From an uncultured Bacteriovoracaceae bacterium (lineage in GTDB: Bacteria > Bdellovibrionota > Bacteriovoracia > Bacteriovoracales > Bacteriovoracaceae), in assembly GCA_950054155.1 (NCBI GenBank), contig CATLOT010000032.1, positions 1-39,870 of the forward strand: a stretch of DNA of 39,870 nt, written 5' to 3'. Below, in pieces: positions 1 to 39,870 of this stretch (positions are counted from its first letter, which is position 1; the number at the start of each line of letters is the position of its first letter). The translations under genes were made by a program, and so were the position numbers. The notes below the pieces were generated by a model. It searched no databases. It had not been told where the DNA came from and saw only the letters and a list, made by a program, of their open reading frames with translations.

Positions 1-227
1 CCAATAATTTCAGCGATAGCGCGTTCCGATGACCCCTTACTAAAGAGGCGAAAAACCGTTTGATTAATGTGGCGTTTGCGCTGGCGGTAATCGAAAGAAT
101 GGGTTTGAGAAGAATGCCCTTTATTGCATTTCTTACAGTGAAACCGCTGGATTTTCTTTTGATCCGAGGGGCGGCGATAGATCCCTCTTTTAATGAGGTG
201 AGTGCTTGTTTGACAGTAGGGACACAT
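1..227 (-). CDS. Transposase-like protein, N-terminal part (cut by left edge)
   Basis: The minus strand reads open from an ATG at 227 to the window edge, giving about 75 residues. The start follows AAGGA at a good distance, and an in-frame stop lies at 243-245. The protein opens with a zinc ribbon: CPYC at residues 2-5 and CKKC about 28 residues later, followed by GHSSQT. A basic stretch follows (FDYRQRKRHINQ), then a helix-turn-helix-like segment (RLFSKGSSERAIAEIIG). Zinc ribbon plus helix-turn-helix is the usual N-terminus of IS1/IS1595-type and related transposases. The catalytic domain would lie outside the window, so family and intactness cannot be judged. It is the only mobile-element signal seen. 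It could instead be a zinc-ribbon regulator. Confidence 0.6.
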   Translation of the reverse strand, partial: MCPYCQTSTHLIKRGIYRRPSDQKKIQRFHCKKCNKGHSSQTHSFDYRQRKRHINQTVFRLFSKGSSERAIAEII

Positions 228-319
228 AGGGGTGCTTCCTTGTTAAGTGAAGCACCATTTTTAGGTGATATGGTCTGGAATTTATTTAAGAAAGCTCGGG
301 TATTGCTCTCATGAACTCC

Positions 320-336
320 AACTGAGGGGGTCAGTT
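320..336. repeat. Perfect inverted repeat at the tyrS stop codon
   Basis: AACTGA and TCAGTT flank a five-base G (or C) loop, and the stop codon of tyrS lies in the right arm. There is no T-tract, so it is not a typical intrinsic terminator. It may be a weak 3' hairpin of the tyrS mRNA, or part of a junction with the transposase-bearing segment to its left. Confidence 0.35.
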
Positions 337-1605
337 CTTGAACTTCACCACGCAGTAGTTTTTCTTTCCTTTACGAAGGACAAGAGAACTCTCACTGGCC
401 AAATCCGAAACCCCAACTGAAACATCAACCCCCTCAATGGAATTATTATTTAAATAAACCCCTTTTTGAGTTACACTTCGCCGGGCCTCCCCTTTAGATT
501 TAAAAAGAGGAGTTTCAGCAAGAAGATCAAGGATAGGAAGACCAGCTTCAAGATCACTGCGCTTAAGGTCAACACTAGGAACATCAGCGAAGATACTATC
601 AACTTCCTGATCATTAACCTTTTCAATTTTTCCACCAAAGAAGAAGCTTGTGGCCCTAAGGGCAGCTTCAATTCCTTCTTTACCGTGGACCATTTCGACA
701 ATAAGTTCCGCTAATTTCTTTTGAGCGCTACGCTTGTGAGGCTCTTCTTTGGTTTGAACTTCAAGCGCCTCGATCTCTTCACGAGAAAGAAAGGTATAGA
801 ACTTCAGGTACTTAATAACTGATTCATCATCACTATTGAGAAGGTACTGATACATTTGATAGGGGCTCGTGAGATCTGAATCGAGGTAAATAGTTTTTCC
901 CCCTTCAGACTTACCAAATTTCTTTCCTTGAGAATCTGTAACAAGAGGTGTGACCAGACCAAAAACCTGAGAAGAATTCATCTTTCGGGTGAGGTCAATA
1001 CCAGCGGTGATATTACCCCATTGGTCTCCACCGCCCATCTGTAGAGTAACACCATGCTCTTTATTGAGGTGAGCAAAGTCATAACTCTGGATCATCTGGT
1101 AACTAAATTCGGTGTAACTAATTCCGGCTTCCGAGTTGAGGCGGTTTTTCACACTCTCCTTAGCGAGCATTTCACTAAGACGAAAGCGCTTTCCTACAAC
1201 TCTAAGAAAATCGAGAAAACTAAACTTTCCTATCCAGTCGTAGTTATTAACAACAACCGCTTTATTCTCCCCTTCAAAGGAGAGGAATTTAGAAAGCTGT
1301 TTAGTGACGCCATCAACATTTTTTTGCAGATCTTCACTAGAGAGCAAGTTTCTCTCTGCACTCTTGCCACTGGGGTCGCCAATCATCCCCGTTGCGCCTC
1401 CAACGAGAATATAGGGTTGGTGACCACGCTCTTGCATTCTTTTCATAAGAACAACACCAAGAAAGTTTCCGATCTGAATGGACTTCGCGGTGGGATCAAA
1501 ACCAATATAAAACTTCATGTCGCCCTGATCGAGTTTTTCATAAACCTCGTCATGCGATGTGTTCTCTATTAATCCTCTCCATTTAAGTTCTTCTGAAAAA
1601 AGCAT
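331..1605 (-). CDS. tyrS: Tyrosyl-tRNA synthetase
   Basis: Cytosolic class I aminoacyl-tRNA synthetase that charges tRNA-Tyr; 424 residues, normal for bacterial TyrRS. The Rossmann catalytic core shows VGGATGMIGDPSGKSAER (residues 68-85) and the tyrosine-site segment QMGGGDQWGNI. The KMSKS-type loop is KFGKS at 229-233. The C-terminus is an S4-like RNA-binding domain (EARRSVTQKGVYLN). The HIGH signature appears as QIGN at 44-47, so both histidines are replaced. Asn at the second position is tolerated in class I enzymes, but Gln at the first is unusual. The ATG follows AAGGTGA. The gene lies 16 bases behind a small secreted-protein gene on the same strand and is probably cotranscribed with it. 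Confidence 0.96.
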   Translation of the reverse strand: MLFSEELKWRGLIENTSHDEVYEKLDQGDMKFYIGFDPTAKSIQIGNFLGVVLMKRMQERGHQPYILVGGATGMIGDPSGKSAERNLLSSEDLQKNVDGVTKQLSKFLSFEGENKAVVVNNYDWIGKFSFLDFLRVVGKRFRLSEMLAKESVKNRLNSEAGISYTEFSYQMIQSYDFAHLNKEHGVTLQMGGGDQWGNITAGIDLTRKMNSSQVFGLVTPLVTDSQGKKFGKSEGGKTIYLDSDLTSPYQMYQYLLNSDDESVIKYLKFYTFLSREEIEALEVQTKEEPHKRSAQKKLAELIVEMVHGKEGIEAALRATSFFFGGKIEKVNDQEVDSIFADVPSVDLKRSDLEAGLPILDLLAETPLFKSKGEARRSVTQKGVYLNNNSIEGVDVSVGVSDLASESSLVLRKGKKNYCVVKFKN

Positions 1606-1621
1606 TAGTCACCTTATTATT

Positions 1622-2155
1622 TTAATTCCACTTATAATTCGTCACTTGAATAAGGTCTGATTGAAGGGTCATTTGAGCGACTCCTAGTACCGGAAATGGT
1701 CCTAGCCAAACCTGTGTGGCATTTACTTCGTCCATCACTTTTACCACATTTTCCAAGTTAAATCCTAAAAACTTCTCTTGATAACTCGCCTCTTGAAGAG
1801 CAGCGGCATCAATACGACAAGTGGCCGTGCGCCCAACGGGAAGGTTAATTTCTTCAAAGACTCCCCCGATCTGAGGACAAAGGGCAACAACAAGGCCTGC
1901 TTTTTCTGGAGTCATCACGTCATCTGCTGCAATGTCTTCAACAGTACTTCCCATGGCATTACCATTAAGGAAAATGTCTTGGGATTGCTGCATACTTTGA
2001 CCATTAAAAGACGTGTAACGGTGAGTGCTCTCATAGCTTGCGCCACTGATACTTCCCTTAAGGGTAATGCTATCCCCTACGCGAGAGGCAATGTCGCCTT
2101 GGGCTAGAATCGCGGGAGCGAAAATGAGACTAAAAATAAGAGTAACTGCTTTCAT
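1622..2155 (-). CDS. Small secreted protein of unknown function
   Basis: A 177-residue protein with a clear signal peptide (hydrophobic residues 4-16, likely cleavage after AILAQ). The mature part carries two cysteines (LCPQ and TCRI) that could form a disulfide. It has no domain I recognise. The ATG follows a strong AAGGAGG. The gene precedes tyrS by 16 bases on the same strand, so it is probably the first gene of that transcript. It is divergent from the secreted-protein locus at 2292, and the 136-base gap between them must hold both promoters. Function unknown; periplasmic or secreted location is inferred from the signal peptide only. Confidence 0.8.
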   Translation of the reverse strand: MKAVTLIFSLIFAPAILAQGDIASRVGDSITLKGSISGASYESTHRYTSFNGQSMQQSQDIFLNGNAMGSTVEDIAADDVMTPEKAGLVVALCPQIGGVFEEINLPVGRTATCRIDAAALQEASYQEKFLGFNLENVVKVMDEVNATQVWLGPFPVLGVAQMTLQSDLIQVTNYKWN

Positions 2156-2291
2156 AAATCCTCCTTAAAATGAAATAGTCTGGGATAATGATCAGTTTTG
2201 ATTTGTTCTTTGTAAATAAAATCCCAATAAAAACACCTCTTTTTTACAAACCAACGAGAAGGAAACCTAGGGGTTGTGAGATGAAGTGGGC

Positions 2292-2703
2292 ATGAAAAAA
2301 AACCGTCACAACCCTCCTCATTCTCATCATTTCCTCAATCTGGGCGGCCGCACAGGCGAATACTTTATTTAGTTGCTATGTGCCAATCAATCCCTATGAT
2401 TCTTCCTTTTCTCAGGGTGATGAACTCTTTTTAGACATTGAAATCGACGAGAATAAAACCATTGAACTTGCCATCAGTGCTATGGGTGGACCGACCTTCA
2501 CTTTGCCCACCCTAGGAAAGAGTGAGGCTAATGCGACGTCTTCAACATTTTCAGGTTCCTTTGAAAATGGCTATCTCAGCATGGTCTACTTAGGCGGGAA
2601 AACATGGGGCGCCTTTGTCAGTCAAAAAAGTTTCGATGAGCTAGAATCAGAGCTTGAGTTCATGTGCCGCGAAAAAGAGCTCAATACCTTCTTTCCTCTC
2701 TAA
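2292..2703 (+). CDS. Secreted hypothetical protein with a frameshifted signal peptide
   Basis: The downstream frame is open from a GTG at 2380 (107 residues), but its upstream extension encodes a textbook signal peptide (KKTVTTLLILIISSIWAAA, then QANTLF). That extension has no start codon in frame: it begins at a TGA overlapping an ATG at 2292. The ATG is followed by eight A residues (2295-2302). With seven, the ATG would read straight through signal peptide and mature protein, giving about 136 residues. So there is an apparent +1 insertion in a homopolymer: a sequencing error, an inactivating mutation or a slippage-prone site. The mature part is acidic with one cysteine near each end. No family recognised. 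It lies 40 bases before the FecR/barrel gene and is probably in its operon. Confidence 0.6.
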
Positions 2704-2743
2704 AGAATTGCTTTAAAGACCAAAATTATTCACAATAGAATAT

Positions 2744-4768
2744 ATGGTCCTAATTTTAGTTTCCCTCCTTTTGGCGGCACCTACCGTTGCTGACGATGTT
2801 CGCGTTACTTTTCTCAAGGGAAAGGCGATCTATGTCAGTCCTAATCAAAAGAAATACCTTTTAAAAAAGGGAATGCTCCTTAAGAAAGACGGCCTGATAA
2901 AGACTGCAAAGAGATCAATCCTTAAGATTCAATTCACTAATGGCTCGACTCTAAGTATGGGACCCGAGTCTTCGATGACCGTCAATCATGAGGTCCCCAC
3001 CAAACCAAAACTTGTTGAATTGATCAGGGGAAAGGTCCGAGGCGCTATTAATCCGAAGATTGCACCTCAAAAAGGCTTTGATCACAAAATGATTATTAAA
3101 ACTCGCTCGGCCTCTGTTGGCGTCAGAGGCACTGAGTTCGTCGTCATCTATAATGAAAAAAACCATATCACCTCTAATATTACTCTCAAGGGAGAAGTGG
3201 ATCTCTATAAGAAGAGTGATGAAGTGATTTTTGAAGACCTCAGAGAAGAGCTCGATAAAAAAGGACGAAGAGTAAAGCTTGGTCAGGACGATCAAATTTT
3301 GGCCATGGAACAAGACCTTAAAAACTATCGCACCAAACGTGTGCCCGTTGGCCATTTCGCGGGGGCCTTTCCTTCCTACGAAAAGGCCATCAGTCCAGTT
3401 CAAATTTCTGATCACCAGCTTCTTGCCCTAGGCAAGAATAAGAATTTAAAAATGGGAATGAAGGGCAAGGTCAAGCGAAGTGGCGTTAGCCTAGGACCCC
3501 TTAAAAGCCCCAATAGCTCACTTGTCCCAGAGCCTAGAAAGTCGCAAAGACTTGATAAGAACGAATACAATAAGAATCAAAATGACGAAGGAGTTCGTCA
3601 TGGAGGACACGTTGACCTTAACACTGGCATCTATATTGCTCCTCCAGAAGGTGCCCCTTTAGATAAGAAAACCGGAAAATACCTTGTGCCTGATGAACTT
3701 GGTGGTGTGGACAGTGAGACGGGAGAATATATCCCTCCCCATGGTGTAAAGCTGGACCCTCTTTATGGTTTTAAGTATGACGAATCCATTCCAAAGGATC
3801 GCAATGTTCGTGAGAATTTAGAGAAACTTCAAAATCTCACAGGCCCCTTTTATCAGCAAATGGGTAAGGCCCTAGAAATCTTTAAAGAGATCACGCGCCT
3901 TGATCTTTACGCCATAGGAAATTACCGCTTTGTGACTAATGCGCTTGAAAATTATTACGGAGAATTTAGAAAGATAAGCAATGAAGATACGATGCTTTGG
4001 GACTTGCAAGGTGTGGCAGGCTTTCAGCTCTTTCACAATGAGGACTGGCTCATTTACCCTAAGGCCAGTATCAATTGGCGCTACTATGAAGACTACCAGG
4101 AGAATGTCAGAAGGCTCAATCAGTATACCGGCATGCTAGGTGGTGAAGTCCACTATAAGCACAGCACTTTAGGGCGAAAGTCTCGCCTCATCTTTGATCT
4201 GGCTTTCACCACTCGCTATCAAAATTATCGAAAAAGAAAGATCTATGATTTCTATACGGAGGACACTGCCCTAAAAGTCACTGAGCGCCTCAATCTCAAC
4301 ACCCATAATACTCTAGCTCTTTCCTATCAAGTGCGTGCTTTTCATGGATTTCAAGATCCCGACCATGGCAATATCCACGCGCTTACTCTTGACCATGAAT
4401 TTGAGCTAGGCGACACCTGGTCCCTTCTCTATGGTGCCAACTGGAGCTATCGCGACAACAAGCTTGATAATGATATCTTTCAAATCTTTGCAGGCCACCT
4501 CAAATTTAAATGGAGAGAGCTCTTGCCTAAGACCAACCTCACCTTTGGTTACACTTACCAGCATCACGAAACAAGGAAGCGTGCTAACTTTGATCACGCC
4601 CTCTACTATAAAGCAGACGTTCTCTTTCAAAGAGACCTAGGTCAATTTTGGAAGTTTAATCTTCTCTATGAGTATGACCGCCAGAGAGCTTATCATGTCC
4701 CCGTCGGTGGAGAGAGACGCTCCTTTATTCGTCAAAGCTGGGGAGCAGGACTCACCCTTTTCTTCTAA
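2744..4768 (+). CDS. FecR-domain protein with C-terminal outer-membrane beta-barrel
   Basis: A 674-residue exported protein. A signal peptide spans residues 1-17 (VLILVSLLLAAPTVA). Residues 18-165 form a FecR-like domain: a GKAIYVSP start, LKIQFTNGSTLSMGPESSM, and the characteristic TRSASVGVRGTEFVV segment. Residues about 290-352 hold 16-residue repeats. From about residue 375 the sequence alternates aromatic and polar residues as in an outer-membrane beta-barrel, ending in LTLFF with terminal Phe, the usual BAM recognition end. FecR domains normally sense signals in the periplasm for sigma regulators; no sigma factor is adjacent, so a structural or binding role is as likely. No Shine-Dalgarno is evident before the ATG, and an in-frame stop at 2714 excludes an earlier start. 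Confidence 0.75.
   Translation: MVLILVSLLLAAPTVADDVRVTFLKGKAIYVSPNQKKYLLKKGMLLKKDGLIKTAKRSILKIQFTNGSTLSMGPESSMTVNHEVPTKPKLVELIRGKVRGAINPKIAPQKGFDHKMIIKTRSASVGVRGTEFVVIYNEKNHITSNITLKGEVDLYKKSDEVIFEDLREELDKKGRRVKLGQDDQILAMEQDLKNYRTKRVPVGHFAGAFPSYEKAISPVQISDHQLLALGKNKNLKMGMKGKVKRSGVSLGPLKSPNSSLVPEPRKSQRLDKNEYNKNQNDEGVRHGGHVDLNTGIYIAPPEGAPLDKKTGKYLVPDELGGVDSETGEYIPPHGVKLDPLYGFKYDESIPKDRNVRENLEKLQNLTGPFYQQMGKALEIFKEITRLDLYAIGNYRFVTNALENYYGEFRKISNEDTMLWDLQGVAGFQLFHNEDWLIYPKASINWRYYEDYQENVRRLNQYTGMLGGEVHYKHSTLGRKSRLIFDLAFTTRYQNYRKRKIYDFYTEDTALKVTERLNLNTHNTLALSYQVRAFHGFQDPDHGNIHALTLDHEFELGDTWSLLYGANWSYRDNKLDNDIFQIFAGHLKFKWRELLPKTNLTFGYTYQHHETRKRANFDHALYYKADVLFQRDLGQFWKFNLLYEYDRQRAYHVPVGGERRSFIRQSWGAGLTLFF
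3611..3799 (+). repeat. Degenerate 16-residue tandem repeats in the FecR/barrel protein
   Basis: Four consecutive units follow the pattern (V/L)D-x2-TG-x-Y-x2-P-x5: VDLNTGIYIAPP, LDKKTGKYLVPD, VDSETGEYIPPH and the diverged LDPLYGFKYDES. Spacing is 15-16 residues. They lie between the periplasmic FecR domain and the barrel, so they may form a linker or ligand-binding stalk. Confidence 0.7.
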
Positions 4769-5163
4769 GATTTAGGCCATGTTGTCTTATGAACTTTCCC
4801 GCTTCTATCCTTCAAAGTTGTGTAACCCTTTTTGGAGTAAAGAGGAATGAACTTCTTAAGTTCACGGAAATAATCATTAATTTGACTCTTATCTGCTAAG
4901 ACGAGGCAGTAATCAAATTCTCCCTCTTTTCCCCAAGACCAAGTCGTATTCTTTAAAATCTGGTCTTCTTTCTCTTTAAGAAATTGATTAATTTTTTTAA
5001 TAACCTTATGGGGAGTGCCACTTCCATAGGAGCCAAAACTCAAATGAAGATGGCAACTTTTAAGAAGACCCTCAACCTTTGCCCCACGTGGAAGTTTCAC
5101 CACCTCCATGGAGAGAAGTGGTGTCGTGAAACAAAGATTAAGGACTAAGAGTATGCTTTTCAT
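4765..5163 (-). CDS. Small secreted protein of unknown function
   Basis: A 132-residue protein with a signal peptide (residues 1-18, cleavage near PLLS/MEVV). The mature part is lysine-rich with two cysteines (KSCHLHL, DYCLVL) and a tryptophan cluster (TTWSWGKEG). Its ATG shares one base with the TAA of the thiolase gene (TAATG), so translation is probably coupled. Its 3' end overlaps the convergent FecR/barrel gene by four bases. No family recognised. Confidence 0.7.
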   Translation of the reverse strand: MKSILLVLNLCFTTPLLSMEVVKLPRGAKVEGLLKSCHLHLSFGSYGSGTPHKVIKKINQFLKEKEDQILKNTTWSWGKEGEFDYCLVLADKSQINDYFRELKKFIPLYSKKGYTTLKDRSGKVHKTTWPKS

Positions 5164-6431
5164 TATTTCTCAACGATCGCCGTCACGCCCATACCGCCCG
5201 CGGTACAGATACTAATAAGACCACGACCCGAACCTTCTTCATGAATCATTTTTGCGAGACCCGCTAAAATCCTTCCGCCTGTTGCTGCGAAAGGGTGACC
5301 AAGTGCTAAGGAGCCCCCCTTAACGTTGAGCTTTGAGCGGTCAATACTACCAAGAGCACTCTCACGCCCTAATTTTTCTTTACAGAAAGTTTCATCTTCC
5401 CACGCCTTAAGCGTACAGAGAACTTGGGCGGCAAAGGCCTCGTGAATTTCATAAAAGTCGAAGTCCTGAAGTGTAAGTCCTGCGCGGTCAAGCATTTTGG
5501 GAACTGCATAAGCGGGCGCCATCAGAAGACCTTCATCATCGATATAATTAACGGCTGCACTTTGACCAATGGTTAAATAGGCCTGGACTTCTAAATTATT
5601 TTCCTTGGCGTACTCTTCACTACAAAGAAAGACTGCACTCGCTCCATCTGTTAATGGGGTAGAGTTGCCAGCTGTTAATGTTCCCTCTCCACTTTTTTTA
5701 TCAAAGGCAGGATTAAGCTTTCCAAGTTTCTCAAGAGCGATATCAGGTCTTAAAATGCCATCCTTTTCTAGACCACCAAAAGGAACAATCAAATCATTAT
5801 AGAAACCTGACTCATAGGCGCTCGCTGCCTTTTGATGACTTTCATAGGCGAGCTGGTCTTGATCTTCTCTTTTAATTCCCCATCTCTTGGCCATCACCTC
5901 ACATGACTCTCCCATACTTAAGCCTGTGCGTGGTTCTTTAATGGCCGGAAACTTGGGAAGTAAGTCTTTGGGGTTAAGTCCTTTAAGGGCTTTTAGGCGA
6001 CCTGAAAAATCTCTAGCGTAATTCATCGCACTTAAGCGGTCACTGAAAGATTTCTTAAATTCAACAGGGATATCACTATTAGAGTCGACTCCACCTGCGA
6101 TACCACTGTCAATTTGGCCAATGGCAATTTTTCCTGCAATCATCAAAGCCGCTTCAAGGCCGGTACCACAAGCTTTTTGAATATCAGTCGCAGGAATATT
6201 GAAGGCGAGACCCGCTTCGATGGCCGATTCTCGCGCCAGGGCAAAGTCAGCAGCATGCTTACTTACGGCCCCAAGAATAATTTCTCCCACATCTTTCTTA
6301 TCAAGTCCAAGGTCATCCTTGAGGGCGCGTAGAGCGCTACTCATAAGCTCTTTATTGCCCTTTCTCATGTACTTTGTTCCACTGCGAGCAAAGGGAATCC
6401 TCTTACCTGAAATAATACAAACTTTTCTCAT
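5163..6431 (-). CDS. fadI: Acetyl-CoA acyltransferase (FadI-type thiolase)
   Basis: A 422-residue thiolase catalysing CoA-dependent cleavage of 3-oxoacyl-CoA in fatty-acid beta-oxidation (or the reverse condensation). The acylated cysteine lies in KACGTGLEA near residue 88. The catalytic HEAFAAQ and GHPFAATGGR histidines and the C-terminal CTAGGMG cysteine are all present. The extended loop (KGLNPKDLLPKFPAIKEPRTG) and the N-terminal SGKRIPFAR resemble the FadI/trifunctional-beta group more than AtoB, so the symbol is a best guess. No FadJ partner is seen. The ATG follows AAGGAAG. The gene lies 30 bases after the secreted protease gene and is probably cotranscribed with it, an odd pairing. Confidence 0.9.
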   Translation of the reverse strand: MRKVCIISGKRIPFARSGTKYMRKGNKELMSSALRALKDDLGLDKKDVGEIILGAVSKHAADFALARESAIEAGLAFNIPATDIQKACGTGLEAALMIAGKIAIGQIDSGIAGGVDSNSDIPVEFKKSFSDRLSAMNYARDFSGRLKALKGLNPKDLLPKFPAIKEPRTGLSMGESCEVMAKRWGIKREDQDQLAYESHQKAASAYESGFYNDLIVPFGGLEKDGILRPDIALEKLGKLNPAFDKKSGEGTLTAGNSTPLTDGASAVFLCSEEYAKENNLEVQAYLTIGQSAAVNYIDDEGLLMAPAYAVPKMLDRAGLTLQDFDFYEIHEAFAAQVLCTLKAWEDETFCKEKLGRESALGSIDRSKLNVKGGSLALGHPFAATGGRILAGLAKMIHEEGSGRGLISICTAGGMGVTAIVEK

Positions 6432-6461
6432 TCTTACTTCCTTATATGTTTTAAGATAAAT

Positions 6462-7688
6462 CTATTTTACGGCAACCTGTTCTAAAACTAAAAAGGGCAT
6501 ATCGTACCGGTAGGCTTTAAACCAGCGCTCACTAAGACAGGCGTAACCGCCTTTTCCCCAGCCCTTACCCCAACTATTGGCCGTGATGATGCATTTTTCA
6601 CCCTGAGTACTATGGAGCTCTTCTGGTAAATCCATGAGACCAACAAGAAGGAGGGCATGCCCTTGAGCATGGATACCTTTACCAAGTGATTGAGAGCTAT
6701 CATGAAAAACATGGCCGTCATTAATAAAGAAGTTTTCACTCAATTTAAAACCACCAATGACCGGCTGGCCTAAACTAAGCCGCCTCAAGATCTCCTCGTT
6801 ATCAGCGACCTCAGAAAAAGACTGCACCTTAGCACTTCCTCTTTGACAGCCAGTGCTTAAAGGAACTTGGGTTTGATTATCCTTAGTATTTTTCACTTGA
6901 TAGGGGCAATCTTCTTCAAGGGGGATATCAAATCTACTGGAACTTTTTGAGGCCATAAAACCTGCATAAGGCCAACTTCCGGCCTTGGAGCAAGGTTGCC
7001 CTTGGCACTTTGGTTTACTCGCATAGTAAAAGTACTGCTCTGAGAGGTCTATATTCCTCCCCGCCAGAATTTCAATGGCCCTTATAGCAGCAAAGGCACT
7101 ACATGTTGGTCTCTTGCCCTGAGACTTTATTGGTAAATCAAAACTTCCCTTCACAAGGGTCAGGCCCCCTGCTTTAGCAGGCAGTGGTGAAAGGTCCTTC
7201 TTAAGTTTGGACGTTTCTCCCTGGGCCACTTCTTTTCGACTTTGAAGAGCAACGCTTTTAAGGGGAGTAAGATCTTTTTTAAGAGTGGGAAGATCTTTTA
7301 AGAACTGAACCTTCGCCTTCTTCCATTCGTTGATTTCCTTTTGTCGATCTTCTTTAAAACGCAGAATTTCACCCTTTTTCTCTCGCGCCCATTGATCTGC
7401 TCCCCCTTGAAAGGTTGGTTTCTTTTTTTCAGTCTCGTATCGGGCCTTGATTCTTGCACGATTTCGCTCCAGCATGGCCTGAATCTTCTTCTCACCCGGA
7501 CTGAGCTCTTTTTGAGGCTTAACCTTTTTAGAGTCAAGGGCACGCTTTTCAACGAGAGAGGCATCACCAAAGCGCACGGAGAAGTCACTTTCAATGGCCT
7601 TTCGAATTTCGACGACCTCTAAAGGAAGGGCTGAAGCGTGAGCAAAAGAAGAGAAGAAGTATAAGAATGGTAAAACCCAAGAAATCAC
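6462..7688 (-). CDS. Secreted papain-family (C1A) cysteine protease
   Basis: The frame is open from a TTG at 7706, but GTG at 7688 is the better start: AAGGA sits eight bases upstream and the product then begins with a clean signal peptide (ISWVLPFLYFFSSFAHASA). A long charged, Lys/Arg/Glu-rich pro-region of about 150 residues follows, including coiled-coil-like stretches. The catalytic domain fills the second half. The Gln/Cys site is QGKRPTCSAFAAIRA, with Cys aligned to the papain nucleophile. The catalytic His is in GHALLLVG and the Asn in NSWGKGWGKGGY. Several further cysteines suggest disulfides. Probably exported as a zymogen; a secreted hydrolase would suit a predatory lifestyle, but that is inference. 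Confidence 0.87.
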   Translation of the reverse strand: MISWVLPFLYFFSSFAHASALPLEVVEIRKAIESDFSVRFGDASLVEKRALDSKKVKPQKELSPGEKKIQAMLERNRARIKARYETEKKKPTFQGGADQWAREKKGEILRFKEDRQKEINEWKKAKVQFLKDLPTLKKDLTPLKSVALQSRKEVAQGETSKLKKDLSPLPAKAGGLTLVKGSFDLPIKSQGKRPTCSAFAAIRAIEILAGRNIDLSEQYFYYASKPKCQGQPCSKAGSWPYAGFMASKSSSRFDIPLEEDCPYQVKNTKDNQTQVPLSTGCQRGSAKVQSFSEVADNEEILRRLSLGQPVIGGFKLSENFFINDGHVFHDSSQSLGKGIHAQGHALLLVGLMDLPEELHSTQGEKCIITANSWGKGWGKGGYACLSERWFKAYRYDMPFLVLEQVAVK

Positions 7689-8581
7689 AAAGACTTTCCT
7701 TGTCAAAGTTTAGAGAATTCAATCATATTACGCTGGTGAATAGAGAACAATACCTTCAGCAAAAGGCCCAACGCGCGGCTAAAAACGATGACGCAACAAA
7801 TATAAGGGTCTCGTGCCCCATTTGTTGGAGGAAGCAAAGCCTATGCCTTTGCCACCATCTCAAGCCCTTTAGGCCTCGCTGCGAATTGGCTCTTCTTATG
7901 CACCCCAAAGAGGGCAAGAAGCAAAGAATTGGCACAGGCCGCTTAACGAAGGCCGTTCTGGAAAATTCACATCTCTTTATTGATGAAAATATGGATGAAA
8001 ATAGTGGTCTCGCCAACCTCCTTAGTGACCCCACGCGCCATAATGTTCTCCTCTACCCTAGTCGCGATCCGGAATATATAGACGCCCCCACTCTTCCTCA
8101 GTCATGGGAGAGGCCTCTCTTAAAAGAGAAAAAGATTCTGACTTTTCACATTCTTGATGCCACTTGGCCTTGTGCTAAAAAGATGATGAGACTCTCAAAG
8201 CGTTTAAGGTCCATGCCTAAGGTAAGCTTTCAAGGGGAGTACCGCTCCAAATTTGTCATTAAACACCAGCCCCATGAAGCCTGCCTCTCTACCATAGAGA
8301 CGGCCTATGTTTGCTATGAGGGTTTAAAGAAAATGGGTCTTGAAAAAGACCTGAGCGAAGAGCATAGCAATCTCATCGAAATGCTAGAGGCCCTTGTTCA
8401 ATTTCAATTAAATTGTGAAAATGATCCCAATATCCCTAGCTCTCGTGGTCGAAGGCCAAAAGAGAAGAAAGACCTTACTCATTCGCGTGTAAGAGAGAAG
8501 AAAAATCGTCTCTTTTACTGGGACTTACAAAAGAGTGAAGTGGGTCATAGTGAGAAATATCATGAGCAAAAGAAAATATGA
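7667..8581 (+). CDS. tapT: DTW-domain tRNA-uridine aminocarboxypropyltransferase
   Basis: A 304-residue DTW-family enzyme. Members transfer the aminocarboxypropyl group of SAM to uridine in tRNA (acp3U). An N-terminal CPICWRKQSLCLC zinc-ribbon-like cysteine set is followed by LLMHPKEGKKQRIGTGRLT, the name-giving DATW motif (HILDATWPCAKKM) and the HEACLSTIETA segment, all diagnostic. A C-terminal basic tail of about 40 residues is extra. The ATG at 7667 lies inside the 5' end of the divergent protease gene, so the two coding starts overlap by about 22 bases. GTG at 7736 is a possible shorter start but has no clear ribosome site. The symbol follows the E. coli enzyme; TuaA-type naming is possible. 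Confidence 0.85.
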   Translation: MVKPKKSQRLSLSKFREFNHITLVNREQYLQQKAQRAAKNDDATNIRVSCPICWRKQSLCLCHHLKPFRPRCELALLMHPKEGKKQRIGTGRLTKAVLENSHLFIDENMDENSGLANLLSDPTRHNVLLYPSRDPEYIDAPTLPQSWERPLLKEKKILTFHILDATWPCAKKMMRLSKRLRSMPKVSFQGEYRSKFVIKHQPHEACLSTIETAYVCYEGLKKMGLEKDLSEEHSNLIEMLEALVQFQLNCENDPNIPSSRGRRPKEKKDLTHSRVREKKNRLFYWDLQKSEVGHSEKYHEQKKI

Positions 8582-9926
8582 TTACGATCTGATTGTTATT
8601 GGTGGTGGTTCAGGTGGCGTAAGAAGTGCGCGCTGGGCAGCAGCTCTTGGCGCAAAAGTCGCCATATGCGAAGAGGAACGCTTTGGGGGCACTTGTGTCC
8701 TTCGCGGCTGCGTTCCCAAGAAAATGATGGTCTACGGCTCTCACTTCGCTGACGACGTCATCACCTCACGTGACTATGGTTGGGATATAGAAATCAAGTC
8801 TCATAACTGGCAAGAATTTCAAGAAAAGCGTGAAAAAGAGCTATCCCGCCTTAGCGGACTCTATGAAAAAATGCTCTCGAGTAAAGATGTAACCCTTCTG
8901 AGAGGCAAAGGTAGCTTTGAGGATCAACACACGGTAAGAGTTGGCGATCAGTTAGTGACAAGTGAAAACATTATTATCGCCGTTGGTGGTAGACCATGGA
9001 ATCCTGATTTTGAAGGCACGGAGCACACAATTAATAGTAATCAATTCTTTGATCTAAAAAAGAGACCCCAAAGGGTCGTCATCAATGGTGGCGGCTTTAT
9101 TGGTGTTGAATTTGCCTGTCTCTTAAAGAACTTCTCAAGTGAGGTTCACATCATTATAAGAAAGGATACGATCCTTAGAGGCTTTGATAGCGAATGCGCC
9201 GCTTATCTTCAGGAACAAATGAAATCAAAAGGCATTCACTTTCACACCTCTCAAAATATCAAGGAAGTGAAAAAGAATGCAGATGGTAGCCAGCTTGTGA
9301 TCACAGAATCCCAATCCATTGAAACAGATGCCGTCATTATGGCCACCGGTCGTGAGCCCTACACAGAAGGGTTGAATCTCAAGGCCGTTGGTATTGAAAC
9401 AATGAAAAGTGGGGCTATTACTGTCAACGAATACTCACAAACAAATATTGAGAATATCTTTGCCGTTGGAGACGTCACAAACCGCATGAACCTTACTCCT
9501 GTGGCCCTTCAAGAGGGAATGCAAGTCGCTGAAAATCTCTATGGTGCAAGAAATGACTGGGCCATGACTTACGATAATATTCCCTCTGCCGTTTTTTCTC
9601 AGCCCCCGCTTTCAACGGTCGGCTTAACAGAAGAAGAGGCCAATCAACAGGGTCTAAACTTTGAAATCTACTCCTCTGAATTTAGACCCCTCAAATACAC
9701 TCTTGGTGAGCGGCAAAAGAGAAGCCTTATGAAAATGATTGTTGAAAAAGACAGTCGAAAGGTTTTAGGCCTTCATATGGTTGGCGATGATAGTGCAGAA
9801 ATTATTCAAGGTTTTGCCGTCGCCCTTAAGGCAGGGGCGACTAAAGAAGTCTTTGATCAGACGATTGGTGTCCATCCTACAAGTGCTGAGGAATTTGTTA
9901 CAATGCGGGAGCCTCGCTTACGCTAA
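8562..9926 (+). CDS. gor: Glutathione reductase (NADPH)
   Basis: FAD-dependent pyridine nucleotide-disulfide oxidoreductase of about 454 residues that keeps glutathione reduced. The N-terminal FAD motif is IVIGGGSGGVRSAR. The redox pair is Cys45/Cys50 in GGTCVLRGCVPKK. The NAD(P) motif is INGGGFIGVE, followed by IIRKDTILRGFD, whose arginines mark NADPH preference. The second FAD motif is NIFAVGDV, and the C-terminal HPTSAEEF carries the catalytic His-Pro. ATG 8562 is preferred; in-frame GTGs at 8535 and 8550 would add nine or four residues. It overlaps the tapT end by about 20 bases and is likely cotranscribed. The 3' end overlaps the convergent gene by 29 bases. Confidence 0.92.
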   Translation: MSKRKYDYDLIVIGGGSGGVRSARWAAALGAKVAICEEERFGGTCVLRGCVPKKMMVYGSHFADDVITSRDYGWDIEIKSHNWQEFQEKREKELSRLSGLYEKMLSSKDVTLLRGKGSFEDQHTVRVGDQLVTSENIIIAVGGRPWNPDFEGTEHTINSNQFFDLKKRPQRVVINGGGFIGVEFACLLKNFSSEVHIIIRKDTILRGFDSECAAYLQEQMKSKGIHFHTSQNIKEVKKNADGSQLVITESQSIETDAVIMATGREPYTEGLNLKAVGIETMKSGAITVNEYSQTNIENIFAVGDVTNRMNLTPVALQEGMQVAENLYGARNDWAMTYDNIPSAVFSQPPLSTVGLTEEEANQQGLNFEIYSSEFRPLKYTLGERQKRSLMKMIVEKDSRKVLGLHMVGDDSAEIIQGFAVALKAGATKEVFDQTIGVHPTSAEEFVTMREPRLR

Positions 9927-10701
9927 CAAACTCTCCCACAATTGATTGCAAGTTATCCAGATTATAGGCCATTCCCCGTAAGATATTACAAGAGAAGGTA
10001 AAGGGACTGTAGGTTGCAGTTTCTCCTCTCTTCTTACCTGCAGCAAAATCGACAAAAGAATAAGAGAATGTCGTGAAGTAAGAATTATTCTCCTGTTTTT
10101 GAAAACTCAGAGGTTTAAATTTTTCACCTGGATAGATCTTTGTGTCTCTTTTTTCTTTGAGCTGAACACGAAGGGAGCACCAAGGCAGCTTTCTCTCCAT
10201 ATCGTTACTATTAATATAGATATTCCCATTTTGAAAAAAGAGCGTCCTCATTAACTGAGTTTCCTCTGACTGCGTCGCTCTAAAACTAAGCTCCTTTAGA
10301 ATATTAAAAACTATTCGCTCTTCAAAATTTTCAATCTTTGATTTTGAAGTAAGCTTTTCTTGCTTGAGTTTCTCTTGAACCACACAGGTAAGGTCAATAT
10401 TTGGCTTTAAATTAAAGCGTATTGTTTGCTGGCCTAGGGCAAATTGAATGGAGAGCGGACTCACAAAAATTCCACCGCGAATTTTCATCATCAAAAAGGA
10501 TTCTTTATGCCACAAAAGAAGATCATGCCCTGCTAACTTTAAACTCTTTCCCACATCCTTAAGAGAGTCATAGGTGAAATTCTTTTGCTCACTCTTGGCC
10601 TTAAAGACGCAGTTATAAAAATGTCCCTCTTCTTTGGCATGAATACCACTTATCAGGAGACTCACGAGGAGTGTTAAATAAAACAGATTGGTTATTTTCA
10701 T
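9898..10701 (-). CDS. Secreted hypothetical protein
   Basis: The frame opens at 10746, but ATG 10701 gives a regular signal peptide (MKITNLFYLTLLVSLLISG, then IHAKEEG), so that start is preferred. About 267 residues remain. The mature part has few cysteines (YNCVF, LTCVV, WCSLR, FSCNI) that may form two disulfides, and a beta-rich pattern. I recognise no family. It is divergent from cstA with a 67-base gap. Its 3' end overlaps gor by 29 bases in convergent orientation, so no separate terminator is present. Confidence 0.72.
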   Translation of the reverse strand: MKITNLFYLTLLVSLLISGIHAKEEGHFYNCVFKAKSEQKNFTYDSLKDVGKSLKLAGHDLLLWHKESFLMMKIRGGIFVSPLSIQFALGQQTIRFNLKPNIDLTCVVQEKLKQEKLTSKSKIENFEERIVFNILKELSFRATQSEETQLMRTLFFQNGNIYINSNDMERKLPWCSLRVQLKEKRDTKIYPGEKFKPLSFQKQENNSYFTTFSYSFVDFAAGKKRGETATYSPFTFSCNILRGMAYNLDNLQSIVGEFVSVSEAPAL

Positions 10702-10768
10702 AAGAGATCTCTTTTGGTTACAATTAAATATCTTACGAAAGACCATGGTTTAGAACAAGGAGGCATTA

Positions 10769-12442
10769 ATGAATGGTGCAATTATCGCTCTTATTGGCCT
10801 TTGTGCTTTTGCTCTAGCGTATCGCTTCTACGCGGGCTTTCTTAGCCAAAAGATTTTTAATTTAGAAGAGCTCGACCGCCAGGCCATTAAAACTCCCGCT
10901 CATGAATTCAAAGACGGTATAGACTTCGTTCCCACCTCCAAAAATATTCTCCTCGGCCACCACTTTAGCTCTATCGCCGGAGCAGCCCCTATAGTAGGTC
11001 CTGCCGTGGCGGCTATCTGGGGTTGGGTGCCTGCCTTTTTATGGATCATCTTCGGTGTCATTTTCATGGGGGCCTGTCATGACTTTGGGGCCCTGGTGAT
11101 ATCGATGCACCACCGTGGAAGCTCAATGGCCATGGTTGCCCAAGATCTCTTAGGTCCAAGAGTGCGCAACCTTTTGCTTCTCGTGATCTTCTTTCTTGTT
11201 TGGATGGTGATAGCCGTCTTTGCTCTCGTCATCGCAAACCTCTTTGTGAGTTACCCCTCAGCAGTGCTTCCCGTAAACTTTGAAATTATTGTCGCCCTTA
11301 TAATGGGGCTCTTCTTTAATAAGGCAGGGCGAAGCCTTAAGCTGCCAAGTATCCTCGCCCAAATCACCCTCTTTATCATGATCTATCTCGGAACCCTCTT
11401 TCCGATCAGCCTCAATCCCCTCTTCGGCCAAAATGCTTTAATGGCGTGGATGATCTTTCTTCTCATCTATAGTTTCTTTGCTTCCGTCATGCCGGTGTGG
11501 CTTCTTTTACAACCAAGAGACTATATTAACGGCCACCAACTCTTTGTCGGCCTTTTTCTTATGATCGGTGGGCTCTTCATTGTCAGACCCGAAGTTGTGG
11601 CCCCTGCTCTCAACCCTAACCCAGAAGGAGCGCCCCCACTCTTTCCCTTCCTCTATATCACTATCGCCTGTGGTGCTATTAGTGGATTCCATGGTCTCGT
11701 CAGCGGTGGCACCAGTTCAAAACAAGTGTCCTCCTGGCAAGAGGCAAAACCCGTAGCCTATGGGGCTATGCTTGGAGAGGGCTTGCTTGCCCTCTTGGCC
11801 ACCCTTGCTGTCACGGCAGGCTTTGATTCACCTGGTGCCTGGCACTCTCACTACGCCAATTGGAATCAAGCGAACGGTCTTGCCGCCAAAATAAATGCCT
11901 TTGTGAACGGTTCTGCTCAATTCATTAATGGCTGGGGAATAAGTGTTGAAATAGGTCAAACGATAATGGCCGTTCTCATTATTAGTTTCGCAGCAACGAG
12001 CCTTGATACAGCTTGTCGGATTCAGCGTTACATCATCGCAGAAGTGGGAGAAGGATTAAATATCCCAACCCTTAAAAATAAGTATATCTCTAGCTTTATT
12101 GCCGTCATCAGTGCTTTTTTCTTAATGATTTCAAGTGAAGGGGGAAAAGGTGGTCTTATTATCTGGCCTCTCTTTGGTGCAACAAATCAGATGCTCGCAG
12201 TCCTCACCCTTCTTCTGATTTGTGCGTTCTTGATCAAAAAGAAACGCTCGGCAAAGAACTTTCTCATTCCCACTCTTTTTCTCATGGTCATCACCATTGG
12301 TGGCCTCTTTCTGAATATCAAACTCTTTTACCAAAGTGACAATCTCCCCCTCATGGGTCTTGCAATCCTCCTCTTACTCGCCCAAATCTGGACAACAATT
12401 GAAGCTTTCCTCTTTATCAAAAAGGCCAATTCTCATGCCTAA
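10769..12442 (+). CDS. cstA: Carbon starvation protein A family transporter (pyruvate/peptide)
   Basis: A polytopic inner-membrane protein of 557 residues. It shows the family hallmarks FVPTSKNILLGHHFSSIAGAAPIVGPAVAAIWGW (near 52-86), ACHDFGALVISMHHRG, and late GLVSGGTSSKQ and FAATSLDTACRIQRYI segments. CstA and its relatives (BtsT) import pyruvate and possibly peptides by proton symport. At 557 residues it belongs to the short form, lacking the C-terminal extension of the roughly 700-residue E. coli proteins. A strong AAGGAGG precedes the ATG. It heads a tight four-gene run; its stop lies eight bases inside dacB. No cognate two-component system is adjacent. Confidence 0.93.
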   Translation: MNGAIIALIGLCAFALAYRFYAGFLSQKIFNLEELDRQAIKTPAHEFKDGIDFVPTSKNILLGHHFSSIAGAAPIVGPAVAAIWGWVPAFLWIIFGVIFMGACHDFGALVISMHHRGSSMAMVAQDLLGPRVRNLLLLVIFFLVWMVIAVFALVIANLFVSYPSAVLPVNFEIIVALIMGLFFNKAGRSLKLPSILAQITLFIMIYLGTLFPISLNPLFGQNALMAWMIFLLIYSFFASVMPVWLLLQPRDYINGHQLFVGLFLMIGGLFIVRPEVVAPALNPNPEGAPPLFPFLYITIACGAISGFHGLVSGGTSSKQVSSWQEAKPVAYGAMLGEGLLALLATLAVTAGFDSPGAWHSHYANWNQANGLAAKINAFVNGSAQFINGWGISVEIGQTIMAVLIISFAATSLDTACRIQRYIIAEVGEGLNIPTLKNKYISSFIAVISAFFLMISSEGGKGGLIIWPLFGATNQMLAVLTLLLICAFLIKKKRSAKNFLIPTLFLMVITIGGLFLNIKLFYQSDNLPLMGLAILLLLAQIWTTIEAFLFIKKANSHA

Positions 12443-13925
12443 GACATTACTAGCCCTCTGGCTCTCTCTTTTTACGATTACTCTGCATGCGCAGGCTGAG
12501 CTAAAAGGTCTCACCGATCCCGCTGTCGATAAAACATTAAAAAACTTTGGTCTAAAAAAAGAAAACCTCTTTTACAGCTTCATCCCCATCGGAAAAAAAG
12601 AAACCTTAAAAGAAAGTGCCCATGAAGAGAACCACCAAAGCCTCTCTTCTTTTGTTCCGGCCAGCTTAACAAAGATCTTTACCGCACTTTACGCTCTCAA
12701 GAAATTAGGCCCCGACTTTCGCTTTGAAACTCAGGTCCTCATAAAGGGGAAAATAGAGCAAGGAATTCTTAAAGGGGACCTTATCTTAAAAGGCGGCGGT
12801 GACCCAAGCCTTACAATGGCCCGATTAATGGATATGGTCTTAGAAGTCAGAAAACTTGGGATCACAAAAGTAGAGGGTTCCCTGATCTATGACGACTCTC
12901 TTTTTAAACCAAAGAGAATGCTTAGTGAATTTGGAGCTGGGGATCAATCTTATAATCCTGGTATGAGTGCTCTTAATTTAGAGTTTAACCGCATCACTCT
13001 TTTTAGAAAGTCAAAGGACAACTACGTCGCTATCCCACCCCTTCCTCATCAAAGGATCACCACCACTCAAGTTCCTTTTAATATCAATCAGCGCTTTCAT
13101 TCTTCTAATGAAGACAACAACCAAGAAGTTTGGCAGCTCAATAAGAAAATTCGTTACCGCCAAAAAGAAGACATTCCTGTGCGTGAAGTCAGCAAAAATA
13201 CGGCCGAAAGCTTTCGTTACCTCCTCTCCTTATGGAATATTGAAACCCCTACTTCAAGAAATGGCTTCACCCCAAAAGAGTCTAAGATTGTGGCCATTAA
13301 TCATTCCATCAACCTTGTAAATCTCCTTGCCCTAACACTTGAGTATTCTAATAATCTCTATGCCGAGCAAATTCTCCTTAGTTCAAGTGGCAAAAGCACC
13401 TTATCTCAAGCAGCGAAGGACTTAAGCCAATGGCTTAAAGAGTCCACCCCCAGCTGTGACCTCCCTCTAAAGAACGGCTCAGGCCTGACGACCGAACACC
13501 TTATTACAGCCCGCTGCTTAAGCGAATTCCTTAGCACGCACGCCTTTTCAACTTCTGATCACCCTGCCTCTCGGGGTTTTATGAGTCTCCTCTCCATTAA
13601 TGGAATTAGTGGCTGGATGAAAAATCGACTTGATAAACCGACAACAGGATTAAAAGTATGGGCAAAAACAGGAAATTTGGATTATATAAGCAATGTCGCA
13701 GGCGTCCTCTTTGCCGACAGTGGTCAAGCTTATGCCTTTACCATGGCGCTTAATGACAAGGAAAAGCGTGGGATCATTGATGACGCCCACGGAAAGAAAC
13801 CCAAAGAACTTCCAATGGCCAAAAGAATCCAGATAGATAAGACCCAAAAGGGCGCCACAAGATGGACCCGAAAGGCCAAAGAGGCCACGGACAAACTTCT
13901 TGAACATTTTATTCAAACTCTTTAG
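12435..13925 (+). CDS. dacB: D-alanyl-D-alanine carboxypeptidase/endopeptidase (PBP4)
   Basis: Peptidase family S13 penicillin-binding protein, 496 residues from ATG 12435 (the upstream open frame lies inside cstA). A signal peptide spans residues 1-20 (LLALWLSLFTITLHAQA). Active-site motifs are S77-x-x-K80 (ASLTK), S305-N-N (YSNNLYAEQ) and K411-T-G (WAKTGN). The large insertion between the first two motifs, with LKGDLILKGGGDPSL and YDDSLF, is typical of class C low-mass PBPs. It trims or cleaves peptidoglycan cross-links in the periplasm. Bdellovibrio uses DacB homologues to reshape prey walls; whether this copy acts so is unknown. It overlaps cstA by eight bases and precedes metG by nine. 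Confidence 0.92.
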   Translation: MPKTLLALWLSLFTITLHAQAELKGLTDPAVDKTLKNFGLKKENLFYSFIPIGKKETLKESAHEENHQSLSSFVPASLTKIFTALYALKKLGPDFRFETQVLIKGKIEQGILKGDLILKGGGDPSLTMARLMDMVLEVRKLGITKVEGSLIYDDSLFKPKRMLSEFGAGDQSYNPGMSALNLEFNRITLFRKSKDNYVAIPPLPHQRITTTQVPFNINQRFHSSNEDNNQEVWQLNKKIRYRQKEDIPVREVSKNTAESFRYLLSLWNIETPTSRNGFTPKESKIVAINHSINLVNLLALTLEYSNNLYAEQILLSSSGKSTLSQAAKDLSQWLKESTPSCDLPLKNGSGLTTEHLITARCLSEFLSTHAFSTSDHPASRGFMSLLSINGISGWMKNRLDKPTTGLKVWAKTGNLDYISNVAGVLFADSGQAYAFTMALNDKEKRGIIDDAHGKKPKELPMAKRIQIDKTQKGATRWTRKAKEATDKLLEHFIQTL

Positions 13926-13934
13926 GATAACGAC

Positions 13935-15896
13935 ATGAATCAAGATCCCGCAATCAAAGCTATAAAAGAAAAAATTGACCTCACTCTCTCTCGTATGGAC
14001 ATCCCTAAAACGGCCGTCGTCACAGCGGGCATGCCCTATGCCAATGGCCCTCTTCATATTGGTCATCTCGCCGGGGCTCATGTCCCTGCTGATATTTATG
14101 CGCGCTTTATGAGAATGCTTATCGGTAAAGAAAATGTTCTCTTTGTTTGTGGCACTGATGATCATGGATCGACTTCAGAGGTGGCAGCTAAAGCCCGAGG
14201 TCTTCAGACAAGTGAGTTCATTAACTCCATCCACGAAATGCAGTCACAAACCATGAAAAACTTTGGCATCAGTCTTGATGTTTACACGGGCACGAGCCGT
14301 GAAGAAAACTATGAAGATCACAAGAATCTCTGCCAAGAGTTCTTAAGAGACCTTTATAAGAATAAACGCCTCAATAAAAAAACCTCTAAGCAGTGGTACG
14401 ACTCAGAACTAGAGATGTTCTTACCGGATCGCTACGTCACAGGGAATTGTCCTAATCCCAACTGTGAAAACACCAAAGCCTATTCTGAAGAATGTGATGT
14501 CTGTGGCAAACAATATGAGGCCAGTGAACTCATCGATCCAAAAAGTAGTGTCAGCAATGCGACCCCCGTTCTTAAGGATACTGATCATTGGTACCTCGAT
14601 ATGTGGAGTGCCTCCAATGAACTTAAAGAGTGGCTCGATGGAAAGAAGCGAAGCTGGCGCAAAAATATCATATCCGAAGTCGACACCACCGTTATGCCAA
14701 CCCTCGCTTTTACTAATAAGAGTGAACCTGCTTTTAAAAAAATCAAAGAAAACCTTCCCAAGCACAAGAGTCGCTACGCACCTGGACGAATGGTTGCCGT
14801 TGCTTTTGATACTTTAGAAGACCTTGAAGTTGGCAAAAAACAACTTGAAGAAAAAGGTATCGAATGTCAGCTTCTCGATGGATGGGCCCACCGCTCAATC
14901 ACGAGAGATGTAAATTGGGGCATTCCTGTTCCAGAGGAAATTGACCCTGCCATGAAGGGAAAAACCCTCTATGTATGGCCTGAATCTCTCATTGCTCCCA
15001 TTAGCTTTAGCCGTGTTGCTCTAAAGAAGAAGGGTAAAGAGGGAGCGGAACTTGAAAGTGAAATTGAACGCTTTTGGAAGAATTCTGACGGAAAGATTTA
15101 TCAATTCCTAGGCCAAGACAATATTTTCTTCTACGTTCTCATGCAAGGAGCGATGTGGTTAGGAACCCAAAAAGAAACCTCACGGCTTCCTAAAGATGGC
15201 GAATGGCAAATGACAGATATCTTTGCCAGCTATCACCTCCAAGTCAATGGCGACAAGATGTCTAAATCAAAGGGCAACTTCCTCACTGGCGACCAACTCA
15301 TTGCCTCTCCTGATACAGAAGGTGGCATGGGTTATCATGCTGATCAAATTCGCTATTTTTTAAGCATCCTAAGCCTTCCTGAGAAGAACTCAAATTTTGA
15401 TGAAGAAACCCTCAAACAGAGAAACTCTTTCTTAGCAGGTCCCCTTAATGCGGCCTTTGAAAAGCCCATTAGTGCCTGTCATTCTAAGTTTGGCGGCGTT
15501 GTTCCCGAGGGTAAACTCATAGGAAAAACAGAAAAAGAATCAACAAAGCTTCTTCAAAATTACCTTCGCATGATGCAAAAAGGTGATTCGGCAAAAATTC
15601 TCTTTGCCGTTGAAAACTATGCTCGCATCATCAATGGCCTCTTTAATCAATTCAAGCCACATGATGATCGTCATGATGAAACCGAGAGAAAGGATGCCCT
15701 CTACTCTTGCTTCTATATTTTAAAGAACTTGGTCATCATGCTTCACCCCGTTGCTCCTGATACTATCGATCGCTTGCGCCAGTCCCTTAACCTCCCTGAG
15801 GACATCTACTCTATCAGTGAGTTAGGTGTACCAATGGAAGCGGGACATAAGATCGGTGAAAAACAAGAATTCTTTCCCACCACAAACGAGGAATGA
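13935..15896 (+). CDS. metG: Methionyl-tRNA synthetase
   Basis: Class I synthetase charging both Met tRNAs; 653 residues. HIGH is intact at 41-44 (PLHIGHL) and KMSKS at 441-445 (DKMSKSKGN). A zinc knuckle has Cys172, Cys177, Cys187 and Cys190. Two features are odd. Between the HWYLD segment (218) and [13 protein letters not shown] (321) there are about 55-60 more residues than in the E. coli enzyme, with a [15 protein letters not shown] core. The usual YVWLDAPIGY segment reads [10 protein letters not shown]. The C-terminal Trbp111-like tRNA-binding domain of long MetRS forms is missing. The ung start overlaps its stop by four bases (ATGA). Confidence 0.94.
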
Positions 15897-16555
15897 AGCT
15901 CTCTCAAGTCAAAAATGATTGGGCGCCTCTCTTTAGCGAATTCTTTCAAAGTGAAGAGGGACAAAATCTTGAGCGCTTCATTAGCACCCTTGATGAAGAA
16001 AACACTTACCCCAAGGCTGTTAATATTTTTAAGGCCTTTGAACTATGCCCGCTTAAGAAGACAAAGGTCATTATTCTAGGGCAAGATCCCTATCATGGCC
16101 CTAATCAGGCGCACGGGCTTGCCTTTAGCGTTCCTAGAGAAGAAAAGATCCCCCCATCTCTTAGAAATATCTATAAAGAGCTTCATGAGGATCTTAACCT
16201 TCCCCTAAGGGATACTGGTGATCTCACCCACTGGGCCAAAGAAGGAGTTCTTCTTCTCAATACTGTCCTCACCGTGGAGCCCAGAAAAGCAGGCTCTCAT
16301 CAAAAAAAGGGGTGGGAGCAATTCACAGACTTCATCATAAAGAAAACCTCTGATCATGATTCAGCGAAAGTCTTTATCCTTTGGGGATCACCTGCCCAAA
16401 AGAAAGAGCGAATGATTGATTCTTCAAAGCATTTAATTCTTAAATCGCCCCACCCGAGTCCACTGAGTAGTTACCGTGGTTTCTTCGGATCTCAACCCTT
16501 TAGTAAGACCAATGAGTTTCTTAGTAAAAACGCTCTTAAAGAAATAAAGTGGTGA
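15893..16555 (+). CDS. ung: Uracil-DNA glycosylase (family 1)
   Basis: A 220-residue base-excision repair enzyme removing uracil from DNA. The catalytic water-activating motif GQDPYHG holds Asp65. The mid segment [13 protein letters not shown] and the C-terminal leucine-loop motif [13 protein letters not shown] are canonical. Length is normal. Its ATGA start-stop overlap with metG implies translational coupling. It ends the cstA-dacB-metG-ung run, abutting the convergent lipoprotein gene with no room for a dedicated terminator. Confidence 0.95.
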
Positions 16556-17851
16556 CTACTGATTGATCATTTTCTCGCGTAGAGGATAATTAATCATGTC
16601 ATAGAAAACAGAGTAGGCCGAAAAGATCAGGGCTGACTTTAAAACGGCCATTTTGGGATTAAGTGGTGCCATACACATTGTCTGATAAATGGATATCGAA
16701 ACGAGGCCATCAAGAAACATAAAGGGCACCCCTATCACGCTATAGTAGGCATAACGGTCGAGGCCATAGGAGCCAAGACTTAACTCTCCCTTCTCCCCTT
16801 CATACATTGAAATGAGCGCGGCTCGAATCAAGTCATCTTGGACATTGGGATCTTCAAGATCAAGTTCTTCATCCGTAAGATCAGTTCTCTCTCTAAGAGT
16901 TCCTAAGGTGGAGGCAAACTTTGCTTTCACAAGATCATAAAAGGACTCACGCTGGAGGGCTTCATTAAGTTTTAAGAGTTCTTCTTGAGCGTCCTTATCT
17001 TTTAAAAGACGCTCAATTTCGGCCTTCGCCGCTTCCTCCCCTTCACCAAAAAGGGCTTCCCAAGTAAAGGCATCCGCCGCCACAAGAGTGTTGTCGGCCA
17101 TATACATTTTTAGCGATTTTCCAAGAAAGCTTCCGGTGGGGTCCTTAAAAATGACACTGGCAAGGAAGGCCCATATTCCGTCGGCTGCCATCTCATAGCC
17201 TAGCTTTCCAAAGAAATCACGGCTTAAGAAGTCTTCATCATCGCTACTGCTATAAGTATAAAAAGCGCCAGAGCTGGTACTTGAAATCCCCATCGTAAAA
17301 AGTGTAAAAGCCTTGCCTCCGGCCTTGTGCTCTTGGGTGATTCCCTTTGTGTGGCAGCCATTAAAGATTTTGCGATAGCGTGATCCCTGGATTCGGCTCA
17401 GACGGGTAATGGCCTCCTCACTTTTTTCGGGGTATTTCTTTTTGAGCTTCTTAGCCGTTTTAATATCATAACTCTTAAACTTCTTCTGACGTTTAACAAA
17501 GGCTAAAGCAAACTTTCCTTTGCTTTCACCTCTTAAGACAGAAGGTAATTCCTCTAACGCTCGTGCCATATCTTTAGAAAAGAGCGTGTTCACAAAAGTA
17601 AGGTATTCATCTTGAACAGAAGGATCATAGCTTTTAGGAAAGCTCTTTTTCATTTCATAATACTTATTTAAAGTGCTTTGATTAAAGCGAGCGTATTTCT
17701 CTTTGAGCTTTTTTTGGTCTTGATAAATTTTTACGGATCTCGCCATGAGGGAAAAACAAGACGAATCCCCCGTGGGTACACTTGAAAGTGAGCGCTTCAA
17801 AGAACTTGAACAACTACAGAGAAGAATAAGAAAAACGAAAAGAAATCTCAT
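16556..17851 (-). CDS. Lipoprotein of unknown function with C-terminal hydrophobic segments
   Basis: A 431-residue protein with an N-terminal lipobox (FLFVFLILLCSC, Cys at 12 or 14), so likely lipid-anchored. The middle is lysine-rich and helical with coiled-coil-like stretches (EEAAKAEIERLLKDKDAQEELLKLNEALQ). The last about 70 residues contain hydrophobic runs (YYSVIGVPFMFLDGLVSI, AVLKSALIFSAYSVFYDMI). A serine-rich stretch (SSTSSGAFYTYSSSDDE) lies mid-protein. No known domain recognised. No ordinary ribosome site precedes the ATG; a perfect 10-bp hairpin ends one base before it. It is downstream of the small secreted gene at 17893 and probably cotranscribed. Confidence 0.72.
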   Translation of the reverse strand: MRFLFVFLILLCSCSSSLKRSLSSVPTGDSSCFSLMARSVKIYQDQKKLKEKYARFNQSTLNKYYEMKKSFPKSYDPSVQDEYLTFVNTLFSKDMARALEELPSVLRGESKGKFALAFVKRQKKFKSYDIKTAKKLKKKYPEKSEEAITRLSRIQGSRYRKIFNGCHTKGITQEHKAGGKAFTLFTMGISSTSSGAFYTYSSSDDEDFLSRDFFGKLGYEMAADGIWAFLASVIFKDPTGSFLGKSLKMYMADNTLVAADAFTWEALFGEGEEAAKAEIERLLKDKDAQEELLKLNEALQRESFYDLVKAKFASTLGTLRERTDLTDEELDLEDPNVQDDLIRAALISMYEGEKGELSLGSYGLDRYAYYSVIGVPFMFLDGLVSISIYQTMCMAPLNPKMAVLKSALIFSAYSVFYDMINYPLREKMINQ

Positions 17852-17852
17852 A

Positions 17853-17877
17853 AGAGGTTATCGGAGTGATAACCTCT
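17853..17877 (-). promoter_or_regulatory. Perfect hairpin abutting the lipoprotein start codon
   Basis: A 10-bp perfect inverted repeat (AGAGGTTATC / GATAACCTCT, five-base loop) lies in the 41-base gap between two minus-strand genes and ends one base before the downstream ATG. The only Shine-Dalgarno-like bases (AGAGG) are in the 5' arm, about 20 bases too far upstream when unfolded. Folding would bring them close to the start. No T-tract follows. It could be a translational control element, a processing site or a protein operator. Confidence 0.45.
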
Positions 17878-17892
17878 AGAATTGAGACAAAA

Positions 17893-18342
17893 TTAAAGGC
17901 ATTTAGCATCAATAAGAGCTAATTTTCCCTGCTTAAGAGTGTCTGAACCTCTATTTCTGAGGCGATTAAAGAAGCCATTGCTCTGTGAGCTAGAGTTCGT
18001 GATATTAATGGAATCTTGATTGCCGGAAAGAACCGATCTCACACGGATCTTACTTCTAAGATCACTATAGATGTCTTCATATTTTTCAACACAGCTAGAG
18101 ACACTTGGGCTTTCAGTGAGAAAACAAGCAAAGCGCAAGGCCTTCACTTCGGTTCCAATGGCCGTCACTTGAGCCGCAAATTCACCTCGAGAGAGGCCTT
18201 TGTCATTATAATCAGTTACAGCTTCACGAAGCATGACATAACCATCACGGTAAACTTCGATACATTCTTGATTACTTAAATCTGCGGCCTGACTCTGGCC
18301 CATGAGAAGGGCTAATAGCCCGAGAGTGAGTACTTTCTTCAT
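17893..18342 (-). CDS. Small secreted hypothetical protein
   Basis: A 149-residue protein. ATG 18342 is preferred over the adjacent TTG at 18345 because AAGGAG lies eight bases before the ATG. Signal peptide MKKVLTLGLLALLMGQSQA, mature from ADLSNQE. Four cysteines (QECIEV, FACFLT, SSCVEK, DAKCL) suggest disulfides in a helical periplasmic protein. A serine/asparagine-rich linker (NITNSSSQSNG) precedes the C-terminus. No family recognised. It is followed on the same strand by the lipoprotein gene after a 41-base gap with a hairpin. Confidence 0.75.
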   Translation of the reverse strand: MKKVLTLGLLALLMGQSQAADLSNQECIEVYRDGYVMLREAVTDYNDKGLSRGEFAAQVTAIGTEVKALRFACFLTESPSVSSCVEKYEDIYSDLRSKIRVRSVLSGNQDSINITNSSSQSNGFFNRLRNRGSDTLKQGKLALIDAKCL

Positions 18343-18580
18343 CAATAAATCTCCTTAAATATTTTCCCCATTTTATGAGAAAAGGACTCCTCATTCATTA
18401 GAACCTGTGACAATTACTGCCCCTGTTAAGATTTTGGACACTTCATACCTCTTTTTATGGGCAACTCTTAAGTCAATTTTAATCCCTCTTTGAATCCCCA
18501 AAATCATCTCTAAGTCGCTAAAAAGATAACAATTTATTCCTTTTTTAAGAGCGATTTCCCCTGCACCAGACAAAATCAGT
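18343..18580. other. Intergenic stretch, no gene supported
   Basis: Together with the promoter and leader to its right, this is the largest intergenic stretch (about 297 bases), between two divergent genes. It holds a minus-strand TTG-started frame of 60 codons (18391-18573) with no ribosome site, which I do not accept as a gene. Apart from the promoter-like sequence at 18581-18606, I see no clear structured RNA or repeat. It presumably carries the promoter of the minus-strand secreted gene. Confidence 0.5.
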
Positions 18581-18606
18581 CAAAGTAAGAGAAAGACTTC
18601 CGATAA
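18581..18606 (+). promoter_or_regulatory. Sigma-28 (FliA)-like promoter before the PilZ gene
   Basis: The -35-like CAAAGTAA (18581-18588) and -10-like TCCGATAA (18599-18606) resemble the FliA consensus TAAAGTTT-N11-GCCGATAA. The -10 matches at seven of eight positions, the -35 at five of eight, and the spacer is one base short (10). Transcription would start near 18613, about 27 bases before the ATG. E. coli PilZ protein YcgR is also FliA-controlled, which makes the match plausible. Confidence 0.5.
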
Positions 18607-18639
18607 GATTGTATTCAGTAAATTTGAGGAAAAGGCCCC

Positions 18640-19407
18640 ATGAAGAATAGACCTCTTATATTTATCTTAATAGCGTTCATTCACATCATTGAACCTCTGG
18701 TAAAAGTCCTTTATTTTAAGGCAACGACACCTTTTTCTCTCTCTACTATCGTGAGCAATATTAGCCAGATCCATACGGCCAGAGAATTCTTTGAGTTTTG
18801 GTTTCTCTTTCCCATTGGTGGGCTTGCCCTACTTGGGGTCAAGAGATGGAGTTATCCCGTTTTTGTAGGGGTGCAAATTTATAGCATCTACTCTCATATG
18901 ACTTATGAGAAGTACACCTGGCCCTATGTCAGTGAAGTGCCGTTTGTGAGTTCACTTATTCTTCTCTTTGTGAACGCTCTCATTATTGTCTACTTTGCCT
19001 TTCCCGATGTCAGGCGCCCCTTCTTTGATAAGACGATGCGCTGGTGGGAAACAAGAACACGTTACCACCTTCGTATTCCAATGACTTTTACCTCTAATAA
19101 TCCCAATAAGCTTCAAGACTGCGAGATTCTCAATATCTCTCAATCGGGTATTTTCATGAATTATAAGGGTGCTATCGATCTTGAGTCTGAGATAAAAATG
19201 AATATTAGTTACAAAGATTACAATATAACCCTTCTTGGGACAGTAAAAAGCCAGCACGCCTTTGAAGGGGAACGCGGTCTTGGAATTAGATTCAAGTTTC
19301 AAAATATTTGGGAAAATCTCTATATGAGAAAGATAGTCAAACAAGTCTCTAAAGACATTGCCATGATAGAAAAGGCACAAAAGAAAGCCCAAAAAATGGC
19401 TGCTTAA
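18640..19407 (+). CDS. Membrane-anchored PilZ-domain (c-di-GMP-binding) protein
   Basis: A 255-residue protein. The first half is hydrophobic, with about four membrane segments (near residues 5-20, 52-67, 72-86 and 103-121). The C-terminal half is a PilZ domain with both c-di-GMP contact motifs: R141-YHL-R145 and N165-I-S-Q-S-G170 (N-x-S-x-x-G). A lysine- and alanine-rich helix ends the protein. It is probably a receptor that relays cyclic di-GMP levels at the inner membrane, perhaps to motility or surface functions. A GAGGA ribosome site precedes the ATG, and a sigma-28-like promoter lies upstream. No diguanylate cyclase or other PilZ-pathway gene is seen in the window. Confidence 0.85.
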   Translation: MKNRPLIFILIAFIHIIEPLVKVLYFKATTPFSLSTIVSNISQIHTAREFFEFWFLFPIGGLALLGVKRWSYPVFVGVQIYSIYSHMTYEKYTWPYVSEVPFVSSLILLFVNALIIVYFAFPDVRRPFFDKTMRWWETRTRYHLRIPMTFTSNNPNKLQDCEILNISQSGIFMNYKGAIDLESEIKMNISYKDYNITLLGTVKSQHAFEGERGLGIRFKFQNIWENLYMRKIVKQVSKDIAMIEKAQKKAQKMAA

Positions 19408-19469
19408 AATTTCCTGTAAATGGTGCTCACCCTCTCCCCATGACCTCTAGGGCATGGTAATTGAGGGTT

Positions 19470-19880
19470 ATGGGAATAAGAATAATCCTCCTATTAAGTC
19501 TCTCAAGCTGCCTTCCAGTAGGAAATGGCCCGCTTTTCTTTAATGAGAAAGGCCTTATTGGCCTTCAAATACCAAATCAAGAGTTCTCACTCGAAAATGA
19601 GGACGCCACCTACGAAAATGTCGTGAAGTATATTTTTAAAGACAAGTGCCTAGGTTGTCACAAGGCTGACAGAGATAGAGGCGGGGTGGACCTTTCAAGC
19701 TATGATAAGGTCTTTGGTTATAGCGACTACTTTCAACCTATTGTCACTAAAGGTGACCCTGATCAATCAGGTGTCTATACTGAAACTGCTAGAGGATCGA
19801 TGCCCCCTCGAACTCCCCTCACTGATGAAGAAGTTGCGTTTCTTGAGAGGTGGATTCGAGAAGGAGCAAAAGAAAAATAA
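19470..19880 (+). CDS. c-type haem-binding lipoprotein
   Basis: About 136 residues. The frame opens at TTG 19461, but ATG 19470 has GAGG six bases upstream and gives a lipoprotein signal (IILLLSLSSC, lipid Cys14). A single haem-binding CLGCH motif (Cys60, Cys63, His64) is followed by RGGVDLSSYDKV, and a probable axial Met lies in GSMPPRTPLTDEE (Met near 111). The layout matches the small PF07635-like cytochrome c domain often fused to other domains, here alone. It probably carries electrons or senses redox at the outer face of a membrane. It has no adjacent oxidase partner. Confidence 0.78.
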   Translation: MGIRIILLLSLSSCLPVGNGPLFFNEKGLIGLQIPNQEFSLENEDATYENVVKYIFKDKCLGCHKADRDRGGVDLSSYDKVFGYSDYFQPIVTKGDPDQSGVYTETARGSMPPRTPLTDEEVAFLERWIREGAKEK

Positions 19881-19887
19881 GCTTCTT

Positions 19888-20589
19888 TTAAAGATAGAGG
19901 TCAAAGCGCACGGCCTTACTCTCCCAACAGCTATTTCTCTTTTCAAGCAGCATAGCGGCCTTGGGCGCTCTCTTTATCACTAAACGACTCGTGAGCTCTC
20001 TTAATCGCATCGCTTCCTCTTTGGCATCACTGTCTCCCCCTACGAGTTTGTGAAAGAGGGCCATGCCTTTATTGGGAAGGGCCTTTCGCTTCTTGCCATC
20101 ATCAAACATGGGATCAAAATAAAGAGGAAAATTTTCGGGATTATTGGTGACGCTACCAAAGTTGAGAGTGAGACGCTCCAAAAGAAAATTTTCGGTGATT
20201 TGAGAAGCCCTTTGTAAAAAGTAAATCTTAGGACTTCTTTCATAACCAATTATTGTGTGGCCCAAGGCCAATAAAAGGCAGCTATCTTTACCAAGACCAA
20301 CTGTCGCGTCAATAACACTTTGGGCTTCCTTTAACCCTAACGCCTTACAAAGAGAGTTCTGAACAAGAGAAGCGCGCTTCTCTCGCATCCAATGACGCAA
20401 ACCTTCTTCCCAGCTCAGGCGAAGCGGCTTTTGCCCGTCAGGAGAAGACAGACCCACACCCTCACGATCATAGAAAAGCTCACCGCTTTGGGGAACTTGA
20501 ATCCCTTCATGCCAGCGGACCTCAAATGGCCACTCGACTTGGCGCAAAGGATCAATAGAAATATCATCTGTTACATAAACGTCTATCAT
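19888..20589 (-). CDS. rsmJ: 16S rRNA (guanine-1516-N2)-methyltransferase
   Basis: A 233-residue SAM-dependent methyltransferase modifying G1516 of 16S rRNA. The RsmJ-specific segments are present: motif I VIDATVGLGKDSCLLLALG, the YFDPMF catalytic segment (DPMY in E. coli), KGMALFHKLVGGDSDA and a C-terminal SKAVRFDLYL. The C-terminal VIKRAPKAAML also matches the family. It is convergent with the cytochrome lipoprotein (seven bases apart) and divergent from gcvP. Cytosolic; acts on the small subunit during ribosome maturation. Confidence 0.9.
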   Translation of the reverse strand: MIDVYVTDDISIDPLRQVEWPFEVRWHEGIQVPQSGELFYDREGVGLSSPDGQKPLRLSWEEGLRHWMREKRASLVQNSLCKALGLKEAQSVIDATVGLGKDSCLLLALGHTIIGYERSPKIYFLQRASQITENFLLERLTLNFGSVTNNPENFPLYFDPMFDDGKKRKALPNKGMALFHKLVGGDSDAKEEAMRLRELTSRLVIKRAPKAAMLLEKRNSCWESKAVRFDLYL

Positions 20590-20697
20590 AAGGGGCTATT
20601 CTACCCCCATTTGACTGGATGAAAAGGTGCAAATCATGCTAATTTGTACGTCATATCACCCTATTAACACACACTCCTTTAACCGAGGCGACCCACT

Positions 20698-23600
20698 ATG
20701 TTTTCTTACGAAGAGACAGAAGCAAAAAACCAAAAAAGCGTTACTCAAAACCATTTGGATAAACTTCCCTATAATCCTCTTGAGCTGCCAAGAGAGCTAA
20801 AAACTTTCTACATCAGCGCCACAGATCAAGACGTTAAAGAGATGTTTGCAAGTATCGATGTCTCTAATCGGGAACAACTCTTCTCTCACCTCCCTAGCGA
20901 TATTCTTATGAATGAAGAAGAGCATGTCGGAAACTTGGGAGAGGCCCTTCCCTATGGCGATCTTGTCGATCACATGGAAGAAGTCGCTGCTAAAAATAAT
21001 ATTAAGCCATGCTTTATTGGAGACGGACTAAAGTGGGGTAAGGTTCATCCCATCGTTCCCTTCGTTTGTGATATTAGAGGACTTACCACTGCCTATACTC
21101 CCTATCAACCTGAGCGCTCTCAAGGCACTCTTCATACCCTCTGGAATTACGCATCAGGTATATCCATGCTCACAGGTTTTGAGGCCATCAATGCCAGTTT
21201 CTATGAAAGAAGCACGGCGCTTTATGAGGCCCTCAATACTGCCCTTCGAATTAAGAGAAAGACTAATAAAGTCATCATTACCGAAGGACTCTATCCCGGA
21301 GACTGGGAAGTCCTTGAGACTCTTGCAAAGGAGACCACACTTGAGCTTATTAAGTGTCCTCTTGACGAAAATGGCCTCACTGATGAGGCCAAGTTAACTG
21401 AGCTTATTAAAGACCATGGAGTTGAAAGTATAGCCGCTGTCACCATTAGCCAGATTAACTCCCTTGGAAAGTGTGAGAATATTCACGAGCTCACTAATAT
21501 CATTCACTCTCACGGACTCCTCACAATTGGTATTATTGATCCCGCGACCCTCGCTGGAGGCGGTCTTACTCCTCCTTCGCAGTGGGGTGAAAAGGGCGCT
21601 GATATGATTGTCGGCGAAGGTCAAAACCTCGGAATAGGCCCAAACTTTGGAGGCCCAGGACTTGGTATCTTTGGCATTCGTTTTAACGATCAAAATAAGA
21701 CAGCGATTCGCTCCACTGCAGGACGCTTTGTCGGAAAAGCAAAGGATGAGGACGGCAAAGACTGTCTGGTCATGGTTCTCTCAACCCGAGAGCAACATAT
21801 TAGACGTGAAAAAGCGACATCTAATATTTGTTCAAATCAAAGTTACCTCGCGACAATCGTCGGTGCTGCCCTTCTTGCTAAGGGTGAAGAAGGTCTAAGA
21901 GAGGCGAATGAAATCGCCCACCAAAGAGCTAATCAATTTGCGGCTTTCATTAACGAAGAAACCAGTTGCGAGATCCTCTATCCCCAAACCCCCTTCTTTA
22001 ACGAAGTTGCCATTAAGGTTCCCGCCAAAGCAAAAGAGGTTATCTCTTTAGCGACTCAAGCAGGTGTTCACCTCGGTGTCGATATTAGTGAGCGCACTCA
22101 AACAGACTCTATTCTTATTTACTTTAATGAAGCTCAAAGTGATGCTGATCTCGATCTCCTCTTTTCCTTCTTTAAAAAGAACTTCAGTGACAGCACCAAT
22201 AGCGAAGAAGAGCTGGCGACCCTTCCAGAGAGTTTCCTAAGAAAGACCCAAGTGGGACTTCCCAAGATTTCAATAGAAGAGCTCAAGAAGTTTTACACAA
22301 CCCTTGGTGATATGAACGTTAGTCCAGATGACAATATTTATCCTCTGGGTTCATGTACGATGAAATACAATCCCTATATCAACGATTGGGCCGCTAACCT
22401 TACGGGCTTCACCGATATCCACCCTCAGGCTCCCCTAGAAGACGCCCAGGGTTCACTTGAAGTTCTCTATGAAATTCAAGAACAATTCAAAGCGATCACG
22501 GGTCTTCCCGGCGTCACAACTCAACCCGTAGCTGGGGCCCAGGGCGAACTCGTCGGTATCAAGATGTTTCAGGCTTATCACCGCTCAAAAGGAAATGAGG
22601 CCAAAAAAGACATTATCCTCATTCCTGCCTCCGCCCACGGAACAAATCCTGCAACGGCCACCATGGCAGGATATGTCACTAACACAAGGGCCGGCCAAGT
22701 CTCCGGGATTGTGACCATTGGAGCCGATAGTGAAGGCCATATCAACTTTGATGAACTCAAAGATTTAGTTGCTCTTTATAATGATCGGATTGCCGGTATT
22801 ATGATTACCAATCCCAATACCTCGGGAATCTTTGAGAGCAAATTTAGAGAAATAGCTGACCTCATTCACAGTGTTGATGGGCTCGTTTATATGGACGGCG
22901 CCAATATGAATGCTATTGCTGGCTGGCTTGATCTTGATCACATGGGAGTCGATGCCGTTCATAATAATCTTCACAAGACTTGGACTATTCCCCACGGTGG
23001 TGGCGGTCCAGGAGATGCGATTGTTGCTGTCAGTGAAAAGCTGATTGATTTTCTCCCCGGGAAACAAATCACCAAAAATAGTGAAGGACGCTATGAAGTC
23101 GTAACTCCCGCCAAAACGATGGGCTCCATTCATCGACACTGGGGTAACTTTGCTCATAAGGTGAGGGCCTACACCTATATTAAAGCCCTTGGTGCCCAAG
23201 GGGTAAAAGAGATGAGTGCCATAGCGGTTCTTAGCTCTAAGTATCTCTACGCGAGGCTCAGAGACCTCTTTCCCACTCTCCCTGCTGGCGCTGATCAAGT
23301 GCCAAGAATGCACGAATTTATCCTCACCATCAGCAAGGAAACTTTTGAAAAGATTCAGGCCGCTGGAACACCTAAGGCCCAGGCCATATCAAAAATTGGT
23401 AAACTCTTTCTTGATTTTGGTCTTCATGCTCCAACCGTTAGTTTTCCTGAGCCTTTTGGACTCATGATTGAACCTACTGAGAGTTTCTCTAAAAAGGAAC
23501 TTGATGAGTTTGTCGAAGTCTTAGTTGGTATCCATAGACTTCTTGAAGAGAACCCAGAAGTTCTCACAACCGCACCTCACTTCACCCCTGTAAGAAAAGT

Positions 23601-23760
23601 TGATGAGGTAGGGGCCAACAAGAGTCTGATTCTCTCAGGAGCGATTAAGACGCTCCCCGATCTGCCTCGTAACAGAATCGAGCCAGGTCAACTTAAGGAA
23701 ATGGGAACAGATAAAAACCTTGCTGAAATCTTAAAGGCGCATCAAGAAAGAAGAGCATAA
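20698..23760 (+). CDS. gcvP: Glycine dehydrogenase (decarboxylating), GcvPA-GcvPB type fusion
   Basis: P-protein of the glycine cleavage system: PLP-dependent decarboxylation of glycine, passing aminomethyl to GcvH. It is 1020 residues, longer than E. coli GcvP (957). Residues 1 to about 500 read like the separate alpha subunit GcvPA (LPYNPLELPRELK, NEEEHVGNLG, TPYQPERSQGTL). Residues about 525-1020 read like GcvPB (YPLGSCTMKYNP, NNLHKTWTIPHGGGGPG). The PLP lysine is Lys760. So it looks like a fused split-type enzyme rather than the classical long form. No gcvT or gcvH is nearby, and no glycine riboswitch is visible in the 108-base upstream gap. A hairpin terminator follows its stop. Confidence 0.92.
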   Translation: MFSYEETEAKNQKSVTQNHLDKLPYNPLELPRELKTFYISATDQDVKEMFASIDVSNREQLFSHLPSDILMNEEEHVGNLGEALPYGDLVDHMEEVAAKNNIKPCFIGDGLKWGKVHPIVPFVCDIRGLTTAYTPYQPERSQGTLHTLWNYASGISMLTGFEAINASFYERSTALYEALNTALRIKRKTNKVIITEGLYPGDWEVLETLAKETTLELIKCPLDENGLTDEAKLTELIKDHGVESIAAVTISQINSLGKCENIHELTNIIHSHGLLTIGIIDPATLAGGGLTPPSQWGEKGADMIVGEGQNLGIGPNFGGPGLGIFGIRFNDQNKTAIRSTAGRFVGKAKDEDGKDCLVMVLSTREQHIRREKATSNICSNQSYLATIVGAALLAKGEEGLREANEIAHQRANQFAAFINEETSCEILYPQTPFFNEVAIKVPAKAKEVISLATQAGVHLGVDISERTQTDSILIYFNEAQSDADLDLLFSFFKKNFSDSTNSEEELATLPESFLRKTQVGLPKISIEELKKFYTTLGDMNVSPDDNIYPLGSCTMKYNPYINDWAANLTGFTDIHPQAPLEDAQGSLEVLYEIQEQFKAITGLPGVTTQPVAGAQGELVGIKMFQAYHRSKGNEAKKDIILIPASAHGTNPATATMAGYVTNTRAGQVSGIVTIGADSEGHINFDELKDLVALYNDRIAGIMITNPNTSGIFESKFREIADLIHSVDGLVYMDGANMNAIAGWLDLDHMGVDAVHNNLHKTWTIPHGGGGPGDAIVAVSEKLIDFLPGKQITKNSEGRYEVVTPAKTMGSIHRHWGNFAHKVRAYTYIKALGAQGVKEMSAIAVLSSKYLYARLRDLFPTLPAGADQVPRMHEFILTISKETFEKIQAAGTPKAQAISKIGKLFLDFGLHAPTVSFPEPFGLMIEPTESFSKKELDEFVEVLVGIHRLLEENPEVLTTAPHFTPVRKVDEVGANKSLILSGAIKTLPDLPRNRIEPGQLKEMGTDKNLAEILKAHQERRA

Positions 23761-23790
23761 AAAAAAGGCCCGCTCTAAAAACGGGCCTTC
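23761..23790. terminator. Bidirectional intrinsic terminator between gcvP and the DUF885 gene
   Basis: Stem AAGGCCCG / CGGGCCTT (23765-23772 and 23782-23789) with a nine-base loop. The minus-strand transcript has a T-run after the stem, an excellent terminator for the DUF885 lipoprotein gene ending at 23794. On the plus strand the tract is CATTTTAC, weaker, probably ending gcvP. Confidence 0.88.
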
Positions 23791-23793
23791 ATT

Positions 23794-25596
23794 TTACATT
23801 TTAGCTGTTTCATCCACCCATTTGTGAACAAGATCTTCCATTACATCTAACGGAACGGCACCATTTCTTAAAATGACATCATGATAATCACGAATATCAA
23901 ACTTGGCGCCAAGTTCTTCTTTGGCATAGCTTCTTAAATCGAGAATCTTCTGCATCCCGATCTTATAAGCTGTCGCTTGGCCAGGATTAACGATATAGCG
24001 TTCAATCCCCTTAACAATTTCAAGATCAGCATTTACAGTATTTTCTTCTAAATACTTAATGGCTTCTTCACGGGTCCACTTCTTTGCGTGAAGCCCTGTA
24101 TCAGTAACAAGACGACAAGCACGCCACAACTCCATGCTCAAGCGACCAAAGTCACTGTAAGGATCTTTATAAAAACCAAATTCCTTAGGAAGAAGTTCAG
24201 AATAAAGTCCCCATCCTTCACCATAGGCCGTGTAACCACCAGTTCTTCTAAACTTAGGAAGATCTGTTAACTCCGACTGAACTGCATTTTGCATGTGGTG
24301 ACCAGGAAGTCCCTCATGGTAGGCAAGCGCCTCAATTTTGTACTTTGGCACATCTTTCATATTGTAGAGATTTACATAGTAAATCCCAGGACGATCTCCA
24401 AAAAGAGGAGGGCTTTGGTAAAAGGCAATACCCGCTGACTTTTCGCGATATGGCTCAACTGCTTTAACGAGGAGGTCTGCTTTGGGAAGAGTATTGAACA
24501 TTTTGGGAAGCGCGGCCTCCATCTCATCAATGACAGTATTAGCACGCTTCAAGTATGCAGCTCTTCCCTTCTTAGTATCAGGATAAACATATTTTGGACT
24601 AGTCCTCATATGCTGAAAGAAATCTTTAAGGCTTCCTTTAAAGCCTACTTTCTTCATAATCCCCTTCATTTCTCCGTGGATACGATCCACTTCACGAAGA
24701 CCAAACTCATGAATTTCCGAGGGGCTCATATCTGTCGTCGTGATCTGTTCTAATCTCCAACGATAATATTCGTCGCCATTAGGAAGACTCCATGCTCCAT
24801 GGTTGTCCTTTTTAATTGCTTTGGCCTCTTTGAGAAAAGCGATAAGATCTTTATAAACAGGCTGCACATCTTTAACGAGGATAAGGCGCGCTTCCTTAAG
24901 AAGTTCGCTCTTCTTTTTCTTCGAAATCTTAAGCTTACTAATTTTCTTAGAGAAATCTTCATAGAGAGGACTCTTCTTCTTACCACCAAAGGGGATGCCC
25001 TTAATAATATTCTCACTCGATCCAATAACCTTGTCATAAACAAAGGCGGGAGGAAGAATTCCCATATCCTTTTGCTTTTGCACATAGACCATTCTCTCTT
25101 TAAAAACACGATTAAATTCTTTTAGGCGTGAAAGGTAATCTTTAGCTTCCTGCAGGTTGGTGATTCTGTGCATATTAACCATAAAGGAAGGCAAACCTGA
25201 GTGGTAACCAAACATCTGATTAAGGGGGAAACGGTGATAGCGCCACTTCCAGCCCTCGATCCCATCTTCAAGGTCTTTCTTAAAGAGCTTGTAACTAAGC
25301 TGACCCTGATGAGTAAGCCCACGGTATGAAAACTCTTTAAGCTCCTTGAGGTGTCGCTTTGAGATTTCATGAGACTCGAGCTGGAATTCTTCAGTAGCAT
25401 TATTAAGCTTGCCATAATTAGTCTTAAGACCAATATACGTTTGCCAAGTTGGATAGCGCTTCACATTTTCTTCAAAAACTCTTTCGAAGAAAGCATTTAA
25501 TTTCTTAGTGTTCTCTTCTCTTTCCTTGGGCGTGTACTGAACGAGAGCACAGCTACTCATTAAGAGTCCAAGTAAGAGGACAAGGGGTAATTTCAT
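23794..25596 (-). CDS. DUF885 family lipoprotein, predicted zinc metallopeptidase
   Basis: A 600-residue protein with a lipobox (LVLLLGLLMSSCA, Cys at 16). The C-terminal part shows the family core YHEGLPGHHMQ, an HE-x4-HH zinc/catalytic motif. It is followed by RTGGYTAYGEGWGLYSE, whose glutamates would complete the zinc site, and ending NPGQATAYKIGMQKILDLR, the typical DUF885 tail. These are treated as oligopeptidase-like M2/M3-clan enzymes, though substrates are unknown. A lysine-rich insertion (KKISKLKISKKKKSE) lies near the centre. Anchored in a membrane, likely facing the periplasm. AAGGTAAGG precedes the ATG. A strong terminator lies after its stop. Confidence 0.87.
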   Translation of the reverse strand: MKLPLVLLLGLLMSSCALVQYTPKEREENTKKLNAFFERVFEENVKRYPTWQTYIGLKTNYGKLNNATEEFQLESHEISKRHLKELKEFSYRGLTHQGQLSYKLFKKDLEDGIEGWKWRYHRFPLNQMFGYHSGLPSFMVNMHRITNLQEAKDYLSRLKEFNRVFKERMVYVQKQKDMGILPPAFVYDKVIGSSENIIKGIPFGGKKKSPLYEDFSKKISKLKISKKKKSELLKEARLILVKDVQPVYKDLIAFLKEAKAIKKDNHGAWSLPNGDEYYRWRLEQITTTDMSPSEIHEFGLREVDRIHGEMKGIMKKVGFKGSLKDFFQHMRTSPKYVYPDTKKGRAAYLKRANTVIDEMEAALPKMFNTLPKADLLVKAVEPYREKSAGIAFYQSPPLFGDRPGIYYVNLYNMKDVPKYKIEALAYHEGLPGHHMQNAVQSELTDLPKFRRTGGYTAYGEGWGLYSELLPKEFGFYKDPYSDFGRLSMELWRACRLVTDTGLHAKKWTREEAIKYLEENTVNADLEIVKGIERYIVNPGQATAYKIGMQKILDLRSYAKEELGAKFDIRDYHDVILRNGAVPLDVMEDLVHKWVDETAKM

Positions 25597-25671
25597 GGAC
25601 CTTACCTTTGTGTAGGGGGTTAAAAGAGAGAATCTTACCCACCAGCTTAAGGCCCGTAATTACGCTAAACG

Positions 25672-26556
25672 TTAATATCTATGAGATTTAACCAAAACTA
25701 TACCTAAATTCTCTCGCCAAAAAATCATCGTATGCCCGCCTTGATGGGGCGAGATGCTAACATCTAATAGGTCATTTTTACTCTTGAGAAGATGGTCCCA
25801 AGCTTTTAAGCCCATGGGAAACTTATCACTATCAAGCCCAAAGTCAGTTTCTGAAATAGTAATCACTGTTTGGGTCTTTAGATTTAACTTATTCTGAAGT
25901 GAGAGATTACCCATATTCACTTCTTCAATAACCTCTCCATTAGGATGAAGAAAAACATCATAATCACTCTCAGGCATTTCCTGAGCTACAGGTCTAAAAA
26001 TGGGAGAGAGTGCCCCAATATGCTGGTAAAAATCAGGATGATTATGACCGAGCATTAAAGCCCCATGGGCACCCATACTGATCCCTACTACTGAATTAAA
26101 TTGAAATTTTTTTATTCCTCGCTCCTGAGAAAGATTCGAGACAAAATCTTGAAGCTCTCCTGTCAAAAACCCTGACCAACTTCGCCCATCCTTACCAATC
26201 CAATAATCTTCGCCAACACTTTGGCTGTCATCATGAAAGAAGCGATCCTGAGGCGCCACAAAAATCACCTGATGCCCTGTTAATTTAAAAGTATCCACTA
26301 AACCAAGGTGATCAAGGAAGGAGTTCCTAGCACCAAACTCTCTCGAATATCCACGTCCATGAAGAAAGAGGACGAAACGAACATCTTTTTCAGGGTCAAG
26401 CCCTTCACTTTCATAGAGGAAAACAGGAATGTCACTATTGCCTAGGGCTTCAGAGTGAACATTATAGTCACATTTCTTATAACCACTTTTTATGTGGCAT
26501 TCAGAGAGGACAGATGTCGACATGACAATAAAGAGAAGAATCGCAGTTAATTTCAT
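25672..26556 (-). CDS. Secreted esterase (alpha/beta hydrolase, esterase D-like)
   Basis: From ATG 26556 (the frame extends to 26586, but AAGG sits ten bases upstream of this ATG and it gives a signal peptide, LTAILLFIVMSTSVLS), about 294 residues. The fold shows FVLFLHGRGYSREFGAR near the oxyanion region, the nucleophile elbow VGISMGAHGAL (G-x-S-x-G) and a late GGHTM histidine. Asp is expected in SETDFGLDSDKF. It resembles the D-like putative esterase family, which includes S-formylglutathione hydrolase and enterochelin/feruloyl esterases. Substrate unknown. An N-terminal pair of cysteines may be disulfide-linked. It lies upstream of DUF885 on the same strand with a 75-base gap. Confidence 0.8.
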   Translation of the reverse strand: MKLTAILLFIVMSTSVLSECHIKSGYKKCDYNVHSEALGNSDIPVFLYESEGLDPEKDVRFVLFLHGRGYSREFGARNSFLDHLGLVDTFKLTGHQVIFVAPQDRFFHDDSQSVGEDYWIGKDGRSWSGFLTGELQDFVSNLSQERGIKKFQFNSVVGISMGAHGALMLGHNHPDFYQHIGALSPIFRPVAQEMPESDYDVFLHPNGEVIEEVNMGNLSLQNKLNLKTQTVITISETDFGLDSDKFPMGLKAWDHLLKSKNDLLDVSISPHQGGHTMIFWRENLGIVLVKSHRY

Positions 26557-26616
26557 AGGTGTTGGCCTTGGTTTCAATAAAATCACCCTATTATTTTATG
26601 AAATTGGCTAATTTTG

Positions 26617-26658
26617 GACCACCATTTTGAAAAGGTTACGCGACCGTGGTCATTTTTT
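26617..26658 (+). promoter_or_regulatory. Possible leader hairpin with T-run before the DEAD-box gene
   Basis: GACCAC (26617-26622) pairs with GTGGTC (26646-26651), enclosing a smaller GGT/ACC pair, and ATTTTTT follows. It lies in the 153-base divergent gap 51 bases before the helicase start. It might be an attenuator in a cold-responsive leader or a chance repeat; the loop is long and the stem short. Confidence 0.25.
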
Positions 26659-26709
26659 AGACACAGACCAGTATATAGGATAGAAAGACACTAACTTATA
26701 GGAGTATAT

Positions 26710-28209
26710 GTGACTTTCCAGCAATTTGAATTAAACTCAGGGCTCATAAAGGCCCTAGACGCAATGGGATTTGATTCCCCAACCGATATCCAAGAAAAGG
26801 CTATCCCCGTATTACTAGAGGCCTCTTCTGACTTTGTCGGACAAGCGCAAACAGGAACTGGAAAGACAGCAGCATTTCTTCTTCCCCTTCTTGAAAAAAT
26901 TGAACCAAGAAACCCTCGTGTTCAGGCCCTTATTCTGACGCCTACAAGAGAATTGGCCATGCAGATTGAAAGGGAAATTAGTAAACTTGCTAAATTTATC
27001 GACGTCGGTGCTACAACTATTTACGGTGGTACCCCTTATGAAAAACAAGAGCGTGCCCTTAGAAAAGATAAGCCACAAATTATCGTAGGCACACCTGGGC
27101 GTGTCCTTGACCTCATCAAAAAGAGAACCCTAAAGATGAGTGAGTCTCAGTTCTTTGTTATCGATGAAGCTGATGAAATGCTCAATATGGGATTTCTTGA
27201 TGATGTTAAAGAAATCATGCAAAGCCTGCCAGAAGAAGTCAATACTTGGATGTTCTCGGCCACCATGCCAAAGGAAATCTCAAGTCTTGTTAAGGGCTTC
27301 TTTAAAGATCCCCAATTCATTAAGACGAAGAACAAGACATTAACAAATACTTCTATCGAGCAGTATTTCTGCCTTATGGAAAAGAAAGACTTCATCAAGG
27401 GTCTTCGTCGAGTTGTCGCTTCTGACGAAGAAGGCCATGGTATTGTCTTTTGTGAAACTCGTGGTGAGTGTAAGACCGTAGCTGATAAGCTTATGGACCT
27501 TGGGGTAAACGCTCTTCCTCTTCATGGTGAATTAAGCCAATCACAACGTGAATATGCTATGGAGCGCTTTAAGGCGAAGAAGGTTCAACTTCTTATCTGT
27601 ACTGATATTGCAGCTCGTGGAATTGATGTTCAAGACCTTAAGTTTGTCATTAACTTCAGTCTGCCACGCCAGCATGAGAGTTACATCCACAGAATTGGCC
27701 GTACAGGTCGTGCTGGACAAAAAGGAATGGCGATCACTTTTGTCACTCCAAGAGAGAAGAATAAAATCCGCATGCTTGAAAGAACAACTGGCCAAACACT
27801 AAGTCCATTTGAACTTCCCGACATTGAAACTCTTAAAGGTCTTAAAGTAAAAACAGACCTTGAAAAGATGACATCTCTTAAGAATGCCATTCTTGAAAGA
27901 GGCGAGGCCTTTAAAACGGATATGAGTTTTGATCTCTTTGAGGAGTACTTCTCAGATCTCAGCAAAGAGGACCTCTTAAAGCTCTTCTTCTCTACTCAAT
28001 TTAACAAAGAGTTTAGAATGCTAGAACAGGCCCTCACGATCTCAAAACCTAAGCCTCACCGTGAAGGTAGGCTAAGAAGGGAAGGTCGCCAGCGCAGAGG
28101 CGCCTCATCTGAGCGTTCGGAACGCTCTGAAGGCTCAAGAGGACGCAACTCACGTAGAAACTCTCGTGATAGTGACAGACCTCAAAGACGTCGTCGCAGA
28201 AAAAACTAG
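26710..28209 (+). CDS. DEAD-box ATP-dependent RNA helicase
   Basis: A 499-residue RNA helicase. The Q motif is at the N-terminus (FQQFELNSGLIKALDAMGF), Walker A AQTGTGKT at 46-53, then PTRELA, the DEAD box in VIDEADEMLNMGF, SAT, ARGIDVQ and HRIGRTGRAG, all intact. It resembles the CsdA/DeaD/RhlE group but lacks an obvious DbpA-type RNA-binding domain. Its tail is a 60-residue Arg/Ser/Gly-rich basic extension (RREGRQRRGASSER and on) that likely binds RNA non-specifically. Start is GTG with AGGAG nine bases upstream; an out-of-frame ATG-TGA overlaps it. It probably unwinds rRNA or mRNA, possibly in the cold. Confidence 0.93.
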   Translation: MTFQQFELNSGLIKALDAMGFDSPTDIQEKAIPVLLEASSDFVGQAQTGTGKTAAFLLPLLEKIEPRNPRVQALILTPTRELAMQIEREISKLAKFIDVGATTIYGGTPYEKQERALRKDKPQIIVGTPGRVLDLIKKRTLKMSESQFFVIDEADEMLNMGFLDDVKEIMQSLPEEVNTWMFSATMPKEISSLVKGFFKDPQFIKTKNKTLTNTSIEQYFCLMEKKDFIKGLRRVVASDEEGHGIVFCETRGECKTVADKLMDLGVNALPLHGELSQSQREYAMERFKAKKVQLLICTDIAARGIDVQDLKFVINFSLPRQHESYIHRIGRTGRAGQKGMAITFVTPREKNKIRMLERTTGQTLSPFELPDIETLKGLKVKTDLEKMTSLKNAILERGEAFKTDMSFDLFEEYFSDLSKEDLLKLFFSTQFNKEFRMLEQALTISKPKPHREGRLRREGRQRRGASSERSERSEGSRGRNSRRNSRDSDRPQRRRRRKN

Positions 28210-28276
28210 CTAAGTCACTGATTTCTCATAGAATATTTTACTTGAGTTTTTCGTTTGCTCAACCGGAAAGTATTGT

Positions 28277-28987
28277 GTGAGAAAACTATTTGCAACACTT
28301 CCATTTCTAGCGCTCATGTTCCTCAGTTCATGTGAAACTAATCAAGAGGGATTCCAACAAGGTTATCAGGGCGCGACAAGCACAATGAGCCCGCAAGAGA
28401 AAGCAAGGCTCGATGGTCTTACCCGAAATGGGAGAACTCTACCAAGCTATACAGAAGTCAATAACGCCATTGATCCCAATGCTGAATGCGATACCTGCAG
28501 CCATCAAAGAAGTATGCTCTTTGACAATGGCCGAAGTCCAAGTAGCACTGGTGGCGTCAATCCCAAGCTAGCGGCCGTGCTAAGACGCCAAATTCATCAA
28601 GACTGCAGAAGAACTGGTGGTATCGGTGGTATCACCTGTAGAGGAAGGCGATCTCGCGTAGGGCGCTGCTACCTCTATGTTAAGGATGCTCTTCATGAAG
28701 CCGGAAAGGTTCCTGATCACGCTGAATTACATGCTAAAGACGCAGGCAAACACCTCAAAAGAGCTGGCATGAGAAATATTTTAACGAAGATCCCTTCTCA
28801 TGGTAACGAGAGACTCAATGCCCCTGTTGGGGCTGTTCTGGTCTATTCAGGTGGGCCCTCGGGTCATATTGAAGTAAAGGTAAGTGACAATGAATACCTC
28901 AGTGATCACAATACCTATCCCCCCTCTCGATCAGCACGCCTCTTTGAAACAAATAGTCGTCAACTCATTGGAGTGTACGTCAAATGA
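28277..28987 (+). CDS. Lipoprotein with NlpC/P60- or CHAP-like domain
   Basis: A 236-residue protein starting at GTG (GGAAAG upstream) with a lipobox (LPFLALMFLSSC, Cys at 19). A Q/G-rich linker follows, then a possible small Cys pair (ECDTCS). The C-terminal half looks like a papain-fold amidase. The candidate catalytic cysteine lies in GRCYLYVKDAL, a GAVLVYSGGPSGHIEVKV strand pair carries the histidine, and a late YLSDHNT supplies a polar third residue. This is the order Cys-His-polar of NlpC/P60 and CHAP enzymes that cut peptidoglycan stem peptides. The match is by pattern only. Its stop overlaps the next start (ATGATAA region), indicating coupling. Confidence 0.62.
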   Translation: MRKLFATLPFLALMFLSSCETNQEGFQQGYQGATSTMSPQEKARLDGLTRNGRTLPSYTEVNNAIDPNAECDTCSHQRSMLFDNGRSPSSTGGVNPKLAAVLRRQIHQDCRRTGGIGGITCRGRRSRVGRCYLYVKDALHEAGKVPDHAELHAKDAGKHLKRAGMRNILTKIPSHGNERLNAPVGAVLVYSGGPSGHIEVKVSDNEYLSDHNTYPPSRSARLFETNSRQLIGVYVK

Positions 28988-29382
28988 TAAAAAAGATTTT
29001 ATTCCTCCTTTTACTTTCAACTCTTCCTTTTGCCTCTTTTGCGCAAGACTTTAAAGAAGTGTCTCAATCCCTTGTGAAGGCCAAAAGCGAAAAAGACGGT
29101 AATAAAAAGTTTAGTCTTATCTATTCTGCTTATCAAAATGCGGGAGCGGTACTTGTTAAGAATTATAAGAAGTCAGACCTAGAGAAGCTCGTAAAGAGTC
29201 TTCCTATGGCCTTTAAGGTACACGACCAATATGAAATTTTAGAAAACTTAACAGGTCTCTATCAATCAAAGAAGAAAGACTTTGATGCCCTCGTTAAGGA
29301 ACATCTGTCAAAAGAAGACCAAAAGAAATTTCATAAGCACATGAAAATTGCCATTGATGTTGCCACCAATGGTAATGGCTAA
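28984..29382 (+). CDS. Small secreted helical protein
   Basis: A 132-residue protein with a signal peptide (MIKKILFLLLLSTLPFASFA, then QDFKEV). The mature part is helical, lysine-rich and free of cysteine (KKSDLEKLVKSLPMAFKVH, KEHLSKEDQKKFHKHMK). Its ATG overlaps the preceding amidase-like lipoprotein stop by four bases. A stable partner or chaperone-like relation to that protein is possible but unproven. It ends flush against the convergent 5'-nucleotidase gene. Confidence 0.75.
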   Translation: MIKKILFLLLLSTLPFASFAQDFKEVSQSLVKAKSEKDGNKKFSLIYSAYQNAGAVLVKNYKKSDLEKLVKSLPMAFKVHDQYEILENLTGLYQSKKKDFDALVKEHLSKEDQKKFHKHMKIAIDVATNGNG

Positions 29383-30993
29383 TTATTGAAAAGAATGAAG
29401 GTAGTAAAAGACTTCACTCTTATGCTCCTTTACTTCCCGATCATCTAAAGGCTCCCCTTTATTGTCTCTAATAACGAGGGATACCAGTCCAAAAGTTTTC
29501 TTCTTTATCAAATCAAGGTAATTAAAAATAAAAGTATTGGTGGCCACTTTGTTAAGTCCTTTTATTTCTCTCCCATTAATCTGGACAGACTTCACCCTGT
29601 TAAGGAAAGGGACTCCCCATGATCTTCGTTCAATGGTGACATTTTCTGAGTAGATGGGTGTCGCAAGAGAAGCAAACTTACTATAGGTCTCAAGAAAATC
29701 GATTAATTTAATGACATCTTCTTTGCTAAGATAAAAGCTCACTACTGAGTGACCTAAGCGGCCACCTCTTCCGAGACCAATAGGGAGCAAGCGAAAGAGG
29801 TCATAGACATCATATTGAACCTCTTTAAAAAACTCTCCTCTAATAAGGCCTGCAGCACTAAAATAAAAATCAATTGACTCTCCTCTTTCATTCATTTCAT
29901 CGAGGATTCTTTGAGTTAAAAAGCGCCCTGTCTTAAGGCGGTCTAAATTCTTATTGGCCTTGAATTTTTCAAGCCCCTCGGGTAATCCATTCTCTTTTAA
30001 GATTTTCTTTATTCCTCTTTTATAGAAGAGGATTTTCTGGGCTGACTCACTATCCTTTGGTGCGTCCTTACCAAGCTTAAGATGATATCCCCCTTTGGCA
30101 ATGACCGGCTCTCGCAGATAAAGTTCCTTCTTGAGACGAAAGGGAAGAACGCCTAATGATTTTGCATAACTTCCGGCCTGACTAATATAGGTTTGGCCAA
30201 TCTTTTTTTGATAGATCTCGTGGGTGTGACCCGCAATAATAACATCAATCCCCTTAAGCTTTCGTGCCAGGCGGTCGTCTTCACCGCTTCCCCCATGAAG
30301 GACGAGGATATTAACCTCAGCTCCTTTCTTCTTAAGCTCTTTTGCCTCTTTTTCAAGGACATCTTCAAGCTCAGACCACTCTTCATCGTGATCGTCATCA
30401 CTATAACCAATGAAGTGATTACTTCTACGATTTCCTTTAGAAACCGCGCAACCATTAGGCCCTAACGCCCCCAAAATACCAAACTTGATCTTTTCACCCT
30501 TAAAGACCTTTTCAATGATCTTACTCTTAATAATGGGGTAACGAGACTGATTGATATAATTAGTAGAAATAATAGGGATTTTATTTCCAAGTTTGATAAC
30601 TTTTCTCATCAAGAGATCAAAGCCCTCATCCCCACCATCAAACTCATGATTCCCAAGGGTAATAGCATCATAATTAAGCGTATTGAAAAATTCGTACTCA
30701 GGAAAGTAGGGTGCATTCGCCTGAAGAGCTAATGAATGAAAGAGAGTGCCTCCATAGAAGTCTCCTGCATCAAAGAGAAGAACAACCTCTCCTTTCTTTT
30801 CTAAATCTTTTCTTATTCTCTTAATTTGAAAAGCGAGTTCAGCATAACCCCCTCTCTTAATCACGTGCTCTGATTCTTTGACAAAGGAACCCTCAAGATG
30901 ACTATGAAGATCATTGGTATGAAGAATCGTAAATTCAAAGGAGGCTAGTGAGTGACAGAAGAATAGAGAGAAAAAGAAGAACCTTTTTAACAT
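29383..30993 (-). CDS. Periplasmic 5'-nucleotidase/UshA-family metallophosphoesterase
   Basis: About 536 residues from ATG 30993 (preferred over 31038 because it gives the signal peptide LKRFFFFSLFFCHSLA). Calcineurin-like metal motifs are in order: HTNDLHSHLEG, LFDAGDFYGG, LGNHEFDGG, VLHGGSGEDD, AGHTHE. A C-terminal 5'-nucleotidase substrate-binding domain follows (FFSAAGLIRGEF, VYDLFRLLPIGLGRGG). It likely dephosphorylates nucleotides or related phosphoesters in the periplasm to salvage nucleosides and phosphate, useful to a cell feeding on nucleic-acid debris (inference). Its start lies only about 25 bases after the T-run of an intrinsic terminator preceded by GGA hairpins, suggesting attenuation or an sRNA unit just upstream. 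Confidence 0.88.
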   Translation of the reverse strand: MLKRFFFFSLFFCHSLASFEFTILHTNDLHSHLEGSFVKESEHVIKRGGYAELAFQIKRIRKDLEKKGEVVLLFDAGDFYGGTLFHSLALQANAPYFPEYEFFNTLNYDAITLGNHEFDGGDEGFDLLMRKVIKLGNKIPIISTNYINQSRYPIIKSKIIEKVFKGEKIKFGILGALGPNGCAVSKGNRRSNHFIGYSDDDHDEEWSELEDVLEKEAKELKKKGAEVNILVLHGGSGEDDRLARKLKGIDVIIAGHTHEIYQKKIGQTYISQAGSYAKSLGVLPFRLKKELYLREPVIAKGGYHLKLGKDAPKDSESAQKILFYKRGIKKILKENGLPEGLEKFKANKNLDRLKTGRFLTQRILDEMNERGESIDFYFSAAGLIRGEFFKEVQYDVYDLFRLLPIGLGRGGRLGHSVVSFYLSKEDVIKLIDFLETYSKFASLATPIYSENVTIERRSWGVPFLNRVKSVQINGREIKGLNKVATNTFIFNYLDLIKKKTFGLVSLVIRDNKGEPLDDREVKEHKSEVFYYLHSFQ

Positions 30994-31018
30994 CTGCCCT
31001 GTAATCCATTTGAGAAAT

Positions 31019-31047
31019 AAAAAAGGGGCCCCCTGCAAAGGCCCCTT
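31019..31047 (-). terminator. Intrinsic terminator upstream of the 5'-nucleotidase gene
   Basis: Minus-strand stem AAGGGGCC / GGCCCCTT with a nine-base loop, followed directly by TTTTTT. It is a strong terminator, yet it lies before rather than after a minus-strand gene, and no minus-strand gene exists to its right for 2.6 kb. It must therefore end a short transcript begun nearby. Confidence 0.85.
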
Positions 31048-31092
31048 CTTTTCGGCATCCTGCCTATCAGTAAGTCACATCCTGTTTCTTAC
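31019..31092 (-). ncRNA. Candidate CsrA/RsmA-binding small RNA (CsrB/RsmZ-like) or attenuator leader
   Basis: Read on the minus strand, transcription from the TATAAT at 31104-31099 would yield about 74 bases ending in the GC-stem/T6 terminator. Two hairpins precede the terminator, each with GGA as its loop. The first is ACA-GGA-UGU (31085-31077), inside an outer GUAAG/CUUAC stem. The second is GGCA-GGA-UGCC (31064-31054). ACAGGAUGU matches the core of the published CsrA SELEX consensus RUACARGGAUGU. Promoter, GGA stem-loops and terminator in this order are the design of CsrB, CsrC and RsmX/Y/Z. It is much shorter than those RNAs, with two clear sites. It may be a separate sRNA, or the leader of the 5'-nucleotidase mRNA. 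Confidence 0.5.
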
Positions 31093-31098
31093 AGTTCT

Positions 31099-31125
31099 AT
31101 TATAGCCTTTTTTTCTTCGTCACAA
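31099..31125 (-). promoter_or_regulatory. Sigma-70-like promoter for the GGA-hairpin RNA
   Basis: On the minus strand a perfect TATAAT (31104-31099) is preceded by TTGTGA (31125-31120) with a short 15-base spacer. The predicted start is near 31092, at the first base pairs of the GUAAG stem. The -10 is strong; the -35 and spacing are poor, as in activator-dependent promoters. Confidence 0.5.
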
Positions 31126-31139
31126 AGCGAAAACTTTAA

Positions 31140-31170
31140 GGGAAAACAATTCCCAACGGAATTATTTTCC
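31140..31170. repeat. Overlapping palindromes between two divergent promoters
   Basis: Three mutually exclusive perfect inverted repeats overlap: GGGAA-n5-TTCCC (31140-31154), AATTCC-CAAC-GGAATT (31148-31163) and GGAA-n5-TTCC (31158-31170). They sit between the minus-strand promoter at 31099-31125 and the plus-strand TATAAT at 31206-31211, a likely place for a dimeric regulator to bind. Which arm is the operator cannot be told from sequence. Confidence 0.4.
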
Positions 31171-31180
31171 TTCGCCTTAA

Positions 31181-31211
31181 TTGTGCTCTTTGTGGCTTCG
31201 TAAAATATAAT
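31181..31211 (+). promoter_or_regulatory. Promoter of the 31266-33685 plus-strand cluster
   Basis: A perfect TATAAT at 31206-31211 is preceded by TTGTGC (31181-31186) with a long 19-base spacer. Transcription would begin near 31218, giving a leader of about 48 bases with AAAGGA before the ATG at 31266. It is the only clear promoter for the downstream overlapping genes. Confidence 0.5.
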
Positions 31212-31265
31212 CTAGAATAGATTCTCAAGAAAAAAGAAGGCTTAAAACGAAAGGACTTTTACCCG

Positions 31266-31613
31266 ATGAAAAAGCTTTTGAGTTGGTTTAAATCTGGCTC
31301 TTCACCTGAAAATGAAGAACAAATTCAGCTATTTACCTATTTTATTCCCTCTCCTCCACCAAGAAAGAACGGCTACCGAGAAAAAGAACTCGACTCTATT
31401 TTTGAACAACTTGTCGAAATTGGTTTTGAAATATGCGACTATCAGACTCAGGCTCTTCCTAGTGGTGAGCAACCTGGTCTTTGGGTCATGGCCAGACTAA
31501 GAGCTAAAACCGAACAAGCAAGAAATACTAAAGTAAAAGATTTTCCCGAAGAATTTCTTCCCAAACAAGACAGCCACCACGATGAAGTTGAAGGGATCTA
31601 TTACATTGATTAA
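31266..31613 (+). CDS. Small cytosolic protein of unknown function
   Basis: A 115-residue protein with no signal peptide: LLSWFKSGSSPENEE at the start, a proline-rich FIPSPPPRKNGYREKELDS, then an alpha/beta-like stretch (EIGFEICDYQTQALPSGEQPGLWVMARLRAKT) and an acidic C-terminus (DSHHDEVEGIYYID). AAAGGA lies upstream. Its 3' end overlaps the next gene's start, so it is coupled to the lipoprotein that follows. No family recognised. Confidence 0.72.
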   Translation: MKKLLSWFKSGSSPENEEQIQLFTYFIPSPPPRKNGYREKELDSIFEQLVEIGFEICDYQTQALPSGEQPGLWVMARLRAKTEQARNTKVKDFPEEFLPKQDSHHDEVEGIYYID

Positions 31614-32826
31614 GTTTCTCCTTCCCCTCTTTCTCCTCTTTTCCTGTAGTCACTATATTAACTATATTGAGAAAAAGCAGGAACTTGAATTAGTAAAAAC
31701 GAAGCAAGCTCCTTTGTGGTGTAAGAGTACCCCCAAAATTAATATCATTCATGATGACCTTAATACTTTAGAGGAAGTTAATAAGATCCTTCCCTCTTAC
31801 GATATTCCTATTACTGATCTTGGTATTCTCTTAAGCCTTTACCAAACAATCGTGAGACCGGACGCCACGGATTGGAATTCCAGAATCCAACTCCACTACA
31901 AGATGGGCAAAGAAGAATTTCACATGGACTTTGGCCCTCAGTATAAGCTGCCCTTCTTCAACGCTCTCCTCTCTCTTGAAAAGAAAGGAGGAACCAAGTT
32001 TACTCTCAACTATTGGCGTCGCTATTTAAACTCTAGACTTCCCAAGCGCATTAAACTTCAAAAGAAACTAAATGAGTTCATTTCTCTAAATGAGGCAGAG
32101 CTCTTAGGCCTCAAAAGTATTAACAAAAGGTTCTTTCGCTTAAATAAACCCCTTCAACCCAATGAGACTTTCTATAGACCATCCATCCTCTTTCCCAAGA
32201 GACCCCAATACTCTCAACCTCAACCCTATAGCTACGCCATTGAAAAAGAGGAAGAAAACTTTCAATGCAGCTTTGATTCCGGTCTCTACCAAAAAGGAAT
32301 CTTTCTCATTAGTCATAATAAAGACAGTGAGAATTCCTTTGGAGTTATCAAAGACAATGGTGATTACTTCTATGCAGTAACGAAGAAAATCTATAAAGGA
32401 TTTAAAGACTCCAATCGTCAAAGCCTCTTTCCTGGGCTAACAGCACAATCCCTTAATCCCTACTGCACCTTCAAAACAGATCTCGGCTCAGTCCTTCTTT
32501 TGAGCTACAATAGTAGAGACAGTGGCCAACTCCTCTATCATCTTTATAACTATGGTGTGAAAGAGGCCAAAAGTCCTCAGGACCTCCATAGCTTTATTAG
32601 TTACCCTCGTCATCAGTTCCTCCTTCGTCCCGGTCGTCTTCTGTATGAAAGTGAACGGGGTAATAAAGGACAATTGCGCTATTTTCTAAGCCTCGATTTT
32701 CCTGTTTATCATGTGAAAAACCTGGGAACGATCCTCGGTCTATGGTCAGAAAAAAAGCAAACAACATTTATTAGCGACCCCCGTGTTAAAACAAATCAAT
32801 CATGTCTACTACCCAAGAAACCATAA
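31606..32826 (+). CDS. Lipoprotein of unknown function
   Basis: About 406 residues. The frame opens with ATG 31582, but that start has no ribosome site. TTG 31606 has AAGGGA nine bases upstream and gives a compact lipoprotein signal (IKFLLPLFLLFSC). The rest is basic and aromatic-rich, without repeats or metal motifs I recognise. A LISHNKDSENSFGVIKDNGDYFYAV stretch and YLSYPRHQFLLRPGRLLYE-like C-terminal strands suggest a beta-rich sensor or binding fold. It overlaps both neighbours, upstream by 8-32 bases and the ferredoxin by 25, so all are one translation-coupled unit. Confidence 0.7.
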   Translation: MIKFLLPLFLLFSCSHYINYIEKKQELELVKTKQAPLWCKSTPKINIIHDDLNTLEEVNKILPSYDIPITDLGILLSLYQTIVRPDATDWNSRIQLHYKMGKEEFHMDFGPQYKLPFFNALLSLEKKGGTKFTLNYWRRYLNSRLPKRIKLQKKLNEFISLNEAELLGLKSINKRFFRLNKPLQPNETFYRPSILFPKRPQYSQPQPYSYAIEKEEENFQCSFDSGLYQKGIFLISHNKDSENSFGVIKDNGDYFYAVTKKIYKGFKDSNRQSLFPGLTAQSLNPYCTFKTDLGSVLLLSYNSRDSGQLLYHLYNYGVKEAKSPQDLHSFISYPRHQFLLRPGRLLYESERGNKGQLRYFLSLDFPVYHVKNLGTILGLWSEKKQTTFISDPRVKTNQSCLLPKKP

Positions 32827-33086
32827 CGTTAAAGGTCACAGGAGGAGCGAGTCATCGGGATATTGGTCATTTCCAACTTTCTCTTCCGCTAGCCAGAGAA
32901 CTCTCTCAAACCAGCCTCATGGACTTTCTCAGGGACCAAGGCATCTCCATAGCAAGCTCATGTTACGGTGAGGGTATTTGCGCAAAATGTAAAATTCAAA
33001 TAAACAAGAAAGTTCAACTTTCTTGCCAAGTAAAATTAGCCGAACTGACATATGAAGAGACTTTCATTACAATAGACTACCTATAG
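32802..33086 (+). CDS. 2Fe-2S ferredoxin-like protein
   Basis: A 94-residue protein of the plant/vertebrate-type [2Fe-2S] ferredoxin fold. The four cluster cysteines are Cys54, Cys60, Cys63 (SSCYGEGICAKCKI) and Cys75 (QLSCQVK). The C-x5-C-x2-C start is slightly longer than the usual C-x4-C-x2-C but is common in adrenodoxin-like members (C-x5-C-x2-C). Fusion to a reductase is absent. It overlaps the lipoprotein gene by 25 bases and precedes the exonuclease gene by eight. Its redox partner is not evident. Confidence 0.85.
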   Translation: MSTTQETITLKVTGGASHRDIGHFQLSLPLARELSQTSLMDFLRDQGISIASSCYGEGICAKCKIQINKKVQLSCQVKLAELTYEETFITIDYL

Positions 33087-33094
33087 GAGTCCAT

Positions 33095-33685
33095 ATGAAA
33101 TACTTATCTTTTGACTTAGAGGCCACCGGCTTAAGAGAGAACGACCTTATTATTGAATTTGCTTGTGTGCCCTTTTGTACCGCTGAAAAGAAAGTTCATA
33201 AGGAACTCTACTTCCATACTTTTATTCATTGCCCAAGCTTTGATATCCTAAAGCCTAACCTTGACCCATGGGTCATCGATAATAACGAGGAACTCATTCG
33301 CAAGGCGAATACCACAGGGCTCAAGCTGGACATGTTTAAGAAGCAATTCGATGCTTACCTCTCTAGTGAAAAAGTTAAAAGTTACTTTGATAATCAAAAG
33401 ATCACTCTCTTTGGAAAGAGCATGGCCGCCATTGATCTTCCTTTTATGAATAGAGACCTAGGTTGGGAGTGGATGCGCGAACGCTTTGAACACCGCCAAT
33501 TGGATCTAAGCTCAGTTGCCTACAACCTCATTGACCTTGGTTTTCTTCCTGAAAAATGTAAGAGTGGCTCAGAGCTAATGAAAGAGTTAGGCTTTGGTGA
33601 AGTGGCCCATACGGCCCTTGAAGATGCTATTAATACAGCTCTTATGTATATCAAAATTTTAGAGAAATTTTCTAAGGAGAATTAA
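33095..33685 (+). CDS. DEDDh 3'-5' exonuclease
   Basis: A 196-residue exonuclease of the RNase T/oligoribonuclease-DnaQ superfamily. The acidic residues are Asp7 and Glu9 (SFDLEATGL), Asp114 (AAIDLPFM) and His172/Asp177 (HTALEDA). The His-x4-Asp end marks the DEDDh subtype. It resembles oligoribonuclease in size and in the FDLEATGL opening, but it is not close enough to name. A good AGGAG lies upstream. Its 3' end overlaps the convergent M23 lipoprotein by four bases. It might degrade short RNA or DNA oligonucleotides, including the pGpG product of c-di-GMP breakdown if it is Orn-like (inference). Confidence 0.83.
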   Translation: MKYLSFDLEATGLRENDLIIEFACVPFCTAEKKVHKELYFHTFIHCPSFDILKPNLDPWVIDNNEELIRKANTTGLKLDMFKKQFDAYLSSEKVKSYFDNQKITLFGKSMAAIDLPFMNRDLGWEWMRERFEHRQLDLSSVAYNLIDLGFLPEKCKSGSELMKELGFGEVAHTALEDAINTALMYIKILEKFSKEN

Positions 33686-34332
33686 TCCTCGTAGGCCAAA
33701 AAGGCCAAGGGATTAAGTGCCTTTGAGTCATGCCTTACTTCAAAATGAAGGTGAGGTCCCGTACTACGTCCCGTCATCCCCACCTGAGCAATAACCTGTC
33801 CCCTATGAACCTTATCACCTTTAGAAGTGTAATTCTTTTTCGCGTGCGCATAGACAGTAAAGAGCCCACCATCATGGGCGATAACAGTAAGATTCCCATA
33901 ACCGCCAAGGTCATTTCCTGAATAGATAACGACCCCTGATTCAGCGGCTACAATACTTGTTCCAATACGGGCGGCGATATCAATGCCCTCGTGGGCACGG
34001 CCCCAGCGCTTTCCAAACTTAGAGGTAAGACGTTTTGAAGAAGGAACGGGCCACGCTAATTTACCGTGTTGAAAATAGTAATGACTTTCAATATTAGCCG
34101 TTCCAGCTAGGACTCCTCTCTTAAGAGGCACAAAGACCCAATCGCCACTAGCAGGAGAGCGTCCTTTATTATGGGCCTTTATTTTCCAAAGAGGCACGCT
34201 AAATTCTTTAGCGAGACTTTTTAAATTCTCTCCCTCTCTTAACTGCACATAGTGCCCACTCTCAAGTGAGGCACATCCCGATAACAACACGAGAACAATA
34301 GCAGTAAAAAATGAAGATAATTTAAAACGCAT
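33682..34332 (-). CDS. LysM/M23 peptidoglycan hydrolase-like lipoprotein (NlpD-type)
   Basis: A 216-residue lipoprotein: signal with LSGC (Cys20), a short LysM domain (residues about 28-70, YVQLREGENLKSLAKEF) for peptidoglycan binding, then an M23 lysostaphin-type domain. The zinc motif H114-x3-D118 (HEGIDIA) and H194-L-H196-F (GPHLHFEV) are intact, so unlike E. coli NlpD, which lacks catalytic residues, it may be a true endopeptidase. It follows surE by nine bases, echoing the surE-pcm-nlpD order of many proteobacteria, but without pcm. Likely role in cell-wall cleavage at division or outer-membrane linkage. Confidence 0.88.
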   Translation of the reverse strand: MRFKLSSFFTAIVLVLLSGCASLESGHYVQLREGENLKSLAKEFSVPLWKIKAHNKGRSPASGDWVFVPLKRGVLAGTANIESHYYFQHGKLAWPVPSSKRLTSKFGKRWGRAHEGIDIAARIGTSIVAAESGVVIYSGNDLGGYGNLTVIAHDGGLFTVYAHAKKNYTSKGDKVHRGQVIAQVGMTGRSTGPHLHFEVRHDSKALNPLAFLAYED

Positions 34333-34341
34333 CTCTTCCTT

Positions 34342-35115
34342 TTAACTTAGTGAGAACTCCTCACAATACTTTTTCCATTCCTCAATCTTTTCGGCTTTTT
34401 TTCCTAGAAGATTTAGGATGCTAATGGAAATATATCCCTCATCCACGGCCTGACAGTCTGTATTTTCATCGCCTTCAAACCCTTGATAGACACCACCAAT
34501 CCAATAGTAATCACGCCCTCTAAAATCCTGTCGTTGAGTAATTTCCTCGGAATAACGTCTAATTCCTAAATCACAAATCTTTATGCCCTTAATTTTTTCA
34601 AGAGGCTCATCCGGAACATTGATATTGATAAGATGAAGGGGTGGGATAATCGCCTTTAGCTCTGGTGTAATAAAATTCATCAGAAACTCTGCCGCTGTAT
34701 CAAAATTCATTCCCTCACTACTTTGTCGGTGAAAGTCACAAACAAGAGAGACTGCAATAGCAGGTATGCCATGAAAAATGCCTTCTCTCGCAGCTGCTAC
34801 CGTACCACTGTAGTAAATATCCTGACCAAGATTTGCCCCACGATTAATGCCCGAAACAATAAGATCTGGTTTATCGTCCATAAGCTTTCCAAAGCCCATC
34901 AGCGTACAATCTGCGGGATAACCTGAGCATCCATAGACTTTTTCTCCAACCTCAACCACTCGAAGTGGATTATCCAGGGACAGAGTATGCCCAGTGGTTG
35001 AGCGCTCCTCTAGTGGTGCGACAACAAAGGTATCAAACTTCTTTTTTAAAAACTGATTTAGACTTTCAATTCCTGGCGCATAAACGCCATCATCATTAGA
35101 GATAAGTATTTTCAT
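34342..35115 (-). CDS. surE: 5'-nucleotidase SurE
   Basis: A 257-residue metal-dependent survival protein SurE, cytosolic, hydrolysing nucleoside monophosphates and short polyphosphate. The metal-site ISNDDG (residues 5-10), PLEERSTTGHTLSL, SGYPADC and SGINRGANLGQDIYYSGTVAAA are all canonical. Length is normal. It lies nine bases after the TrpF-like gene and nine before the M23 lipoprotein, as part of a six-gene minus-strand operon. It is the second nucleotidase-type protein in the window besides the UshA-like one. Confidence 0.95.
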   Translation of the reverse strand: MKILISNDDGVYAPGIESLNQFLKKKFDTFVVAPLEERSTTGHTLSLDNPLRVVEVGEKVYGCSGYPADCTLMGFGKLMDDKPDLIVSGINRGANLGQDIYYSGTVAAAREGIFHGIPAIAVSLVCDFHRQSSEGMNFDTAAEFLMNFITPELKAIIPPLHLININVPDEPLEKIKGIKICDLGIRRYSEEITQRQDFRGRDYYWIGGVYQGFEGDENTDCQAVDEGYISISILNLLGKKAEKIEEWKKYCEEFSLS

Positions 35116-35124
35116 TTTCTTCCT

Positions 35125-35769
35125 TTAGAGAAGGGTTTTAGGAACACTTCGAAGTGAAGCTTCAAGTCCACCAAGATCGACATTCCTAAAGCAAACTTCA
35201 ACCTTTTGATTTATGGGTAACATAAGATAATCAAGGTCAAAGAGTTCGCAAAGACTCGGCCGGTAATTACTGTCCCAATCTCCTTCAAGAATTTGATAGA
35301 GATCAATACTTTGTTGAGAGAAGGTTTGATAGTAACGAGCAGCAAATTGCTGAAGGACGCCATTGTCACCCAAATAATCAAGATAATGATGAGAAAAAAC
35401 AACACCTTTTAAGTTACTCTGAGGGAGAGGCATGGGCCCATTACCACTTATTTTCTTGAGATAACCAACACCGAATGAATTACAAAACTCATCCGCTTCG
35501 TCAGCGCAGAAATAAAGAAGAATCTCTCCTGAGAAAACCTCCCTCACCGATTTAATCAAGCGATGAATAATGAAGTCCTTCTCTTGACTAAACTGCAGCA
35601 CAAGAACTCCACCCACCATGGCCTGTGCCATTTCAAGAAGGCGGTACTCCTGAATAAAGTTGAGAGAGCGCGGGCGAAGATCAAAGCATAGGAAGTCGAT
35701 ATTCCTCTCAGCAAGAAAGGAGACTGTTCGTTGATCGTAAATCCCAGAAAGCGCCAGCTTTAGACTCAT
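35125..35769 (-). CDS. TrpF-like (phosphoribosylanthranilate isomerase-related) protein, probably divergent
   Basis: A 214-residue protein. The start KLALSGIYDQ resembles the TrpF opening K-x-CGIT, and IDFLCFDLRPRSLNFIQ resembles its FVFYPKSPRYV. A later QILEGDWDSNYRPSL echoes the LAGGLxPENV loop. The catalytic Cys of TrpF (Cys7 in the Thermotoga enzyme) would be Ser here, and the catalytic Asp is not clearly present. So it is perhaps a TIM-barrel relative without isomerase activity. It follows the TrpG-like gene by seven bases. Whether it works with that amidotransferase is inference. Alternative: an unrelated barrel protein. Confidence 0.4.
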   Translation of the reverse strand: MSLKLALSGIYDQRTVSFLAERNIDFLCFDLRPRSLNFIQEYRLLEMAQAMVGGVLVLQFSQEKDFIIHRLIKSVREVFSGEILLYFCADEADEFCNSFGVGYLKKISGNGPMPLPQSNLKGVVFSHHYLDYLGDNGVLQQFAARYYQTFSQQSIDLYQILEGDWDSNYRPSLCELFDLDYLMLPINQKVEVCFRNVDLGGLEASLRSVPKTLL

Positions 35770-35776
35770 AGAGTCA

Positions 35777-36337
35777 TTATACTATTTTCTCAAGCAGTGC
35801 GTTTAAAACTTCTTTTGGGAAAGTTGTTCCTACCGACTCAGGATGAAACTGAACCCCAATCCAGTTCTTTTGATGAAAGTAGATGATATTGCCCTGATAC
35901 TTTGAAACACTGTCAGCATGGGGCATTGAACCATTAGGGGCCCAACTATTATAGAATTGACCGCGCAGTTTTTCCACGCCAAGCAGCTGACCAAGTTCAT
36001 CAAGTTCTAGGGACTTTCCATGCAGAGGACGCTCTAAATTAATAGGCCTCACTCCAAGACGTGCACAGAGAAATTGATGGCCAAGGCAAACTCCAAGAGT
36101 TGGAATCGACTCTATAAAATGCCATAACTCTTCAGAGAAATTATAATCATCAATATGCCCAGGGCCAGGTCCTAGCATTAAGAAGGCACACTGATTCCTC
36201 TTATAAACCTCTGCAATACTTTCCTTATCTTCGCCCTTAATACAAATGGCCTTTAGGCCTAACTGCTGGGTCAGCACTTCTTTAATATTAAAGAAGAAAC
36301 TATCTGAAAAATCGACAAGCAAGCAGGTTTGATTCAT
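35777..36337 (-). CDS. TrpG/PabA-type glutamine amidotransferase
   Basis: About 186 residues from ATG 36337, chosen because it lies one base after the lptD stop (TAA-G-ATG) and matches the family start (CLLVDFSDSFFFNI, compare LLIDNYDSFTYN). Class I glutaminase residues are present: nucleophile Cys in GVCLGHQF, LMLGPGPGHI oxyanion strand, and His/Glu in QFHPES. It would supply ammonia for anthranilate or aminodeoxychorismate synthesis, but no synthase subunit (TrpE/PabB) lies in the window. It sits inside a folC-lptD-surE operon. folC next door hints at folate (PabA) rather than tryptophan, while the TrpF-like neighbour hints the opposite. Confidence 0.82.
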   Translation of the reverse strand: MNQTCLLVDFSDSFFFNIKEVLTQQLGLKAICIKGEDKESIAEVYKRNQCAFLMLGPGPGHIDDYNFSEELWHFIESIPTLGVCLGHQFLCARLGVRPINLERPLHGKSLELDELGQLLGVEKLRGQFYNSWAPNGSMPHADSVSKYQGNIIYFHQKNWIGVQFHPESVGTTFPKEVLNALLEKIV

Positions 36338-36338
36338 C

Positions 36339-38726
36339 TTAATTAAGAAAAGAGCCCTTTCCATCACCAAAATTGAGAAGGAAATTAAAGCTCACTCGTT
36401 TTTCAACAATTGTCTTTAAATACTCTAATTCAAAGATCCAGCAATTATTCTTAGGTCTGTATAAAACTCCATAGCGACTTTGATTCGAGCGCTTAAGAGA
36501 GAGGTCATATTCCCAACTGGCGCTCACGGTATAGAGATCACTTAGAGACAACTGACCACTCGCCCCCACAAACTTATCTGTCGGCACACGAAAGGAATTG
36601 TAGCGGGCAAAGCCACTAACCCAGCCACTATCAAAATTCTGTGTGATATTTGCCCTAAAAATATTTTCCTGTGTCGACCAGTAATAATACTCTTGAAAAC
36701 TAAAGGACGTTTTATCTAGGGTAAAGCCAGTATTAATATAAAGTCTCGTTAAGCGCTCCTTAAAACTAAGCTCTCGACCAAGGGCATCCGTCTTGCGATA
36801 GAGGTCAAAGCCCTGACTAATATCAAAGTAGCCAATATTGCTATAGTCAAAATTGTCTCTAAGACCCTGCTCATCTGCGAGAATATTTTGGGCCTGAGCA
36901 CTCTTTCGTAAGAGGCGATTATTCCACTGAATCTCAAGTGTGTTATTAAGAGGCATTGTGGTCTTTGAAGTTTCGTTAGCCGCTAAAAACTCCTGAGAGC
37001 GGATAGTATCGATAGGATCAAAGAGACCATTATCTTCCTGAATTTGATTATAAAAGGCCGTACTGCCGTCAAAGTCTTGCTTTGAGAGAAAGTAGTGCTT
37101 TAATTTAAAGTCCTGACTATGACGGTAACTATTATGAATAATTTCATAGGTGTCTTTTTGGGCCTTATTAATATCAGGAAGGTCTCCCATTAAATGGGTG
37201 CTGTTACTAACCTTTTTTTCATCATTCTTTACAACCAACTCTCCAGGAATAACTTGTTTGTAGGCGAGGCCAAAAATTTTATCAAGAGTTAGGCTCGCCT
37301 CCGTTTCCTGAATAAGGGCTTGCTTCCAAAACCAATTGCGCTTCTCTTTAGTAGGAAAGTGGTAGTACTGATAATCAAATTCACTCTTGGTTGAAATATT
37401 AACAGGACCCAATTGGCCTAAATTCCAAACGATATAAGGCTGAGCATTGAGACGGTGAGTATTTCTAATAAAACGATTTTCCACCACATTATTTTGCTTA
37501 AAGACGGTGAAATCAAAGTGGCCACCAAAACTAATACGCTCAAGAAGAGGAATATCACTCTCTAGTAATTGATAGGTATTTAAATCAAGATTAACTTTTG
37601 GTAGCACTTGCACGTAGGAATTATCAAAGGCATAAGCATTGTCATTGAGAAGGTTCTCTCGATATCCGGCCTCTATTCCCATGCTAAAGAGATCCTTTCT
37701 CATTTCAAAGAAGGTCTCAGCACCGGTATCAGAGCTAAAAATCTTATCAGTCGCGTAGTATTGAAAATCCCTAAGGAAGTCAAAGTCACGAGTTTGATTG
37801 TAAATAAAGTGATGATTGAAATCACTGCTGGTATTGAAGTGGTGCTCCCACTGACCAAAACTTCTAAAGCTTTCTGTACCAGACTTTTTACGATTCTCTT
37901 TTCCAGGAAGATAAATTCCATCATCAATTGCGAAACTATCGACCTGATACCAAAGACCATCGCGGGGGGTGTGGCGAAATTCAAACTCTCCCCCATAACC
38001 ACGATTCCCAAAATAACTCGGAGTAAGAGTCATATCCATTTGATCAGAGATCGCCCAAAAGAAGGGCTGCTGAAACCTCACCCCTTCATCAACATTAAGA
38101 CCAAAGGTGGGAAAGAGAAGTCCTGTCTCACGACTCTTTTTAATGGGGAGAATAATATAGGGAATATACATCACCACAACGCCTTTAACTTTTATATAGG
38201 CATGGCGAATGCGAATATATTCTCCTAGGGTAATTCTAATCTCACGCCCAAAAACACTCCAAGACTCTGGACAATCTTTACAGGTCGAATACTCAGCGTC
38301 CTTTCCATAGATTTCATTTTCACCAATGCGTGAAAGTTGCTCACCAAGGACGACATAGCTATCAGAGAGGATACGGGCGTTTTTGACATCAAGCCTTTGC
38401 GTATTAAAGTTATAATCAAGCTGTGAGCCATACATTGTCATGGTGTCATCAACGTAGCGCACATTTCCTAACACTTGAGCATCACTTGTCTCAAAACTTA
38501 AAGACGCTTTCTCACCATAAATAGTATTGGCCCCTTGGGTGATAATAACATTACCAACGGCCTCAAAGCGGTTTTCAACGGTTCTGCGAAAGGCCTTATC
38601 AGAGAGGACCTGTACATCGTTACTCGCTGAGAATTGAAAGCTCTCTCTCGCTTGTAAATTACTGGTATAAACGCTCGCGCACAGGAGCAAAATGAAGAAG
38701 GGCACCAATGAAATAGTAGGAACCAC
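36339..38726 (-). CDS. lptD: LPS-assembly outer-membrane protein LptD
   Basis: The frame is open from 38786, but GTG 38726 is preferred: AAGGG lies nine bases before it and it leaves a normal signal peptide (VPTISLVPFFILLLCASVYTS). About 795 residues. An N-terminal OstA/LptA-like beta-jellyroll domain (VIITQGANTIYGEKASL) precedes the LptD barrel. The linking segment YSTCKDCPESWSVFGREI has the CxxC that may form disulfides, then YIPYIILPIKKSRETGLLFP, highly typical of LptD. The rest is an outer-membrane barrel with aromatic strands. It inserts lipopolysaccharide in the outer leaflet with LptE. Its 5' end overlaps folC, and its stop is one base from the amidotransferase start. Confidence 0.93.
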   Translation of the reverse strand: MVPTISLVPFFILLLCASVYTSNLQARESFQFSASNDVQVLSDKAFRRTVENRFEAVGNVIITQGANTIYGEKASLSFETSDAQVLGNVRYVDDTMTMYGSQLDYNFNTQRLDVKNARILSDSYVVLGEQLSRIGENEIYGKDAEYSTCKDCPESWSVFGREIRITLGEYIRIRHAYIKVKGVVVMYIPYIILPIKKSRETGLLFPTFGLNVDEGVRFQQPFFWAISDQMDMTLTPSYFGNRGYGGEFEFRHTPRDGLWYQVDSFAIDDGIYLPGKENRKKSGTESFRSFGQWEHHFNTSSDFNHHFIYNQTRDFDFLRDFQYYATDKIFSSDTGAETFFEMRKDLFSMGIEAGYRENLLNDNAYAFDNSYVQVLPKVNLDLNTYQLLESDIPLLERISFGGHFDFTVFKQNNVVENRFIRNTHRLNAQPYIVWNLGQLGPVNISTKSEFDYQYYHFPTKEKRNWFWKQALIQETEASLTLDKIFGLAYKQVIPGELVVKNDEKKVSNSTHLMGDLPDINKAQKDTYEIIHNSYRHSQDFKLKHYFLSKQDFDGSTAFYNQIQEDNGLFDPIDTIRSQEFLAANETSKTTMPLNNTLEIQWNNRLLRKSAQAQNILADEQGLRDNFDYSNIGYFDISQGFDLYRKTDALGRELSFKERLTRLYINTGFTLDKTSFSFQEYYYWSTQENIFRANITQNFDSGWVSGFARYNSFRVPTDKFVGASGQLSLSDLYTVSASWEYDLSLKRSNQSRYGVLYRPKNNCWIFELEYLKTIVEKRVSFNFLLNFGDGKGSFLN

Positions 38727-39870
38727 ACACGAGCACCCTTTGATCCCTTTGTGAATTTTCAAAAAGATATTTAAAATCCGTCTCAAAACTTACCTTTCGC
38801 TCAGTCTCCTCTCCTCTATTCCAAGCACTGCGCAGCTTTTCTAAAGAAGTGGCCCGAGGGTGATCAAATTCAAAAAGCCTCACCCTTTGTCCCATACAGG
38901 GGGAGTTCTTAATAAGCTCCAGGCAATGAAAGACATCTTCTTCATCACTTCGGCTCATGCCAACCCAGACTTCATCAAACCCAGTACAACTTTTTTGGGA
39001 TAAATTCCCCACTGATGCTTGGTTTGATACCCAGTGCGCTAAACTCCGTAACCCATCTAAATTATGAGACCCTACTAATGTAAACTCCTGCTTTTGATAT
39101 GTCACTTTAAAGGGGCGCGCCCACAGAACATCGGGAGTGATAACCTCGATTTTGTCCCCTTGCATAAATTCATCAAATAGACGTCGTGACACCCACTCAT
39201 TACGCTCTTGAAAAGTCGCTTCTTCTTTAAGGGGTAAAAGCTGTAAAGGAATCTCCTTTTCCTCACAGAAGGAAGCGAGTTCTTCACGCAAAAAGCTTTG
39301 TGTGACACCACTCACAAGGGGCTTGCCCTGGCGACTTACCCCAAGTTTCTCATGAAGAATTCCTTTTAGACTCGAACCCAAAAACTCCACATGATCACGG
39401 CCAATACTTGTCACTGCACAGAGATCTGCATCAAAGAAGTTAACAGCGTCGAGTCGACCTCCTAGGCCAACCTCAAAAATAAGGACCGCCTTTTCATCAT
39501 CGCCATATTCTTTGGCTAATTCACAAAAACAGAAAAAGAGAAATTCATAGAAGGTCAGTTCACCGGCAAGGTTTTCATTTTCTTTAAAAACGCCCATGAG
39601 TTTTTCACCCCTCACAAGCTTTCCTTCAAAACTAAAGCGCTCCCGCACCGAGAGAATATGAGGTGAGGACCAAAGAAGGGGTCGCATTCCCGCTTGCAAG
39701 AGATACTCTTCAAGAAGAAGACAACTTTGTCCCTTACCGTTAGTACCACCAATAGTAATGATAGGAATATTTCTAAGAGCTTCTTTAAAGGGTGTGAAAT
39801 ACTTATTTAAGCGATCAGAGTCAGGTGAAAACCTTTCAACACCAAGAAGCTTTGAAGCCCATTCATTGAG
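38659..39870 (-). CDS. folC: Folylpolyglutamate synthase/dihydrofolate synthase, 5' end beyond window
   Basis: The minus frame is open from the right edge for 403 codons. The Mur-ligase-type P-loop IITIGGTNGKGQS (about residues 37-49 of the fragment) is followed by WSSPHILSVRERFSFEGK, the family's SPHL substrate segment, and VGLGGRLDAVN and TSIGRDHVEFLG, all canonical. It attaches glutamates to folates in the cytosol. The end is VLVCGSYYFIGALL, typical. Only the extreme N-terminus is missing. Its last 68 bases (or 128 by the longest lptD start) overlap lptD in another frame. In many proteobacteria folC follows accD, which may lie just outside. Confidence 0.93.
   Translation of the reverse strand, partial: LNEWASKLLGVERFSPDSDRLNKYFTPFKEALRNIPIITIGGTNGKGQSCLLLEEYLLQAGMRPLLWSSPHILSVRERFSFEGKLVRGEKLMGVFKENENLAGELTFYEFLFFCFCELAKEYGDDEKAVLIFEVGLGGRLDAVNFFDADLCAVTSIGRDHVEFLGSSLKGILHEKLGVSRQGKPLVSGVTQSFLREELASFCEEKEIPLQLLPLKEEATFQERNEWVSRRLFDEFMQGDKIEVITPDVLWARPFKVTYQKQEFTLVGSHNLDGLRSLAHWVSNQASVGNLSQKSCTGFDEVWVGMSRSDEEDVFHCLELIKNSPCMGQRVRLFEFDHPRATSLEKLRSAWNRGEETERKVSFETDFKYLFENSQRDQRVLVCGSYYFIGALLHFAPVRERLYQ

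What the first reader, a model, noticed from the sequence alone, without database searches (positions are those of the whole stretch)
2292..2703. Signal peptide knocked out of frame at an A8 tract
ATG is followed by eight A. With seven, it would open straight into a perfect signal peptide and the 107-residue downstream frame. As given, the ATG frame ends after 26 codons. Homopolymer slippage could make expression phase-variable or heterogeneous, or it may be a read error.
Basis: seen in the sequence. Interest (0 to 1): 0.5.

Follow-up and report, generated by a model that had tools for sequence, protein, structure and literature searches.

The report
Small secreted-protein gene with frameshifted start
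A small gene for an exported protein of unknown function has its start codon put out of frame by a run of eight A's; this is most likely an ordinary recent mutation or a sequence error, not a special switch.

Summary
ATG 2292 is followed by eight A (2295-2302); its frame ends after 26 residues. It is a real gene: relatives lie in 4 of 6 other genomes of the genus (36-44% identity), each with a start codon just before the signal peptide. The window copy keeps 27 of 29 positions identical in those four; one of the two losses is the start Met. So only the start is broken; the rest has not decayed. Little supports a programmed switch: no relative has an A run longer than four there, 20 sampled stretches (400 kb) held no G/C run of 8 or more, and adding one A gives the wrong frame. 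Best reading: a one-base homopolymer indel, either a recent real mutation or a consensus error. Without reads or sister strains these cannot be separated.

The parts
2281..2295 (+). Four-codon ORF ATG-AAG-TGG-GCA-TGA (MKWA*), in frame with the signal-peptide frame; its TGA overlaps the ATG at 2292
   Evidence: Sequence; best ribosome-binding-site pairing of the candidate starts, -5.9 kcal/mol, matched or beaten by 25% of 190 sampled genes
2292..2372 (+). ATG frame as given: 26 residues, then stop; out of frame with the gene
2295..2302 (+). A8 tract directly after the ATG
2296..2361 (+). Signal-peptide-like stretch (K-K, hydrophobic core, A-Q-A) in the gene's frame, without a usable start codon
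   Evidence: judged by eye; aligns with the N-termini of four relatives
2362..2703 (+). Rest of the exported-protein frame (two conserved Cys; predicted mainly beta), with its stop codon
2744..4768 (+). Next gene: FecR-domain protein of 674 aa, 40 bases downstream; no terminator-like site between

Best explanation
A single-copy gene for a small exported protein, limited to one genus of the Bacteriovoracaceae or a close group, carries a one-base length change in the A tract right behind its start codon. In the DNA as given, translation from ATG 2292 yields a 26-residue out-of-frame peptide, and from ATG 2281 a four-residue one, so no exported protein is made. The change is either a recent real slipped-strand mutation (or a minor allele caught in the assembly) or an error of the consensus; it is not a programmed switch. 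Shown: the frame break, the homology, the undecayed downstream frame. Inferred: that the change is recent or false, and that expression is lost.
For: Frame break read directly. Relatives in 4 of 6 other genus genomes, each with an open start and signal peptide. The window copy keeps 27 of 29 columns identical in the other four; the losses are the start Met and one Pro, so the frame was under selection until very recently or still is. The only other start, GTG 2380, would drop the first of two conserved Cys (C27) and the signal peptide, and has almost no ribosome-binding site (+1.0 kcal/mol). Such breaks are rare in this genome: a scan of 439,870 bases (window plus 20 stretches; 1,392 tract-by-strand cases of runs of 6 or more) flagged 6 possible start breaks and 5 possible mid-gene breaks; of the 10 outside the window 7 were looked at, and none was a clear break.
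Against: No reads, sister strain or second assembly of the same species was on hand, so the true tract length and any mixture are untested. The rarity of other breaks argues somewhat against a generally error-prone assembly, and an A9 or longer run inside open ORFs is resolved in frame elsewhere, which weakens the pure-error reading. A slippage-rescued gene would look the same in DNA.
Confidence: 0.75

Rival explanations
1. Contingency switch: slipped-strand changes of the A tract turn the exported protein on and off between cells.
For: The tract lies at the one place where a length change kills or restores the whole protein; the protein is predicted to be exported, as many phase-variable products are (general knowledge); the rest of the frame is undecayed.
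Against: No relative has an A run longer than four at the site. A8 is short, and runs of 8 or more are common inside open ORFs here (26 of 46 in 400 kb). No G or C run of 8 or more in those 400 kb. A literature search for Bacteriovorax with phase variation found 0 papers.
Confidence: 0.08
2. Transcriptional (or ribosomal) slippage on A8 rescues part of the mRNA, so the exported protein is made at a low level from a gene that is broken in DNA.
For: Known in bacteria: A11 in Citrobacter tssM1 (PMC4256274, abstract and outline seen), A9 in Thermus dnaX, and A8 in a human gene (PMC1088944, passages seen). The frame is undecayed.
Against: The change needed here is minus one or plus two A; plus one gives the wrong frame. 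In E. coli and Buchnera, insertions, 80% of them single bases, prevail in A/T runs, while deletions in such runs were rare in E. coli; in Buchnera 16 of 57 deletions were in runs and rose with length (PMC5574713). The tract is not conserved in relatives.
Confidence: 0.07
3. The true start is ATG 2281 and the lesion is the TGA at 2293-2295 (a substitution, a read error or a leaky stop), not the A tract.
For: ATG 2281 is in frame with the gene and has the stronger ribosome-binding site (-5.9 against -2.7 kcal/mol).
Against: Three of the four relatives start right at M-K/R-T and the fourth at M-N-L-K-T, matching a start at 2292; one relative's own start has an equally weak site (-2.4) and another none (+0.4). 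Length changes in homopolymers arise far more often than a given substitution (general knowledge).
Confidence: 0.1

Closest known systems
Frameshifted genes and fresh pseudogenes at A/T homopolymers (for example lineage-specific decay of Campylobacter capC/capD autotransporter genes, PMC7168839, passages seen)
   Same: An exported-protein gene inactivated by a small frame change while the rest stays readable.
   Different: There many strains show it; here one genome, so a true allele and a consensus error cannot be told apart.
Transcriptional slippage genes (Thermus dnaX, Citrobacter tssM1, IS elements; PMC1088944 and PMC4256274)
   Same: Frame change at a run of A in the sense strand.
   Different: Runs of 9-11 A used by plus-one or mixed slippage, within or late in genes; here A8 directly at the start codon, needing minus one or plus two, and not conserved.
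Phase-variable surface genes with homopolymer tracts (Campylobacter, Helicobacter and others; general knowledge and listing)
   Same: Homopolymer at the 5' end of a gene for an exported protein.
   Different: Those tracts are usually longer, often G/C, and seen to vary; none of that was shown here.

Membership tests
The genus-restricted small exported protein family described here | C-x-x-P-x-N-x-x-D ... F-x-Q-G ... L-S-M-V-Y-x-G ... W-G ... E-x-E ... C-x-E, N-terminal signal peptide | tested here: met
   27 of 27 columns invariant over all five rows by definition; 27 of 29 columns invariant in the other four kept by the window copy
The genus-restricted small exported protein family described here | Start codon in frame with the signal peptide | tested here: not met
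   Present in the four relatives, missing in the window copy
Phase-variable (contingency) gene | Tract length differs between cells or strains of one species | not testable with these tools
   One genome per species held; no reads
Phase-variable (contingency) gene | Tract kept at the same place in relatives | tested here: not met
   Longest A run at the start in four relatives is four
Transcriptional slippage gene | Transcripts of mixed tract length and both products made | not testable with these tools
   No RNA data
Transcriptional slippage gene | Long conserved A/T run whose common slip product restores the frame | tested here: not met
   A8, not conserved; plus one A gives the wrong frame
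Any named protein family (Pfam, NCBIfam, solved structures) | Profile or sequence match | tested here: not met
   0 Pfam and 0 NCBIfam families for the window protein; over five members only single weak matches, E 0.11-0.19; 0 solved sequences up to E 1

The most novel reading that the evidence does not exclude
The A tract directly behind the start codon is an on/off contingency switch for an exported protein in a bacterium from a group known for predatory members, caught here in its off state.
Probability: 0.08. Interest if true: 0.45.

Novelty: new member of a known kind. Interest (0 to 1): 0.12.

Why it matters
As it stands, little: it is one frame-broken start in one genome. It matters for annotation, because an automatic call from GTG 2380 would give a cytoplasmic 107-aa protein lacking the signal peptide and a conserved Cys, hiding a family of exported proteins seen so far only in this genus. 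If the tract proved to switch, it would be a case of homopolymer phase variation in a group where the one search made found no paper holding both terms.

Tried and rejected
Programmed ribosomal frameshift of minus one on A-AAA-AAC: rejected, because minus one from ATG 2292 does not lead into the gene's frame (frame arithmetic). Start at GTG 2380: rejected, because it loses signal peptide and a conserved Cys and has almost no ribosome-binding site. A generally frame-broken assembly: not supported, though three of the ten flagged places outside the window were not looked at and one of the seven looked at (L034) stayed unclear. Function by fold: the model is of middling quality (mean pLDDT 71.6, pTM 0.63, five rows), eight strands; Foldseek against solved structures gave no match at E 0.001 or better, best 0.016, many lipocalin-like barrels at TM 0.42 or less among the 50 rows shown: a hint of a small beta-barrel, no more. 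Relatives in viral contigs: none confirmed of 118 pattern matches. Similar DNA in plasmids: no match. Window tRNAs: none.

My first run of the tract survey read an alignment row instead of the window; it therefore covers the 20 stretches only. The later scan includes the window. The paper search gave one paper, not read; that gave seven, of which one was looked into.

Full report
What is there. The window is a whole contig (C32, 39,870 bases) of a 3.52 Mb genome in 61 contigs, 99.91% complete. At 2292 an ATG is followed by eight A (2295-2302); its frame gives 26 residues. The frame one base along, open from 2296 to the TAA at 2701-2703, reads K-K-T, a hydrophobic stretch, A-Q-A, then a 114-residue remainder. 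An ATG at 2281 is in frame with this frame but runs into the TGA at 2293-2295 after four codons; that TGA overlaps the ATG at 2292.

Is it a gene. Yes. The translated frame, with no base changed, finds relatives in 4 of 58 other genomes searched, all in the same genus: 4 of 6 other members and, in a wider search, 0 of 122 genomes of the family outside the genus. The two genus members without a match are 88% and 100% complete. Identity to the window copy is 43, 44, 36 and 42%. No Pfam, NCBIfam or solved-structure sequence match of weight was found.

State of the gene. In all four relatives the ORF opens with a start codon just before the signal peptide: ATG in three, TTG in one as picked by the ORF tool. 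None has an A run longer than four there. Of the columns identical in the other four, the window copy keeps 27 of 29, missing the start Met and one Pro; the same count for the relatives is 27 of 30, 27 of 28, 27 of 39 and 27 of 28. So the window copy shows no decay beyond its start.

Which start. Ribosome-binding-site pairing is -5.9 kcal/mol for ATG 2281, -2.7 for ATG 2292, +1.0 for GTG 2380; 25%, 63% and 96% of 190 sampled genes do as well or better (starts of those genes are the first ATG/GTG/TTG and so rough). The relatives' starts score -2.4, -5.0, -6.4 and +0.4, so a weak site does not rule out ATG 2292. In three relatives the start overlaps the end of an upstream ORF, by 26, 4 and 32 bases, and in the window ATG 2292 overlaps the TGA of the four-codon ORF; translational coupling is a possible reading, untested.

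Surroundings. The gene sits between a divergent 177-aa gene and a FecR-domain gene. In G005 the same two neighbours (47% and 66% identity) flank a 506-aa ORF instead, which by its sequence looks like an FAD-dependent oxidoreductase (judged by eye). In G001 and G004 the FecR gene follows a permease-like ORF of 734 or 746 aa. So in 3 of 3 genomes with a close FecR relative (51-66%) another gene precedes it, and the small gene lies elsewhere (G001) or was not found (G004, G005). The slot is variable.

Error, mutation or switch. Runs of 8 or more A or T are frequent (46 in 400 kb) and 26 of 46 lie inside open ORFs, including runs of nine and one of ten. A scan for frame breaks at runs of 6 or more over 439,870 bases flagged 11 places, the window one included. 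Of the ten others seven were looked at: three are ordinary gene ends or starts, three look non-coding by eye, one stayed unclear. This argues that the break here is exceptional, but cannot tell a single consensus error from a single real mutation. A switch is not supported: the tract is short and not conserved, and there is no sign of long tracts elsewhere in the sample. Rescue by transcription slippage would need minus one or plus two A, whereas insertions, mostly of one base, prevail at A/T runs in E. coli and Buchnera (PMC5574713, passages and one section); Buchnera does show some deletions in runs. Against my reading, slippage at A8 is on record in a human gene (PMC1088944, passages).

Verdict. 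An ordinary homopolymer indel at the start of an otherwise sound gene of a small, so far unnamed family of exported proteins. Odds: recent real mutation or minor allele, or consensus error, together 0.75, not separable here.

Noticed in passing
window 2156-2743; L055 1687-3363: The slot between the 177-aa gene and the FecR gene holds different genes in different species of the genus: the small exported-protein gene here, a 506-aa oxidoreductase-like ORF in G005.
   Followed up: partly
L004 1877-1902, L006 1895-1926: In two relatives the start and first residues of the family member lie inside the end of an upstream 101-aa ORF in another frame, so a signal peptide overlaps a coding end.
   Followed up: partly
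L007 1501-1512 (G000 C3): A second gene of this genome, a 245-aa SDR-like ORF, starts with ATG and eight A but in frame.
   Followed up: partly
L034 about 17986, minus strand: A long open frame resembling a substrate-binding protein without a clear start codon near its signal-peptide-like stretch; flagged by the scan and not settled.
   Followed up: no
window 12336-12442: Two long ORFs on the same strand (557 and 529 aa) overlap by 107 bases as listed; the second probably starts further down.
   Followed up: no
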